The notes beneath the pieces were generated by a model. The model made no database searches. It had not been told where the DNA came from and was given only the letters and a program-made list of their open reading frames with translations. From positions 124,001-188,000 of the forward strand of contig JANXCQ010000004.1 in assembly GCA_025060195.1 (NCBI GenBank): a stretch of DNA of 64,000 bases, given 5' to 3'. The number at the start of each line of letters is the position of its first letter. Positions within the stretch are counted from its first letter, which is position 1. Positions 1 through 64,000 of this stretch are shown here, piece after piece. This DNA is from Gemmatales bacterium (GTDB lineage Bacteria; Planctomycetota; Planctomycetia; Gemmatales; HRBIN36). The position numbers and the translations under genes are program-made.

Positions 1-1199
1 AGCAATTGGGAAAGTTTCGTGGAATCAACGACGGCCCCATCATAACGCAAGACGGGAAAAACTATAGCGGCCCGCCGTTGCGAGTAACTATCGCGACGAA
101 CGTTCTCAGAACCAAACTGCTCACACGCAGCTTGGTAGATTAGGTCGCAAGCATCGGGATTTTCCAGAATATCGCTGGGATCGCGTTGGTAGAACAGTTT
201 GAAGTGCTCTCGTCGCACAATGCGTCGGGCAGGCTCATGAGCAGGTTTGGTGTCATCTGAAGCTGCCTCGAGCAATGCGACTAGGATTTCGTTATCTGTC
301 AACTTGAGAAAATCACTCACCTGGGTGGGAAATTTTCGGTCTGTGAAACCCTTGCCCTGCAACCAAATGGCCAGGAAATCACGCAAATGAATGTCGTAGA
401 TACGCCGAATGGGATGGAAATACACCTGGGTAAACATGAAGTATCTCGCCAGAGCCAGAGCTTCCGCGGAACGTAGCCCACCTTCTTCGACTCCTAAGGT
501 CAGCTTCTCATCTTCCTCCGGCAGACGCACAATTCTCAGGGTGTCAATCAAACGGTAATGATCAAAGCGACCGTAAGCCACTCCCAAGTGGTGCGAATCG
601 CGAAGCAAGTAGTCCATACGGTCCGCGCCGAAGGCATCGCCTGTGATGATTTCCGATAGCAAAGTTTCCCAAGCTGTCATTCGAATGGGCAGTTTCGCAG
701 GACCCAAGGCGATTTTTACCACGTCTTCGCCCCGTGTGGGCGGCGTGAGCGATTTCCAGATTTCCTGCATGTCCGGGGAAAGTAATACCTCGCGTGTTAG
801 CACTTCGTGATCGTAGCCAGAGGGCAACAATTCGCCCTCGGCCGAATGGGAAAACGGCAAGTGGCCGACATCGTGGCACAGGGCTGCCATACGCAGTACG
901 CGCCGCCAGTAGGCCAGATTATCCCTATTTTTGAGCTCAGGGAGCAGCTCAGAAACGCTCTCATCTACATGGTGAGGTGCAGTTACCATATCGAAAATTC
1001 GAGTGGCCAATTCCATAACGCCTAGGGAATGCTCAAACCTCTTGTGCGTGGCCGATGGATAAATCAAATACGTCATGCCTAACTGATGAATGTGCCGCAA
1101 GCGTTGGAACGTAGGACTATCTAAGACCTTTCTCTCCTCGCTGTCTAGCCGAATGAAAATGTGAATCGGGTCGCGAATTTCATGAAAGACTTTAGCCAA
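1..1199 (-). CDS. HD-domain phosphohydrolase, SAMHD1/dGTPase-like (3' end outside window)
   Basis: The reading frame is open to the left edge, giving about 399 residues without a stop. Two motifs of HD-superfamily dNTP triphosphohydrolases are visible: RFEHSLGV at about residues 54-61 and CHDVGHLPFSH at about 108-118. Members of this family hydrolyse (d)NTPs or nucleotides using a metal held by the His/Asp residues; the exact substrate here is unknown. The start is a TTG, because an in-frame TAG lies five codons upstream and a GGGAGA ribosome site sits just before the TTG. The C-terminus is missing only because the window ends. Confidence 0.85.
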   Translation of the reverse strand, partial: MAKVFHEIRDPIHIFIRLDSEERKVLDSPTFQRLRHIHQLGMTYLIYPSATHKRFEHSLGVMELATRIFDMVTAPHHVDESVSELLPELKNRDNLAYWRRVLRMAALCHDVGHLPFSHSAEGELLPSGYDHEVLTREVLLSPDMQEIWKSLTPPTRGEDVVKIALGPAKLPIRMTAWETLLSEIITGDAFGADRMDYLLRDSHHLGVAYGRFDHYRLIDTLRIVRLPEEDEKLTLGVEEGGLRSAEALALARYFMFTQVYFHPIRRIYDIHLRDFLAIWLQGKGFTDRKFPTQVSDFLKLTDNEILVALLEAASDDTKPAHEPARRIVRREHFKLFYQRDPSDILENPDACDLIYQAACEQFGSENVRRDSYSQRRAAIVFPVLRYDGAVVDSTKLSQL

Positions 1200-1298
1200 G
1201 ACTTTGTCTCCCTAAGGTGGGAACTGCTAGCCGTAACGCCTGTTTCCCCGCCGTTTGATATATATATGGGGATTTTCCGAATATTGCCCGTGATAGCC

Positions 1299-2174
1299 TC
1301 ACGGTGAACTGACGTTCAGCCAGCCGTGGAGGCGGAGCCAGTCGGCGAGGCGGTCGGGCCAGGTGCGCAGTATCGGGTCTTTCTTTGCCAAGCCGACTCC
1401 ATGGGGGCCTTTTTCGTAGATATGCAGCTCGGCGGCGACGCCAGCCCTCCGCAAAGCCAGGTAAAAGGCGATGCTGTTTTCGGGGGGCACAGGTTTGTCT
1501 TCAGTCGTGTGGAACAGGAACGTCGGCGGCGTTTGCGGGGAAACATGTTTTTCGAGCGAGAGATATTCTACCAGCTTCGGATCGGGATCAGGCCCCAGAA
1601 GATTGTTGCGCGATCCTTTATGTGTGAACGGCTCAGTGAAACTGATCACGGGATAGGCCAGGATGCAAAAATCGGGTCGGCAACTCACGCGCTCGACAGG
1701 GTCGGAACTGTTGGGATTGCCGTGGTCGAAATGGACTGCGGCTGTGGCCGCGAGGTGTCCTCCCGCGGAGAATCCCCAGACGCCAATACGCTTGGGATCG
1801 AGCTTCCACTCGGCGGCGCGGCTACGCACCAGGCGAATCGCCCGCTGAACATCCTGCATGGGCGCAGGATGGCGATAACGCGGAGCAATGCGATAGCGCA
1901 GCACAAACGCGGCTATGCCTTGCGCGTTGAGCCAATGGGCAATTTCTTCTCCCTCATGTCCTACGGCGAGAAAACCGTATCCGCCGCCCGGACAGACAAT
2001 CACCGCGGTACCCGTAGCCTTCTGCTGCGCCGGCAAATACACGGTGAGGTTAGGACGGTCTTCAGGCTTATCGCCCACGGCGCCGGGCGCTTTGTCGGGC
2101 CATAGGGGAATCACAGTCGGTTCCGCGGCAAAACTTGCCCCCAGTGCAAGCCAGAAAATGCTCCAGACCAGCAT
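1299..2174 (-). CDS. secreted alpha/beta hydrolase (acetyl esterase/lipase type)
   Basis: This 291-residue protein has an N-terminal signal peptide ending near AAEP, so it probably acts outside the cytoplasm. It shows the oxyanion-hole motif CPGGGYGFL and the nucleophile elbow GFSAGG, followed by a C-terminal Asp (EDKPVPP) and His (GPHGVG), the usual Ser-Asp-His triad of the BD-FAE/xylan acetylesterase-like group. I chose the ATG preceded by AAGGAGACTCTC; an in-frame GTG seven codons upstream has no ribosome site. It stands alone. The substrate is probably an acetylated sugar or another small ester, which is inference. Confidence 0.82.
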   Translation of the reverse strand: MLVWSIFWLALGASFAAEPTVIPLWPDKAPGAVGDKPEDRPNLTVYLPAQQKATGTAVIVCPGGGYGFLAVGHEGEEIAHWLNAQGIAAFVLRYRIAPRYRHPAPMQDVQRAIRLVRSRAAEWKLDPKRIGVWGFSAGGHLAATAAVHFDHGNPNSSDPVERVSCRPDFCILAYPVISFTEPFTHKGSRNNLLGPDPDPKLVEYLSLEKHVSPQTPPTFLFHTTEDKPVPPENSIAFYLALRRAGVAAELHIYEKGPHGVGLAKKDPILRTWPDRLADWLRLHGWLNVSSP

Positions 2175-2472
2175 GAGAGTCTCCTTATTCGGCACGGCTT
2201 GAGTTCGCCTTTATGTCGTCCGTTTCATCTTCGATAGTATCTGATGTCAACTCCCCGGCCAGCGGCGGCTTACCTTCAGGGTAGAACTGCGAAGCGCGGC
2301 CTACGGCGACAGTTACCCAACACGAAAAAATTGCGCAACAAAAATGCGGGCAGCCCTGGGCCTGCGCATCCTGGCTCGGATTGCAAGCCTCGGGCTGCCC
2401 GATTCAGGCACCTGTCGGCCTGGAGTAGGCTTTAGTACAGGGTGCCCTGCTCCCACACGGAGACCTTCAAGT

Positions 2473-3250
2473 TCACGCTGTGCTCGCACAGAATCGCGCG
2501 TTCCAAGGCAAGTGGCTGAGGTCGCCTGCGGGGGATTTGAGACGGAGCGAATGCGTGCCATTGCCCAGTTCGCGAGTGTTTCGCGACAAGGTGGCGGCAT
2601 CAGTAGGGGGGCACCCGAGTACAGGAAGACACGGTTGCCAGGGGCGGTTACTGCGGCCACCACTTGCGTTCCACCGTAATCGTCGGGGTCCGCCGCAGAG
2701 GCCAGACCGCGGATGATGCCCCCCAACGTCGAACCGACCTGCGGCGCGGCTCAAGTCGCGCGAGACCTTACGGAGGATGACGTTACTCAATTGGCGGGCA
2801 TCGGCGGCGTCGAAACTACCATCGCGAAGCGCGGTTTCCACTGCGTCGCGAATCTTGTCGCCCAGTAATTCGGCCGTGGAATAGGCGAAGCCATCCCCTT
2901 CCACGTGCGTGATGACTGCACCAAGTACCCAGTATTCTTCGCCCCAGGGGAACATGGCTTGGGCATAGCGGGGATGGTTTTTGGGCAACGTGTAAGTATT
3001 GACTTCGTCGGCCCAATTGTCGTTGCGGCGACCCAAATTGTTGTGGCCGCTCATGACGTTGGTCTTCGAGAGTGGACCCGGCACTAGCACAACTCGGCCC
3101 AACGCATCAGTACGCACACGGCACTAGAACCGCGTCGCGATGAGATTGGGTTCTCCATGGTTCATTCCGTGGCCTTCTGGAGCAATGTGGATGCCTACGA
3201 TGCCGACGGTGATCCTGCGACGGATCGGCTGGGCATGGCTCTTCGCTTAA
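2473..3250 (-). pseudogene. decayed gene of unknown function
   Basis: Protein-like sequence runs through two reading frames. One frame (around GHNNLGRRNDNWADEVNTYT and FAYSTAELLGDKIRDAVETA) is interrupted upstream by an in-frame TAG near 3124, although similar-looking sequence (VGIVGIHIAPEGHGMNHGEP) continues beyond it. Downstream, near 2725, the sensible frame changes to one reading GGIIRGLASAADPDDYGGTQ. A stop plus a frameshift implies an inactivated gene. I do not recognise the family. The remaining bases down to 2175 hold no convincing gene. Confidence 0.45.
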
Positions 3251-3601
3251 GGTTGGGGGATCAGGCAGCCGAGAAGAAGAATCGTCCGCCAGCTTAGTTA
3301 GGTCCTGCATAACCTCATCTTGCTTTGTTCTCATAGAGCCAGAAGTTTACGGTGAATATTTGCTGATTTCGGTGTTCCTAGTCGGGAGTGTGCATCCTGA
3401 ATGCATCTAAGAAACTAGCGAAACGCCTCGAATCGCGCTGGTGAGTTATCGTCGCTCCAAACTTTGGCTTCCGTAAGGTAGCATCGCCAAGAAACCCGTA
3501 AGTTGACGGGTACTCGTGCTAGCACTTGCAAGCTAAGATCGCTATGCCCAGTATGTAGTTTTCGCTAAACAATCCACCATCCCCTGGGAGGAGGCTGATC
3601 T
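3251..3601. other. intergenic, no gene seen
   Basis: About 350 bases separate the decayed gene from the oxidoreductase. I see no reading frame with protein-like composition and no clear terminator. Only the last 15 bases are interpretable: they hold the strong ribosome site CTGGGAGGAGG of the downstream gene. Confidence 0.5.
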
Positions 3602-4918
3602 ATGTCGGGCATGACACGCCGCGAATTTCATCGGATGTTGGCCATAGGGGCTGCACCGCTGTTTATTCCCGCTACGTCCTTGGGGAATCAGCAACGGGCA
3701 CCAGCCAGCGAACGGATTACCCTCGGAGTCATTGGGGTGGGTACTCAAGGGCGTGGCTTGATGAGTGGGTTTCTAGGAATGAAAGATGTTCAGGTCTTGG
3801 CCGTGTGTGACGTGGACACGAATCGCCGTGAATATGCCCGGAAGCTGGTGGACGAACGGTATGCCGCTCAGGTTAAGTCGGGACAATACAAAGGCTGTGC
3901 GGCATATAACGATTTTCGTGAGATGCTTGCGCGTAAAGACCTGGATGCTGTGGTGATTGCCACACCGGATCATTGGCATGCCATTCCTGTTTTGGAGGCG
4001 TGCAAGGCAGGTAAGGACATTTACTGTGAGAAACCGTTGTCGCTGACCATTCACGAAGCTCGGCTCATGATCGAAGCGGTGCGGAAATATGGCCGGGTGT
4101 TCCAAACGGGTAGCCAACAACGTTCGAGCCGTGAATTCTGGATCGCGTGCGGCTTGGTGCGTGCTGGACGCATTGGCCAGTTGAAAGAAGTGTATGTCAA
4201 CGTGGGAGGACCGAGCCGACCGTGTGATTTGCCCGAGGAACCGCTGGAACCAGGACTCGATTGGGATCGTTGGCTTGGCCCTGCGCCGAAGCGCCCGTAT
4301 CATTCGGCCCTAAGTCCGCGGGGCGTTCATAAGCATTTCCCTGCTTGGCGGAACTATAAGGAATACTCAGGGGGCATGATGACTGATTGGGGCGCTCATC
4401 ATTTCGACATTGCCCAATGGGGTATCGGCGCGGACGACTCGGGCCCCGTCGAGATTTTGCCTCCGCCCGTACCCTGGCCGAAGACTGACAAGGGCGTGCG
4501 TTTCGTTTACGCTCAGGGCGTGGTCGTAGTGCATGGCAATGAGTATGCTCCCGGCAAACCCGTCAATGGCGTGGCCTTTCTCGGCACTGACGGCAAGATT
4601 TTCGTGAGTCGTGGTTACCTAGCCAGCGAACCTGAGGAAATTGTCAAGGCACCTGATGTAGAGAAAATCATCACCTTGCCTCGTTCGACGAATCACTTGC
4701 GGAATTGGATTGATTGTATCCGGAGCCGAGAACGTCCTATTTGCGACGTAGAGGTCGGCGCACGCTCTGTAACGGTTTGTCACCTCGGTAACCTCGCTTA
4801 CTGGCATCACCGCAAACTAGTATGGAATCCGAAGACTTGGCAGTTTGACGGCGATGCCGAGGCCAATACTTGGCTCGACCGTCCGCGTCGCGACCCGTAT
4901 CAATTGCCACAAATTTAG
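3602..4918 (+). CDS. Gfo/Idh/MocA family oxidoreductase with Tat-type signal
   Basis: The 438-residue protein starts with a twin-arginine-like leader (TRREFHRML followed by a hydrophobic stretch), which suggests export of the folded enzyme to the periplasm. A Rossmann dinucleotide site (GVIGVGTQGRG) follows at about residue 41. The family signature EKPLSLT at about residue 142 and the C-terminal substrate domain (MTDWGAHHFDIAQWG) are typical of NAD(P)-dependent sugar or cyclitol oxidoreductases. Such exported enzymes are common in planctomycetes. A GGGAGGAGG ribosome site sets the start. The sugar substrate cannot be read from the sequence. Confidence 0.88.
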   Translation: MSGMTRREFHRMLAIGAAPLFIPATSLGNQQRAPASERITLGVIGVGTQGRGLMSGFLGMKDVQVLAVCDVDTNRREYARKLVDERYAAQVKSGQYKGCAAYNDFREMLARKDLDAVVIATPDHWHAIPVLEACKAGKDIYCEKPLSLTIHEARLMIEAVRKYGRVFQTGSQQRSSREFWIACGLVRAGRIGQLKEVYVNVGGPSRPCDLPEEPLEPGLDWDRWLGPAPKRPYHSALSPRGVHKHFPAWRNYKEYSGGMMTDWGAHHFDIAQWGIGADDSGPVEILPPPVPWPKTDKGVRFVYAQGVVVVHGNEYAPGKPVNGVAFLGTDGKIFVSRGYLASEPEEIVKAPDVEKIITLPRSTNHLRNWIDCIRSRERPICDVEVGARSVTVCHLGNLAYWHHRKLVWNPKTWQFDGDAEANTWLDRPRRDPYQLPQI

Positions 4919-5016
4919 TCTGCGGATTCGTGCTTCGGGAATAGGCCTCTTTGACGAGACTTGTCTGCGCGGACCCAGGGACGCGGAAAGTTAATAGCGC
5001 TTCCCTGTGTTCAACG

Positions 5017-6360
5017 TCAGGAGGCTGAAGCGAGTCTCTCCTTAGGAAGCGGAGCAGGGGGAATTAGTCGGCCGATGGCGTAATAACAGAAACCGTGTTC
5101 GAGAACGATTCGTGGCTCGTAGAGATTGCGTCCATCGAAGATGACTTTCTGGCGCATGAGACGTGCCATGAGAGCGAAGTCGGGGTTGCGAAACTCGGGC
5201 CATTCCGTCACAATTGCCAAGCCGTCGGCATCTTGAAGTGCGGTATAAGGCTTGTCGCAATAGGTAAGGCGTTCGCCATAGATGCGGCGAATCGCGGGCA
5301 TGGCAGCGGGGTCGTGGACGCGGCAGCTGGCGCCTTCCCGCAGCAGTTCATCTAATAACACGAGCGCTGGCGCCTCACGAATATCATCGGTTCGTGGTTT
5401 GAAGGAGAGTCCCCAAACGGCGATCACTTTGCCCGCTAGGCTTCCATAGTGCCGTTTCATTTTCTCTAAGAGCACGCGCTTTTGTCGCTCATTGACCTCC
5501 AGGACGGCCTCGACAATCCGCAGGGGCAAACCGTGTTGGCGAGCGATTACGGCCAAGGCGGTTAAATCCTTGGGAAAACAACTACCTCCGAAGCCCACAC
5601 CAGGATGGAGAAACTGGAAGCCGATTCGTTTGTCGTAACCGATACCACGGCGTACGTCGTTGATGTCGGCACCGAGCCGTTCACATAGATTAGCCATCTC
5701 GTTGATGAAGCTGATTTTTGTGGCCAGTAGGGCATTGGCGACGTATTTCGTGGCTTCGGCGCTTTCGGGCGACATCACTAGGAATGGCTGGCCCGCCCGC
5801 AGAAAAGGTGCGTGTAATTGTTCGAGCAGGCGTGCAGCGCGCTCGGTGCGCACGCCCACGACCACACGGTCAGGTCGCATGAAATCTTCGACAGCAGCTC
5901 CTTCCTTCAAAAATTCAGGATTACTGGCCACGTCGAAGACCCGCCCGGCCCGTCGCTGCATGCGCTCGAGCAATTGTCTATTCGTTCCTACAGGCACTGT
6001 GCTCTTGATGACCACCAATTGCTGGGAGGAAATTGTCTCGGCGAGGGCATCGCCGACGGCCCAAATGCTAGACAAATCGGCGTGTCCGTCGGGACGTGCT
6101 GGCGTACCAACACAGATGAAGATTACTTCTGCCTGTTGCACTGCGTCGCGTAGATCGGTGCTGAAGCGTAAACGTTCCTCGCGCAGGTTGTGCTTGACCA
6201 ATTCCTCCAAACCTGGCTCGTAGATGGGCACCTCGCCTTGGCGCAGTCGGGCAATCTTAGCCTCGTCCACGTCCATACCCGTTACGTCGTTGCCACTTTC
6301 CGCCAAACAGCTGGCGGTGACCAATCCTACATAACCCGTGCCAATCACTGCGACGCGCAT
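5017..6360 (-). CDS. ugd: UDP-glucose 6-dehydrogenase
   Basis: It oxidises UDP-glucose to UDP-glucuronate with two NAD+, feeding capsule, exopolysaccharide and other envelope sugars. The 447 residues match the family length. The N-terminal Rossmann motif is GTGYVGL, and the catalytic cysteine lies in GFGGSCFPKDL at about residue 260, with the UDP-binding domain following. The start is well supported by GGAGGCAAAGCC. It is monocistronic or loosely grouped; no polysaccharide locus surrounds it. Confidence 0.93.
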   Translation of the reverse strand: MRVAVIGTGYVGLVTASCLAESGNDVTGMDVDEAKIARLRQGEVPIYEPGLEELVKHNLREERLRFSTDLRDAVQQAEVIFICVGTPARPDGHADLSSIWAVGDALAETISSQQLVVIKSTVPVGTNRQLLERMQRRAGRVFDVASNPEFLKEGAAVEDFMRPDRVVVGVRTERAARLLEQLHAPFLRAGQPFLVMSPESAEATKYVANALLATKISFINEMANLCERLGADINDVRRGIGYDKRIGFQFLHPGVGFGGSCFPKDLTALAVIARQHGLPLRIVEAVLEVNERQKRVLLEKMKRHYGSLAGKVIAVWGLSFKPRTDDIREAPALVLLDELLREGASCRVHDPAAMPAIRRIYGERLTYCDKPYTALQDADGLAIVTEWPEFRNPDFALMARLMRQKVIFDGRNLYEPRIVLEHGFCYYAIGRLIPPAPLPKERLASAS

Positions 6361-6532
6361 GGCTTTGCCTCCAGCGATCCTGTCTTCGGGGACTAGCCTT
6401 AGAGATATTCGCGTCTAACTCGGCGTGGGTACTTCGCAGTTAGCCGGTGGCGGTAATCCCATTATCAGTTTCTCTGCCCGGACTTGCGGAGCTGATTCAG
6501 GCGCACAGCTGAGGGCAGAGTCCCCGATAACT

Positions 6533-7685
6533 TTACGGCGATGCCATCGCTGTGGCCGACACCTTCGCAGGTTTGCGTTGCTCTTCTTCGATTCTTTTCA
6601 GCAAATGGGCTTCCAAGAACTCATCCAAGTCGCCGTCTAACACGCGCTGCACTTGCGAGGTCTCCACTCCTGTGCGATGATCCTTCACCAGGGTGTAGGG
6701 ATGCAGCACGTAACTGCGGATTTGGTAGCCCCAGGACACATCGCCTTTCTCGTCATACTTCGTCTCGGCCTCGGCTCGACGTTTCTGCTCTTCCAGCCGT
6801 AGCAATTTAGCCCGCAACAGATTCCAGGCCATTTCCTCATTACGACGCTGACTGCGTTCGGAGCGGCACTCAGCGACGATGCCCGTCGGCTTGTGGATTA
6901 GGCGCACACCGCTCTGCGTTTTGTTCTGATGCTGACCACCTGGGCCACCCGCGCAAAACGTCTGCCGTTCGACATCCTCACGGCGAATCACCACCTCAGG
7001 CGTTTCGCCGATTTCGGGAATGACATCTACTGCGGCAAACGAAGTATGGCGTTTGGCCTCTGCGTCGAATGGGCTGATTCGCACCAGCCGATGCACGCCC
7101 GTCTCGCCTTCTAATCTTCCATAGGCATAGTCGCCCTCTATTAGTAAGGTGGCGTTGCGTATCCCTCCTTCTTCATTGACCACCTCATCCACCAATTCGA
7201 CCTGGTAAGCGTGTTGCTCGGCCCATCGGCTATACATGCGGAGTAACATCTGAGCCCAATCGCACGCATCGGTGCCGCCGGCACCGGCTTGTACACGGAC
7301 GTAGGCACTACAAGCATCATGCTTACCTTTGAGCATGGCGCGAAGTCGAAACTCGCGCATCTGCCGGCTGATGCGATGGAGCTCCCGTTGCAATTCACTC
7401 TCGAGCGACGCATCTTCCTCGGACAACTCCGCCAGCGCCTGTAAATCGGCTATGGCCCGTTCCAATTCCTGGTAAGGTTTGAGCAAGGCATTCAACAGCT
7501 TGAGTGCGGAGATAACTTGTTGGGCTTTATCGGGATTATCCCAAAAACCAGGCGCCTGCATTTGCGCTTCTAGGCGTGTGCGTTCGGCGAGACGGTGCGG
7601 GATGTCAAAGGCTGTCCCGCAACTTAGTCAGTTCGCTCGCTAATGCCTCAACCCGACGCTGCAATTCTGGATTCAACACTTTCAT
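6533..7685 (-). CDS. prfB: peptide chain release factor 2, expressed by programmed +1 frameshift
   Basis: RF2 terminates translation at UGA and UAA. The short first frame starts MKVLNPELQRR after a GGAGGG site and encodes 26 residues up to CTT TGA C. Slipping by one base continues as LDIPHRLAERT and on to the stop, for about 383 residues. The recognition tripeptide SPF (RISPFDAEAKRHTSF) and the catalytic loop GGPGGQHQNKTQSG are both present, so this is RF2 and not RF1. The frameshift is the known autoregulatory device of this family: low RF2 lets ribosomes pause at UGA and shift. It lies downstream of selD in the same direction. Confidence 0.93.
7604..7610 (-). promoter_or_regulatory. programmed +1 frameshift site CTTTGAC of prfB
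   Basis: The heptamer CTTTGAC is identical to the classic prfB recoding site. The upstream GCGGGA could act as a weak internal Shine-Dalgarno-like stimulator. Frame continuity on both sides (KLRDSL before, DIPHRLAERT after) shows that the shift is required to make full-length RF2. Confidence 0.9.
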
Positions 7686-7977
7686 GTCCCTCCGATTTTT
7701 TGGGTGCAGTAGCATACGGTATTTTATGCACGATGTCAATGTACGCTGCGATTCATCTGACTCCTTGGCATAAATTGGGAATCGTGTGTGATGTATGCTA
7801 CAGAGGTGCCCGTCGCCTTTAGGTCCATAAGGACACGGAACCCGCCGGAATCGTTTTCTATAGAATGTGGCGTTGCCTTTGCGGCGCTTGAGAGGTGTGA
7901 TTTGAGTCGTATTCCTGCCCCTCGAGCGTTTTGTTACCGGGCTCAAGAGGTCAAGGCTAAGCGAAGAAGTTGGCGGC

Positions 7978-9048
7978 CTAGGAGGAAGCGGGACTGGCGG
8001 TCACTATTAGCCGGCAGTTATCTTGAGCCGGTAAGACTTCGCCGATTACCGCTGCCAAGCAACCGCTCTGCTGGAGGCGTTCGACTAACTCGCTCAGACG
8101 CGTCGGGGCTACGGCAATGAGCAAGCCCCCAGAGGTCTGGGCATCGAAAAAAATTTCCAATCGGATCGGGTCGAGTTTGCCTTCGAGCCGTAGTCCAGGT
8201 TCGACGAAGCTACGGTTGGTTTTGCTGGCCCGCGTGAAAAACCGTCGCACGACTAGTTCTTCTACCCCTGGCAACAAGGGCAAACGATCTAGATAGATGC
8301 GGAAGGTGCATTGTCCCGCTTGAGCCATTTCGTAAGCGTGGCCTGCCAGACCGAAACCTGTAATGTCGGTCATGGCATGGGCAGCCACCGCTTTTGCTGC
8401 TTGAGCAGCCTCACGATTCAGTTGAACCATGCTCTGTACCGCGGCCTGGAAGGTGGCTTCGGGACACTTGCCGGCCTTGTGTGCGGTGGTGACGAAACCC
8501 GTGCCCAGTGGTTTGGTGAGCACCAATTGGTCGCCTGGACGTACACCTGAGTTAGTGATTACCTCGGCGGGATGTACGACGCCGAGCACGCACAGTCCGT
8601 ACTTGATTTCCTGATCGCGGACCGTGTGGCCGCCAATGATCACGCACCCTGCTTCCTGACACCGTTCCGCACCGCCTTGCAGGATTTCCTCCAGGATGGA
8701 CAATGGTAATTGGTCATCGGGAAAGCCCACCAGGTTTAGCGCGGTTTTTGGGGTTCCGCCCATGGCGTAAACGTCACTCAGGGCGTTAGCGGCGGCAATT
8801 TGGCCGTATACGAACGGGTCGTCCACCACCGGTGGAAAAAAATCGAGCGTTTGGACAACGGCCAGTTCATCGGTAAGACGATAAACTCCCGCGTCGTCGG
8901 CCGTTGCCGTTCCCACGAGGATGTTTGGGTCCGTCATACTTGGCAGATCACGCAGCACCTGCGCGAGGCCCGTGGCGGGCAGTTTCCCCGCTCACCCAGC
9001 GCAGCTGGCGTAATCAGTCAGCCGTTTCTTCCGGCCAAAGCTCCACAT
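7978..9048 (-). CDS. selD: selenide, water dikinase, itself a selenoprotein (UGA = Sec at residue 19)
   Basis: SelD makes selenophosphate from selenide and ATP, the selenium donor for selenocysteine synthesis. A reading frame that stops at UGA begins only at RDLPSMTDPNILVG, but the same frame extends upstream through one TGA as TDYASCAGUAGKLPATG. This is the normal SelD N-terminus, with Sec in the catalytic Cys/Sec position ahead of the conserved Lys. Translation then begins at ATG (MWSFGRKKR) with AGAGGAA seven bases before. Total length is 356 residues, typical of the family. The glycine-rich ATP-binding core (DDAGVYRL, GGHTVRD) and C-terminal FDAQTSGGLL are intact. It sits between a SelW-like gene and prfB. 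Confidence 0.9.
8992..8994 (-). other. in-frame UGA read as selenocysteine in selD
   Basis: The codon falls at the active-site Cys/Sec of SelD in the context CAG-Sec-AGK. Upstream residues remain SelD-like to the ATG. Just downstream, GCCC and GGGC (8968-8980) can form a short stem with loop GCCAC starting 15 bases after the UGA. This is at the edge of what bacterial SECIS elements usually show, so the hairpin is only suggestive. Confidence 0.82.
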
Positions 9049-9350
9049 GTTCCTCTAGTTTCCAACCCGGCCACAGGTTATCCAAGCTCCGCGTTGCAGC
9101 GCTTCCAAGCTGTTGAGTGCCCGGCCAGTTGCCAGAAAAAATCATGATCTTCACAGGTGGTTGCATCACCAAAACGATGGGGCAAAAAAACGCCACGGAT
9201 TCTCACCCCAGACATGGCTGTGTGGGTTGAAGTAGGACAGGAAAGCCTTCCAGTAGTAGCTTCCCGTCGCGGTTACCAGCCAAGCAGACCGCTAACTGCG
9301 ATATCTTGCGTCCGCGTTCTGCGAGTAAACGACTTAGTCGCTGTCGGAAA
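9049..9350 (-). other. 302-bp spacer between selW-like and selD genes, unexplained
   Basis: No clean gene is visible. One leftward frame reads GSYYWKAFLSYFNPHSHVWG followed by ENPWRFFAPSFW and a stop; it is aromatic-rich and protein-like but has an in-frame TAG a few codons before it. Another frame encodes about 45 residues starting MSGVRIRGVFLP. The selD ribosome site is at the right edge of this stretch as read leftward. It may be a decayed gene or an untranslated leader. Confidence 0.4.
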
Positions 9351-9590
9351 TTATAGCCCCGCCCTTTTCTTGAGCTGTTCCACGACCCAGGCTTCGTCAG
9401 GGAACTGACCTGTTTTGAGTTTCGAGTAGAATAGCTCGCCATTGACGGTGATCTCAAAGCATCCACCTGTTCCTGGCACGAGGGTGAATTCCTGCAGTTT
9501 GTTCTTGAGAGCGGTGAGTATCTGGCCCGTCAAACTGACGGCCCGAGGCTCGTAGTTTCACACATAGCAGTATTCCAGGCGTATTTTCAT
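9351..9590 (-). CDS. SelW/Rdx-family selenoprotein with Cys-Tyr-Val-Sec redox motif
   Basis: The Rdx (SelW/SelT-like) family consists of small thioredoxin-fold redox proteins. The frame is MKIRLEYCYV, then TGA, then NYEPRAVSLTG, continuing to a TAA for 79 residues. The family hallmark CxxU/CxxC sits after the first strand at residues 8-11, and NYEPRAVSL, GTGGCFEITVNGELFYSK and the C-terminal helix match the family. The start ATG has GGGAG ahead of it. A strong hairpin follows the UGA. A stop-aware gene finder would miss the whole N-terminus. It is probably co-transcribed with selD, about 300 bases downstream. Confidence 0.88.
9524..9544 (-). promoter_or_regulatory. candidate bacterial SECIS hairpin of the SelW-like gene
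   Basis: CCGUCA and UGACGG form a perfect 6-bp stem closing a GUU loop; one G-G mismatch and two more G-C pairs extend it. The loop begins 22 bases after the UGA and starts with G. Both features agree with what is known of bacterial SECIS elements, which bind SelB inside the coding region. The element lies within codons 16-23. Confidence 0.7.
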
Positions 9591-9631
9591 CGCGGACTCC
9601 CTCACTATTCAGCCTAGGCATAGCCCTTGTA

Positions 9632-9660
9632 ATTGTATCTTCGTCTAAGAGGAAAGATAA
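9632..9660 (-). promoter_or_regulatory. possible sigma-70-type promoter for the SelW-like/selD unit
   Basis: Read leftward, TTATCT and TACAAT are separated by 17 bases and lie about 40 bases upstream of the SelW-like start. The -10 is good and the -35 is weak. Confidence 0.35.
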
Positions 9661-9700
9661 CCATCAGAACTTTCCTTCGTCAGGTGGCCCGCCAGTTCGC

Positions 9701-10795
9701 TTAGCGGCCCGTACACCGGGCGACCTGTAAAGGCACTTCGGCGACGCAACTGCGTTGGGTGGCCAGGTCTCGTAAGGTGAAACACAGGTGATAGTGCCCT
9801 TCGTCCAAAGAATCGGGCAGACGCCAACGGATGAAGAAGAAATGATCCTGACGCGGCGAGCAGGCTAGGTCCGGTTCAAACTGAACCTCCTGCTGCCAGA
9901 CGGTCTTACCCCACGCATTCCGCAGTTCCAATTGGCCGTCTACCGTCAGGCCAAACTGGTCGCAGCCGAATTGCTGATCCTGAAGGTTTTCTACCTCGCA
10001 ATACAGGCCCACCGCCTCCCCGGGGGAGAAACGTGCGGAGGTTGGTTCGAATTTGCCATAACCAAGCACCTTACGGCAAAATGCGATGCGGCGGATTTGT
10101 AACGGCGCTTGCGTGCGCAGATCGTGGGACAATCCCCGCAATGCCTCGAGTAAGACTTGCCGTTGTGGTGGCGATAGTGAGGCGGCGTACAGGCCAGCAT
10201 GATGCAGTTGGGCCAGCACAGGAAATAGCCGGAGCAGAAACTGTTGGTCGCGCTCTTCATAGGCGCGAAGGCGCTCGACCGCCGATTCGGTTTCTCCTCG
10301 CAGGTATGCTCTCAGAGCGGTGCACAGAGGCACGTCGTCCTCGGCCGAAGTCGCGTCAATGCTGCGCGGGGCAGGGGCTGGTTCAGGATCAAACAGGATC
10401 TCTTGCGGTAAAGTATGAGGCTCTAACCGGGGCACTTGATTCGGCGTAGGCAAAAGAGGTGGCGGTTCTATGTGCTCCGTCGGCTGGGTCTTGATTGTCC
10501 GCGAAATTTCAGCGGTTGCAGGGGTAATCGCGTTGTTAACGCGATGCGACGAGTCTGCTTCGCGGGATGCGGGCCCGAGAGTTTCTACGGTAACCACTAC
10601 CGGAGCTGGAGAAGACAACGTACTCGTTTCCGAAGAGCGCCAAAAGGCGCTAGGAGTGCAGGCAGGCACCATGCCGACAGTGCCCAGCGCCAACGCGTGG
10701 TGGAGCCAAGACAGCAAATTCTCACGACGGACTCGCGACCAAGTCCGGGCGAAGCAACCAAACCGAGTGTTAAGCCACGCGATTTTCAGGTGCAT
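9701..10795 (-). CDS. putative lipoprotein, unknown function
   Basis: I do not recognise this 364-residue protein. It has a basic N-terminus, a hydrophobic segment (LLSWLHHALALGTVGMV) and a lipobox-like VPAC at about residue 46, then a Pro/Thr/Glu-rich linker to about residue 120. An alpha-helical region follows (about 130-230), then a beta-rich C-terminal domain (GLYCEVENLQDQQFG, DEGHYHLCFTLRDLA) resembling an Ig-like or extracellular beta-sandwich. The true start may lie further in, nearer the hydrophobic segment, because no strong ribosome site precedes the first ATG. Confidence 0.65.
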   Translation of the reverse strand: MHLKIAWLNTRFGCFARTWSRVRRENLLSWLHHALALGTVGMVPACTPSAFWRSSETSTLSSPAPVVVTVETLGPASREADSSHRVNNAITPATAEISRTIKTQPTEHIEPPPLLPTPNQVPRLEPHTLPQEILFDPEPAPAPRSIDATSAEDDVPLCTALRAYLRGETESAVERLRAYEERDQQFLLRLFPVLAQLHHAGLYAASLSPPQRQVLLEALRGLSHDLRTQAPLQIRRIAFCRKVLGYGKFEPTSARFSPGEAVGLYCEVENLQDQQFGCDQFGLTVDGQLELRNAWGKTVWQQEVQFEPDLACSPRQDHFFFIRWRLPDSLDEGHYHLCFTLRDLATQRSCVAEVPLQVARCTGR

Positions 10796-10878
10796 AGTTG
10801 GAAGCCAACGTGGTAAATACCAGTTGATAATCGGCCGTCAAGATAAAGCCATGCGGTTTAGCAGAGTGGAAGTCTCCG

Positions 10879-11637
10879 TCAGGGAGTTTCATCTGCGCCT
10901 TTTCGAAGCGAGATAGTGCCAAGCCCAGGATAAGCCATAGCTTCTCCCGATTCGCGTACTGCTTCGTAATGTTGGCCCAGCCAAGCGCGGAAACAGGTTG
11001 GACTGTGCTCGCACTGCTGACGTTCGAGGTAAGATTGGTAACTATCGAGTAAGCACCGTAGTTGGCGTGCACCGCGGCGCCAAGGCAATTGGCCAAACCA
11101 TAAGCCTGTTTGGGCGCGGGCTTCCGTGATGTTGGCGTCACTTTCGAGCAAGAGCCAGAGTACCACGACCATGCTCGTTCGGTCCGAGCCTGCCTGGCAG
11201 TGGATGAGTACCGGTCGAGGTAAGGTGCGATGCCAACGCATCAGTTCGGACAACAGAGCTAAGTCAGGAAGCCGTTGTCGGTTCATAGCTAAGTCCACGT
11301 GGACCGCCCCGCAACGTTGCGCGGCGCGCGTTTCTGCTTCATACCAATCCCGTCCCGGACGCCTGCCCCGCAGATTGATCACAGCGCGAATTCGGTACTG
11401 CTTCAGCACGCTTTCCCAAACGTCATTCGGCAGTTGGCCACTACGATAAAGCTGACCGGGACGCACTTCGTGAAAGTTGTACCGATAATGGGCTGCCGTC
11501 AGCCCGACGCCGACCAAGGCCGTCAAAAGTACGCCTAATAGCACCGCGCGATACCAGTGGTTGCAGCCAAGGAGGGGAACCGCCTGGCTGGGTACATTTG
11601 CCCGATGTGCTGAATTCGGCAATTGCTCTTTAGTCAT
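10879..11637 (-). CDS. membrane-anchored dual-specificity/tyrosine phosphatase
   Basis: The 252-residue protein has one N-terminal membrane segment (AVLLGVLLTALVGVGLTAA, about residues 30-50). A phosphatase domain of the DSP-PTPase type follows, with the active-site P-loop HCQAGSDRTSM (CX5R) at about residues 142-152 and the upstream general-acid region NLRGRRPGRDWYEAE. The segment RPGQLYRSGQLPNDVWE is typical of this subgroup. The catalytic domain probably faces the periplasm. The substrate may be phosphotyrosine, phosphoinositide-like or another phosphoester. It lies divergent from no obvious partner. Confidence 0.8.
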   Translation of the reverse strand: MTKEQLPNSAHRANVPSQAVPLLGCNHWYRAVLLGVLLTALVGVGLTAAHYRYNFHEVRPGQLYRSGQLPNDVWESVLKQYRIRAVINLRGRRPGRDWYEAETRAAQRCGAVHVDLAMNRQRLPDLALLSELMRWHRTLPRPVLIHCQAGSDRTSMVVVLWLLLESDANITEARAQTGLWFGQLPWRRGARQLRCLLDSYQSYLERQQCEHSPTCFRAWLGQHYEAVRESGEAMAYPGLGTISLRKGADETP

Positions 11638-11750
11638 TCATCGTTTGGTATGGCCTACAAATGCCTGTGGGCCGCCGGTTTGTCCTTATGATCCAGGCGT
11701 TGCAGTGAAGCGCTGACTCCCAGCAATACCAGACGCGTTATTCCCGTATT

Positions 11751-12806
11751 TCAAAAGCGATTGTGTGGGCGATCGGTCTCACCACTGGAACTTTTCGGCA
11801 CAGGCACCCAACCTTCGTTAGCAGGCGTCGTAGGAATCGGAGGCAACAAACGCACATTCGGTAGCGCGTCCCAGCTTGGCCGAACGACCAGCTCTTCGGT
11901 AGGAGCCTGCCTAGACTGGCCCCCAGATAACGACGGATGTAAAGCGTTTCCAGGTGCACCTAGTTCGCTTGTTGGTACCGCCGCCGGGCGTGCCGCCGTT
12001 GTGGCTCGTGAAGGCGAAGTTACAGGCGGAGTCATTTCTGGAATACGATTCGGTCCGGCCCATTGTGGCGTCGGTCCAGGCGATTGACCACGTAGCCACG
12101 AAAGCCAACGTTCCTCCAGATCCTCAATGTTTCGGCAACCATAAACGCGTTGCACCGCTACATCCCAACCCCGACGCATACCTTCACTGAGAAACTGAAG
12201 AAATGCCGCTCGCCCCCAGGTCTCCACCAGAAAACGCACCACCGAGTAGCCTTGTGCATATAGGGTCACAATATCCAAGCCGTTGCCCGGGTAGTCGCGC
12301 AAGTGAAACAGGACACGCAAGCGAAAAGCCCGACCTTGGGCGAGTGCTTGCCGCACCAGTTGATCGTGGCGTCGCCTCTCCGCTTCGTCTTCGGAAAGGA
12401 CGGCGCTTCCCTCGTCGGCCCAACGTGGCAAGGGACAGCGAAAGTGCGAAACCAAAACTGTGTGGGTGATTTCATGGGGTAGCACGCTGTGGTAAATGCG
12501 CTCCAAGGGCCCCTGCACTGTCATCTGCATGTCGAAAATTTGACCGTCTATGGGCTGATAGCTGGTAGCGCCTCCCGGACTCCCCGGCAAGACCACCACA
12601 CGAATCGGCACAGGCACGTTCCACGGGGGTAATTCGTAACCTAGCCATTGCAAGGCTTTTTCCCGCCGATAATGTTCCGCCAACTCGCCTACACGTTGGG
12701 CCACTTCCGGAGTCGGGGCATGCACCACGAAGTTGGGAGTGCGGTACGTTGCGGCGATGTTCCACAACGCGAGCCACGCCAGAACTATGGCCCCGCTACG
12801 ATGCAT
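11751..12806 (-). CDS. secreted gluzincin-type metallopeptidase-like protein
   Basis: I chose the ATG of MHRSGAIVLAWLALWNIAA because it follows GGAGGGAACCGG and starts a signal peptide. An HEITH motif, the HExxH zinc site of gluzincins (peptidase MA-like), occurs at about residue 110, with WADEGSAVLSEDE about 25 residues later supplying the third ligand Glu. The catalytic part ends near WLSWLRGQ. After it comes a Pro/Thr-rich tail of about 110 residues without recognisable domains, probably a flexible surface linker. The function is inferred to be a surface or periplasmic protease; the substrate is unknown. Confidence 0.72.
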   Translation of the reverse strand: MHRSGAIVLAWLALWNIAATYRTPNFVVHAPTPEVAQRVGELAEHYRREKALQWLGYELPPWNVPVPIRVVVLPGSPGGATSYQPIDGQIFDMQMTVQGPLERIYHSVLPHEITHTVLVSHFRCPLPRWADEGSAVLSEDEAERRRHDQLVRQALAQGRAFRLRVLFHLRDYPGNGLDIVTLYAQGYSVVRFLVETWGRAAFLQFLSEGMRRGWDVAVQRVYGCRNIEDLEERWLSWLRGQSPGPTPQWAGPNRIPEMTPPVTSPSRATTAARPAAVPTSELGAPGNALHPSLSGGQSRQAPTEELVVRPSWDALPNVRLLPPIPTTPANEGWVPVPKSSSGETDRPHNRF

Positions 12807-13134
12807 CCGGTTCCCTCCGTCAGGCTCGGCGCGGCCGCTTTGCAAGACGAGGATTCCTTGTCGCTGCATTTGGCCAGGCACACGAGCGCGGTACATCGTT
12901 CTCGCGTCGTGGCCCAAGGTGCGTCCGGGAGCGGATCCTGCCGAGCGGCATTCTTGTTCTGCGGACGCTGGCCATCCGCAAAACCTAGGCCAATTTTCGC
13001 GCCGCTCAGCCGACCACGCTTAAATATTGCATCGGCACAACTTACAGCTTACTGTGCCTCGAAGAGCGTGCATCAGTGATGGGTTTCTTACCTTTGAGCC
13101 TTGTAATTGTTACAATCACAACCAGTCATTTTTC
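12807..13134. other. intergenic, no gene seen
   Basis: This stretch lies upstream of the metallopeptidase and just past the truD stop. Overlapping open frames here lack ribosome sites and have shadow-like composition. No RNA gene or terminator is convincing. Confidence 0.5.
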
Positions 13135-14181
13135 TCAGCCCGTCTCACTTTTCATAATTTCGTCCAACAAGACGGTGGCATAACTGCCGGCAGGTAAAGT
13201 AAACGTCAGGATAACATCCTGCCCTTCGAGCTGGGCTTGCAGGTCATCCACGAAAACCACGTTCTTGCGGCGTGTGCCGAGGAGGAGTTTACCGAAGGCT
13301 GCGAACGCGTCTAAGGAAAGGCCCGCTTCTCGAAGTATTTGCGCTTCTAACTCGGCCGCCTGCTCCTGCGCTTTCAACATACGCCGACCGTATATCGGTC
13401 CGGTCAAGATAACCTCTCGTCGATCGAAGCGCTCTTGCTCGGCCGCGATATCCTTGGCTATGAACAACCCCCCTTGGGGGTATTGATGTAACACATCGCC
13501 GAGTACCACCTGACGAAACCAACCCCGGCGGATTCGCTCGGCCAAATAACGATTATAAAGCCAGGATTGCACCGCCGATAGCGAAAGTTTCCGTAAAAAC
13601 CGGCGCTGCTCTAACCGCGGATCGGACTGACCTCGTAGCAAATCGAAACCAATCCGCAAGGTGTCACCATGTCGGCCGAAGCGCTGCTCACCGTAATAAT
13701 TAGGCAAACCCACGTTCCTCAGGCGCTCCAGCAACGCGGGTAGCCGCTGGGCCGACTCGGGATGTACTTCACGGATACGGATGCGGAAACGATTTCCCCG
13801 CAAATGGCCCGCGCGCAATTTGTTAGCGTGTCGGCTTACTCGCAAGATGGTAAACCCCGGAATTTTTACTTTCGCCAGTCCCGCTTCGGCTGAGGCAGGT
13901 ATAGAGATCCATTGCCGGGCCACCGCATGACGGTCTTTCAGTCCCGCCATTCCAATGGAACGCTGATCTAAGCCCAGTGCCTGCGCTAGCCGCGCAGCTA
14001 ACCAATCGGCAGCTAAGCCTCGTTTCTCGACCCACAAATAAACGTGTTCCCCCACACCGCTCGGCTCGTAAGCAGGTATCTCTTCTACCTCGAAATCTTC
14101 CGGCACCACACGGATCCGTCCGCCGATTCCCGGCAGGTCGGCCGTGATGCGCGGCAATTTCTCCGGCTCCCATGCCTTCAT
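13135..14181 (-). CDS. truD: tRNA pseudouridine synthase D
   Basis: TruD converts U13 of certain tRNAs to pseudouridine. At 348 residues it matches family length. The catalytic aspartate motif GLKDRHAVARQW is at about residue 80, and the TRUD-domain signature NYYGEQRFGRHGDT is at about 160. The N-terminal FEVEEIPAYEPSG and C-terminal PAGSYATVLLDEI are also typical. It is transcribed divergently from ybaK, with only 80 bases between them. Confidence 0.92.
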   Translation of the reverse strand: MKAWEPEKLPRITADLPGIGGRIRVVPEDFEVEEIPAYEPSGVGEHVYLWVEKRGLAADWLAARLAQALGLDQRSIGMAGLKDRHAVARQWISIPASAEAGLAKVKIPGFTILRVSRHANKLRAGHLRGNRFRIRIREVHPESAQRLPALLERLRNVGLPNYYGEQRFGRHGDTLRIGFDLLRGQSDPRLEQRRFLRKLSLSAVQSWLYNRYLAERIRRGWFRQVVLGDVLHQYPQGGLFIAKDIAAEQERFDRREVILTGPIYGRRMLKAQEQAAELEAQILREAGLSLDAFAAFGKLLLGTRRKNVVFVDDLQAQLEGQDVILTFTLPAGSYATVLLDEIMKSETG

Positions 14182-14262
14182 CGTGCTAGCTCACTTGTCG
14201 TCATAGCCCCCGTGTAATTATTGTTACTACCCGTACGCTTCATGCGCACCCCCGGAACAACC

Positions 14263-14727
14263 ATGACCGTGCTCGAACAGATACGCCAACGACTTCAGGC
14301 CGTCGGCATCGAAGTCTATAGTCTGCTCTTTCACCGTCCCGTTTTCACTAGCGAAGAAGCAGCAGCCGTGCGGGGCACGCCCTTGGCCAGCGGGGCCAAA
14401 GCTCTACTCCTTAAGGCAGACGACCGGTTCATCTTGGCCGTGCTTCCCGCTGACCGAAAACTTGACAACCGTCAACTGCGGGAGCGTCTTGGCGTCAAAT
14501 CCTTGCGTTTTGCCCAACGCGACGAACTGTGGCAACTAACGGGCCTGACCCCTGGGGCCATTCCGCCGTTCGGTAGTCTGTTCAATCTTCCGACCTATTG
14601 CGACCCAGTTTTATTGGAACAACCCGAAATCAACTTCAACATCGGCGACCACGCAGTTTCGATGCACATGCGCACCGAGGATTATCTTCGCCTGGAAAAC
14701 CCGATTCAGTTGCCTTTGGCTTGCTGA
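14263..14727 (+). CDS. YbaK/EbsC-family aminoacyl-tRNA editing protein (ProX-like)
   Basis: The 154-residue protein has the YbaK/ProRS-INS fold signatures: the conserved lysine in SGAKALLLK, RQLRERLGVKSLRFA, and the loop GLTPGAIPPFGSL. Relatives hydrolyse mischarged aminoacyl-tRNA such as Cys- or Ala-tRNA(Pro). I start at MTVLEQIRQ because GGAACAACC precedes it; two upstream in-frame ATGs are possible. The last 22 bases overlap the 3' end of the convergent adenosyltransferase gene. Confidence 0.82.
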   Translation: MTVLEQIRQRLQAVGIEVYSLLFHRPVFTSEEAAAVRGTPLASGAKALLLKADDRFILAVLPADRKLDNRQLRERLGVKSLRFAQRDELWQLTGLTPGAIPPFGSLFNLPTYCDPVLLEQPEINFNIGDHAVSMHMRTEDYLRLENPIQLPLAC

Positions 14728-15284
14728 CCCGCCCCCGGACGCCAAAGGATGTCTTCGCGTCCTTCCTCGTTATAAATTCGCGCCAACACGAAAAGTAAAT
14801 CAGACAGCCGGTTCAAGTAAATCAACACTTGCGGATTAATCGGCTCTTGACGGCTGAGGCTGACGACCGCCCGTTCGGCCCGGCGACATATCGTGCGTGC
14901 CAAATGACACCAAGCGGCCGCTGGCTCGCCACCCGGTATCACGAAGCTCGTGAGCGGTTGCAACCGTGCATTCAGCCGATCGATCTGCTCCTCCAGCCAT
15001 TGAACCTGTATCGGCTGCACCCTCAATCGTGGCCGATCGTTTTCCATAATGGGGCAACACAAATCGGCCCCGACATCGAACAAATCATTCTGAATGCGAC
15101 GAATGAGTTCTGCCTCGCTTTGGTGCGGTACCTGGGCCAAGAGCAAGCCCAACACGCTGTTTAACTCGTCCACCTCGCCGTACGCCACAACTCGCGGGTG
15201 GTCCTTGGCCACGCGTCGGCCATCGCCCAAACTCGTCTCCCCCTGATCACCTGTGCGCGTGTAAATGCGAGATAGATATACCAT
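14706..15284 (-). CDS. ATP:cob(I)alamin adenosyltransferase, PduO type
   Basis: This enzyme attaches the adenosyl group to cobalamin to make coenzyme B12. The 192-residue protein begins with the family signature YTRTGDQGETSLGDGRRVAK and GEVDELNSVLGL, and the active-site helix CRRAERAVVSLSR lies near residue 130. GGAGGCCAAT precedes the ATG. No other cobalamin genes are nearby, so the cell either salvages B12 or makes it from elsewhere. The 3' end overlaps that of the ybaK-like gene on the other strand. Confidence 0.9.
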   Translation of the reverse strand: MVYLSRIYTRTGDQGETSLGDGRRVAKDHPRVVAYGEVDELNSVLGLLLAQVPHQSEAELIRRIQNDLFDVGADLCCPIMENDRPRLRVQPIQVQWLEEQIDRLNARLQPLTSFVIPGGEPAAAWCHLARTICRRAERAVVSLSRQEPINPQVLIYLNRLSDLLFVLARIYNEEGREDILWRPGAGQQAKGN

Positions 15285-15311
15285 ATTGGCCTCCGCCCCG
15301 TCGCTTCCTCC

Positions 15312-16652
15312 TTATGCCCCGCCTCTGTTACATAAACGCTCCAACTCGATGAAGAAATCGGGGTAAGTCTTGGCCACGCATGCGGGATTATGAATAACCA
15401 CGCCAGGCACACGCAGCCCTATCAACGCTAAACTCATGGCCAGGCGATGGTCGTTATAGGTTTCTAACACCGCACCTTGCATGGGCCTTGGATAAATGAT
15501 CAAACCGTCCGGCTCTTCTTGGACTTCCACTCCTAAGCGCGTTAGTTCCCGAGCCAAGGCGGCCAAGCGGTCGGTTTCCTTATAGCGGATATGGGCCACA
15601 TTATAAATGTGCGTTGGTCCCTCGGCAAAACATGCCACCGCAGCTAGTGTCATCACAGTATCGCTGATGGCATTCATATCCGCTTCCACACCTTGCAACG
15701 GCCCCCCTTGCACCGTGATTCCATCGCTTCGCCAATCCACGCGACAACCCATACGCTCAAGCACCTCCACGAAACGTATGTCGCCTTGCAAGCTATTGCG
15801 ATTTAATCCGCACACGGTTATGCAGCCTCTGGTGATCGCGGCCAATGCCCACCAATAGGTTGCGGCTGTAGCATCGGGTTCAATCACATAGCGTTTCGCA
15901 CCGCATGGTTGCTGGACAGGCACAGAAAACTGCCCCAACTTCGAGGAAACGGCGGGAGCATCGCCCCACGGCCCACAAGCTTCGACCCTGGCACCGAAAG
16001 CTTCTAGTATCCTCAGCGTCATCACCACGTACGGCTCAGAAACTAATCGTCCCTGCACATAGAACCGGACTGCCACGCCTGACCACGGAGCAGCAAGCAA
16101 CAACCCGCTTAGAAACTGGCTGGACATTTCTCCGCCCACGGCCACTGCCTCCGCAGGTCGCCAACCTTGCGTCCGAATCCGCACCGGAGGACAACCTGTT
16201 CCCGCCTCGCTGACCGCATCAACGCCCAATTGTTTCAGAGCCGAGAGTAAATCCTGAATTGGGCGTTGGCGCATCCGCTCCACGCCATCCAAGCGATACT
16301 CGCCCTGGCCAAGGCTGACCATCGCGGTCAAAAACCGCATCGTTGTTCCCGAATTGCCACAGAACAACTCCGCCTGCGCCGTGGGAATAATCGGTGCTCG
16401 TGGCCCTACTGTGACTTCGACCTTCGTGCCCTGTTGGCGCACCTCAAAACCTAGGTTGCGCAACGCCGACATCATCAACTCGGTGTCTTCGCATAGCAAC
16501 GCGCCTTCCAAAACCACCGGCTGCACGTGACTCGACAGCGCCGCCAGCACCAGAGCTCGATTCGTAATGCTTTTGGAACCTGGCGGTTGCACGGTGGCAT
16601 GAACCGGATGCGAGACAGGCCTAATCGGCCAGGAGGATGGGAAAGGTTTCAT
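15312..16652 (-). CDS. aroA: 3-phosphoshikimate 1-carboxyvinyltransferase (EPSP synthase)
   Basis: AroA joins phosphoenolpyruvate to shikimate-3-phosphate in aromatic amino acid synthesis. The family's PPGSKSITNRALVLAAL is at about residue 23, and the PEP-site GNSGTTMRFLTAM at about 97 and KETDRLAAL near 350 are intact. I choose MKPFPSSWP as the start, giving 446 residues. An in-frame ATG 12 codons upstream would deepen the overlap with truA, which already overlaps by about 30 bases and suggests co-transcription and coupling. Confidence 0.92.
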   Translation of the reverse strand: MKPFPSSWPIRPVSHPVHATVQPPGSKSITNRALVLAALSSHVQPVVLEGALLCEDTELMMSALRNLGFEVRQQGTKVEVTVGPRAPIIPTAQAELFCGNSGTTMRFLTAMVSLGQGEYRLDGVERMRQRPIQDLLSALKQLGVDAVSEAGTGCPPVRIRTQGWRPAEAVAVGGEMSSQFLSGLLLAAPWSGVAVRFYVQGRLVSEPYVVMTLRILEAFGARVEACGPWGDAPAVSSKLGQFSVPVQQPCGAKRYVIEPDATAATYWWALAAITRGCITVCGLNRNSLQGDIRFVEVLERMGCRVDWRSDGITVQGGPLQGVEADMNAISDTVMTLAAVACFAEGPTHIYNVAHIRYKETDRLAALARELTRLGVEVQEEPDGLIIYPRPMQGAVLETYNDHRLAMSLALIGLRVPGVVIHNPACVAKTYPDFFIELERLCNRGGA

Positions 16653-17409
16653 CGCTGTTGATGCTGGGTTCTCCGTCGTACCAAACATGCATCAAAAATA
16701 ATCCCTGGGGCGGAGCCGTTGGCCCCGCGAGCCGACGATCCTGAGCTCGTAAAATCTCCGCGACACGCTCTTCCGGCCAATAGCCACGTCCCACATTCAA
16801 TAGCGTACCCACGATTGCTCGTACCATGTTATACAAAAAGCCATCCGCCGCGATGTCCAGCCAAATGAGGGGGCCACGTTGGCGCCATTCAAGATAAGTG
16901 ATATTCCGTACACTTGACATCCGGTTCGGCCATTCGGTTTCAAAACTGCGGAAATCGTGCCGCCCGAGCAAGGGCTGGCTCGCCCTTTGCATCTTTAGCA
17001 CATCTAAATGCCACGGAATATGCCAAACATATCGACGTAGGAAAACAGGTCTAATTTCCCCGATATGAATGTAATACCGATACCACTTACCTCGGGCATC
17101 ATGGTTGGCGTCAAAGGCCTGCGGTACGTCTTCCGCCCGACGTATCACTACATCGCTCGGTAGATTTGCATTGATGGCCCGCAAGAGTCGTTCGGCCGGC
17201 AGTGTCGTCCCTGTGTAAAAATTTACTACTTGCCCTAGTGCATGAACTCCTGCGTCAGTACGACCACTGACGTTACACCGCACTTTCTCCTGCGTCACTT
17301 TTGCAATAGCGGTCTCCAAGGTTTCTTGCACGGTGCGCCGGCCAGGCTGAATCTGCCAGCCCGCAAAATCTGTTCCATCGTAGCTCAGGGTGAGCTTGAT
17401 ATTCCTCAT
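16621..17409 (-). CDS. truA: tRNA pseudouridine synthase A
   Basis: TruA makes pseudouridine at positions 38-40 of the tRNA anticodon stem. The catalytic aspartate is in SGRTDAGVHALGQV at about residue 53. YDGTDFAGWQ at the N-terminus and DGFLYNMVRAIVGTL near 205 are family signatures. Its 262 residues are normal. It is the first gene of a two-gene unit with aroA. Confidence 0.93.
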   Translation of the reverse strand: MRNIKLTLSYDGTDFAGWQIQPGRRTVQETLETAIAKVTQEKVRCNVSGRTDAGVHALGQVVNFYTGTTLPAERLLRAINANLPSDVVIRRAEDVPQAFDANHDARGKWYRYYIHIGEIRPVFLRRYVWHIPWHLDVLKMQRASQPLLGRHDFRSFETEWPNRMSSVRNITYLEWRQRGPLIWLDIAADGFLYNMVRAIVGTLLNVGRGYWPEERVAEILRAQDRRLAGPTAPPQGLFLMHVWYDGEPSINSDETFPILLAD

Positions 17410-17654
17410 GGCTCGCTGCCACCAAAGTTAGCGTATCCGCGTCGAAGCCAAGTTTATTTATAACCTAGGGTTCATTGGCGCGGCACTTTACCCTAGGCGA
17501 GCCTGCTTATCCGAGACTTCCGATAAAATGCCTTGGGGTGCCAACTCCGGTAGAACCGTTATTTCGCTAAAGTTTGGCATTCTTTACGCCGATGAAATTG
17601 CAAGGCAAAGTGATGGTCCCAGAGGAGGCTTTCATTTTGGGCGGGGGAAAATCT

Positions 17655-18233
17655 ATGCCCTGCAAGAACTGGCTCAGCCGACTGACTTGTTGTCTAACCC
17701 TGAGCCTATGCTTAGGCTGTTCACCGATACACACACTATCCTTTATCGCCGTTAGCGTTCCCGTTCCGCCCTGGGTGGCAGACCGACTCGATGAGAAGTT
17801 TAGTAGCCGGCTGCAACATCGCACACCCATCATGCCACCTATCCTGCCGGGAACTCCGCCCCCGCGATGCGAAGATCCACCGCAGGATGAGGAAATTATC
17901 CGCGCGCTACCGAAAGTCATCCGCGGCATCCCCTATATATTGGAGGAATTCCGCGACATTCAGGACATCCGCAAGGAACTCATCGTAGATCAAATTGACC
18001 CTTGCCGATTCTATCCTCTGGTGGGACCTGCTCAACTGCACCATTGCCACTATAAATGCACCGTATACTACAAGCAAATCATTCAATCCAGCTATCCCTT
18101 CCCGTTCAAGATTGTTGAAGACCGTGTGGAAGTTGTGTATATAGATAAAGACCATCTCCACGTGTGTGTCGGACCCGAGGAAGCTATGCAGCGACAAGTC
18201 CAGCAGGAATTGTTTGGCGCAAGTTTGCGCTAA
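17655..18233 (+). CDS. putative lipoprotein, unknown function
   Basis: The 192-residue protein begins MPCKNWLSRLTCC with a hydrophobic segment ending in the lipobox LCLGC at about residue 22. I prefer this ATG because GGGGG lies before it and it places the signal correctly; longer forms start up to 27 codons earlier. The mature part has a Pro-rich linker and then a conserved-looking domain (RGIPYILEEFRDIQDIRKEL, CHYKCTVYYKQII) with several cysteines. I do not recognise the family. The next gene, also exported, follows after 100 bases. Confidence 0.65.
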   Translation: MPCKNWLSRLTCCLTLSLCLGCSPIHTLSFIAVSVPVPPWVADRLDEKFSSRLQHRTPIMPPILPGTPPPRCEDPPQDEEIIRALPKVIRGIPYILEEFRDIQDIRKELIVDQIDPCRFYPLVGPAQLHHCHYKCTVYYKQIIQSSYPFPFKIVEDRVEVVYIDKDHLHVCVGPEEAMQRQVQQELFGASLR

Positions 18234-18334
18234 GCTCTGCGCTGACCTGTTCCTTCACCAACCAACTGCCAGGAAGCCTGCCTCACTGGGCATTCTCAAG
18301 GACAATGCTAAGGAAATGCCAAGCCTGACTTGGG

Positions 18335-19465
18335 ATGACTATGATGGGAATAAAGCAGGGAAACGGATTTTCATGGTGGCTTACCTTCCTCGTGGTCCAG
18401 TGCCTAACCGCGCTCTGCCCTGACCCCTTACACGCTCAAGTCAAGCCAGAGGTTGATTTCAAGGGCCTCGGTGTCCTAGAATCGGACCCAGAGAACTCCC
18501 CTTATGTTTGGCGGCCTCCTACACACGTCTCTACTTATCAGAGAAACCATCTTCTACTACCTTCGCGAAGCTTAGGCCGGACTAATTTATCGCCTCTTTT
18601 CGCTGCTTATCCGTCCATGCGCAACTTGCTAAACTTCCCCGGTGTTCAGCCGACCTTTGCCAATCAGTCTAATATACCAAGCCCCACAACTACAGTGAAG
18701 AGTATCCCTACTTCGTCGCTAAACCCATCATTCCATGATCGTGTATCTAATTCGCGCGGACTGATAAATGGCAGCAACGCTTATATCTATAACTCCCCGT
18801 CAATGACTCACGGAAACGCCTCGAACACTTACCGTTTTGCAGCCCAGGATGTATCCCCGCCTAACCATACGTTAACACCTATCTTTTATCCCTCCCAAGC
18901 CAGCCTCATTTCCCCTAAAACAAGTGGCCTCACCAATTCAACTTATAAGTTTCCTGAAGAACACGCTGGTGGGCCTAACAATTCCTATCGCGCTTTACCT
19001 AATCCAGCCACAGGCAGCGATTCATCAAAGCCCCCTTACTCGGTCACTGCGCCTGCTGGTATGAGTAACCGTTCTGCAGCCGTCACTTCACTGACTGAGG
19101 GCAACCAGCCCATTCCCACGAGCACGCTACCTTCTGTCCCGGCTGGTACCAACGTGTCTCAAAATCCTTCTCCCGTCAACCGCTCTGATCTGAGTGATGC
19201 AACCGCTCGAAATCAACAGGAGTTACCGAAGGGCTCTGGTTGGACACGATTATCCAGCTTGCAGATTCGGCTCGCTTCCGCTTTAGCTCCCGATGCTATC
19301 CAGGTGCACATTACAGGCGTATCGGGTAACACTCTACGACTAAAAATCAAAGTCCCCGACCTTCAGGCTATAGATAGAGTGGCACCTCGAGTGTTTCAAT
19401 TCGCAGAACAAGAAGGCTATGAAATCAAGCCAGAATTCGAGGTTATAAGTCCCACCATGCCCTAG
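18335..19465 (+). CDS. secreted Asn/Ser/Pro-rich protein, unknown function
   Basis: The 376-residue protein has a signal peptide (WWLTFLVVQCLTALCPDPLHA) cut near AQVKPE. Residues 60-290 form a low-complexity region rich in Asn, Ser, Thr and Pro, suited to a flexible surface or wall-spanning segment. The last 75 residues (IRLASALAPDAIQVHITG, NTLRLKIKVPDLQAIDRVAP) look like a small alpha/beta domain. No known domain is identified. The start has a hydrophobic run soon after, which fits export, but no strong ribosome site. It pairs with the lipoprotein gene upstream. Confidence 0.65.
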   Translation: MTMMGIKQGNGFSWWLTFLVVQCLTALCPDPLHAQVKPEVDFKGLGVLESDPENSPYVWRPPTHVSTYQRNHLLLPSRSLGRTNLSPLFAAYPSMRNLLNFPGVQPTFANQSNIPSPTTTVKSIPTSSLNPSFHDRVSNSRGLINGSNAYIYNSPSMTHGNASNTYRFAAQDVSPPNHTLTPIFYPSQASLISPKTSGLTNSTYKFPEEHAGGPNNSYRALPNPATGSDSSKPPYSVTAPAGMSNRSAAVTSLTEGNQPIPTSTLPSVPAGTNVSQNPSPVNRSDLSDATARNQQELPKGSGWTRLSSLQIRLASALAPDAIQVHITGVSGNTLRLKIKVPDLQAIDRVAPRVFQFAEQEGYEIKPEFEVISPTMP

Positions 19466-19525
19466 TGTATCGGAGGAACTTATATGCTAAGCAAGTCTGC
19501 ATTCCGTGTTGGCCACAAACACATG

Positions 19526-21283
19526 TTACATTTGTTCCACGGTGCGAATCCCTAACAGGCTTAGACCCAGGCCAATAGCGCGCGCGGTCAAATCGCACAG
19601 GACTAAGCGACTACGCCGCAAGGTTTCGTCGGGAGCCCTAAGTATAGGATAATTCTGATAAACTGCATTATACGCGTTGGCTAATTCCCAAAGATAGCTG
19701 GTAATATAGTTCGGTTTATACTCATTGGCTGCGTTCTCAACGGCCTCTGGCAAGCGTAAGAGCCAGAGAGCTAGGTTACGTTCCTCGGGCGTAGGCAACT
19801 GAGGGGATTCACGAACCCGCTGAATCTCCTCCGGACTGATTTCCCCTTTACGAAAAATGCTCCGTATCCGCGCATAAGCATATTGCATATACGTTGCAGT
19901 ATTTCCGTCCATAGCCAACATTTTGTCCCAATTAAACACATAGTCACTAGTGCGGTTTTGAGCCAAGTCCGCATATTTAACTGCTCCGATGCCCACCGCC
20001 TCAGCAATTTCAGCGCGTTGCGCTTCCGGGAGGTCGGGACTGTTTGCGTCCACAATGGCACGGGCCCGCCGCACTGCCTCGTCCAACAACGCCTCTAGCT
20101 CTATGGCACCTCCTTCGCGTGTCTTGATAGGCTTGCGATCGGCTCCCAGTACTGAACCGAAAGAGATGTGTTCTAATCGCACATCTCGATATCCCCAGCG
20201 GCGTGCTATAGTAAACAGTTGCTGAAAGTGCAAACTCTGGCGGAAATCCACGACATAGAGAATAGCCTGCGGGTGAAACTTCTCTATGCGATAACGAATC
20301 GTCGCTAAGTCTGTGGTCATGTACGTGAAAGCACCATCTCGTTTCCTGATAATCGCAGGAGGCTGCTGATCACCAAGAAACACTACCACTGCATCGTCGC
20401 TATAAGTCGCAATGCCACGTTGTAATAAGTCCTGAACCACCTCCGCCAGCATCGGGTGATAGAAACTTTCGCCCAGAGTATAGTCGAAATGAATATCCAA
20501 TCGCCGATAGATACGTTCTAACTCCGCCAAGCACCAAGGCATCATACGGCGCCACAGCTCTAAGTTTTCGGGATCACCGGCATGCAACTTAGCAGTCTCG
20601 CGTCGGCACGCCTCGGCTATGGGATTAGCTGCCTCCTCTTCCTCGTCTTCACTCGCCCCACCTGCCTCCTTAATTTTTTGCCGAACTAGCACATATAGGC
20701 GCAACATCTCGCGGACAGGATCCCTTTTCAAGGCTTCATCGTCACGATAGTGTTTGTAGCCATAGATTAGCATGCCAAATTGGGTGCCCCAATCTCCTAA
20801 GTGGTTATCCGTGATAACGCAATGTCCTAAGAACCTCAAGGTGCGTGCTAAGGCGTCTCCTATAATCGTGCTGCGAAGGTGCCCCACATGCATAGGTTTA
20901 GCGACGTTAGGCGAACTATAGTCAATAACAATGGTCTGTGGATTTCCTACTTTAGCCACACCTAAGCGTTCATCGGGCAATATCGCAAGAAGCTGATTGG
21001 CAAGCCAATCGGAGCGCAAGCGTAAGTTAATGAAACCGGGACCTGCAACCTCGGGCGCCTCCGCCACCTCATCTAAATCCAACTTGGCCACGATATCGGC
21101 AGCAACTTCCCGAGGTGGCCTACCTAACAGTTTGCCTAGAGGCATAGCTAGGTTAGCTTGATAATCACCGAAGCGCGGATCGGTAGCAGGCTTAACTAAG
21201 TCGAGGAACTTATCTGGGTCAGCGATGTTCAAGGCTAAGAGTGCCTGACGAAAATGGTCCCGGAGCAAATGTAGTATGTTCAT
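19526..21283 (-). CDS. argS: arginine--tRNA ligase
   Basis: ArgRS charges tRNA(Arg). The class I signature HVGH appears in PMHVGHLRSTIIG at about residue 132, after SSPNVAKP. As in most ArgRS the KMSKS site is altered, here around DRKPIKTREGG. The C-terminal anticodon domain (DGNTATYMQYAYARIRS, LRLPEAVENAA) is complete. At 585 residues the length is normal. Confidence 0.94.
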   Translation of the reverse strand: MNILHLLRDHFRQALLALNIADPDKFLDLVKPATDPRFGDYQANLAMPLGKLLGRPPREVAADIVAKLDLDEVAEAPEVAGPGFINLRLRSDWLANQLLAILPDERLGVAKVGNPQTIVIDYSSPNVAKPMHVGHLRSTIIGDALARTLRFLGHCVITDNHLGDWGTQFGMLIYGYKHYRDDEALKRDPVREMLRLYVLVRQKIKEAGGASEDEEEEAANPIAEACRRETAKLHAGDPENLELWRRMMPWCLAELERIYRRLDIHFDYTLGESFYHPMLAEVVQDLLQRGIATYSDDAVVVFLGDQQPPAIIRKRDGAFTYMTTDLATIRYRIEKFHPQAILYVVDFRQSLHFQQLFTIARRWGYRDVRLEHISFGSVLGADRKPIKTREGGAIELEALLDEAVRRARAIVDANSPDLPEAQRAEIAEAVGIGAVKYADLAQNRTSDYVFNWDKMLAMDGNTATYMQYAYARIRSIFRKGEISPEEIQRVRESPQLPTPEERNLALWLLRLPEAVENAANEYKPNYITSYLWELANAYNAVYQNYPILRAPDETLRRSRLVLCDLTARAIGLGLSLLGIRTVEQM

Positions 21284-21388
21284 AGTTCATGCCACCGTGA
21301 AGCGTAAGAAAAAAACAAGGATAAGCCGCCGCACCCAAAGCAGCTTCACAACGCTTAATCGAGGGCTTGGCACGAAAGCCTAAATGAA

Positions 21389-21793
21389 TCAGGCTTTTCC
21401 GTTGGTCGTCTGCCAAGCGATCTGGGGGGCATCGGCCCAAAGGTGCTCCAAACCGTAATATTCACGGGTGGGCGGATCGAAAATATGCACTACCACGTCG
21501 CCGTAATCTTCGATCACCCACTTGCCACTTTCGTAGCCTTCCAGACCGAGCCGCTGGTCGCCGACCGCACGCATCGCCGCGTCGATCTCCTCGACCAAGG
21601 CATGGAGCTGACGCCGACTCTGCCCAGTCACCAAGACAAGAAAATCGTACAAAGGCGTGATTCGGCGCATGTCCAACACGAGGATATCGCGGGCTTTGTG
21701 TTGGTCGGCAACACGAGCACACAACACCGCACGCTCCAACGCACTCGGCAGATGAGCCCCCACGTGCCGCCGCTTGGTAAGCGTTTCACTCAA
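21389..21793 (-). CDS. rsfS: ribosome silencing factor RsfS (Iojap/YbeB family)
   Basis: RsfS binds uL14 and blocks joining of ribosomal subunits when nutrients are short. The core reads KARDILVLDMRRITPLYDFL, TGQSRRQLHALVEEID, GKWVIEDYGDVVVHIF and YYGLEHLWADAP, all characteristic. The start is a TTG (LSETLTKRR) with GGAGGG eight bases before, giving 134 residues, close to family size. An upstream ATG would give an unusually long N-terminus. Confidence 0.9.
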   Translation of the reverse strand: MSETLTKRRHVGAHLPSALERAVLCARVADQHKARDILVLDMRRITPLYDFLVLVTGQSRRQLHALVEEIDAAMRAVGDQRLGLEGYESGKWVIEDYGDVVVHIFDPPTREYYGLEHLWADAPQIAWQTTNGKA

Positions 21794-21889
21794 CCGTTTT
21801 TCCCTCCTTTCTTTTGTGCATAGTGTTGAGAGCACTACCTCCCAAGTTATTGTATCCACGTGCCATTGCAAATGGAAGCAAAAATTCCA

Positions 21890-22673
21890 GCTAGCCGTCG
21901 GTCTGCAAGCCCATCAGAATTTAGGTGAGCCCACCCGTGGGCAAGTGTTCTTTGCGCCGCCTGTCACCTGGAGCCAAACGAATTTCGCTGGGCCCCTGAT
22001 GTTCCATTACGAAGACCTTCCCGCGGGGCTTAGTTATGATGCGACGAACAGCACCATCTATGGCACAATAGACCACGACTTAGTCACGCCCCAGGATAAT
22101 ATCCGCGATTTCTATGTTCGGCTTACTGTAACCGACTTAGTTACGGATGACACGCAGACGCTGTATTTCCAAAGGCGTGTGGAAACCGATCCTTACCCGG
22201 CCTATGAGTAAGCCGTGCAGCAGGCTCATGACATGTATATCGCCCCGGTGATGCCGGCTGTGCAGGAACGCGACTTGTCTTGGCAACAAGCTATCGCCCA
22301 GGCGGAGAGCGAAGGGGAGTCGGCCTATCAGGCATATCTGGCAGCTTGCCGAGCAGCCGCAGACGCCTATCTGCCAGCCCTGGCGGAGGCGGACAGTGCG
22401 TATGAAGTGGCGATAGAGGAGGCTGAGGCTGCGTATGACTAGGCCCTCGCAGCGGCCGAGAACGAACTACAGGCGGCCTTAGCGCAAGCCTGGGACGCTT
22501 ACACCCAGCGCGTCGAGGCGGACTACCAAGCGGACTTAGCTGCCGCCGACGAGGCTCATCACAGTTACTTAGCTCCTTATCAGGAAGCCTACCAACAAGC
22601 GTATCATTACTGGCTGGACAGCCCTGATGATGAAGGGGCGTATCATGCTTATCTGCAGGCTCGAGTTGGATAG
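21890..22673 (+). pseudogene. fragment of a large surface protein: Ig-like domain plus Ala-rich coiled repeats, two in-frame stops
   Basis: One frame runs through TAA (22209) and TAG (22440). Before the first stop is an Ig/cadherin-like piece (EDLPAGLSYDATNSTIYG, YVRLTVTDLVTDD). After it comes an alanine- and tyrosine-rich helical region in which pieces such as AESEGESAYQAYLAACRAA and ADSAYEVAIEEAEAAYD recur, continuing past the TAG as ALAAAENELQAALAQA to a TAG at 22671. The composition is unchanged across both stops, so they look like point mutations from Gln or Glu codons. No start or signal is present; the 5' end seems lost next to rsfS. Confidence 0.6.
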
Positions 22674-22711
22674 GTGTTTTCGGCTTTGATTCATCGGGCC
22701 AATTACTTCTA

Positions 22712-23528
22712 TTGGAGCGAAGGATAAATCATTTTTTGCCGTATGAGTTACTTTTGCTGGATTGGCAACGAGGAACAGCGAAGCCCATCCCTTCTGGCTA
22801 TGCTGCGCCAGCACTCTTAAGAGAATTAGTTTCTGTCTTGAGCAAGCAATGTCCGGCCTTGAAAACTTTCTATGAATTCGTCAGCCATTACCACGGAACA
22901 TTGAACTATGTTAGCCCAGACTTGAATATGCTAACTTACGGGCTGGAGCCGGGCAGGTTTGTAGGAAAAAAATCTCCTGCAGCGGTGGCTTATCAAGTGT
23001 TGGATTTAAGACATAGTAACGTAGTGCTCACACGAGTTGCACGTGGGAAGGAGGTCCTAAGCAAGCTAGTCTATTCCCCAAAATCACGCTAATTTGGCAG
23101 CATATTTATACTTACTGAGGTATGAAGAAGGCCATCCAAAAAGAATAGGTAGCGAACTAGAAATAATTGCTTTAGAGGGTCTAGGGCAGGCAGTTGTTTT
23201 TGATGACCAGCACCCCCGAATTTGTGGCCGCTATCGGAACTTGTCCCCCGTGGCATTCAGCCCCAATGAGCAAATGCTGCTAACTTTGAGGTACACCAAT
23301 GAATGGTTCGCCAAAGGGTGGGTCATCTTGGACTGGCGCGCGGGTGAGGTGGTGTTTGAAAGAAATTTTCACCCTCAAGATTGTGTATTTGATGTATGCG
23401 TTCCGCCGGATTTCCAATATATAGCTGAGTGTCGTACTATTTTTGACGCCTCTAAGACATACCAGCAAATCGTAGTCTGGTCTATGCCCGCAAAGATACG
23501 TAAGCTTGTTGGGTCTGGGCAGAATTAA
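22712..23528 (+). pseudogene. broken beta-propeller/WD40-like protein gene
   Basis: The first frame (LLLLDWQRGTAKPIP, YQVLDLRHSNVVLTRV) ends at TAA near 23090. A second frame, shifted by one base, continues at once with NLAAYLYLLRYEEGHPK, SPVAFSPNEQMLLTLRY and KGWVILDWRAGEVVFERN. The repeated pattern of a hydrophobic strand followed by LDxR or DWRxG resembles degenerate WD40 blades. A single frameshift explains the break. It may be part of the same dying locus as the upstream fragment. No signal peptide or promoter is evident. Confidence 0.5.
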
Positions 23529-24007
23529 TGCGAATGATTTCAGATGCTTGCAATGCGCATAAATCGCGGTCTGCAATGGACGCGACTTGTGGGGGCTTTT
23601 TGCATTCGACTGCCATAGCGCTGGTGGGTGCCGTGTAGGTTCTATGCAGATAGTCGGGGCGTATTGCATCGCTAGGGCTATAGCCCGGCGCAACTAAGTA
23701 TGAGTGCCGCTGGCCCGGTATTTTGAGAACATGTTTGCTATATCATCCTTACCTGCTTGTCGCCCCTCCCTCGCCTGGTACGAGGGGCAGTGTTTTGAGA
23801 TCATGTGCTTATTTACTTTGCTGTGTATTTACATAATCAAAACAGAGAATTGCCGAGAGGAATTGGATCAAATTGGAATCTTAGTAGGAATCTTGCCGGG
23901 ACTCTATCTATAACAGAAGGAATTAGCCGGAGGGAGCAGACTGCTGGAGTGGAATGTTAGATTGGCGGTAGTTACAATTAATTTGACGGAGGTGTCGTTA
24001 TAGTTGT
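23529..24007. other. intergenic, no convincing gene
   Basis: About 480 bases, richer in A/T than the flanks. A 69-codon frame at 23704-23913 has Cys and Trp scattered and no ribosome site, and I do not accept it as a gene. It may be the tail of the decayed locus to its left. Confidence 0.45.
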
Positions 24008-26323
24008 CTAAGGTCTTGGAGGAGCGGGGATGGGGAGGTGCTGGAGTTGTTGCCCGGTGGCTTGGGCTTGGGGAGCAAGTTGTTGCTCGAGCCGAGTGAG
24101 GAGGTCGCGGACCGGTGCGGGCACAGGTTTCTTGCGGAGTTCGCGGAGTTGTCGTAAGTGGCCTTCGCCGAGTAGGAAGGTATTGGCTTGAACGTGGTCA
24201 TAAAAGGCTTGTGCCAAGGCAATCATTACTGGATCGGGACGTTGGGCCGCTAACAGAGCTTGGGCGAGTGTTTGTTGGACGGTGCGACTGCGAACGTGAG
24301 TGAGAACGGCGGCCGCGTGGGGCGCGAGTTGGTCATCGTTCAGGGCGTTCGTGAGCGCTGGCAGTGCAGCATCAATGGTGAACCCGGGCAGTTCGCCTCG
24401 CGCGATGCGCATGAGCCAGGCAAACGCGGTGTGGCGCATCGCTTGACGTTGGTCTGGGGTCAGCGGTGGAGAGGTACGGTCGATAGCCGTTTGAACGATG
24501 TGTTGGAACATGGCATCGCTGAGTGGTGGCGGTACCGCGAGGGAAATGGAACGAAATCGGTGTTGCAATGCTAGAGCTTCGCGGTAATGGTCCTGGGGAC
24601 CCCAGAGGATTATCGGGACGCTTGCGGTATCGGGGCTTTGACGTAGTAGGCTTACGACGTGATCGAGGGGCAGGTCGGGCAGGCGTAGGTCGAGGACGAA
24701 CATATCGGTGGGTTCGCGCGCGGCTTCGCGGAGTACATCGCGGCAGGCGCGGACAGGCGCTGGGTCGTAGCCGAGTGAACGGAACCGCTCGGCTACTTGA
24801 CGGGCCTCGACGGGATCGGTGAGGGCAAGCACGACGCGGCGGGTGTCGCGGCTATTAATGGTGCGGGCGAGGAGGTGCACGACGCGGCTGTTGCCGGGAA
24901 ATGGCCCTGGCAAGGGGGTTTGTAGGATCACTTGCGTGGCCAGCCATTGGACGCGCGGGTCGGGGTAACTGAGGGCGCGCACGAGCGGAGAGATTGCTCC
25001 TTGCGTAGGCTGGACGAGGCGAGCGTTGCGGATCTCATTGAGTACCTGAAGGATGCCGAAAGCGCTGGCAGTTTTGCGGTTTCGCAATGCTTGGTCGAGG
25101 GCTTCTTCCAGGATGCGCGGGTCGGTGACACTGAGCATGTTGACCAACTCGGGGGCCGTTGCGGTAAGCGGTTTGTTCCACTCGGCAAGTTCAACGGCTC
25201 GTTCCAAAAGCACGTTGATAAGTAGCGTTTGCGCGGGCCGGTAATCGGGTTGGATCGCCAGGATTTTGCGGAGCCAGTAGGTGCTGGCCAGGACTTCGTA
25301 TTCGCGTCGGCTGACCGTTTGAGCGACTAGACCTTTTCCCGCCAGCCATTGCCACCATGTGAGTGGTTCTCCTGGAGGCAGTTCGGCGCGGCGGTGATAG
25401 TAGGCTTCGGCAACGCGGAGCAATTCCTCGCGCCAATCGCCGAGCAAAAATTCTGGCTTTTCAGAGGGAGTTGGTGGTAGAGGCTGATGGAGCAGAGAAG
25501 CCAAAGCTCGGCGGGCTTGATCGCGAAGTGTCGGGGTTTCGTTCGGGTTGGCTTGGGTCAGCCACAGATATGGAATCATGCGCGGGTCGCGTTCCTGGAT
25601 CAGAATGTGAAAGGCAGTAGACCGCAGCGTAAGTGTAGGAGCGTCGGCTAGGACGGTTAGCAGGGGCGCAACCGCGTTGCCGCGCATGTATTGAAGGGTG
25701 GTGACGATGTCTGGGTGTACGTTCTTCTTGTCGGGGTCGGCGAGCGCTTGGATGAGGTACGGTACGGCGCGTTCGCCCGCATGTACCAGCTGCGCCATCG
25801 CGAAGCGCCGTTCGCCGGGGCGACCTTTCAACCGATCAACAAAATACTGGAGGATCTTTTCATCGCCGATACGTCGTTGCAGCGCATGATTGAGTTGTTC
25901 GAGTAAAGCCCTCGGGATGGGAATGAGTTGACCAGTTTTTTCGTCCTTGACGGTGACCTTTTGAAGCTGAGGGTGATCCATGAGGCGGAAGAAGGGCATT
26001 AGTCCTTCGCGGTCGTGCAGGTCGAGAAGGAACTTATCGCGTTCTTCAGGAGCAGATTTTTCTAAGGTTTCCCAAAGGCGCCTCAGCCAGATTTCCGCAC
26101 GGTTGAAATTGCCGACTTCCAGTTCAAAGAAAACTGCGTTCCATAATTCGGGCGGTGTCGTCGGGTGCCGAAGGATTGGTAAGATTAGCTGGAACTGTGC
26201 GGCGCAAGGTGAGGGTGCCAACGTTGAGGCCACCAGTAGGCAGCCGAGGCTGCGAAGCACGATGGTCCCCAGGTGCTTCCGGTAGGTCGGCTGGCCTGCG
26301 AAGTCAGCTGATGTTTGATGCAT
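24008..26323 (-). CDS. exported HEAT-like repeat protein with an embedded receiver-like domain
   Basis: This 771-residue protein has a signal peptide (LGCLLVASTLAPSPCAAQ, about residues 29-46). Helical repeats follow (AVPYLIQALADPDKKN, AVAPLLTVLADAP, SPLVRALSYPDPRVQ), resembling HEAT/PBS lyase repeats. At about residues 497-600 is a response-regulator-like fold: VVLALTDPVEARQVAERF, then MFVLDLRLPDLPLDHV and SVPIILWGPQ. The aspartate of the DLRLPD loop is present, but the acidic pair at the first strand and the conserved lysine after the last strand are not evident, so phosphorylation is doubtful. More helical repeats and a Pro/Gln-rich tail complete it. Its function is unknown. Confidence 0.72.
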   Translation of the reverse strand: MHQTSADFAGQPTYRKHLGTIVLRSLGCLLVASTLAPSPCAAQFQLILPILRHPTTPPELWNAVFFELEVGNFNRAEIWLRRLWETLEKSAPEERDKFLLDLHDREGLMPFFRLMDHPQLQKVTVKDEKTGQLIPIPRALLEQLNHALQRRIGDEKILQYFVDRLKGRPGERRFAMAQLVHAGERAVPYLIQALADPDKKNVHPDIVTTLQYMRGNAVAPLLTVLADAPTLTLRSTAFHILIQERDPRMIPYLWLTQANPNETPTLRDQARRALASLLHQPLPPTPSEKPEFLLGDWREELLRVAEAYYHRRAELPPGEPLTWWQWLAGKGLVAQTVSRREYEVLASTYWLRKILAIQPDYRPAQTLLINVLLERAVELAEWNKPLTATAPELVNMLSVTDPRILEEALDQALRNRKTASAFGILQVLNEIRNARLVQPTQGAISPLVRALSYPDPRVQWLATQVILQTPLPGPFPGNSRVVHLLARTINSRDTRRVVLALTDPVEARQVAERFRSLGYDPAPVRACRDVLREAAREPTDMFVLDLRLPDLPLDHVVSLLRQSPDTASVPIILWGPQDHYREALALQHRFRSISLAVPPPLSDAMFQHIVQTAIDRTSPPLTPDQRQAMRHTAFAWLMRIARGELPGFTIDAALPALTNALNDDQLAPHAAAVLTHVRSRTVQQTLAQALLAAQRPDPVMIALAQAFYDHVQANTFLLGEGHLRQLRELRKKPVPAPVRDLLTRLEQQLAPQAQATGQQLQHLPIPAPPRP

Positions 26324-26393
26324 AGCGATAAACCTTATATTGGGTTATGGCACTATAGCGGGACTTTATGTTGGGACAAACCTCCCTTTACGA

Positions 26394-27677
26394 TCATACT
26401 TCCAACTCTTGGCGAATGAGGTCGTGATAAGTTTCGCGACGACGAATGAGGCGGTGTTTATCGCCATCTACGAGCACTTCGGCAGCCCGACACCGACCGT
26501 TATAATTGGAACTCATGGCCATGCCGTAAGCGCCCGCACTAAAGACCGCTAATAGGTCGCCGCGTTTAACTTCAGGAAACCAGCGGTCGCGAGCGAAAAA
26601 ATCCCCCGATTCGCATACGGGACCGACGATGTCGGCTGGTCGCGTATGAGGCATGGACAGCTCATAGTCCTCGGGCGGTGCGGGCACCTCCTTGGGTGGT
26701 TCCACGGGCCAGATGCGATGGAAGGCGTCGTAGAGCGTAGGTCGAATCAGGTCGTTCATCGCGGCATCTTGAATGATGAAGCGTTTGCCCCCGGATTCTT
26801 TTACATAGAGTACTCGACTCACTAAGATACCCGCGTTGCCCACGATGAAGCGGCCCGGCTCGAGGATCAATTGGCAACCCGTTTGTTCGACGGCGGGTAA
26901 GATGACCTCGGCAAAGGCGTCGGCGGGCAGCCCTTCTTGCTTGCGATAGTGAATGCCGAAGCCACCCCCCATGTTTAGGTAGCGTAGATCGTGTCCTTGA
27001 CGGCGTAGCGCTTCGATCAGAGGCACGGCACGTTCCAGGGCGGCGCGATATGGTTCTGTCGAGTAAATGGGAGAGCCCAGGTGCATATGGATGCCGACTA
27101 ATCGCACATAAGCATGGCCGATCAGGATGTTGCCGAGCTTTTCGATCCGCTCCCAATCCAGTCCAAACTTAGTGCCGCGTTTACCCGTTGTGGTCTTGGT
27201 GTGGGTTTTCGGATCCACGTCGGGATTGACGCGAAAGGCGACGCGAACCGGCTGACGGCGTCGCTCGGCGAGGTCTGTGATGACAGCCAGCTCCCCTTCG
27301 CTCTCTACGTTGAACATGAGAATATTCGCATCGAGGGCTTCAATGATTTCGCGATCGGTTTTGCCTACTCCAGCAAAGACGATTCGTTCCGGGTTCCCGC
27401 CCGCCTGCAGAGCACGAAACAACTCGCCGCCGCTGGTTACGTCAAACCCAGTGCCGTTCTCCCGCAGGAGTCGGCAGATGGCCAAATTCGGATTGGTCTT
27501 GATGCTATAGCAAATCAACGGCTCCGCAAGAGCGAAGGCCCGCTGAATTTGATGGAGATGATGCAGTAAAGTCTTCTTGCTGTAAACGAAAAGCGGCGTG
27601 CCGTAGCGTTCCGCCAATTCTGTCACAGGCACACCTTCGCAATAGAGTACGTGTCCTGTGTAGTAAAAATGATCCAT
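26394..27677 (-). CDS. lysA: diaminopimelate decarboxylase
   Basis: LysA makes lysine from meso-diaminopimelate using pyridoxal phosphate. The PLP lysine lies in ICYSIKTNPNLAICRLL at about residue 58. The glycine-rich phosphate site NMGGGFGIHY and the partner-subunit motif CESGDFFARDR are intact. Its 427 residues fit the family. GAGGGCTAGCCAAG precedes the ATG. It is likely monocistronic; the Uma2 genes upstream are unrelated. Confidence 0.94.
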   Translation of the reverse strand: MDHFYYTGHVLYCEGVPVTELAERYGTPLFVYSKKTLLHHLHQIQRAFALAEPLICYSIKTNPNLAICRLLRENGTGFDVTSGGELFRALQAGGNPERIVFAGVGKTDREIIEALDANILMFNVESEGELAVITDLAERRRQPVRVAFRVNPDVDPKTHTKTTTGKRGTKFGLDWERIEKLGNILIGHAYVRLVGIHMHLGSPIYSTEPYRAALERAVPLIEALRRQGHDLRYLNMGGGFGIHYRKQEGLPADAFAEVILPAVEQTGCQLILEPGRFIVGNAGILVSRVLYVKESGGKRFIIQDAAMNDLIRPTLYDAFHRIWPVEPPKEVPAPPEDYELSMPHTRPADIVGPVCESGDFFARDRWFPEVKRGDLLAVFSAGAYGMAMSSNYNGRCRAAEVLVDGDKHRLIRRRETYHDLIRQELEV

Positions 27678-27748
27678 CTTGGCTAGCCCTCATGAGGATC
27701 GGACCCCAGTTAATTGTTCTAAGGGTGTGGAAAGACATATCTTACGTG

Positions 27749-28459
27749 CTAGACCAGGCGCTTGGCCTTGCCTTTGACCGCGGCCTTGAACTCACCTGCC
27801 GCCAGTTTGTCCAAACGAAACACTAACCCCGGAAATACCCCCGGCTCAAACCACTCCTGGCCCGTCTTTTCCTGTTGCACCTGATACTGTCTCTGGGCCG
27901 ACAACTGATACTCGACAATGCGCCAAGGGCTGCTGGGACCGCCGGTAATCTCCCAATACCACGGCACGCCGAAACGGGCATAGTGTTCATGTTTCTTCAG
28001 CACCACCGAGGGCCTGTCGCTGGGGGAAAGGATTTCCACACACAAATCCGGCGGACCGTAAATGCGATGGTTGCGGTTACGCTTCATGTGCTGCTTAGCT
28101 AAGTAGACAATATCGGGCCGGTAAACGATTGCAGGGTTTTCACACAAGATCACATCGAGGTCCTGCCAGACCCGACCCAGAGCATGTGCTAGAGTCCAGC
28201 GATCAAGTAAACTGTGTAGGCGCGAACCGATATCTTGATGCCAATCCGCATGCGACGGACTCATGTAAAGCACTCCGTCGATCAGTTCCATGAAGCGGTC
28301 GTCTTCCGGCCAAGCCAGATACTTCGCCAACGTCAACCGCTGCCCATCGTGCAAATCGGCCAACTCCGTCGCAGCGTGTGCCTTCCCCTGCGATGCTTGG
28401 CCCGGACGCACCCGTGCCACTGACCCTGGCCGCTGTCTCCCTGCCGACAATCGCTTCAT
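27749..28459 (-). CDS. Uma2 family endonuclease (DUF820), copy 1
   Basis: Uma2 proteins carry a PD-(D/E)XK-type nuclease fold; their biological role is poorly known, and they are abundant in cyanobacteria and planctomycetes. Visible family motifs are FMELIDGVLYMSPS at about residue 78, YRPDIVYL near 130 and LCVEILSPSDR with KKHEHYARFGVPWYWEI near 155-180. The first 30 residues are Arg/Gly-rich and probably disordered. AGAAGGGGG lies before the ATG. Its 3' part is nearly identical to the next gene upstream. Confidence 0.85.
   Translation of the reverse strand: MKRLSAGRQRPGSVARVRPGQASQGKAHAATELADLHDGQRLTLAKYLAWPEDDRFMELIDGVLYMSPSHADWHQDIGSRLHSLLDRWTLAHALGRVWQDLDVILCENPAIVYRPDIVYLAKQHMKRNRNHRIYGPPDLCVEILSPSDRPSVVLKKHEHYARFGVPWYWEITGGPSSPWRIVEYQLSAQRQYQVQQEKTGQEWFEPGVFPGLVFRLDKLAAGEFKAAVKGKAKRLV
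27759..28050 (-). repeat. 292-bp direct repeat, copy A (3' part of Uma2 gene 1)
   Basis: This block matches 28527-28818 base for base with only a few differences, at an offset of 768 bases. It encodes the C-terminal third of the Uma2 protein. The flanking 5' halves of the genes are more diverged, apart from a second conserved block at 28258-28345. Confidence 0.85.
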
Positions 28460-28516
28460 CCCCCTTCTCCCTCACATCACCCACTGCCATGGTGGCATGA
28501 GCCTCATCCGTCGCCC

Positions 28517-29227
28517 TCACACTAATCGCTTGGCCTTGCCTTTGACCGCGGCCTTGAACTCACCTGCCGCCAGTTTGTCCAAACGAAACACTAACCCCGG
28601 AAATATCCCCGGCTCAAACCACTCCTGGCCCGTCTTCTCCTGTTGCACCCGATACTGTCTCCGTGCCGACAACTGATATTCAACAATGCGCCAGGGGCCG
28701 CTGGGACCGCCGGTAATCTCCCAATACCACGGCACGCCGAAACGGGCATAGTGTTCATGTTTCTTCAGCACCACCGAGGGCCTGTCGCTGGGGGAAAGGA
28801 TTTCCACACACAAATCCGCTGGGCCGTATATACGATAATCACGGTGCCGCTCAGCATGCTGCTGGGCCAAGAAGACAATGTCGGGACGGTAAACAACGGG
28901 AGGCTCTTCGGCTAAGACCATGTCCACGTCAAACCATACCCAGCCCAGGACATGATATGAGACCCAACGGTCTAACAAAGTGAATAGCCGCCCCTCGAAA
29001 GACTGATGCCAGCTAGCAGGTGCGGGACTCATGTAAAGCACTCCGTCGATCAGTTCCATGAAGCGGTCGTCTTCCGGCCCAGCCAGATACTCCGCCAACG
29101 TCAACCGCTGCCCGTCCCGTAAATCTGCTGGATTTGAAAGGGTAGACGTATTCTTCAGTCGTGCTCTGCTATCACGCACACGCCCCACCAGTCGTAAGCG
29201 TTGCTGGCTTTTGGATGTCTTGGTCAT
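28517..29227 (-). CDS. Uma2 family endonuclease (DUF820), copy 2
   Basis: A tandem paralogue of the neighbouring Uma2 gene in the same direction. It shows FMELIDGVLYMSPAPASWHQ, YRPDIVFLAQQH and LCVEILSPSDR. The start MTKTSKSQQ has AGGAGAAGCGGAC ahead of it; an ATG-like start 20 codons earlier lacks a site. The N-terminal regions of the two copies differ while the C-terminal 100 residues are almost the same, which suggests a recent duplication or gene conversion. Target and partner are unknown. Confidence 0.85.
   Translation of the reverse strand: MTKTSKSQQRLRLVGRVRDSRARLKNTSTLSNPADLRDGQRLTLAEYLAGPEDDRFMELIDGVLYMSPAPASWHQSFEGRLFTLLDRWVSYHVLGWVWFDVDMVLAEEPPVVYRPDIVFLAQQHAERHRDYRIYGPADLCVEILSPSDRPSVVLKKHEHYARFGVPWYWEITGGPSGPWRIVEYQLSARRQYRVQQEKTGQEWFEPGIFPGLVFRLDKLAAGEFKAAVKGKAKRLV
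28527..28818 (-). repeat. 292-bp direct repeat, copy B (3' part of Uma2 gene 2)
   Basis: Partner of the block at 27759-28050. The differences are mostly silent, so the protein ends are nearly the same. Recombination between the two would delete one gene and leave a hybrid. Confidence 0.85.
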
Positions 29228-29519
29228 GTCCGCTTCTCCTGCGTGCTCAGCCCGGCTCGCCGCTTTGTCGGTAAATGGAACAATCACTGTTCCGCTCGGT
29301 ATGCTATACCGCTAAGTAGAAAATGTCGAAACGGTAAGGAACTGCTGTAGTTGCTTGCGACATCGTGTCCCCTTTTGCTAAAGCAAGCGGGGGGATCCTA
29401 ACGCGAGTTTTGTTGGCAAGTGGGGAGGGCTGATTCAATGGATAAGAAATTCTTTGACTTAAACTGACAGCCACTTTTGCAGCAGAACAAGTGGCCCCTC
29501 ATCGAGAGCCCGACGCGGG

Positions 29520-30926
29520 CTAGTAGGGAGAAGGAGAGGCCCAAGGCTGGCTTTGCAAGTGTTGGCGCCAGTATGCGATTTGTTTTTCAACCTCTACACG
29601 CGCAGTGGAGCCAGCGCTTTGAAAGGCCGCTATGGCTGCCTCAATCCCTAAGACCTCGTATACGCTGGCGCCTAAACCCGGCACAAGCGCATCGTACACC
29701 TCTGGTGGCAAATCTTGAAGTCGGCAATGACGCCGTTCACACTCCTGGACTAATTGGCCCACTTTCTCATGGGCAGTCCGCATGGGTATACCCAGGCGCA
29801 CTAGGTATTCCATCAACGTGGTCGCATCTAAGAATCCATAGTCCAAGGTCGCGGCAATGTTCTGCCGACGCAAACGGCTCGCCCGCACCAATGGAATCGC
29901 CACGGTCAGACACCGCATGATGGTATCGCTGGCATCGAAAACTGCTAACTTATCCTCCTGCAAATCACGATTGTACGACAGAGGCAGTCCTTTCAATAAC
30001 GTCAGCAATTGCGTGAGCCTGGCCATGACCCGTCCTGCCTGTCCTCGGATTAGCTCTAATACATCGGGATTTTTCTTGTGCGGCATGATGCTCGAGCCCG
30101 TGCAGAATCGGTCAGGTAGGTCGAGGAAGCCAAACTCCGTGGTGGCCCAGAGAATCCATTCCTCGGCCCAGCTACTCAAGTGTACCGCTAATAATGCAAG
30201 TGCACTGACAAACTCCACGGCAAAATCGCGATCACTCACCGCATCTAAGCTGTTACGGCAAAGGGTGGCGAACCCCAGTTCCTGACGCACAAACTCCCGA
30301 TCAATCGGTAATGACGTGCCCGCTAGGGCAGCCGCGCCTAGGGGCGAGACGTTCACCCGTTTGCGGCAATCCGCGAGTCGGTCGCGATCCCGCTGCCATT
30401 TTTCGAGCCAGGCGCAATAGTAATGTCCTGCCAAGATGGGTTGGGCACGTTGCAGGTGCGTATAGCCGGGAAGGATTACGTCTAATTCGGCCTCGGCCCG
30501 TTCCAGAAAGGCTCGTTGCCAATCGGCTAACAAAGCATCCAAATGGTCAATGGCTTCCCGAATCCATAATCGCAGGTCAGTAACCACTTGGTCGTTGCGG
30601 CTCCGCCCCATGTGAAGTTTCCGCCCTACCTCTCCAACGCGTTCGATGAGGGCGCGCTCGATGTGCGTGTGGATATCTTCCAACTCTTGACGCCAAACGA
30701 TCCGACCAGCTTCAATATCATTCTTAATCGTTTGTAAGGCCTCCACAATTTGTTCTCCTTCCTCCGGAGTCAACAAACCGACCTTAACTAACATTCGCGC
30801 ATGGGCTTGACTGACTCGGATGTCCTGGGAGTAGAGCCGCGCATCAAAACTCACCGATTCGGTGAAACTTTCTACTATGTTTTCCGTCGCTTCTCGAAAT
30901 CTGCCTCCCCATGTTTTCTCGTTCAC
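29520..30926 (-). CDS. argH: argininosuccinate lyase
   Basis: ArgH splits argininosuccinate to arginine and fumarate, the last step of arginine synthesis. The superfamily signature GSSIMPHKKNPD is at about residue 280, and the N-terminal KTWGGRF is typical. I take the GTG of VNEKTWGGRF as the start because it matches the usual family N-terminus; upstream ATGs would add 10 residues and run into the Uma2 relic. The product is 468 residues. Confidence 0.93.
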   Translation of the reverse strand: MNEKTWGGRFREATENIVESFTESVSFDARLYSQDIRVSQAHARMLVKVGLLTPEEGEQIVEALQTIKNDIEAGRIVWRQELEDIHTHIERALIERVGEVGRKLHMGRSRNDQVVTDLRLWIREAIDHLDALLADWQRAFLERAEAELDVILPGYTHLQRAQPILAGHYYCAWLEKWQRDRDRLADCRKRVNVSPLGAAALAGTSLPIDREFVRQELGFATLCRNSLDAVSDRDFAVEFVSALALLAVHLSSWAEEWILWATTEFGFLDLPDRFCTGSSIMPHKKNPDVLELIRGQAGRVMARLTQLLTLLKGLPLSYNRDLQEDKLAVFDASDTIMRCLTVAIPLVRASRLRRQNIAATLDYGFLDATTLMEYLVRLGIPMRTAHEKVGQLVQECERRHCRLQDLPPEVYDALVPGLGASVYEVLGIEAAIAAFQSAGSTARVEVEKQIAYWRQHLQSQPWASPSPY

Positions 30927-30952
30927 GTCAGCACCTACCCTATGGAATCCCA

Positions 30953-31057
30953 TCACTCTAAGTCCTTGGCGGCTTTCCTTGAGAGGTCGGCCTTAAAGTT
31001 GCCTTCCCCTAATTTATCTATGTCAAATGCTAACGCAAGAAAGTACCTGGGCTCCCA
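30953..31057 (-). pseudogene. relic of a third Uma2 gene (C-terminal end only)
   Basis: Read leftward, 34 codons and a stop encode WEPRYFLALAFDIDKLGEG then NFKADLSRKAAKDLE. This resembles the C-terminus of the intact Uma2 copies (WFEPGVFPGLVFRLDKLAAG, EFKAAVKGKAKRL). Upstream sequence in this frame has no clear remaining homology. It lies immediately upstream of argH. Confidence 0.6.
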
Positions 31058-31523
31058 ACAATTCGAGGGCTATTTTTCCCGTTTCGCTTGATGGTGGTCG
31101 TTCGTTAAACAGTTCACACACGTTGGTCCGCTACAACCACCCGCGATTTTCCAGGCCCAAAAGATGCCACCTTAGCGCTGCCGATCTTTTCGAGCTTTGG
31201 CCATAAAAACTAATCAGGTCTGAGAACTATCGCGGGTACTACCTGGAAAACCACAGCAACATCTCTGGAAATAGCTTCAAAATTCCGTGTCGAAGATATC
31301 CCCTTAATTGTCGAAGGCATTCCGATTAAGACCTTTAGATCTAAATATTCTACTTCGCTGGGATGTCCTCTTTCGCTCTCGCGTGTGCATGGCCTTGGGC
31401 TGAGCTATAAGTCATGGATTCAGCTGGTAAGCAGCCCAGCAGTAATTTATTGCCTACTTCGAATTGAAAACCATGACAGACACACGGCTTGCCTGATATC
31501 TCATCAAGTTATCATGAAGTTAC
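31058..31523. other. intergenic, possibly the eroded body of the Uma2 relic
   Basis: About 470 bases without an acceptable reading frame, AT-richer than the surroundings. It sits where the 5' portion of the Uma2 relic should be, but I could not recognise Uma2 motifs in it. Confidence 0.4.
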
Positions 31524-33284
31524 TTAGGCAAGCCCCAGTTCCTTGAGTTGCTTGATATCTACAGGAGCAGGGGCGCCAGTCATCAGATCTTGGGCCCGTT
31601 GAGTCTTGGGGAAAGCAATACAATCGCGAATACTGTGAAGCCCCGCTAAGAGCATAACCAGCCGGTCGAGACCAAGGGCAATGCCCCCGTGGGGCGGCGC
31701 TCCAAAACGTAAAGCATCTAATAAAAAGCCAAAGCGCTTTTGGGCTTGTTCTTCATTCAGGCCAATCATGCTAAATACTCGTTGCTGCACATCAGGCCGA
31801 TGAATACGGATACTGCCTCCGCCTAGCTCGTACCCATTGACTATTAGGTCATAGGCCTTAGCCCGTACTGACCCAGGTTCGCTTTCTAAACGCGGCAGAT
31901 CCTCTTCCTTGGGACTTGTGAACGGATGATGATTAGCCACCCAGCGATTTTCTTCCTTGTCCCAAACTAGGAGGGGGAAATCTATGACCCAGGCCAAGGC
32001 AAACTGTCCGGGCTGGATTAGTCCTAACTCGGCAGCTAAGTGATTCCTCAGCGCCGCCAAAGTATCGCAGACTATTTCCTCAGAGTCGGCTACAAAAAAT
32101 AATACATCACCAGGACTGGCCCGGAAGCGCTCCCGCAAAGCCTGTTGCACCGACCCGGGGAAAAACTTCTCGATCGGGGAACTTAGTTTCTCAGTCTCGA
32201 CACGCAACCAGGCCAAGCCTTTCGCGCCGTAGCGCTTAGCGAATTCCTCTAATTCTTCCAGACGTTTACGTGAATATCTCTCTGCCGCTTGCGGTGCACA
32301 GAGGCCCCGGACTATATCTCCTTGCTCCAGCGCCTGACGAAAAACACGAAATTCCGTCTGTAATACTAAGTCCGTGACATCTTGGATTTCCATGCCAAAG
32401 CGCAAATCAGGTTTATCGCAGCCATATTTGCGCATCACCTCGGGATACGATAGTCGAGGTAAAGGCAGGTTAATCTGATAACCTAGCAATTCGCCAAATA
32501 CTCGTGCTAAGAATCCTTCGACCACCTCGATGACATCGTTCATATCCACGAACGACATTTCTAAGTCGAGTTGTGTAAATTCGGGTTGACGGTCGGCTCG
32601 GAGATCCTCGTCGCGTAAGCAACGGGCGATTTGGTAATAACGGTCGAGACCTGCTACCATAAGTATCTGTTTGTACAGTTGAGGTGATTGTGGTAAAGCA
32701 TACCAGCAGCCGTGATGGAGCCGACTGGGCACCAAGTAATCCCGGGCGCCTTCCGGAGTGCTGCGCCCTAGCATGGGGGTTTCGACTTCGATGAAACCGA
32801 GTTCATCAAAGTAGCGGTGCACAATTTTGTTGAGGCGGTGCCGCAGCAAAAGGACTTGTTGCATCAAAGGTCGGCGCAAATCAAGGTAGCGAAACCGCAA
32901 CCGCACTTCTTCGTTCACTGGTTCATCGCTGGCGATCTCAAAGGGCGGCGTGTCCGCACGATTAAGCACCTCGAGGTGCTTAGCACGCACCTCAATCTCG
33001 CCTGTGGCTAATTTCGGGTTGCGCGTCCCTTCGGGACGCTTAGAAACCAGGCCGGTTACGGACACAACCCATTCGCTGCGTAGCTCACGAGCCAGTGCGT
33101 GCATTTCTCGCCCCGCTGCGGGATCAAACACGATCTGAGTGATGCCGTAACGATCTCGTAAATCAATGAATACTAGTCCGCCATGGTCCCGGTAGGCATG
33201 CACCCAACCGCATAAAGTGACCGTCTTTCCGGCATCACTAGCCCGCAGCTCGCCACAGGTATGTGTTCGTTTCCACTGACCCAT
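31524..33284 (-). CDS. aspS: aspartate--tRNA ligase, bacterial type
   Basis: AspRS charges tRNA(Asp), and in many bacteria with GatCAB also tRNA(Asn). The OB-fold N-terminus (TVTLCGWVHAYRDHGGLVFI), class II motif 2 (YQIARCLRDEDLRADRQPEF), the bacterial insertion domain and motif 3 (GIALGLDRLVMLLAG) are all present. The start MGQWKRTHTCGE follows TAGGAG; 24 upstream codons in frame are not needed. It has 586 residues. gatC and gatA occur in this window, so a non-discriminating role is possible but not shown. Confidence 0.94.
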   Translation of the reverse strand: MGQWKRTHTCGELRASDAGKTVTLCGWVHAYRDHGGLVFIDLRDRYGITQIVFDPAAGREMHALARELRSEWVVSVTGLVSKRPEGTRNPKLATGEIEVRAKHLEVLNRADTPPFEIASDEPVNEEVRLRFRYLDLRRPLMQQVLLLRHRLNKIVHRYFDELGFIEVETPMLGRSTPEGARDYLVPSRLHHGCWYALPQSPQLYKQILMVAGLDRYYQIARCLRDEDLRADRQPEFTQLDLEMSFVDMNDVIEVVEGFLARVFGELLGYQINLPLPRLSYPEVMRKYGCDKPDLRFGMEIQDVTDLVLQTEFRVFRQALEQGDIVRGLCAPQAAERYSRKRLEELEEFAKRYGAKGLAWLRVETEKLSSPIEKFFPGSVQQALRERFRASPGDVLFFVADSEEIVCDTLAALRNHLAAELGLIQPGQFALAWVIDFPLLVWDKEENRWVANHHPFTSPKEEDLPRLESEPGSVRAKAYDLIVNGYELGGGSIRIHRPDVQQRVFSMIGLNEEQAQKRFGFLLDALRFGAPPHGGIALGLDRLVMLLAGLHSIRDCIAFPKTQRAQDLMTGAPAPVDIKQLKELGLA

Positions 33285-33570
33285 GATTAGAGTACTCCTA
33301 CTTTCTCTTGGCTCATGTCTCCTCTTAGATGAGTTGAAACCCATGCTTCGAGACACGTGTCATTCTATGTATGCCGTAAGCCAAATTTTTATATGCAAAC
33401 TATGGTATGCGTTACACTCGCGCATCGGACGCTCTTAGACTCTGGCAAACGATGAGAGGGCCTAAACTACGGGGTTTAGGGCGCTACCACGGACAGCGCT
33501 TGACAAAGTATTAGACAAGGTTTGGGGAAGAAATTTCCATCTCCCAGTTTTGTAACAAATTACCTCAAGC

Positions 33571-34404
33571 CTATTTCTGGGGCGTGGTTTGTGTCTGGAG
33601 ATCGATTGCTTGAAATGGAACTAATAACTTGGCGCTACGATTAGTGCCCGGCTCACTGGCCTGAATCAGAATGAGAAATTTACCAGGCATCTGGACGGGG
33701 AGATCAAAGCGCAAGTCCAGCGATTCTAAGTCGCCAGGAATCTTGCGAAATTGTCCTGTGACAGGGAATCCACCTGGTATGGGCTTACCTTGTTCGTCTA
33801 ATACACGCATCTCCACTTCCAAGTTCCACAACTGATCCGGCTTATCCTTTTTTCCCCGCACCACCACCGCTGTGACATGCACGATTTGCCCTACGATCCC
33901 CACTGCGGGGCACGGCAACTGCAATTGCGGCGTATAGATACTATAAAGTTGAAACTGCACAATCCCGAACTCTTGAGCGACTACCTGAAACGTCAGGCTC
34001 TGGCTGGCGCGATTCTCTTTCGGATTCTGAACATCCTCGACCGAGACCTGGAGGCGATAATTGCCGGGAGTCGCATCCTCAGGCAGGGCGAGGTGAAGGG
34101 CTTGACGAACTTTTGGATTACCCATAACCCGCACTTGAACAATTTCCGGTAACTTTTGGCGAAACAGGACCTTATTCTCTGGCCCTATCAATTCGAGATG
34201 CAAGACGTAACGAAGTCGTCCGGCCTCGTCATGGCGTAAGCCGCTGATATCGAACTGAAAAAACAGCGTGTCGCCTGCGAGGTAACGGAAATCCGTGCGA
34301 GGCGGCCCAAGTTGACCATAAGTGGCGGTGATGGGTGATACGGATAGTTCGCCTGCTTGGGCTACCGTCAGGCTTGTAAGTAGCAATACTGTTTGCCAGA
34401 GCAC
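33571..34404 (-). CDS. exported beta-rich protein, unknown function
   Basis: The 277-residue protein starts with a short signal peptide (MLWQTVLLLTSLTVAQAG). The rest reads as successive beta-sandwich segments (GDTLFFQFDISGLRHDEAGR, GNYRLQVSVEDVQNP, PGKFLILIQASEPGTN), as in Ig-like or CARDB-type domains. I recognise no catalytic motif. It lies just upstream in coordinates of the kinase gene and in the same direction, 22 bases apart, so it may be the last gene of the triad operon. Confidence 0.65.
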   Translation of the reverse strand: MLWQTVLLLTSLTVAQAGELSVSPITATYGQLGPPRTDFRYLAGDTLFFQFDISGLRHDEAGRLRYVLHLELIGPENKVLFRQKLPEIVQVRVMGNPKVRQALHLALPEDATPGNYRLQVSVEDVQNPKENRASQSLTFQVVAQEFGIVQFQLYSIYTPQLQLPCPAVGIVGQIVHVTAVVVRGKKDKPDQLWNLEVEMRVLDEQGKPIPGGFPVTGQFRKIPGDLESLDLRFDLPVQMPGKFLILIQASEPGTNRSAKLLVPFQAIDLQTQTTPQK

Positions 34405-34426
34405 AGGAAATGTCTCCTTGGTTGTA

Positions 34427-36013
34427 TTACAGGAGCCCCAACCACCTCAAAATCCCGCAAATTATAACAACGATTCCCGCAATGAACTCTCCCAAGCATC
34501 CCAATCCCTCATTTCCCTGCTGCTGTGTAGCCACCGGGGCAGAGGCAGATTGCGTAGGAGCCGAAATGGGTAGCGTATGAGATGTTTTCGAGGACTGAGC
34601 TACACTCTGAGATGATGTTGAGGCAGGTTGCTTAGGAGCCGACGTGGGCGTGTGAGATGTTTTCGGTGCCTGAGCTACATTCTGAGTTGATGGCAGGGGA
34701 GGTTGCGTAGGAGCCGACGTAGGAGATGGGCTTACTGCGGACATGGCTGGATTCGCAGGGGCGATGGTTGAGGATGCGCTGACATTGGGATTACTCACGG
34801 TGTTGGCAGATTGGTGACTGTTGGAGTGAGGCTTCTTAGCAAAGGTGATTGGGTAAGTAACGTATTTGGAACGGCCGGCTTCTTGCTCGGAAGTCGAGCC
34901 GTCGCTCTCTTGACCAATTTGAGTAATTATCCAGGTTCCTCCCTCGGTTAGTGGTAGTGTGCCCGGCACGTTCGGAGGAGAGTTTATCAAAATATTTGAG
35001 GGCAACTCCACGTGGCTGCCATTAATCTGCCGCGCGTTGGTTACATTCCAAGGTTCAGAGCTGAGCGGTGTCGGTTCGAGGATTTCGCTGGCAGATGGCA
35101 ATTCTTCAGGACATTTCTGACAGCATTCGATGAGCTTCTCAGTCAAGATCCTTATTTGATCGTTCTTGATGCGTAACAGGCGCTGCCAGATGGGCGTCTT
35201 TCCAGGCTCCTGAAAATCGTTGCGGTCAAAGATCAACTTATCGTCATGGTGGAAATCCTTCCATAATGACGGGTCTTCACGAAGGGCTAATAATGTCAGG
35301 TAAATCACCAAGGCCGGAAAGGAGTCTACATTGTCGGCATAGTATCCTTCCACCAAGCGGCGAGGATGTTGGTAGTTGGGATGACCGACCTCATTAGGGG
35401 GAATACCCTTGAGGCTGGGAATATAGATGCCGTCGTAATCCACCAGCAAAAGACGTTGGCCTGGATGGTCGACCAGAATATTGCCATGTTGTAAATCGCC
35501 GTGCCCTATGTCTGCTTGGCATAACTTAGTCATCAACTTTTTCCACTGCTCAGCCCATTTTTGGAGCAACTCCAACTTATGCTTGCTGATAGCTTGTGCC
35601 ACGGCCATATCCAAAGTCTGACCCCGCACCCACTGCATCTTCACAATGGGGTACCAGTTGTCTTCCACCAGGATGCCTTCGGAAAGATACTCGAATTCGA
35701 CTAGACCGGGAACCGATCGCGTGCGCAGGTGCTCCGTGAGTTGCTCATAACGATATTGATGCTTATCAACCGGCCGAGTGAAGCAACGCACAGCATAAAT
35801 GATTTGCCGCCTTTTCTTGCTGCAGCGAATACAGAATACCACAGCAAAATTGCCCGATGTGGCAAGCGGTAAACCCCAATTTTCATCGCACTGAGGCTCG
35901 CCACCCCTCAAATGGGGGTCCTTGAAGCATTTCTCGCAGTTCTGCACTGCGTAGACGTAATCCGAGCTACCGGGCCAAGTGCTGGGAATCGGGGCACTCA
36001 GAATAACACTCAT
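34427..36013 (-). CDS. Ser/Thr protein kinase-like protein of a TerY-P type triad, tail-anchored
   Basis: The 528-residue protein shows a kinase fold: IIYAVRCFTRPV in the place of the VAIK strand (Arg instead of Lys), catalytic loop HGDLQHGNILV at about residue 185, and DYDG for DFG soon after (LLLVDYDGIYIP). The segment CFKDPHLRGGEP before the nucleotide lobe is typical of this family as I recall it. A Pro/Thr/Ser/Gln-rich linker follows, with a repeated SAPTQP...TSHT pattern at about residues 420-500, then one C-terminal membrane helix (FIAGIVVIICGILRWLGLL), so the kinase is cytoplasmic and anchored. AGGAGCTACTCGCT sets the start. Neighbours encode PP2C and vWA partners. Confidence 0.8.
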   Translation of the reverse strand: MSVILSAPIPSTWPGSSDYVYAVQNCEKCFKDPHLRGGEPQCDENWGLPLATSGNFAVVFCIRCSKKRRQIIYAVRCFTRPVDKHQYRYEQLTEHLRTRSVPGLVEFEYLSEGILVEDNWYPIVKMQWVRGQTLDMAVAQAISKHKLELLQKWAEQWKKLMTKLCQADIGHGDLQHGNILVDHPGQRLLLVDYDGIYIPSLKGIPPNEVGHPNYQHPRRLVEGYYADNVDSFPALVIYLTLLALREDPSLWKDFHHDDKLIFDRNDFQEPGKTPIWQRLLRIKNDQIRILTEKLIECCQKCPEELPSASEILEPTPLSSEPWNVTNARQINGSHVELPSNILINSPPNVPGTLPLTEGGTWIITQIGQESDGSTSEQEAGRSKYVTYPITFAKKPHSNSHQSANTVSNPNVSASSTIAPANPAMSAVSPSPTSAPTQPPLPSTQNVAQAPKTSHTPTSAPKQPASTSSQSVAQSSKTSHTLPISAPTQSASAPVATQQQGNEGLGCLGEFIAGIVVIICGILRWLGLL

Positions 36014-36249
36014 AGCGAGTAGCTCCTTCTCATATGAGTAACCCTGGTGCCATCCTAAATGACTTACGAGCCGAATGGCACAAATGTGACGCATTTGCGG
36101 CGGAAATCTTCAAACTTATAGTAAACCGGACTTTGAAATCATCGCAGTTTGTCGGGGGTGGCTGAGCTTGGCGACTTACTACAAACACGAATGAAAGTTA
36201 GGTCATCGTTGCGGATTTGCCGGCGCTCCCGTAAGTCGTGGAAAAACTG

Positions 36250-37245
36250 CTACGTGAGCTTTGCGGGCAAATCAGGGCGATTGTTATTTCTATTGCGGCA
36301 CTGTCGGGCAATCCAAGCTGAGAGCGCATCGGTAGCGACCCAGATCTCATCCCCGGCAAGAAATTCTCCTTCAGCCCAATTTACTGCTTCTGGCGTGAGG
36401 TGCTGTGCGTTGTAATCCTCGCACGTGGCGATCAGGTAAGGCGTGTTACCGAACTCGTCTAACTTTAGTTCCGGTATCATGTTGTGGAGGCGATTATTAC
36501 GGAAATGAAACAGACAATTATCCCCGATCGCCAGAACGCAATAAGTCCAGATAACTGGCTGGTTTGAACTACGTCGCGGGCCAGAGGGAAGAAACTCCGC
36601 TACCAATAAAGTAGCATGGGCTCCTTGTTCGAGTTTTTCTACCAAGTACCAGGGAAGGTTGGAGCCATTGTACTGTTGGCGCCATACCTGAGCGAGCTCT
36701 GCCGTCCAGGCTCTTAGCCTGGTGGCAATAAAGCCAAGTTGACGGTGCTGCTCCTTCGAGGCATCGCTGGGGATGGGCATGAGTTTTCGGAACGTACCCT
36801 CGCAGACGGCTTCCTGTGTTAGTAAGCGTGCCCAGGAACCAGAATCGAACGAGTCGCTGGCACCGTCGCTAACTGCCACGCTGAAACCAGCGGGTTCCTG
36901 AAGGCTTCCCAGAGGACGCACTTCGTACGTTTGCGCCTGGGCACATACAAGCAGTTGGCCGTCGAAAAACGCCCAGGCGTCGTCGCAGGAGTTCAACGGC
37001 TCACCCAGCTTAGGCAGGCTAATGATTTCCAGGTAAAGCGCTGCTGAGGTTGGCTCTGGCAACGGCCTCGGCTTTACCTCGTGCGATGCCATTAAGGGCC
37101 ATGGTTTTTTGGTTACTGGCTTGGTATCACGCGACTTTTGTTTGCATTGGAGCATCAGGAAATATTCCGCGAAAATTGGCACATTGGGCCACTGACAAAA
37201 GCGCCAGCCGCGCAACCAGTTCAGAAACTTGCAACCTAGCGTCAT
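36250..37245 (-). CDS. PP2C-like protein phosphatase of the triad
   Basis: The 331-residue protein has PP2C metal-site motifs: FSVAVSDGASDSF, CVLAIGDNCLFHF and DEIWVATDALSAWI. It should dephosphorylate Ser/Thr residues, presumably on targets of the adjacent kinase. It begins 11 bases after the vWA gene stop. The first 70 residues are poorly conserved and the true start may be later (for example near MASHEVKPRP). It ends about 237 bases before the kinase start. Confidence 0.75.
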   Translation of the reverse strand: MTLGCKFLNWLRGWRFCQWPNVPIFAEYFLMLQCKQKSRDTKPVTKKPWPLMASHEVKPRPLPEPTSAALYLEIISLPKLGEPLNSCDDAWAFFDGQLLVCAQAQTYEVRPLGSLQEPAGFSVAVSDGASDSFDSGSWARLLTQEAVCEGTFRKLMPIPSDASKEQHRQLGFIATRLRAWTAELAQVWRQQYNGSNLPWYLVEKLEQGAHATLLVAEFLPSGPRRSSNQPVIWTYCVLAIGDNCLFHFRNNRLHNMIPELKLDEFGNTPYLIATCEDYNAQHLTPEAVNWAEGEFLAGDEIWVATDALSAWIARQCRNRNNNRPDLPAKLT

Positions 37246-37256
37246 GGTTGAGGAAA

Positions 37257-38075
37257 TTATCGGAGATTTTTCGGCCTGGTACCAATGTTCATAAAGCGAA
37301 TGACATCATTCATGTTCGCATTGAACACGAAGCCTCGGGATGCTGGGGTAACTGGCATCTTTTCTTGCTGTGCCGCTTGAACCATATGGGGAGGCAATAC
37401 GCTCGACATCCGAAACAACATGCGAGCGTAATCATCGGGGAGACTGGACTCATTGTCGGGGTAGTAAATGGGAGCGGCTTTGGTTTCGGAAATGTGCACG
37501 TTGAACACCAGGACATAACCATCTTTAGTGGCAAGCTGTTGAATCCGCTGCGCCTCGGGAATCGGATCACCATCCGTAGGCTGCCCGTCAGTGATATTGA
37601 TGAGTATGGGCGGGAAAGAATCGGGATGTTGACGCACCCAATCTTCCAGGAGTGTATAGGCGGTTCGTAAAGCTCGGCACATGGGCGTGCCATTTTCTCC
37701 AACCGGCTCGATCCAGACTGGATAACGTCGCACCCGCCCCTCCCGTTCAACTTCCTCAATGCGCAGGGGGTTATTAGCAATTTCAGGAATGGGAACCAGT
37801 TCTCGGCCCGCCAGCGTGCCGCTTAAGGCCGGTCGAACGGAGTCCCCTGGCCCATATCAAATTACACTGACATCGTAATAATGGCGAATGCCTTCGCGCG
37901 GGTTAACGGTACAGCGGATACACAAATTCATGAGCAATTCGTTGATTACTTTGGCCAAGGCTTGAGCCTTAGATTCATTCGAGCCGCCCGCTGGATCGTT
38001 CATCGAGTCCGACTGATCGATGAGGAATACGAAGCAGCTAGGATTTGCGCGGCTAATCGCAGCATCGTACGGCAT
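37257..38075 (-). pseudogene. vWA-domain protein (TerY-like) interrupted by an in-frame UGA
   Basis: The frame MPYDAAISRANPS with GGGAGG ahead of it runs 272 codons with one TGA at 37857-37859. The MIDAS metal site is complete: DQSDSM at about residue 20 and TDGQPTDG in the part after the UGA. Sequence on both sides fits one vWA domain (RHYYDVSVI, then the UGA, then YGPGDSVRPALSGTLAGREL). The UGA stands where I would expect a glycine, so GGA to TGA is the simplest explanation. Either the gene is inactivated, or the base is a sequencing error, or the UGA is read through. vWA proteins of this type act with the kinase and PP2C next door. Confidence 0.7.
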
Positions 38076-38194
38076 GCTTTGCCTCCCAAATCTCCCGTTC
38101 TCTACCTTGGCTTGGAGCATGAGCTTCTGTTTTCTATAACGAAGGCATCAACGTTTTTGTGACAAATAAAATCAACTCGGAGTGATGTTTGTGC

Positions 38195-38222
38195 TTGTCA
38201 ATGAATACCGGGAGCCTATGAT
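38195..38222 (+). promoter_or_regulatory. sigma-70-type promoter for rpmB-gatC-gatA
   Basis: TTGTCA, a 16-base spacer and TATGAT lie about 50 bases before the rpmB start. Both hexamers differ from consensus by one base. Confidence 0.6.
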
Positions 38223-38271
38223 AAAATGTTCTGCTTATGCTAGGCGGAGGTGAGCTTTGAGGAGCTGAGCC

Positions 38272-38532
38272 ATGGGCATGCAATGTGCCATCTGTGGCAA
38301 ACGCCCCGTGTTTGGGAACCAGATTACCCGACGCGGGAAAGCAAAATATTTGGGCGGAGTCGGACGTAAGGTAACAGGTGTTAGCCGGCGTAAATTCAAG
38401 CCGAACTTGCAGCGGCTTCGCGTGGAAATTAACGGCAAAGTCTGTCGGCTACGCGTATGCACTAAATGTATCCGCAGCGGTCGTGTCCAGCGGCCGCAAA
38501 TACGTAAAGCCTTCGAGTTGCCCAAGGTGTGA
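38272..38532 (+). CDS. rpmB: 50S ribosomal protein bL28
   Basis: The 86-residue protein shows the bL28 pattern CAICGKRPVFGNQITRRG at the N-terminus and two cysteine pairs (CAIC and CTKC) that can bind zinc. GAGGAG lies before the ATG. It is the first gene of a short rightward unit with gatC and gatA. Confidence 0.94.
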   Translation: MGMQCAICGKRPVFGNQITRRGKAKYLGGVGRKVTGVSRRKFKPNLQRLRVEINGKVCRLRVCTKCIRSGRVQRPQIRKAFELPKV

Positions 38533-38611
38533 ACGCATTAGTCCACGGGGATTACCAGACCGATGGGCACCAGACAAATTGGGCGGCTCACCGCTCCATC
38601 GGGGACTAGCC

Positions 38612-38899
38612 ATGACTCTAAAACCTGAGGAAGTGCGCTGGGTTGCTCATTTAGCCCGACTGGAATGCACTGAGGAAGAAATCAAGCTGTTTACGTCGCA
38701 ACTAAGCGAAATCGTGGCTTATGTGAACCAACTCCAGGAGGTCAACACGGACGGCGTTGAGCCGCTGTCGCATTGCCTGCCGATTAGCAATGTTTTTCGG
38801 TCGGATGAGCCCGGAGTGTCGTTGACGGTGGACGAAGCCTTGGCCAACGCTCCCGCGCGGAAAGGTGATTTTTATAGCGTGCCTGCCGTCTTGGACTAA
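38612..38899 (+). CDS. gatC: Asp-tRNA(Asn)/Glu-tRNA(Gln) amidotransferase subunit C
   Basis: GatC (95 residues) stabilises the GatA-GatB complex that amidates mischarged Asp-tRNA(Asn) or Glu-tRNA(Gln). The family pattern KPEEVRWVAHLARLECTEEE and SNVFRSDEP is clear. The ATG lies at MTLKPEEV; a longer open frame upstream overlaps rpmB and is not coding. gatA follows after 35 bases; gatB is not in the window. Confidence 0.93.
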   Translation: MTLKPEEVRWVAHLARLECTEEEIKLFTSQLSEIVAYVNQLQEVNTDGVEPLSHCLPISNVFRSDEPGVSLTVDEALANAPARKGDFYSVPAVLD

Positions 38900-38934
38900 C
38901 TGCTGGGTGCCTCGGCTGATATTGGGGAAGCGCT

Positions 38935-40395
38935 ATGGAGTTGATCGAGCATTCCGCACGAGATTTGCTCGGTTTGCTCGACCGAGGAGAAATCACTTGC
39001 GAGGAGTTGACCACAGCCTACTTGGAGGCCATACGGCAGCGCGACACTAAGGTTCAGGCTTTTGTCTCCGTTCAGGCAGCCGATGCGCTGGAGCAGGCGC
39101 GCCGCGTGGACGAAAAACGCCGACGCGGTCAACCGTTGGGTAAATTGGCGGGCCTCCCTGTAGCTATCAAGGATGTTCTGTGCACTCAAGGGGTGCCCAC
39201 GACGTGTTGTAGCAAGATTCTGCAGAACTTCATTCCGCCTTACGATGCTCATGTGATCGAACGGTTGAAACAGGAAGATGCAGTGCTGATTGGCAAAACC
39301 AACATGGATGAGTTTGCCATGGGCTCGTCCACGGAAAATAGTGCGTTTCAAATCACGCGCAATCCCTGGGATTTAGAGCGCACGCCCGGCGGTTCCAGTG
39401 GCGGGTCAGCGGCAGCGGTGGCCGCTTGCGAGGTGCCCTTGAGCATCGGTAGCGATACGGGGGGGTCAATACGGCAACCTGCAAGCTTGTGCGGTATTGT
39501 CGGGCTAAAGCCTACTTATGGCCGCGTTTCACGTTATGGCTTGGTGGCGTTTGCCAGCTCCCTGGACCAGGTGGGGCCTTTCGGCCATGAGGTTTACGAC
39601 GTGGCCTTGCTCATGGAGGTGATTGCTGGGCACGATAAACGCGATAGTACCAGTGTACCCGAACCTGTGCCCCCTTATCGGGAGAAGTTAGAAGAGCCGG
39701 TGCGACCGTTGACTATTGGGGTGGCGTGCGAATATTTCGGTGAAGGTCTAGATGCGGAGGTGGAGCGAGCGGTGCGTGAAGCGCTGGAAGTCTATCGGCG
39801 ACTCGGCGCAACGGTCCGCGACGTCTCCTTGCCCCATAGCAAATATGCCGTGGCTACTTATTACATCGTGGCCACGGCCGAGGCGTCGTCGAACCTGGCC
39901 CGGTATGACGGTGTGCATTATGGTTACCGTGCGAAGAAATTCGACAACATGATTCACATGTACAGTCGTACACGGGGAGAGGGTTTCGGCCCGGAGGTCA
40001 AACGCCGCATTATGTTAGGCACCTATGTGCTTTCGCGTGGGTATTACGAGGCCTACTATTTGAAGGCTCTCAAAGTGCGTCGGCTCATCAAAGAGGACTT
40101 TGATAAAGCGTTTGCGGAGTGTGATGTGATAGCCGGGCCTACATCTCCCACACCAGCTTTCAAGATTGGCGAAAGAGTAGCCGACCCGCTCGCCATGTAT
40201 CTGAGCGATATTTACACCATCAGCTGCAACTTAGCAGGCATTGCGGGCATCAGCATCCCGTGTGGTTTCACGAAAAGCGGCCTACCCATTGGACTGCAAC
40301 TGTTAGCTCCACCTTTCGCGGAGGAAAAGTTACTGCGCATTGCCCGGATGTACGAGCGGGAGACCGACTGGCATCAGCAACGTCCGCGTTTATGA
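38935..40395 (+). CDS. gatA: Asp-tRNA(Asn)/Glu-tRNA(Gln) amidotransferase subunit A
   Basis: GatA frees ammonia from glutamine for tRNA-dependent amidation. The amidase-signature catalytic residues are present: Lys in [10 protein letters not shown] near residue 80, the Gly/Ser-rich [15 protein letters not shown] near 160, and the nucleophile Ser in [14 protein letters not shown] near 180. Its 486 residues are standard. It is co-oriented with gatC. Confidence 0.94.
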
Positions 40396-40399
40396 TGCC

Positions 40400-40415
40400 G
40401 CGGCAGAGGTGCCGC
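40400..40415. terminator. possible bidirectional hairpin between convergent gatA and GNAT genes
   Basis: GCGGCA and TGCCGC form a 6-bp stem with a GAGG loop, and CGCTTTCTCT follows on the + side. The U-tract is poor, so this is a weak call. Confidence 0.35.
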
Positions 40416-40430
40416 CGCTTTCTCTCGCGG

Positions 40431-40961
40431 TTAGTACGAAGGAGTGCGATACAGAGTCCGCACCGTGCGGAAGCCCAGCGAACGGTAAAGTTCCAAAGCG
40501 GGAGTATTTTCAGCGGTCACCTCTAGGACTGCGCGTTCCAAGCCCAGTTGGCGAAACGAGTGCAGAGCCTGGAGCACCAAGGCGCGGCCCAGACCTTTGC
40601 CTCGATGTTCCGGCACCACGCCAACGTTTTGTATCGTCCCTTGGCCAGGCACAAAACTGCTACACTGCACACTGGCACAACATTCAGTGGCACAAGCGAT
40701 TAGCCAAGTGGCCTGCGGCAAGAAATACGGCGAAGAACTGATATTCTCTATCAAGGCGCGGCAGCCGAAGTAGTCGGAAAAAGACGGAAAGAGCTGAGCA
40801 TCCAATTCGCGGCAGAAAGCACGATAGTGAACCTCGGCGTGATGGGAAGCCACCGAAGAATCCCATGGCACCCAGAAGTAACCTGGGGGCAGCTCGGGCG
40901 TTGCGGATAACGACCGAAGACTTCGCTCCATACGGAAGCGCTTGAAGATAACTACCGACAT
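40431..40961 (-). CDS. GNAT family N-acetyltransferase
   Basis: The C-terminal half carries the acetyl-CoA site: IQNVGVVPEHRGKGLGRALV (the R/Q-x-x-G-x-G/A motif) followed by AVLEVTAENTPALELYRSLG. The N-terminal half (ELPPGYFWVPWDSSVASHHA) may hold a second, degenerate GNAT-like fold. GAGGGCGCGATCG favours the start MSVVIFKRF, for 176 residues. The substrate is unknown. It converges on gatA. Confidence 0.85.
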   Translation of the reverse strand: MSVVIFKRFRMERSLRSLSATPELPPGYFWVPWDSSVASHHAEVHYRAFCRELDAQLFPSFSDYFGCRALIENISSSPYFLPQATWLIACATECCASVQCSSFVPGQGTIQNVGVVPEHRGKGLGRALVLQALHSFRQLGLERAVLEVTAENTPALELYRSLGFRTVRTLYRTPSY

Positions 40962-41115
40962 CGATCGCGCCCTCAAGCTTCCATGTCATCTATTTTAGCC
41001 GATACCTGAAGAGACATAGAGTACTGAAAAACGTTTTTCATGTTGCCGCGGCCATCATACAATGCGTTAGACCAGGGCGCTACATTCCGGTGGACACCAG
41101 GACTTCTCCAAGCAC

Positions 41116-42144
41116 ATGCTTATCCCTGATCGGTTGGTCATGCACACGAACCAGGCTGTACCTTCCACAGAATTGACGATACCTGGGGATCAGGTCTGGC
41201 GCGAGTTTCAAACTTTCGCATGGACAAGTGCGACCTTGACTTTGTTATGGGGGATCGTAGCGGTTACGCTGGCTTGGCAATTGCGGGGCAAGAAGTATCA
41301 ACTCTGGCCTCGGCTGAAAGTTTACGCGGTTTCCTGGAACGTCTTTCATGTAATCATATTAATGTTATTGAGCGGGCTTTTGGTTATCCCATGCCTTTTT
41401 GCAATTGACTGGCCGAAAGACTGGGCCTTAGGCCGATTCTTAATTGCGGCGGGAATTGAAGTGTTGCTTTTCGTTGCAGTGCCTGTCTGGGTGTTCGCCA
41501 TTCCGCTATATCAGCTGGGCTGGAATTGGCGCCGTTGGCGGGAAGACGTTATGCTCGGTTGGCTAATGTGGATTGTTTCGTGGGTAGTCACTGTAACGGC
41601 TTGGCAGTTGGCGGTTCGGCTTTGGCCTGCAGAAGAACATGTTCTCCTTCGGGAACTGCGTGAGGCGCCAAACTGGTTCAACAGTTTCGCCTTCACGGTT
41701 ACTGCTATCCTGTTGGTACCGTTGGCCGAAGAGGCATTGTTTCGTGGCTTGATCCAACGGAAGATGATGAAGGAGCCTTTCTGGGCCGACTTGACCATGC
41801 TCGTCGCACTGCTCGCCGCGATCGTTCAAGGCTATGGGGCGACTTCCTGGGGGCCTTTGCTTTTTTTAGTCACTGCGGGGCCAGGGTATCTCGCCTTCGA
41901 ATGGGTCAGTTGGCGTATGCTGCCTCGGCCAGGTTTAGCTCGCGCGGTGTATGCCACGAGCCTAATCTTTGCGGCCTTACATGCTGATGCTTGGCCCGCG
42001 CCCATCCCCTTGTTTTTCTTTTCACTAGGGTTGGGGATCCTGGCCGCGCGGACGCAGTCCTTGCTCGGTCCTTTATTGATTCATGCTGCATTCAATGCGT
42101 GCACGGTGTTGGCCGTATTCATGCAACAAACGGCAGGGCACTGA
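41116..42144 (+). CDS. CPBP family intramembrane metalloprotease
   Basis: The 342-residue membrane protein has about eight hydrophobic segments. The CPBP (Abi/CAAX-processing-like) motifs are EEALFRGLIQRKMM at about residue 205, ALHADAWP near 290 and HAAFNA near 325, giving the Glu-Glu, His and Asn/His metal-site residues. Family members cleave within membranes or act in bacteriocin self-immunity; the role here is unknown. The start is uncertain (an ATG eight codons later is possible). The 3' end overlaps ygfZ by about 26 bases. Confidence 0.85.
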   Translation: MLIPDRLVMHTNQAVPSTELTIPGDQVWREFQTFAWTSATLTLLWGIVAVTLAWQLRGKKYQLWPRLKVYAVSWNVFHVIILMLLSGLLVIPCLFAIDWPKDWALGRFLIAAGIEVLLFVAVPVWVFAIPLYQLGWNWRRWREDVMLGWLMWIVSWVVTVTAWQLAVRLWPAEEHVLLRELREAPNWFNSFAFTVTAILLVPLAEEALFRGLIQRKMMKEPFWADLTMLVALLAAIVQGYGATSWGPLLFLVTAGPGYLAFEWVSWRMLPRPGLARAVYATSLIFAALHADAWPAPIPLFFFSLGLGILAARTQSLLGPLLIHAAFNACTVLAVFMQQTAGH

Positions 42145-43216
42145 CTATCGCTTCCACGCGACCGGTGACTGTTTCCGCTAAGACCATCGTTCCTGTATCC
42201 CAATGGCCCCGGCGTAACCATGCCAAGGCGATTGCTGAGCCGAGGCGCGGCGAATAAACACACGAAGTGATCCGACCGATCTCAGTCGAGGCACCACTCT
42301 CTGCCGAAGGGGCAGACGTCGGAAACAATTTCGTCCCTGCCGGCAATACCTCAGCAGTGGCGAAACGGATTCCACAGAGTTTACGGTTGACGTGGCCATA
42401 AGCGCGAATCCGCGCCACCGTCTCCTGGCCCAAATAACATCCCTTGGTGAAGCTGATGGCTCGATCGTCGCGGCCGACTTCTTGAGGCAAGTTCGTTTCG
42501 TCGAGATCGCGTCCGAATACGGGCCAACCCGCTTCGACGCGTAATACTTCAGCGGCAGCGTAGCCTAACGGCGCGGCCCCGCAGATCCGCAATTGTTCGG
42601 CTAGAGAGCGTACAGACGCAGTCTCGGCCACTATGTCCCAGCCAGGTAGTCCTAACCGAGCTAAGCACCGCACACGCAACCTTTGGCCTTGGTAAGAAAA
42701 TGCACCATGTTCATGCGTCTGTCTTGGCAGTTGAGACGTGTGGAAGACACGCGCTAAAACGTCGCCCGCAGAAGGCCCTGCGACGTGTAAGATTACCAGT
42801 TGACCAGTTCGTTCTTCGCAAGTTACTTCTTCGGTAATCACGTACCGACTCAGATGGCGGAGGATGATCGGCCCGCGTCCGGGATCGGCGTCAAGCGTAA
42901 TAGCCTCATCCTCAGCGAAGGCATGGAACCAAGCTAGGATTTTCGCTTGTCCCGTGGTGAGAAACGCCTCGCAACCGCGACCGATGGGAGTGCGCACGAT
43001 GTCGTTGGTGCAAAAATTGTGCAGGAACGCCGCGCGGTCCTTACCCGTGATGACCACTGTCGTGCGGGGAGAAATATCCCAGACCACCGCCGCTTGAAGG
43101 GCCGACTGATATTCTTGCTGCCAATCGCCGAAATGCCGAGGCACGTTCCAACCGAAGTAGTCGTCCCATTCTTGGGCTTCCTGACGCCAAAAGTCGTAGA
43201 GCGGCAAGGTGAGCAT
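42119..43216 (-). CDS. ygfZ: YgfZ/GcvT-like folate-binding protein
   Basis: YgfZ uses tetrahydrofolate to help assemble or repair some Fe-S enzymes, including tRNA-modifying ones. The signature KGCYLGQETVARI is at about residue 257 and the GcvT fold begins with VVWDISPRTTVVITG and AAFLHNFCTNDI. The 365-residue length is typical. GAGGCAACCGTC precedes the ATG. The 5' neighbour is the DapA-like gene in the same direction, 34 bases away, so they may be co-transcribed. Confidence 0.88.
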   Translation of the reverse strand: MLTLPLYDFWRQEAQEWDDYFGWNVPRHFGDWQQEYQSALQAAVVWDISPRTTVVITGKDRAAFLHNFCTNDIVRTPIGRGCEAFLTTGQAKILAWFHAFAEDEAITLDADPGRGPIILRHLSRYVITEEVTCEERTGQLVILHVAGPSAGDVLARVFHTSQLPRQTHEHGAFSYQGQRLRVRCLARLGLPGWDIVAETASVRSLAEQLRICGAAPLGYAAAEVLRVEAGWPVFGRDLDETNLPQEVGRDDRAISFTKGCYLGQETVARIRAYGHVNRKLCGIRFATAEVLPAGTKLFPTSAPSAESGASTEIGRITSCVYSPRLGSAIALAWLRRGHWDTGTMVLAETVTGRVEAIVSALPFVA

Positions 43217-43250
43217 GACGGTTGCCTCAGCACAGACCCCTGACCTGGGC

Positions 43251-44141
43251 CTAGGCGGTGATCAAACCCGCGGACGCCAGCGTTCGACGCATTAGCTCGA
43301 GCTTTTCGCCCGTCGGAAAGCTAACGGGGGCCCGACAGGGACCGATGGATTTGCCCAATAGTGCTAAGGCGGCCTTGACTCCGGCAGGCGCTGTCGCCAA
43401 GCCCAGGCTGAGACGCACGGGATTGAGCCGCCATTGCGCCTCTTTGCTCGCCTCGCGGTCGCCACGGCGAAACGCCTCGTAAATCTCTACACACAGCCGA
43501 GGCGCTACATTCGCCGACGCGGGCACCGCCCCACGGCATCCTAATTCCAGGCTCGGATAAATCAGGGTGTCGCGTCCTTGGAACACGGCAAATCGAGGCG
43601 GTGCGAGCCGAAGGTATTCCATCGTGTTCTGCAGGTCGCCGCTGGAATCTTTCACAGCTACGACGTTCGGAAGTTCCGCTAAGCGGGCTAACGTTTCTGG
43701 CTCGATCCGCACACCGTTGCATGTCGCGGGGTTATTGTAAAGCATCACGGGCAGGGACGTGCTTTCGGCAATGCGCCGATAATGCGTCAATATCTCATGC
43801 TGAGTTGGGCTGATGAAATAGGGCGTGATCACCGAGACTGCGTTGACCTGTTCGCGCTCGGCTATTCGCACCAGGCGAAGCACTTCGCGTGTCGTGGTAG
43901 CCCCGACTCCAGCGATCACTGGGGCGCGCCCGCGAACATGCTGCACAGCCGTGGCCATCACTGCCTGCTTCTCATCCTCAGTAAGTGCATAAAACTCGCT
44001 ATTGGTACCTAGCACGAACAGGCCGTAAACGCCTTCGCTCAGCAAATAGTCCAAAAACCAGCGGAACCGCGGCAGGTCTAAGTCTTCGTTATCGAGCATC
44101 GGTGTAGCGATGGGCGGAATAATACCGTGGAGTTCGATCAC
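43251..44141 (-). CDS. dihydrodipicolinate synthase/N-acetylneuraminate lyase family aldolase
   Basis: The 296-residue TIM-barrel protein has the Schiff-base lysine in NVVAVKDSSGDLQNT at about residue 165 and the tyrosine in VMLYNNPATCNG near 136. FVLGTNSEFYALTEDEK replaces the usual GTTGE loop and the active-site loop sequence differs from classic DapA, so it may act on another 2-oxo-acid. It starts with GTG after AGGAGG. lysA lies elsewhere in the window, but this gene is not next to lysine genes. Confidence 0.85.
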   Translation of the reverse strand: MIELHGIIPPIATPMLDNEDLDLPRFRWFLDYLLSEGVYGLFVLGTNSEFYALTEDEKQAVMATAVQHVRGRAPVIAGVGATTTREVLRLVRIAEREQVNAVSVITPYFISPTQHEILTHYRRIAESTSLPVMLYNNPATCNGVRIEPETLARLAELPNVVAVKDSSGDLQNTMEYLRLAPPRFAVFQGRDTLIYPSLELGCRGAVPASANVAPRLCVEIYEAFRRGDREASKEAQWRLNPVRLSLGLATAPAGVKAALALLGKSIGPCRAPVSFPTGEKLELMRRTLASAGLITA

Positions 44142-44213
44142 GGCAGGCCTCCTTAGATTCGCTTGGGATAAACTAGCACTCTCCGCGAACAGGGAGAAGG
44201 GGCCTAGTTCGTG

Positions 44214-46022
44214 CTAACTACGTCGTACCAACACTAGCACCATCGGGTCGCCTTGCTCGTCCAGGAAAGGACGTTGCCAGACGACACGCCAAGTAGGCGT
44301 CTGGAGTAACTCGGCCAGGTCGCGTTCCGTAGCCAGGCAGTACACTTGCTCTTGCTGCGGCAAGTGTGCCCAACCACGCACGCGCAGAACTTTGCCGCCA
44401 TAGTAGAACATTATGCCCTCATCCTTGGCTTGGAAGATATACAACGTTTCATGCGGCGGGATGGATTCTATAAGCACAGCCGCTTTGCCTATCGGATCAC
44501 GGATGCTGCGAATCGGTACCACGAAGTCCACAAAGGCAACTTTGACCAATGCCCACAAAAGGAGTAGGCTCATTAGCACGCCTGACCAGCGCTCCCGCCG
44601 ACGGGCCCACCAGCCCGCTAAGACGACGAACGCCGCGACCATCCACCACCCCAGCGCGGATAGCAGCAGTGAGGAAGGTAATCGGTCTAACGCTAGCGGT
44701 ATGCCAGCCAGCAGCAGCGTAAATCCCAACAGTGTCAAGGAAAGACCCAACTGGGTGAGGCGTCGCACGGCAGTCGGCATACGCACATCCAGGCCTAGTA
44801 CGCAGCCACTGGCTCCCAAAGCTAGCCAACCCGTCAACATGGGCATGCCGTGTCGTGAGTCGTGATCCGGAAGCAGTGTGAAGATAAGTAGGTTCGGCCA
44901 CGTCCAACAATGAAGTGTTCGCATCAAAGCGCGTGTTGCAGGACTTAGCTGTTCATACCAAGAACGCCAGAAGGTCAGGGTGCAAAATGCCGTCCATGGT
45001 AAACCGCAAATCAACATTTTTACCGGATACTTTGGAATTTCCAGCCAGAGTTGTTCTCCGTGTTGATGGACAGGAGAGATCCGCGGCAGCGCTTGTTCCC
45101 ATAAAGTGCTCCACAACACATACCCGCCCACTCGATAAATCACTACGCTGGCCCATCCTAGTACTACGGCGGCGGCTAGAAATAGCCCCACCAAGTGTCC
45201 CCAACTCAACAATCGGCGAGCGCGCCCTGTCGCCAGTAGATAAGTGACCATTGTGGCATAAAAGAACACTGGAGCATGCCATTTCGTCAAAGTCCCGAAG
45301 GCGACTGCCAGGAAAGCTAAACTCCACCAGATCAGCTCCTTACTAAGCGGTATCGCGGTGCTGACCGCGTTGCGGGCCCAAGGTGCGTGAGCCCGCACCT
45401 GAGTTGCTGCCGTCGCGTCCACGGCGCGGAAAAAACAGACCAACGCCAAGGTAACCCAAAACACCACGAGCATATCAATTTCCGCACTGGTGCCCTTGTC
45501 AAGCCAAAGTGGGTTACACACGATCATGCAAGCCACGAGGAGCGCTCTGCGCCGTGATAAGCCCACCCGACCGCTACCCGGCCGTTCCAGTTCGCGAGTA
45601 TCGCAGTTCTCTTCATGCGCCGCATCATGGTCTCGGTAGCGTGTCAAGTGGTAGAACACGAGGAAACCGGTAAGCACCGTAGCCAACGCCGCAGGAATCC
45701 GGGCACTCCATGTGGTGACGTCTCCCCACCAACTACTGAACCAGGCGATGGCCGCATACATGACCGGTCCTTTGGTCAGCAAAGGCTCCCCGTACAGCGT
45801 CGGCACCAGATAATCGCCGCTATGCAACATATTCCGTGCTACGAGTGCCCGCAGGGCCTCCGTGCGATAGAGAAAACCGGCATCCAGACCGTAAAAGGCC
45901 AAGCTGCCCATCCATAGCACCAACATGCACATCTCGAATATGGGCCACATGTTGCCGCCGCTTGGTTTTGTCTGGCTGAGCCGAGGTGCCTGAGTTCGTG
46001 GCTCTGTGGCAACTAAAATCAT
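44214..46022 (-). CDS. glycosyltransferase family 39, ArnT-like
   Basis: The 602-residue protein has about a dozen membrane segments. The N-terminal loop AGFLYRTEALRALVARNMLH followed by PLLTKGPVMYAAIAWFSSWW corresponds to the conserved extracytoplasmic loops of the PMT/ArnT group, which use lipid-linked sugars to modify proteins or lipid A. A soluble C-terminal end (VVWQRPFLDEQGDPMVLVLV) follows. GAGGGAGGGATTCCCCG sets the start. Acceptor and sugar are unknown. Confidence 0.85.
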   Translation of the reverse strand: MILVATEPRTQAPRLSQTKPSGGNMWPIFEMCMLVLWMGSLAFYGLDAGFLYRTEALRALVARNMLHSGDYLVPTLYGEPLLTKGPVMYAAIAWFSSWWGDVTTWSARIPAALATVLTGFLVFYHLTRYRDHDAAHEENCDTRELERPGSGRVGLSRRRALLVACMIVCNPLWLDKGTSAEIDMLVVFWVTLALVCFFRAVDATAATQVRAHAPWARNAVSTAIPLSKELIWWSLAFLAVAFGTLTKWHAPVFFYATMVTYLLATGRARRLLSWGHLVGLFLAAAVVLGWASVVIYRVGGYVLWSTLWEQALPRISPVHQHGEQLWLEIPKYPVKMLICGLPWTAFCTLTFWRSWYEQLSPATRALMRTLHCWTWPNLLIFTLLPDHDSRHGMPMLTGWLALGASGCVLGLDVRMPTAVRRLTQLGLSLTLLGFTLLLAGIPLALDRLPSSLLLSALGWWMVAAFVVLAGWWARRRERWSGVLMSLLLLWALVKVAFVDFVVPIRSIRDPIGKAAVLIESIPPHETLYIFQAKDEGIMFYYGGKVLRVRGWAHLPQQEQVYCLATERDLAELLQTPTWRVVWQRPFLDEQGDPMVLVLVRRS

Positions 46023-46294
46023 CGGGGAATCCCTCCTCCCTCAAGACTCTGCACTCCGTCATTCCAAGTGCGACCCCGCATGGTAACGATACTCGCCCAT
46101 CTGAACAAGTCCTCTACGCCGATGTGAGGTGAGCCAAACTAACCACCAACCGGAAAGTCCGCCGCGTTAGAAGAGCAAACTGTTGGGATGATCTTAAAAC
46201 CAGAAGGACTTCAAGAATACAGCATGGGGCGGTATTTTGGACGAGGCGTTATGCCTTGTGAGGAATGGACGCGAAACAAAATGCTAGAGCGAGG

Positions 46295-46816
46295 TCAGCG
46301 AGGGGTGGGGGCTGCGCGGTCGCGCTCCATCAGGCGTTGCAGTAATGTGGCGATCGTTTGTAAATGTTCGCGATTCTGTTTTTCGCTGGCCTCGATACGC
46401 GCTTGCAGTTGCGCATTGTCGCGGCGCAATCGTTCGATCTCTTCCCGGGCTTGGCTAAGCTCGTTTTGGGCCGCTTGAATTTCCTTCAGGGCCAATTGCA
46501 ACTCGCGGCTTTTTTCCTCAATTTTTTCCTCGCGATAGGCCAACCGAGCTTCCAAGGAGCGGATTTCATCGTTGGCGGCTTGCAGACGTTGCGACAACTC
46601 TTGAATGTAGGCCTGAGGTGGAGGCGGAGCGGGAGCTTGACCGCTGGCTAGAGAAACCGGGGGAGGACTATTCGCGTTAGGCGAATTGAATGCAGTCCAA
46701 GGTCCCATTGTAGGGCGACATCCCAGGAGCACTACCGGTACGACTAAGCTAACTATGGCAAAGTGTGTTGCCCGGAGCGCTAATGCACTGCCGCTAATTA
46801 ACCGTCTGCCTTCCAT
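46295..46816 (-). CDS. coiled-coil lipoprotein downstream of fliA
   Basis: The 173-residue protein has a signal peptide with lipobox VVLLGC at about residue 33, then a Pro/Ala linker, then an uninterrupted coiled coil of about 95 residues (IQELSQRLQAANDEIRSLEA onward). AGGAAAGCTCGCC precedes the ATG. It is the last gene of the leftward unit beginning with fliA, so it could serve the flagellum or envelope, but no motor component is recognised. Confidence 0.75.
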   Translation of the reverse strand: MEGRRLISGSALALRATHFAIVSLVVPVVLLGCRPTMGPWTAFNSPNANSPPPVSLASGQAPAPPPPQAYIQELSQRLQAANDEIRSLEARLAYREEKIEEKSRELQLALKEIQAAQNELSQAREEIERLRRDNAQLQARIEASEKQNREHLQTIATLLQRLMERDRAAPTPR

Positions 46817-46833
46817 GGCGAGCTTTCCTGGGA

Positions 46834-47109
46834 TTAGGTCGCGGAGCGGACGGGCGCTTCGTATTCACAGCGTAGGCGGATAGTGCGTCCGCAACTGCAT
46901 TGCACTTCGATGTAGCGAATTTCCCCGCTCTCCTGGACCGTACGCACTTGGACTTCGCACGCTTGGTGCTGACCGTTCGAAGGCGATCCCTCGCCCGAGC
47001 GCAAGGTCGCTTGACCAACGCGCACGCGGTCTTGAATGCGCACACAGGTTCCCGGCAAGATGGCCTCTGAATGGGCAGTGCGATGGTGTTTGGGCGAAGG
47101 AGCGCTCAT
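46834..47109 (-). CDS. small Cys-containing protein, unknown function
   Basis: This 91-residue protein has a core IRYIEVQCSCGRTIRLRCEY in which CxC and one further cysteine could bind metal. Its start overlaps the stop of the preceding gene by ATGA, a sign of translational coupling. It belongs to the fliA unit. I do not recognise the family. Confidence 0.6.
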   Translation of the reverse strand: MSAPSPKHHRTAHSEAILPGTCVRIQDRVRVGQATLRSGEGSPSNGQHQACEVQVRTVQESGEIRYIEVQCSCGRTIRLRCEYEAPVRSAT

Positions 47110-47312
47110 GCTTCGTAGTCCACTACATGACCGGGACGCTGGGAGTCCGCAGCAGACGGGTTCACTGACTCGTTCGTAGTGTCCGCGTTTGTCTCAGCCT
47201 TCGAGATTGACGCGCGAGCCAGCTGTCGGCGTCGCGGTGCTGCCTGTTGCTCGGCATTGGTCCAACCCCGAGGATAGGGACTAACTGGGGGCAATTGAAT
47301 CGGATCTGTCAT
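47106..47312 (-). CDS. small hydrophilic protein coupled to fliA, unknown function
   Basis: It encodes 68 residues with a Pro/Gln/Ala-rich, largely disordered composition (PPVSPYPRGWTNAEQQAAPR). AAGGAGGTGTT lies before the ATG, and the ATG overlaps the fliA stop (ATGA). Position and size recall the anti-sigma factor FlgM, but I see no FlgM motif, so that would be speculation. Confidence 0.6.
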   Translation of the reverse strand: MTDPIQLPPVSPYPRGWTNAEQQAAPRRRQLARASISKAETNADTTNESVNPSAADSQRPGHVVDYEA

Positions 47313-48085
47313 AACACCTCCTTGCGGCGTAGATATTCGGCGACATTCCATTCGGCAGCCTGAAGTAGTCGGCAGACTCGGGACTCCGAGAGTTGCAGTA
47401 ACTCGGCGATTTCTTTGAGGCGAAGGTCTTCCATATGGTAGAGCATCAGGACGGTGCGTTGCTGTGATGGCAACTGGGCGACGGCTTGCGCCAAGGCCTG
47501 AATGAGCTCCTGACGTTGCAGCCGCAATTCGGGCCTGTCATGAGATGCCAGTGTCGGGGATTCGCCCAGCGCGTCTTCGAGAGCGTTATCCAGCGAGCCG
47601 AGCTGAGCCCGCGGCGGGAGAGTTTCCTGAAACGCGTCGAGTGAGGTCATGCGGCATAGCCGCCAAGCGGCGAGCGTGTCGGCAATTTCGTCTGTACTCA
47701 TCCCTGTGGCCTGGGCCAGCGCCTCGAAAGTCACTGGCGCGGGCAAAGTTTCATAAGCGGCACGAATCTTCGCGAGCTTTTTCAAGGCTTCCTGGGACAA
47801 GGGCGAATTGCGACGTAATTCATCCAAAATAGCGCCTCGTATGCGGAAATAGGCGAAGCTCTTGAACTGAACGCCCCGATTCGGGTCAAAGTTGGCCGCA
47901 GCTTCGACCAAGCCAAGTATGCCTGCCGCCTCGAGATTCTCTCGGTCGATTTCCGGAGGCAGACGAGCGGCCAGTTTTCCCAGCACATGCCGCACGAGAT
48001 ACAGGTGAGAGAGAATGAGTTCCTCACGCTGCTGGCGTTGGCAGGTCTGTTGATAAGTTTGCTGCACGCTCGACACGGTGCTCAT
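47309..48085 (-). CDS. fliA: flagellar sigma factor sigma-28
   Basis: FliA directs transcription of late flagellar genes. Its 258 residues contain sigma region 2 (LVRHVLGKLAARLPPEID, GLVEAAANFDPNRGVQFKSF, YFRIRGAILDELR), region 3 (TFEALAQATGMSTDEIAD) and region 4 (AVAQLPSQQRTVLMLYHMED with helix-turn-helix LKEIAELLQLSESRVCRLLQ). This layout is that of the FliA/WhiG group. It is coupled to two small downstream genes. Confidence 0.92.
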   Translation of the reverse strand: MSTVSSVQQTYQQTCQRQQREELILSHLYLVRHVLGKLAARLPPEIDRENLEAAGILGLVEAAANFDPNRGVQFKSFAYFRIRGAILDELRRNSPLSQEALKKLAKIRAAYETLPAPVTFEALAQATGMSTDEIADTLAAWRLCRMTSLDAFQETLPPRAQLGSLDNALEDALGESPTLASHDRPELRLQRQELIQALAQAVAQLPSQQRTVLMLYHMEDLRLKEIAELLQLSESRVCRLLQAAEWNVAEYLRRKEVL

Positions 48086-48131
48086 CTCAAAAAGGCGCTA
48101 TCCTGGCCCTTACGCATACGCCTGCGCTTGG

Positions 48132-48314
48132 CTAATTTAGACTGATCAGATGACCTGCGAGCCAGCACAGGCCAGCCATGGTGACGCCCGCGACGGTGCT
48201 GCGATACAAAATCGTGTCAGGTTCGACCCCAGCCCACATGCTGCAAGCGGCGACTATATACCACGCCGAGCAGCCCACGAGAAAGACCCAAGCCCAGAGG
48301 CCTCGCTTATTCAT
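48132..48314 (-). CDS. small two-helix membrane protein, unknown function
   Basis: Sixty residues with two hydrophobic segments (GLWAWVFLVGCSAWYIVAAC and AGVTMAGLCWLAGHLISL). It sits between flhA and fliA in the same direction, 47 bases before fliA. A TTG start four codons upstream is possible. No strong ribosome site is visible, so it is a moderate call. Confidence 0.45.
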   Translation of the reverse strand: MNKRGLWAWVFLVGCSAWYIVAACSMWAGVEPDTILYRSTVAGVTMAGLCWLAGHLISLN

Positions 48315-48412
48315 GGTTGCTAGCAATCAGGCGATCTGGCAAATGTTAGCCGCTGGCCTGCCCAAGGGCTTTTCGTTGGCGAAGGTCAGCATGAGATAGC
48401 TACCCATCATAG

Positions 48413-48474
48413 CTTCGGCAAAAACCCGAAGGAATTTGAGACATTTGCCGAAGTTAGCAGAAGTAGCGGGAAAT
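48413..48474. repeat. 10-bp inverted repeat plus shared flagellar-block element, copy B
   Basis: CTTCGGCAAA (48413-48422) and TTTGCCGAAG (48444-48453) are perfect inverted copies. They are followed by GAAGTTAGCAGAAGTAGCGG (48450 onward) and GAAAT. Nearly the same 24 bases, again beside an inverted repeat ending in GAAG, occur at 54274-54297. This copy lies just past the flhA stop and upstream of the small membrane gene and fliA. It may be a terminator, an operator, or both. Confidence 0.6.
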
Positions 48475-48476
48475 GT

Positions 48477-50582
48477 TCAAGAGTTCGCGGTTCGCCCCGA
48501 GTCTGTGGTTGGAGTCATCATGTCCTCTAGACGGAGCATGGCGACTGGGTGCAGAGTGAGATTCGTGGGGATCTCGGCGTAGGTAATCACGCCCAGGTCG
48601 GGTAAAGAGCGGAGCAAGGCTTGACGTAAGGGCCTGCGGATGCTTTGGTCGCATAGCAGGGCCACTTCCTGGCCTTGGGCAACTGCCCGCCGCCACAGTT
48701 CCGATAAGCGCAGGACTAATCGTTCGAGCCGACCAGGCTCCAGCACTAGATGTCCCTGATGGAGACTGCGCTGTAATTCCAAGTGCAAGCGTGGCTCCAG
48801 GATGATGGCCTGCAAGCGATTTTGTCCATCGCGGAAGCGGTCGCAAATGTCGCGGCCTAACTCAGGTCGAATCCGTTCCACTAATTCGACAGCTTCCTTC
48901 GTGGCCGCCGCGTGATGGGATAAAGCCTCCAAAATCCGAATGAGATTGGAAATCGGCACACGTTCTTCCAAAAGCAAGCATAGCACACGATGTAGCGTGC
49001 TGAGGCTAAGCTGATTAGGAATCAATTCATCTACCAGAGATGGGGCTAACGCCCGCGCTTTGTCCACGAGGAGTTTGACATCCTCCCGGCTAAGCAGTTC
49101 ATGGGCATGTCGGCGGACAATTTCCCCCAAATGCGTAATCAACACGCTCGGCGGGTCAACGACCATATAACCTGCTAAAAGGGCGGCCTGTCTTTGATTT
49201 TCGCTAATCCACCGCGCCGGCAGGCCAAACGCTGGTTCGGTGGTTGCCTCCCCTTCGATGGGCGGACGATTCCCCGTGGCGTCAATGGCTAACAGCCGGT
49301 CGGGCCGCAGTTGCCCCCGAGCGACTTCCCGACCGCCGATTAGGATGCGGTAGGCTTCGGGTTCGAGTTGCTGCAAGTTGTCGCGGATGCGTATCGGGGG
49401 AACCCACAGCCCATGGCGGCGGGCCAATTCCCGGCGTAGCGCGGCAATGCGGTCTAACAGATGAGCGCCCCGATTGGGATCTACTAGCGGGATGAGCCGT
49501 GCTCCAATTTCCAGACACATGCGGTCCTGCTGCAAGAACTCATCCGCATGCCGTTCGATAGGTTGCCCGGCGGAGCGGGAAGGGGCCTTCTTTTCTTCAG
49601 GGGGCCTGGCTGGTGGCGGCTGTAACTGCCGAGCACTCCAGGTGAGAATCCCTGCTAGCAGCAAAAACGGCCATTTCGGTAAACCTGGCGCTAATGCTAA
49701 AACCGCGAGAATGGCCGCACCAATGTACAACGCTCGAGGACGTCCTAAGAGTTGACTGCTGATTTCCTGGCCGAGGCCTATCTGCGTGGCGCCTTTAGTT
49801 ACCAGCATGCCCGCAGCTGTGGCGATGATCAACGCGGGAATCTGCGACACCAGACCGTCGCCCACGGTCAAAATCGAATAACGCTGGATCGCTTGGCCGA
49901 TAGTCATACCCCGCGTTATGCCGAGGATTACTCCTCCAATCAGGTTGATGGCCGTGATGACCAGCCCCGCAATCGCGTCGCCCCGCACGAATTTGCTCGC
50001 CCCGTCCATAGCACCATGAAACTCCGCTTCACGCATCAACTGATGCCGTCGCCGACGGGCTTCCGCTTCGTCAATCGTGCCGTTGTTCAGTTCCGCATCA
50101 ATGGCCATTTGCTTTCCTGGTAACGCGTCTAAAGTGAAACGGGCGGCCACCTCCGAGATGCGATTGGCTCCTTTGGTGATCACGACGAACTGAATCACGA
50201 CCAAAATCAGGAACACCACCAATCCAACTACCAAGTTTCCGCCGACGACGAATTGGCCAAACGCATCTACTATACTGCCGGCTTGTCCGTGCAGGAGAAT
50301 TTGTCGCGTGGTAGCCACGTTTAGCGCCAGCCGTATCAGTGTCATGAGCAGCAGGATGGATGGAAAGACGGAGAAGTCGAGGGGCTCCTTCGCGGCCAAA
50401 ACAACAAGGAGCACGAGCAGCGTCAGGGCAAAATTGGTAGCCAGAAGCAGGTCAATCAACGGGGGCGGCAGGGGTATCAACAAAACCACTAACACGCCGA
50501 GCATGGCCAGGGCCAACGCCCACTCGCTACGTGGAGTGAAGGTGAAATTACTATCCGTAGAAGGTGAGGTCGCCATGCTCAT
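48477..50582 (-). CDS. flhA: flagellar export gate protein FlhA
   Basis: FlhA forms the inner-membrane export ring of the flagellar type III apparatus. Eight N-terminal membrane segments begin with ALAMLGVLVVLLIPLPPPLI. The conserved FHIPEP-type cytoplasmic loop is AARFTLDALPGKQMAIDAEL near residue 150. The soluble C-terminal domain (ERVPISNLIRILEALSHHAA) is complete. At 701 residues it is normal. GAGGTAACGAGC sets the start. It is the last gene of the fliO-flhA unit. Confidence 0.95.
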   Translation of the reverse strand: MSMATSPSTDSNFTFTPRSEWALALAMLGVLVVLLIPLPPPLIDLLLATNFALTLLVLLVVLAAKEPLDFSVFPSILLLMTLIRLALNVATTRQILLHGQAGSIVDAFGQFVVGGNLVVGLVVFLILVVIQFVVITKGANRISEVAARFTLDALPGKQMAIDAELNNGTIDEAEARRRRHQLMREAEFHGAMDGASKFVRGDAIAGLVITAINLIGGVILGITRGMTIGQAIQRYSILTVGDGLVSQIPALIIATAAGMLVTKGATQIGLGQEISSQLLGRPRALYIGAAILAVLALAPGLPKWPFLLLAGILTWSARQLQPPPARPPEEKKAPSRSAGQPIERHADEFLQQDRMCLEIGARLIPLVDPNRGAHLLDRIAALRRELARRHGLWVPPIRIRDNLQQLEPEAYRILIGGREVARGQLRPDRLLAIDATGNRPPIEGEATTEPAFGLPARWISENQRQAALLAGYMVVDPPSVLITHLGEIVRRHAHELLSREDVKLLVDKARALAPSLVDELIPNQLSLSTLHRVLCLLLEERVPISNLIRILEALSHHAAATKEAVELVERIRPELGRDICDRFRDGQNRLQAIILEPRLHLELQRSLHQGHLVLEPGRLERLVLRLSELWRRAVAQGQEVALLCDQSIRRPLRQALLRSLPDLGVITYAEIPTNLTLHPVAMLRLEDMMTPTTDSGRTANS

Positions 50583-50648
50583 GCTCGTTACCTCAAGCCC
50601 CTGGGCTCAAGTTCTCCTTCGAAGACATTGGCCAGCAAGCGGTCATGA

Positions 50649-51725
50649 TTACGTTTCAGCGATTCTCCAACCTCGTTGGCGGTACACGAAAGCTAGGACT
50701 TCTGCCACGGCCAAGTACAGCGTCGGCGGGATCTCTTGTCCCACAGCGACCAAACGAAATAATGCCTGCGCTAAGGGGGGACGTTCTAGGATGGGTACAA
50801 AATGGCGACGGGCAATTTCCAGGATGCGCTCGGCCACTTCGCCCGCGCCCTTGGCCACGACCACCGGCGCGCTCATGGTGTGGCGCTCATATCGCAAAGC
50901 CACGGCCACGTGCGTGGGGTTCCGCAACACGACTGTGGCACGAGGAACGTCTTGCAACATACGGCGTTGACTGAGTTCGCGCATCAATTTGCGTAACCGG
51001 GCGCGAATTTGGGGGTCGCCTTCGTCTTGACGCAATTCCTCTTTGAGTTCCCAGCGGGTCATCATTAGTTGGCGCTCATAACGCCAACGTTGCCAAGTGT
51101 AGTCCGCTAAACCTAACGCGAGATAACACAGCCCGGCGTATAAGACCAAACGCATGGTCAAAGACCAGATTTCCGCTGCCGCTAGGGACACAGGTATGTC
51201 ACTCCATGATGCAATCTGATCCCACCGACCGCTAAGCACATACCAACCGAGCATACCGAGTATCACGACTTTGCCGCAAGCCAGCACGGTGCGCCACAGC
51301 GCTGCCCAGGAGAACATTCGCCCTAAACCCGTAGCGGGAAGTATTCGCTCCACCTCGAAGCGGACTAATGCTGGCACGAACAAAAAACCTGTTTGCGCGA
51401 AGTGCGCCGCCAAGCCGCCCAATGCCGTCAGGGTCAAAAAGAGCGCGAGCCAACCAAAAATTTGCCAAGCTGTTTCACCGTTTAGGAGTGCCCCAGATTC
51501 CACGGTCTCGGGCCGACCTTGTCCTTGGACGATGGCCAAGTTCAATAGCCGCACCATCACCGTAGCAAAGTGCTCAGCTCCATAGACCAGAACGAGAATC
51601 GCAGCGAGAAAGAGCACGGCGGCGGTGAGTTCGTGGCTAGCAGCGACTTGTCCCTCTTCGCGCGCGCGTTGTCGGCGTCGCTCCGTGGGCGGTTCGGTGC
51701 GTGATTCGAGCCATTCATCGGCCAT
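50649..51725 (-). CDS. flhB: flagellar export switch protein FlhB
   Basis: FlhB switches export from rod/hook to filament substrates after self-cleavage. The cleavage site NPTH is present (VVLRNPTHVAVALRY, about residue 265), so autoprocessing should be intact. Four membrane segments precede it. The N-terminus SRTEPPTERRRQRAREEGQV is typical. The start overlaps the end of fliR by 11 bases. Confidence 0.95.
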   Translation of the reverse strand: MADEWLESRTEPPTERRRQRAREEGQVAASHELTAAVLFLAAILVLVYGAEHFATVMVRLLNLAIVQGQGRPETVESGALLNGETAWQIFGWLALFLTLTALGGLAAHFAQTGFLFVPALVRFEVERILPATGLGRMFSWAALWRTVLACGKVVILGMLGWYVLSGRWDQIASWSDIPVSLAAAEIWSLTMRLVLYAGLCYLALGLADYTWQRWRYERQLMMTRWELKEELRQDEGDPQIRARLRKLMRELSQRRMLQDVPRATVVLRNPTHVAVALRYERHTMSAPVVVAKGAGEVAERILEIARRHFVPILERPPLAQALFRLVAVGQEIPPTLYLAVAEVLAFVYRQRGWRIAET

Positions 51726-52479
51726 AGCCTGCCAACCAGATGCTCACTTGGTGCATTGTCTGGTTCAGACCGACCAACAATACCGGCCAAAACAAGTACA
51801 TCGCCGCTAACCCGCCCAAGACGCGGACTACAAATCCAAGCGAAAACAGGTTCAGGGATGGTGCCGCACGTGACCACAGAGCCAGTGCCACCGCTAAGAA
51901 AAATAGGCAGGCCACTACGGGTAGGGCCAACCGCACGCCGCTGTGCATAACCATCCGCAAAGCACTGAGCCAGTCGACACTCGGCAACACGTTCCAGCTG
52001 CCTACCGGCCAGTACGTCCACCCCGCATGCATGAGTGCTAGTACCAAATGATGGCCGTCTAGCCCGAAGAACAAGGCCAAGGCGCTCAGTTCAAATAACT
52101 GACCCAGGAGTGAGCCAGGCGCCTCGCTTGCCGGCGAAGTTGAGGCGGCAAATCCGAGCATCATTTCTTGCGCCACAAATTCACCCGCGATGCGTGCAGG
52201 AACCAGTACCAAACGGACGGCTAAGGCTAAACCGAAACCGACCAGCATCTCTCGACCAACTAAAAGTACCCACCACCAGGCATTTTCAGCTGCACGGCGA
52301 CATATTTGCAGCGCCAGTTCGTCGCCAGGGATCTGCCACCAAAGCCAGGCCAGCGCCACGGCCAGGCCAATTCGCGCTAGCCGAGGCACCTGACCGCTGC
52401 CGAAGATCGGTGTGAGTCCGACCACTACAGCCACGCGGGCTAACGTCAGGCTGTAACCCACCACGGCCAGTTCCATCAT
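51715..52479 (-). CDS. fliR: flagellar export gate protein FliR
   Basis: FliR is part of the FliPQR export channel. The 254 residues have six hydrophobic segments (LTLARVAVVVGLTPIFGSG first). I start at MMELAVVG, whose ATG overlaps the fliQ stop (CGATGATGG), instead of 22 codons upstream inside fliQ. The 3' end overlaps flhB, so translation is coupled throughout. Confidence 0.93.
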   Translation of the reverse strand: MMELAVVGYSLTLARVAVVVGLTPIFGSGQVPRLARIGLAVALAWLWWQIPGDELALQICRRAAENAWWWVLLVGREMLVGFGLALAVRLVLVPARIAGEFVAQEMMLGFAASTSPASEAPGSLLGQLFELSALALFFGLDGHHLVLALMHAGWTYWPVGSWNVLPSVDWLSALRMVMHSGVRLALPVVACLFFLAVALALWSRAAPSLNLFSLGFVVRVLGGLAAMYLFWPVLLVGLNQTMHQVSIWLAGYGR

Positions 52480-52745
52480 CGAACTACCTCGCTTAACTGC
52501 AGGAGCATTCGCTGGGTAAAGTGGGCTGCCAAGTGCATGGCCCACGGCATTGTCCAGATCAGCACCAACGCTACGGCCAGTAACTTAGGGATTAACGAAA
52601 GCGTCTGGTCTTGCAGGCTGGTCATGGCTTGCAGGAAACTCACCACCAGTCCCACCACTAGTGACACGACCAGCGCGGGCGCTGCTAACAGTAGTGCGGT
52701 CCAAAGGACATCACGTCCCCATTCAAGCACCTGGGCTGCATCCAT
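52476..52745 (-). CDS. fliQ: flagellar export gate protein FliQ
   Basis: This 89-residue protein with two membrane helices (DVLWTALLLAAPALVVSLVV and LLAVALVLIWTMPWAMHLAA) carries the family core VGLVVSFLQAMTSLQDQTLS. AGGAGAGCAGG lies before the ATG. It completes the FliPQR set. Confidence 0.94.
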   Translation of the reverse strand: MDAAQVLEWGRDVLWTALLLAAPALVVSLVVGLVVSFLQAMTSLQDQTLSLIPKLLAVALVLIWTMPWAMHLAAHFTQRMLLQLSEVVR

Positions 52746-52847
52746 CGGCGGCCTGCTCTCCTAGCGAGTCGTTGCACCGCTGAGACGGGAATCATTACGG
52801 AAGCCTTCGTCCTGCACGACCGATTTGAGCCTCCTAAGTGAGCTAGG

Positions 52848-53528
52848 TTAGCTGAAACTCAGGCTCAACGCCTGGCATACCAAAGTCCAGCCATCGGCCA
52901 AAACAAACAGCAACAGCTTCAAAGGAGCGGAAATCATGATCGGCGGCATCATGACCATACCCATCCCTGTGAGCACACTGGCTACTACCAGGTCCACCAT
53001 CAGAAACGGCAAGTAAATCAGGAAACCCATGACGAAAGCCGTCTTAAGTTCGCTGACCACAAATGCAGGAATCAGCACGCGGAAGGGTGTTTGCCTGGGT
53101 TCCTCGGGTTCAGTTACGCCGGCTAAGTGTAGAAAGAGGGCGATGTCCTGCCGCCTCGTCTGACGCAAGAGGAAATCTCGCAGCATGTCGCTACTTTTCT
53201 GCCAAGCGCTGAAGCCGTCCAGTTCTTGGTTAAGGTATGGTCGCAGGGCCTCGCGATCGATCGCCTCCCAAACAGGGGCCATGACGAACCAAGTCAAGAA
53301 TAAAGCCAAGCCGATGAGTACTAGGTTCGGCGGGATGTCCTGCGAAGTCACCGCTCGGCGTACAAACGCCAACACGATAAGGATCCGCGTGAAAGCCGTG
53401 GTGCACACTAAGGCCGCGGGCACTAGGGTCAGCGCCCCCAGAAAAAGAGCTACCTGCACCGGTTGCGGTAACGATTGCCAGGTGGGACTGGCCATGACTT
53501 GCTCAAAGAGTTCGTAACTAGGCTCCAT
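52848..53528 (-). CDS. fliP: flagellar export gate protein FliP
   Basis: FliP nucleates the FliPQR channel. The family motifs TRILIVLAFVRRA, IPAFVVSELKTAF and MVMMPPIMISAPLKLLLFVL are all there. I start at MEPSYELFEQ, for 226 residues, because it overlaps the fliO end by 11 bases like the other joints in this unit. This form lacks the cleaved signal peptide found in many FliP proteins. Confidence 0.93.
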   Translation of the reverse strand: MEPSYELFEQVMASPTWQSLPQPVQVALFLGALTLVPAALVCTTAFTRILIVLAFVRRAVTSQDIPPNLVLIGLALFLTWFVMAPVWEAIDREALRPYLNQELDGFSAWQKSSDMLRDFLLRQTRRQDIALFLHLAGVTEPEEPRQTPFRVLIPAFVVSELKTAFVMGFLIYLPFLMVDLVVASVLTGMGMVMMPPIMISAPLKLLLFVLADGWTLVCQALSLSFS

Positions 53529-54213
53529 TCGCTTCCCTCTCCTCGCCCACCATCGCTGCCACCACTGCCCCCCTGCGCTGTCGTGGTGTGTCCTGTGGCA
53601 TGTGGGCTGATTCTTCGAGGACGTCGCTGAAGCGCACGGGCAATGCCACGAACGTGCTGATGCCTCGAGCGTCGAGACCCACGAGCACGTGGTCTTGCCC
53701 AACTCGGACGAGAACTAACCGACATCGCCCACCCAAAGATATCTCGCCCCGAACCTGCATTCCAGCCTCACTCTGATGATTCGCTACTGCGCTGACCAGG
53801 TAACGCCGCAGAATCCAGATGAAAATCAGTCCGATCGCCAGAACGAGCGTCGTCGCCAGAGCCAAGCGCCAGAGCGGTCTATACAAGTCAACACCGCCTG
53901 TCCAAGACGGCTGGGGCTTCCCCATAAACATACCGCTCGATCCGAGCCTATCAGAATTCGCCGAGCCTCGTGCCTCAGTTTCCTCCACAGGGGGTACCGT
54001 CGTAGTGTGTGGCCTCGCTGAGGAAGCAGTGGTTAGTTTGCTCTGTGCCGTGGAAGTGGATGTTCGATTGTCTTCGGTGGAGACGTGAGCCGGTAGCCAA
54101 TAACCTCCCACGACCGCTGCCAAGCCTGCCAAAATCAGCAGCACGGTATTGCTTACCACGAAACGCCGCGACGAAGGGGCCTGTCCCTCCATCGGCCGTG
54201 TTTTTTCTGCCAT
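53518..54213 (-). CDS. fliO: FliO-like flagellar export assembly protein
   Basis: FliO helps FliP assemble. The 231-residue protein has an N-terminal membrane segment (VVSNTVLLILAGLAAVVGGYW), a Ser/Thr-rich periplasmic stretch, a second membrane segment (LALATTLVLAIGLIFIWILR) and a small cytoplasmic beta domain (EISLGGRCRLVLVRVGQDHV) typical of FliO. GGAGGTACGGGCCA selects the start. The two-helix layout is longer than classic FliO. It is the first gene of the unit. Confidence 0.85.
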   Translation of the reverse strand: MAEKTRPMEGQAPSSRRFVVSNTVLLILAGLAAVVGGYWLPAHVSTEDNRTSTSTAQSKLTTASSARPHTTTVPPVEETEARGSANSDRLGSSGMFMGKPQPSWTGGVDLYRPLWRLALATTLVLAIGLIFIWILRRYLVSAVANHQSEAGMQVRGEISLGGRCRLVLVRVGQDHVLVGLDARGISTFVALPVRFSDVLEESAHMPQDTPRQRRGAVVAAMVGEEREANGA

Positions 54214-54258
54214 TGGCCCGTACCTCCGCTGCATAGGATCGGCACAAACTGGGCGAGT

Positions 54259-54297
54259 CTTCAGAACTTTTCTGAAGGTGGCAGAAGTAGCGGAAAT
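54259..54297. repeat. 8-bp inverted repeat plus shared flagellar-block element, copy A
   Basis: CTTCAGAA and TTCTGAAG flank a 3-base loop (54259-54277). The second arm runs into GAAGGTGGCAGAAGTAGCGG and AAAT, which match the element at 48450-48474 at most positions. This copy lies 46 bases upstream of the fliO start and about 80 bases before the divergent PhyH gene, a good place for a shared operator or promoter element. Confidence 0.6.
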
Positions 54298-54379
54298 ACT
54301 AACCTGCCTGGATGGGAGTAAATTTCCTACTATATTCTCTCTCAAGGCACTCACGTAAATAATTATCGGGGAGGCTGCC

Positions 54380-55195
54380 ATGAGCGATTTTCGGTTGACG
54401 TCGGAACAATTGGCCCAATATTACGCTGACGGGTTCATCATCGTGCCTGCGCTGTTTGACGCAGAGGAAATTGATTTATTACGTCAGGTCGCTGAGGCCG
54501 ATCAGGCTCTCAAAGAGCGTGCGGTGGCACGCAAAGACGGGCACGGCGGCGCTATTCGTTTGCTGGTTGAAAATGAGTTGGGTGATGATATCTATAGTGC
54601 TTTCGTCCGCTGTCCCCGCATCGTAAACGTCATGGAACAGTTGCTCGACGGCGAAGTTTATCATTACCACCATAAGATGATCCTCAAAGAAGCGTACACG
54701 GGCGGGGCGTGGGAGTGGCATCAGGATTATGGTTACTGGTACCAATTCGGCTGCTTGTATCCGTTGCTGGCCAGTTGCATGATTGCAGTCGATCGGGCCA
54801 CACGAGAAAACGGATGCCTACAAGTGCTCCGTGGCTCTCATCACATCGGGCGGATCGACCATGTGCGCATAGGCGACCAATGGGGAGCCGATCCAGAACG
54901 GGTAGAAGTTGCCCGACAACGCCATGAATTGGTGTACTGCGAACTCGAACCTGGCTCGGCGATTTTCTTCCATTGCAACCTGTTACATTGCTCCGCCCCG
55001 AACAATAGTCCACATCGCCGCTGGGCCTTCATCTGTTGTTACAACGCGGCTCGCAACGATCCTTATAAGGAATCCCGACATCCTCGTTACTCCTACCTAG
55101 AGAAATGGCCTGACAGGCGCATCCGAGAAATAGGACGGCGACAACTGGCCCAATTGCGTCAGCAACTGGGAGAACCGGCGCTGAGCCACACCTAG
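54380..55195 (+). CDS. phytanoyl-CoA dioxygenase (PhyH) family protein
   Basis: Fe(II)/2-oxoglutarate-dependent oxygenases of this family hydroxylate diverse small molecules. The metal ligands are visible: H-x-D in WHQDYGYWY at about residue 113 and the distal His in FFHCNLLHCSAPNNSPHRR near 200, with the Arg for 2-oxoglutarate in the latter. The 271-residue length fits. GGGGAGG lies before the ATG. The substrate is unknown. The last 4 bases overlap the ybbR gene on the other strand. Confidence 0.88.
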   Translation: MSDFRLTSEQLAQYYADGFIIVPALFDAEEIDLLRQVAEADQALKERAVARKDGHGGAIRLLVENELGDDIYSAFVRCPRIVNVMEQLLDGEVYHYHHKMILKEAYTGGAWEWHQDYGYWYQFGCLYPLLASCMIAVDRATRENGCLQVLRGSHHIGRIDHVRIGDQWGADPERVEVARQRHELVYCELEPGSAIFFHCNLLHCSAPNNSPHRRWAFICCYNAARNDPYKESRHPRYSYLEKWPDRRIREIGRRQLAQLRQQLGEPALSHT

Positions 55196-56283
55196 GGCAA
55201 GCGCGGCACGGTCAGCGGCGACGACGGACCCCCATTGGCTCCTTCTACGGGCACCAGTTCGACAGATATGCGAGGCAGCTCCTGTGCCAGTTCATACCCG
55301 GGAGGCAGTTGCACCTGAATCGTCTCTTCGGGATAAAGTCCACGGGTAAAGGTGCGTCCGGGCGTGGTGAAGTCCACATAAGCGCGGATACCTGTCGGGG
55401 CATCTGCAGCGGGCGCTAACACGCGTAACCTAATCAAACCGGCGCGGGGACTGGTAAATTGCGGACGAAAGGGAAAGCCTGCAGGTATTAAAAAGTGCAC
55501 GGGCACATCGCTCAGTTCTATTAGACGTCGCTTCGGACGCAAGATGTAGCGCACCTGTACACGGTCAGGGAAGCTGCGAATAGACTTGCCTGCTAGCTCT
55601 GTCACCAACGGGATGACGGCCGTGCGCTCGACAGGATGACTTTGTTCGTCGGCCAACCGCATGGGCACTTGGTAAAGTTGTGTCGGCACAACTTCTTCCC
55701 GTTCGAGCACCTCCTTCGGACCGCGCACTAGGACGGTACTCGGCTCGACGACAGCTCGTTCCACGCGCTCGCCTCCCGTATGATGAAACTGAACAGGCAT
55801 TTGCTTCTCGATGATCCGACGTAGGGTTATAGGAATGCGGTTCGTTTTCTCCGCAATGACTGCCTGCACTCCCGAAAGTCCCTCCAAGTCTTGTTGATCG
55901 ATGCGAATCACATCCACATAGCGTGCGTCCGCTTGATGCTCCTCAGGCACACTGATGATGCGATGGATCCGCACCTGGCCCGATTGTAAACGATTACGCA
56001 ACTCCCGAATACGAGATGGCGGCCCGGTAAAACTGACCCGCACCTCGCTCGCTCCGCTCAGCTCCATCTCATACCACTCCGCTTGACCAGCAGGCAGGCT
56101 GATTTCAACAGGTACGGGGTAATTGTCCAACACCTCCACATCGCGGCTCCGCATGTAGAGCCAGAGCACTACCGCCAAACCCAAGGCGATGAGGGGCGTG
56201 CCTAGCCGCTGCCTCCAAGTCAGCTCATCCCCGTTCTTTACCACCCGCGCTCGCCACAGCTGCATCGCCAGATTCGGTTTCAT
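55192..56283 (-). CDS. YbbR-domain protein, CdaR-like
   Basis: CdaR-type proteins bind and regulate the diadenylate cyclase CdaA. A single membrane helix (PLIALGLAVVLWLYM, about residues 30-46) is followed by extracytoplasmic YbbR repeats (NYPVPVEISLPAGQAEWYEM, LSGVQAVIAEKTNRIPITLR, SSDVPVHFLIPAGFP-like segment further on). The gene lies immediately downstream of cdaA in the same direction, which supports the role. It has 363 residues. Confidence 0.83.
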   Translation of the reverse strand: MKPNLAMQLWRARVVKNGDELTWRQRLGTPLIALGLAVVLWLYMRSRDVEVLDNYPVPVEISLPAGQAEWYEMELSGASEVRVSFTGPPSRIRELRNRLQSGQVRIHRIISVPEEHQADARYVDVIRIDQQDLEGLSGVQAVIAEKTNRIPITLRRIIEKQMPVQFHHTGGERVERAVVEPSTVLVRGPKEVLEREEVVPTQLYQVPMRLADEQSHPVERTAVIPLVTELAGKSIRSFPDRVQVRYILRPKRRLIELSDVPVHFLIPAGFPFRPQFTSPRAGLIRLRVLAPAADAPTGIRAYVDFTTPGRTFTRGLYPEETIQVQLPPGYELAQELPRISVELVPVEGANGGPSSPLTVPRLP

Positions 56284-56338
56284 TTAATCTCAGTCTTCCT
56301 CACTGAAAAGCTCAAACATGGATCCTCCGCTGACCGAC

Positions 56339-57124
56339 TCAAGCGGCCAAGGGCATCGTTCCGGGCAGCACAGAGCTTAGACGCAGCGTCAGATGTTCCT
56401 TGGCGAGCGTTTCCAAGCGTCCACCGATGGCTAGTGAGATGCGCCCAGTTTCTTCACTGACCACGAGAACAATCGCATCGGTCTCTTCGCTCAAGCCCAG
56501 CGCGGCGCGGTGGCGCATCCCGAAATGACCCTCAGTTGGAGCATCGGCCAGGGGCAGTTGACACCCCGCAGCCGCGATCCGCCCCTCGGCAATGATCACA
56601 GCGCCATCGTGCAGCGGACTCCGCTTATGGAAAATGGCCCGCAGGAGTTTCGGCGACACCTCCGCATCCAGCCGTTCCCCTGTCTGAATGTAATTGTCCA
56701 GACTCATATTTTGCTCAATGGCAATCAAAGCTCCCGTGTATTCCCGAGAAAGGGCCAAAGCCGCCTCGGCTAGACGCTCCGCGATAGGCACACTCCGTGG
56801 CACAAACAACTGCACCAAGCGATATTGCCCCAGCAAAAACAGGCCCCTGCGAAGTTCTGGCTGGAAGATGATGATCATCGCCAGAAGCGCTATGCTGAGC
56901 AGGTAATCCACAAATCGGCTCAGTTCCGTCAGGTCAAAGCTGATGATGATGACTTGGAACAAGAGCAAAGTGCCTGCGACTACGATAGCCAACCCCCGCA
57001 CCAGCCCTGCTCCCCGGCGATTTCCTAGAAAACGCAGTACTGCATATAGGATGAGCGCCAGAAGGAGAATCTCCACGACGTCGCGCCAGCCCAGACCGTC
57101 GAAAAGATCACGCAAGCGTTCCAT
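56339..57124 (-). CDS. cdaA: diadenylate cyclase CdaA
   Basis: CdaA joins two ATP to c-di-AMP, a signal that controls potassium and osmotic balance. Three N-terminal membrane segments (VVEILLLALILYAVLRFLG onward) precede a DisA_N domain with the catalytic DGA (SPLHDGAVIIAEG) and RHR (FGMRHRAALGLSEETDA) motifs. The start MERLRDLFDG gives 261 residues; an ATG 12 codons upstream would overlap folP. It lies between folP and a ybbR gene. Confidence 0.92.
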   Translation of the reverse strand: MERLRDLFDGLGWRDVVEILLLALILYAVLRFLGNRRGAGLVRGLAIVVAGTLLLFQVIIISFDLTELSRFVDYLLSIALLAMIIIFQPELRRGLFLLGQYRLVQLFVPRSVPIAERLAEAALALSREYTGALIAIEQNMSLDNYIQTGERLDAEVSPKLLRAIFHKRSPLHDGAVIIAEGRIAAAGCQLPLADAPTEGHFGMRHRAALGLSEETDAIVLVVSEETGRISLAIGGRLETLAKEHLTLRLSSVLPGTMPLAA

Positions 57125-57156
57125 GCCAGTCCCCGTTTGCCCAGGTGCCAGCCACG

Positions 57157-58026
57157 TCAATCAGCCGAGCGGAGGCGTTCGAGACGAGTGAACAACAAGA
57201 AAGCACGGCGGACTTCCGCAACATCGTGGACCCGCGCGACATGCACAGCCCGCCTCGTCCAGGCGTAAAGCAAAGTCCCGATAGTGCCGCCCACCCCGAC
57301 TTCGGCCCAGCCAGGCTCTCCAGCCACGCGATTAATGAAGCCTTTTCGAGACACGCCCAAGCAAATCGGCCGTCCCAGACTCAAGAGCTCCTCCCCTTGA
57401 GCCAGGAGCTGGAGATTATGTTCCAATCGTTTTCCAAAGCCAATCCCCGGATCAATCGCCAATTGCTCCGCCGCTATACCCGCCGATTGCAAAACTGACA
57501 ACCTCTGTTGTAAAAACGTCTTCACTTCCCCTACCACGTCCTGATACTGTGGATTGTCCTGCATCGTCTGAGGCGTTCCTTGCATGTGCATAACAATGGC
57601 CCCAGCCTGAAACTGACGGACTATCTCGATCATCTCGGGATCGCGAAGCCCCGTAATGTCATTCACGATGGCCGCACCTAACTGTAACGCCTCCCGCGCT
57701 ACCTGCGGTTTATACGTATCCACGGAGATAGGCACGCTAACCTGAGCGCATAATTTTTCCAACACCGGGATCACGCGCCGCCGTTCCTCCTCTAACGGCA
57801 CAGGGCTCGCCCCCGGGCGTGTCGATTCGCCCCCCACGTCCAAAATATCGGCTCCTTGCTCAATCAAACGCAGCGCATGACTGACGGCCGCTTCACGTTC
57901 CAGGAACTGGCCCCCATCAGAAAAGCTATCGGGCGTGACATTGACGATCCCCATGATCAAGGGTCGACCGCAAATGACCAAGTCCCGCCCACGAACACGC
58001 CAAAGCCAACCGCCTTGCCCCACCAT
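57157..58026 (-). CDS. folP: dihydropteroate synthase
   Basis: FolP condenses p-aminobenzoate with dihydropterin pyrophosphate in folate synthesis. The signatures IMGIVNVTPDSFSDGG at about residue 24 and DILDVGGESTRPGASPV near 60 are intact, with IDPGIGFGK near 200. GAGGTATCGAGC favours MVGQGGWLWR as the start (289 residues). The fixed order folP-cdaA is common in other bacteria. Confidence 0.94.
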   Translation of the reverse strand: MVGQGGWLWRVRGRDLVICGRPLIMGIVNVTPDSFSDGGQFLEREAAVSHALRLIEQGADILDVGGESTRPGASPVPLEEERRRVIPVLEKLCAQVSVPISVDTYKPQVAREALQLGAAIVNDITGLRDPEMIEIVRQFQAGAIVMHMQGTPQTMQDNPQYQDVVGEVKTFLQQRLSVLQSAGIAAEQLAIDPGIGFGKRLEHNLQLLAQGEELLSLGRPICLGVSRKGFINRVAGEPGWAEVGVGGTIGTLLYAWTRRAVHVARVHDVAEVRRAFLLFTRLERLRSAD

Positions 58027-58200
58027 GCTCGATACCTCATTTGCAGTTCCCTGGCAAGAGCCTTTATGCCATAATACGCCAAGCAATGCTTCCCTCGCGG
58101 ATCGGGACATTCAAAGGCTCAGCATAAATCAACCGCAATCCAACCCATAAAATACCTAGCTCGCAAAGCGGATATTAGGTCTTTAGGGGGGACAGTCCAT

Positions 58201-59217
58201 ATGCCTCATCGGATGCTGCGCCATTTGCAGGATGGCGACATTGTCGAGGACGTATATCTGGCAGGTAGCAAAGCGCTGCGGATCAATCGCCAAGGGCATC
58301 CCTACCTGCAGGTCGAGTTGCGCGACCGTAGCGGCAGCATGATCGCCCGCATGTGGAACGCCAACGAGCAAATTTTTCAAGCATTCCGAGAAGGAGAATG
58401 CGTCTTTGTTCGCGGCAAAGCCCAGATGTTTCAAGGAAGCATTCAAATAATCCTCAACGAAATTCGCCCCGCGACCACCGACCAATGGGATCCCAGCGAC
58501 TTCCTGCCCCAGTCCGAAATAGACAGCAGCGTATTGTGGAATCGGTTACGCCAATTGCTCCAAGTGAAGAATCCCCATCTGCGTGCCTTGGTCAATATGT
58601 TCCTCCAAGACGAAACGCTCATGCAATGTTTCGTACGCGCTCCCGCAGGTTCCCGTCTCCATCATCCCTACTTGGGTGGACTACTCGAACATGTGGTGCA
58701 CATGCTGGAGATTGCCCATCGCATTTTCGGGGGCAATAACTCCCTGTACCCTGAAGTAAACACCGATTTAGTCCTCGCTGGCATTTTTTTGCATGACATC
58801 GGTAAAGTCCGCGAACTGGCTTATGCCACGCACTTCGCCTATACCGACGAGGGGCAACTTCTGGGCCACTTAGTGATTGGCATTGAAATCCTCCACGACA
58901 AAGTAGGCGAAGTCGAAAAACTCCTCGGCGAGCCGTTTCCCCAGGAATTGTTACTCCGCCTCAAACACATCATCATCAGCCACCACGGCGATTTAGAATC
59001 GGGTAGTCCACGAGTGCCCATGACCCCGGAAGCCATGGTCGTGTACTTGATCGACCAACTCGATTCCCGCTTGCACATGATTCTCAGGGAACTCCGCGAA
59101 GACCGCTACCCCGATCGTGCCTGGACCGATTTTCATCCCTTCCTGGAACGTCGACTCTTCCGCGGTCAGACTAACGCTCAACACGTGACAACCAGTCCTT
59201 CTATGGATATTGACTGA
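58201..59217 (+). CDS. 3'-5' exoribonuclease YhaM-like (OB fold plus HD domain)
   Basis: The 338-residue protein has an N-terminal OB-fold (GHPYLQVELRDRSGSMIARM, about residues 30-50) and an HD domain with LEHVVHMLEIAHRI near 165 and the metal motif FLHDIGKVREL near 197, then ISHHGDLESGSP. YhaM relatives degrade RNA or single-stranded DNA from the 3' end with Mn2+. The ATG has GGGGGGAC ahead. No operon partner is close. Confidence 0.88.
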   Translation: MPHRMLRHLQDGDIVEDVYLAGSKALRINRQGHPYLQVELRDRSGSMIARMWNANEQIFQAFREGECVFVRGKAQMFQGSIQIILNEIRPATTDQWDPSDFLPQSEIDSSVLWNRLRQLLQVKNPHLRALVNMFLQDETLMQCFVRAPAGSRLHHPYLGGLLEHVVHMLEIAHRIFGGNNSLYPEVNTDLVLAGIFLHDIGKVRELAYATHFAYTDEGQLLGHLVIGIEILHDKVGEVEKLLGEPFPQELLLRLKHIIISHHGDLESGSPRVPMTPEAMVVYLIDQLDSRLHMILRELREDRYPDRAWTDFHPFLERRLFRGQTNAQHVTTSPSMDID

Positions 59218-61016
59218 CTCTGACGAACATACATTTCCGTCTAAGCCAGCACCTATATATACGCTGCTATCTTGATAAGCAGGCATTCACTTACGTAGTC
59301 TTTGCTTACCTAAGGTTATCACGCAGGCATTTTCACAAGTCTAGCAGGCAAGCCCAGCGCAAATTTACGATCTGAGAGAGTACGAAACTGCCTTTGCCTC
59401 ATTAGCAGTCTTAAGTAGCACCAGAATCAAAACAATAATTATCGCCCTGCTCGGATGGTTTCCGACTCTTGATATTTTATCGGTAACATAACTAAGTCAG
59501 TAATATTCAGACGACCATGATTTTCTTGCCAGGTTTGCTCCTTCAGGAATACGAATATTAGCGGACTCATAAACTTTTTAATCCTTTTGCGGCTGAGTAT
59601 CTATAACAATCTCCATAGCTAAGGATTTTCCGACCATCGAAGCGTTTGCTATGGCCGCCATCGCAGAATCTCATGAGTCCCAGGGACATCGCCTGTAGCG
59701 ACGTTACCGCTCACGTTTCCACTGTCTCTTCCCCAAGAATTATGGCCTTCCATATTCTTACTATTTCTCATATCCCGTAAGTTTTTTAATTCTAATTCTC
59801 GTTGGCTTAGCTTATTGCGCGAAGATCAATCGCGATTACCTTCATGGCAACTCGCAGGGTTATCATTCGCAACTTAGGTGTGTTACAATTCTAGGTATCA
59901 AGCATAACGGTAATAGAGCCTAAGAACATAGTCGGAGATATTGCAGCTTATTTCCAGGTGGTTGCGCGGCGAACATCATTGCATAACTCTTTACGAAGGG
60001 CTTTCCCCGGAAGTGCGCTCGCCAACCCAGTCAAGACGGCTCTCTCGAGTATTGTCGTCGAGCCAGAGCTTACCCGAGTCGGCCTCGCGTACATCATAAT
60101 CCGCGGCTTTAGGGACGCTCCGGACAGCTTGGTGGAAAACTAATATCTGAAGATATGAGCATCCTTACGGCTTAAGTTACTGCGTGCTCAGCCTATTAGT
60201 ACGGAACTATCGACTGAGATGTGTCAGCTCAGTGTAGAGAATACCGTCCAACTAGTGTGGCCCTGCACATGAACGCTTGCGGCAAACATAAGGTTGACTA
60301 CTGCAGCTCATAGATAAAAAAGATGTGCCTTTATCCTTATCCCTTAGAGAGGCTAGGCATTCATCATCTCATGCCAAGCACTGGCAATGCTTCGCACTCG
60401 GGGACAAATCGCTGGCATATAAAGCAATTATGAGGCACTTTCGGGTGCTAGAAACATCACCAACTGTTTATCCCGTATAATCAAATGTGCCTAACTAAAC
60501 ACCGCGTTGGGTTAGAAACGACGTAGCCTCCTATAACTAAGAATCAAATTAGCTAAGTAAAGCACGGTCACAGTGATCAACAGGGGTCTGGAAAGCACGA
60601 AACAAACTTAACATAAGCTCTCCATAAGGGAGTGAAGTCAATTGGAAAACAATTGGGGACTAAATTCACAGTTTATGCTAGCATTGGAGATGGCGTTTCC
60701 AATAGGGCGTATGGAACGTCATGCCAGGTATTGCATTACAGGTGGGTGGATATTGGGGTATTGGCGGACACTAACGGGCCTGATACCCGAGCGAAGTCGT
60801 ACGCCATGATTAGTGGCACAACGTGCGGTCCGCCTGCTCACCTAGAAAACACCACTGCAATCGACTGAGATCTCTACTATGCACTATGATGTTAACTTAG
60901 AGCGGGGTTATTACGTTGGGCCGGCAGCATTATATAGCTGATTGGAGAATTCAGTTAGAAACTTATAGGCAGTTATATATTTTACTGTGGGACTAAGGTT
61001 TTCGGAGCTCTAGCTA
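59218..61016. other. 1.8-kb AT-richer stretch without a convincing gene
   Basis: Stops occur often in all frames and GC is lower than in the flanks. Leftward fragments such as MEIVIDTQPQKD, VYESANIRIPEGANLARKS and AIIIVLILVLLKTANEA near 59400-59650 look protein-like but are cut by stops, so part may be a decayed gene. A rightward 78-codon frame starting with GTG at 60632 has no support beyond its length. I see no tRNA, no inverted repeats of note and no DnaA-box cluster. Confidence 0.5.
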
Positions 61017-61916
61017 CTATTTGTGATCAGAGAGAGGCATCTGGGGTTTCCTGGCGACGATTACGCGTGGATGGCGGTCGGTGTCGAGCACGGTAGGCTC
61101 GAGATGTAAGGGGGAAAGCGACTCGATAAGACGGCGGACAGGCTGCTCTTGGGCCGCGCCGATTTCGAGTATCAGATAGCCGCCTGGGCGTAAGAAAGTG
61201 TCCGCTGGCCGAATAATTCGCTCGACAACCGCAAGCCCACCTGGGCCGCCTCGGTAGGCGATTTCTGGTTCATATTGACGAACACCAAGGGGGATTTGGT
61301 CAATCTCCTCATCGGCGATGTACGGTGGGTTGCTAACGATGGCATCGAACAGGGAATGGGGCACTAAGGGGGCATAAAGGTCGCCTTGCAGGAAGGTGAT
61401 GCGGTCAGCGACGAGGTGGCGTTGGGCGTTGCGTCGTGCAACCGCTAGTGCGTCGGCACTTAGGTCGATGGCGGTTATCTGGGCTGTGGGAAGGTATTTA
61501 GCGAGGGTAACGGCAATGTTGCCGCTGCCTGTACCCAGGTCGAGAATGGACGGTTGGGTTAGACTCTTTATTCGATTAATGGCTTCGAGCACGAGCGTTT
61601 CCGTGCTGGGGCGGGGGATGAGCACGGCGGGAGTGACTTCAAACTCCAGCGAGAAAAATTCCTTGCGACCCACTAAGTAGGCGACTGGGCATCCTTGGGC
61701 CCGTTGGCGAACTAATTGGCGAAAGGTGTCGCGTACTTCGGGGGAGGCAGGTTCATCAAAATGGGCGTAGAGGTCAATCCGTCGGCATCCTTGGGCGTGC
61801 GCTAAAAGAACTTCGGCATCGAGCCGGGGCGTTTCCGAGCCGCGCTCCGCCAGGTAGCGTGTAGTCCATTGCAACAAACGTCCTAAAGTCCAAACTGTGT
61901 CGGGAGGGAAAGTCAT
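61017..61916 (-). CDS. prmC: release factor N5-glutamine methyltransferase
   Basis: PrmC methylates the GGQ glutamine of RF1 and RF2 to speed termination. The SAM site LDLGTGSGNIAVTLAKYLP and the catalytic NPPY (IVSNPPYIADEE) are present, and the N-terminal helical domain (RLDAEVLLAHAQGCRRIDLY) fits. MTFPPDTVWT is the chosen start, giving 299 residues. It begins 29 bases after the prfA stop, a classic pairing. Confidence 0.93.
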   Translation of the reverse strand: MTFPPDTVWTLGRLLQWTTRYLAERGSETPRLDAEVLLAHAQGCRRIDLYAHFDEPASPEVRDTFRQLVRQRAQGCPVAYLVGRKEFFSLEFEVTPAVLIPRPSTETLVLEAINRIKSLTQPSILDLGTGSGNIAVTLAKYLPTAQITAIDLSADALAVARRNAQRHLVADRITFLQGDLYAPLVPHSLFDAIVSNPPYIADEEIDQIPLGVRQYEPEIAYRGGPGGLAVVERIIRPADTFLRPGGYLILEIGAAQEQPVRRLIESLSPLHLEPTVLDTDRHPRVIVARKPQMPLSDHK

Positions 61917-61944
61917 AAGATGTGCCTGGCGATTCCTTTCGAGG

Positions 61945-63048
61945 TTAGTCCTCCGAGCTGTTGGCGGCAACGACTTTTTCTAAGGAAAGTTGTTCGAATT
62001 GCTGCTTACGGTCGTACTCGATGAGAGCGCGGATGAGTTCGTGAAGTTCGCCGTTCATAACGGCGTCGAGCTTATACAAGGTCAGGCCGATGCGGTGGTC
62101 AGTGACGCGATTCTGCGGGAAGTTATAAGTGCGGATGCGGTCGGAGCGATCTCCTGTGCCGATGAGATCGCGGCGTTCTTGGGCCCGGGCGGCGGCTTTC
62201 TGTTGCGCGATGTGTTGGTACAGTTTCGCACGGAGCATGCGCCAGGCGGTGGCCTTGTTCTTGTGTTGGCTACGTTCGCTGCGGCACTCAGCCACGATGC
62301 CCGTGGGTAAGTGAACGATGCGGACGCCGCTTTGAGTCTTGTTTTGATGCTGGCCGCCTGGGCCCCCCGAGGCGAAGGTATCAATACGAACTTCGTCGGG
62401 CTTGATTTCGATTTCTATTTCTTCCGGTTCCGCCAAAACGGCCACGGTAGCGGCCGAGGTGTGAATGCGGCCTTGTTGTTCCGTCTTGGGCACGCGTTGA
62501 ACGCGGTGGCCTCCAGACTCGTAACGTAACTCGCGGTAAACGTTCTCGCCGGTGACGCTGCAAATAATCTCTTTGAAGCCGCCCAGGTCGGTGGCATTAA
62601 AGTCGAGTACTTCGACCTGCCAGCCGCGGGCATGGGCATATTTTTCGTACATGCGGAACAGGTCAGCGGCGAAGAGAGCTGCTTCTTCCCCACCAGTACC
62701 TGCGCGGATTTCCAAAATGATGCTGTCGCGGTCTTCTGCGGGGTCAACGAGCAGCAGCTCTTCCAGATGTTGCCGTAATTGCTGCTGCTTTTGCAGGAGA
62801 TGTTGCATTTCTTCGACGGCGTACGCGCGTAGTTCCGGGTCGGACTCAGCCTTGGCTAATCGTTCCGCTTGGGCCAGTTCCTCTTCGATCTGGCGATATT
62901 GCAGGTAGGGCTTGGCCACGCGGGCTAATAGACCGTGTTCCTTAGCCAGTTGGCTGGCGCGCGCACCATTGCCGACTACGGCAGGGTCGCCTAACTGCCG
63001 CTCTACTTCACGATACCGTTTCAGGATTTCCTCGAGCTTTGCCCACAT
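61945..63048 (-). CDS. prfA: peptide chain release factor 1
   Basis: RF1 terminates at UAA and UAG. The recognition tripeptide is PKT (VQRVPKTEQQGRIHTSA), a PxT form, and the catalytic loop is GGPGGQHQNKTQSG at about residue 230. Its 367 residues match RF1. prmC follows in the same direction and rpmE precedes it by about 180 bases. Confidence 0.95.
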   Translation of the reverse strand: MWAKLEEILKRYREVERQLGDPAVVGNGARASQLAKEHGLLARVAKPYLQYRQIEEELAQAERLAKAESDPELRAYAVEEMQHLLQKQQQLRQHLEELLLVDPAEDRDSIILEIRAGTGGEEAALFAADLFRMYEKYAHARGWQVEVLDFNATDLGGFKEIICSVTGENVYRELRYESGGHRVQRVPKTEQQGRIHTSAATVAVLAEPEEIEIEIKPDEVRIDTFASGGPGGQHQNKTQSGVRIVHLPTGIVAECRSERSQHKNKATAWRMLRAKLYQHIAQQKAAARAQERRDLIGTGDRSDRIRTYNFPQNRVTDHRIGLTLYKLDAVMNGELHELIRALIEYDRKQQFEQLSLEKVVAANSSED

Positions 63049-63231
63049 AGTGGTTTCCGACTATCCTTCGCGTAAGGGTCATCCCAGTTCAGCTTTAGGA
63101 ACCGCGTTACAATGAGTGGTTCGTGCTCACATAGTGCGTGTTTCGGATTCTAGGGCCACACGACGCGTTCACGGCGTTTCCAACGACTAAAGTCGTGTAA
63201 CGATGGTGCCAACTGGTTGGAGATAACTGCG

Positions 63232-63456
63232 CTAAGTCTTGCCCGGCTGGGCTTCGTTATTCCGGCGATACTTCCTTAGAAAGCGTTCGACACGCCCAGC
63301 CGTGTCCACGTATTTCATTTTGCCGGTAAAAAACGGATGGCAGGCTGAGCAAATTTCTACGTGAATCTCGCGTTTAGTGCTGCGAGTCTTGAAAGTGTTG
63401 CCGCAACCGCAGGTCACTGTGGCCTCGACGTATTGGGGGTGAATACCTTTTTTCAT
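63232..63456 (-). CDS. rpmE: 50S ribosomal protein bL31
   Basis: The 74-residue protein starts [20 protein letters not shown] and ends the core with [13 protein letters not shown]. The cysteines CGC and CSAC form a zinc site, so this is the zinc-binding (C+) type of bL31. The order rpmE-prfA-prmC is common. Confidence 0.95.
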
Positions 63457-63799
63457 AACACGTCCTCCGGTTTATTTACGTCGTTGGTTGTAATTCAGTT
63501 CGCCCTTGAGGTTTCCGCGAGCTTATGGCAATGACCTTGGCAGTTAAGTTTACCGCACCGCCATGCCTGGGAAAAGGTCTCTCGGTCGGCGCAAGGTGAA
63601 AGACATCGGACGCGAATGGCTTGGTGGGTCGAGAAGGGTTATTCTTGCTGGAGCCATTCGTCCCCTTTAGCGAGGCACAATAGGCACGAGCGAACCTGTG
63701 CGGACTGGCGCTAGTCACCGACCAGTGAGCCTGAGCTACGGGCCGACCGCCCATGCGTCATGGTGAGCTGGTTGGACCGTCTGCTACAAGGAGTCAAGT
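63457..63799. other. intergenic, no gene seen
   Basis: This divergent region separates rpmE from the short exported protein gene. A leftward frame inside it is Ser/Arg/Pro-rich with no ribosome site. Promoters for both flanking genes are expected, but none is distinct. Confidence 0.5.
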
Positions 63800-63994
63800 A
63801 TGGAGCGTCACGAGAAGCGAAATTCGTGGCTCAGACAAGCGTTCCTGGTGGCATCGGGGATGCTGGGTTGCCTTATTGCTGTGAGCTACGCCCAACCACC
63901 TGCGCAGGCTCCTGCCCAGCCTGCGCTGCAACCAGTTGAGCGGGAAGGTTCGCGACCTGTTTTTGCGCCTGAACTGTTGAAAAAGTACCAATAG
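63800..63994 (+). CDS. short exported Pro/Ala/Gln-rich protein, unknown function
   Basis: The 64-residue protein has a signal peptide (AFLVASGMLGCLIAVSYAQ), leaving a mature part of about 33 residues with PPAQAPAQPALQP and ending ELLKKYQ before TAG. An excellent ribosome site (AAGGAGTCAAGT) supports translation. The LGC in the signal could alternatively act as a lipobox. No family is recognised. Confidence 0.65.
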   Translation: MERHEKRNSWLRQAFLVASGMLGCLIAVSYAQPPAQAPAQPALQPVEREGSRPVFAPELLKKYQ

Positions 63995-64000
63995 GATTTA

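Follow-up and report, generated by a model that had tools for sequence, protein, structure and literature searches.

A SelW-like selenoprotein gene with a covarying SECIS hairpin beside a selenocysteine-containing selD in a Gemmatales bacterium

Bacterial SELENOW-like selenoproteins (PF10262/TIGR02174) are known from the Sargasso Sea and GOS surveys (PMC1088965, PMC2398784). A 2026 review lists the family only with a CxxU motif, i.e. with one selenocysteine (Sec), and gives UxxU only for other families (PMC13188914). The window analysed here (the whole stretch of 64,000 nucleotides from a Gemmatales bacterium) contains a SelW-like (Rdx) CxxU selenoprotein gene, selW, which is a new member of this well-known family. 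It resembles the described members in size, in the Rdx fold, in having an in-frame UGA with a bacterial SECIS element, and in carrying its CxxU motif where the first strand ends.

Translation of the minus strand of the locus (Table 1) yields a protein of 79 residues in which residue 11 is encoded by the only in-frame TGA (MKIRLEYCYVUNYEPRAVSLTGQILTALKNKLQEFTLVPGTGGCFEITVNGELFYSKLKTGQFPDEAWVVEQLKKRAGL, followed by the stop), and the Cys-Tyr-Val-Sec motif lies at residues 8–11, as the initial annotation, which named no strand, had read it; no recognisable reading was found on translating the plus strand of the same interval. The product matches the Pfam Rdx family PF10262 (2.6e-20, 72.8 bits against a cut-off of 22.6) and TIGR02174 (SelT/SelW/SelH; 1.9e-18, 66.5 bits against a cut-off of 34.2), and scores 73.9 against the narrower equivalog NF041051, whose cut-off of 88 it does not reach. 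An AlphaFold model built on a 35-sequence alignment has a pLDDT of 95, with a strand at residues 2–8 and then a helix at residues 14–31; the fold is thioredoxin-like and its first strand is followed by the CYVU motif. This model superimposes on the SelW-related crystal structures 2fa8, 3dex, 2obk and 2p0g with an rmsd of 1.1–1.4 Å; the match to 2fa8 has an E-value of 3e-8, while mouse SelW (2npb) is less close (5.8e-4).

Table 1. Positions of the features described (window coordinates, or coordinates within the named locus)
Feature	Position	Strand	Evidence
selW, Rdx/SelW-like selenoprotein, CYVU at residues 8–11	9351..9590	-	translation, Pfam PF10262, TIGR02174, AlphaFold match
selW in-frame TGA read as Sec, residue 11	9558..9560	-	same-site TGA in orthologues
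selW SECIS hairpin core, 6-bp stem, GUU loop (loop 9533-9535)	9527..9541	-	covariation, conservation
GGGAG, likely ribosome-binding site, 6 nt 5' of selW ATG	9597..9601	-	read from sequence
selD, selenide water dikinase, selenoprotein (ASCAGUAGK)	7978..9048	-	TIGR00476 4.5e-116
selD in-frame TGA (Sec)	8992..8994	-	translation
selD SECIS hairpin CGCGCAG-GUG-CUGCGUG, loop 33 nt past UGA	8949..8965	-	pair covariation
Double-TGA SelW, UAMU	L039:1498-1740	+	two in-frame TGA codons
Double-TGA SelW, UAMU	L049:1486-1728	-	two in-frame TGA codons
Double-TGA SelW, USMU	L061:1293-1529	-	two in-frame TGA codons

The SelW protein could be identified in 80 of the 102 genomes of the order Gemmatales, nearly always with exactly one internal TGA. 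Relatives from Planctomycetota, Verrucomicrobiota, Chloroflexota and Poribacteria also carry a TGA at the same codon, and the in-frame UGA aligns with Sec or Cys of homologues. SelW of the sister species is 85% identical across the full 79 residues, the similarity starting sharply at the ATG and ending at the stop, with flanks that barely align; no close homologue was found that starts downstream of the UGA. Differences from the sister gene are distributed over the three codon positions as 1/1/3 upstream of the UGA and 11/2/33 downstream, and thus indicate purifying (coding) selection on both sides of it; 29 codons differ synonymously and 12 nonsynonymously.

Ordinary ORF calling, as had been predicted, yields only a 60-residue stub without the redox motif (9351-9533, with a TTG start at 9533), and this stub would be the working protein if the TGA were an ordinary stop. 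We consider that highly improbable: the stub also lacks the first strand, conservation of the residues upstream of the TGA extends to the sister species and to all relatives, the TGA is invariant, and the hairpin that follows it covaries (see below). A sequencing error, or a recent mutation of a Cys codon in what would then be a CxxC protein, involves a single-base difference (TGC or TGT to TGA) in a draft assembly of 126 contigs; yet the same TGA recurs in dozens of independent assemblies, including that of Gemmata sp. IIL30, and no close CxxC orthologue was found in the SelW subfamily of the window, which leaves this explanation with a negligible probability. The comparative evidence for a Sec-encoding UGA and its hairpin is decisive, and the initial claim of a SelW/Rdx selenoprotein concealed by its UGA is borne out by the profile matches, the same-site TGA in relatives, the covarying hairpin and the Sec machinery of the genome.

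Two further kinds of SelW-like protein were encountered in the genomes compared. At the Cys-x-x-Sec site, one orthologue (L103 in genome G005, minus strand) has Cys-Ser-Val-Gly, a loss of Sec without reversion to Cys, and SelA is retained in its genome. Several genomes of the order also encode a second, divergent SelW-like paralogue with a CTSU motif (L111 to L120), accompanied by a hairpin of the same kind (CCAGUUUGG).

Within the motif, the residue following Cys is Ser, Ala or Thr in 90 of 94 distinct SelW loci, and the locus of the window and that of its sister are the only ones with Tyr at this position. The bulky Tyr-Val pair had been called uncommon; this holds for Tyr (two of the 94 loci) but not for Val, which is common at the second x position (15 of 94).

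The selW hairpin (CCGUCA-GUU-UGACGG) has a local minimum free energy of -17.4 kcal/mol. It had been described as a perfect 6-bp stem with a GUU loop starting 22 bases past the UGA, which is correct for the loop, whereas the stem starts at 16 nt. Its z-score against dinucleotide shuffles is -1.29, which is not significant by itself, and a strict hairpin rule is passed by 12 of the 1,794 TGA triplets in the window (about 0.7%), that of selW included. Among synonymous recodings of the gene 6.5% retain all six pairs, and none of 3,000 matches the native sequence in folding stability. Taken alone, the hairpin is therefore weak evidence.

An Rfam scan of the selW locus returned no relevant family, and the hairpin was therefore tested by covariation, using an ungapped alignment of 37 sequences and 500 shuffles. 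In this alignment 94.6% of the cells are paired and four of the six pairs contain double changes; none of the 500 shuffles equals the hairpin in either paired percentage or covariation score. Pairing collapses when the hairpin partner is slid by one to three columns, and RNAalifold unaided recovers the inner five pairs. The GU of the loop is invariant in 91 sequences, and pairing is weakest at the outermost C-G pair, which is broken in about one-fifth of the sequences. With 22 nt to the loop, the spacing agrees with the published bacterial SECIS model, as does the energy (PMC13188914). Across relatives, the case for a SECIS element at this site is convincing, and the phrase 'near-perfect SECIS' used in the initial annotation is fair, although the hairpin would be no proof by itself.

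The genome contains a tRNA-Sec with UCA anticodon, a SelB match of 393 bits (cut-off 242) and a SelA match of 481 bits, the SelA and SelB genes being adjacent on contig 60. With selD in the window, selA, selB, selC and selD are all present; the Sec machinery is not absent, and the organism is a Sec-decoding one. SelA is missing, together with SelW, from two genomes of the same family. Selenouridine synthase was sought in the genome and not found, in agreement with Gemmata obscuriglobus, which is reported to possess the Sec-insertion genes and to lack this enzyme (PMC4807772). The molybdopterin-oxidoreductase matches of the genome have no TGA within the matched stretch, and hence no Sec-containing formate dehydrogenase was seen. 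A SelB-like match with an internal TGA (L010) proved to be an ordinary EF-Tu, the TGA being its stop. Elsewhere in the genome (L149; G000 contig 22, 70000-71400, minus strand) a thioredoxin-like protein with a U-T-S-C motif is encoded, and a 7-bp hairpin with a GUA loop follows 30 nt after its TGA; judged by these features, the protein is likely to be another selenoprotein.

SelD, itself a selenoprotein, is encoded by the next gene downstream of selW on the same strand. A table-11 ORF listing starts selD 90 nt too late (GTG at 8958), and both gene models are corrected here, selW having been reduced to a stub and selD cut at its N-terminus. SelD next to selW contains Sec in 30 of 32 loci and Cys in the other two; the hairpin pairs covary among the 30 Sec-SelD genes, and both Cys-SelD copies (L072 and L091) lack the selD hairpin, which makes them a useful negative control. 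In these same two loci the upstream selW still has its UGA and hairpin, despite the Cys in SelD. About 300 nt separate selW from selD in the window; a simple scan of this spacer revealed no minus-strand terminator, and its small ORFs gave no family match in profile searches. Co-transcription of the two genes is plausible, and we do no more than infer a single transcript across a spacer of this length, which is not conserved with the sister species. In the same window, prfB (RF2; 6533-7700, minus strand) has its usual +1 programmed frameshift site CTTTGAC (slip site at about 7604-7611), and ORF listings split the gene in two.

A same-strand selD within 1.5 kb downstream of selW was observed in 32 of 94 loci, among them those of four of the five SelW-bearing genomes of the family to which the window belongs. 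This neighbourhood would suit a SelW dedicated to SelD, as a partner that handles reduced selenium or delivers it for selenophosphate synthesis, instead of a general redox protein. Such a role is unlikely, as selD was not found beside selW in the remaining 62 loci (some of them on short contigs) and a shared selenium dependence may by itself explain the proximity; it concerns function only and is compatible with the selenoprotein explanation.

The selenoprotein explanation, namely that selW and selD form a two-gene selenium cluster in this Gemmatales bacterium, with the UGA decoded as Sec via a SECIS element and SelB and with SelW acting as a CxxU redox protein, is in our judgement very nearly certain. 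The gene, its motif, the conserved UGA, the covarying hairpin, the complete machinery and the fold are established by computation. We propose that a ribosome translating selW would encounter the UGA at codon 11, and that the hairpin just downstream would bind SelB carrying Sec-tRNA-Sec, such that Sec would be inserted in place of termination. The product would be a small thioredoxin-like protein with a Cys-x-x-Sec active site; actual Sec insertion and thiol/selenol redox activity are presumed from these features. selD, decoded likewise, would make the selenophosphate needed to charge tRNA-Sec.

The SelW of the window is itself CxxU and not UxxU, and three of its relatives contain two in-frame TGA codons in the motif. 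One genus contains L039 and L049 and another L061, and the Rdx profile is still matched (2.5e-19 for L039 and 1.9e-19 for L061). The tree joins L039 and L049 as sisters to two CAMU proteins, and a CSMU protein is almost identical to L061; with the UxxU proteins thus nested among CxxU relatives, two gains of a second Sec are the simplest reading. The two UGAs are 9 nt apart, with 31 nt from the first and 22 nt from the second to the loop, and both distances fall inside the published range. SelA is present in all three genomes. On these grounds we lean, with some reserve, towards SelW having twice gained a second Sec within the order, giving a diselenide-capable Sec-x-x-Sec site whose two UGAs may be served by a single hairpin. 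Sequencing error is an unlikely source of the double TGA in the shared pair L039/L049, and a conceivable one in L061. No report of two Sec residues in this SelW site was found in the literature, and a search for the UxxU SelW pattern in 392 genomes of the phylum returned none. Four other matches with two TGAs from a phylum search (L121-L124) are CxxU proteins and were not counted as double-Sec, since the second TGA lies near the end and is probably the stop. If real, the double-Sec relatives would allow two questions to be put to a natural test: whether a pair of neighbouring UGAs can be decoded by one SECIS, and what role a diselenide has in SelW.

Within Gemmatales, SelW is a widespread selenoprotein, and conservation of its SECIS can be demonstrated. 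The CxxC Rdx proteins of known structure (2fa8, 3dex, 2obk and 2p0g) share its predicted fold (TM-score of about 0.87) at 26–35% sequence identity, and in the alignments with 2fa8 and 3dex, a comparison suggested by the initial annotation, Cys occupies the position of Sec. CxxC relatives in the genomes examined belong to a divergent type (mostly CRWLLRAAW) without the conserved RGUYUG hairpin core. Relative to the bacterial SELENOW-like family, the SelW of the window differs by the Tyr at the first x position and by the adjacent Sec-containing selD, and is otherwise not unusual. Compared with other Sec-containing SelD proteins, that of the window is typical, with Sec at the catalytic position, and differs only in its adjoining selW.
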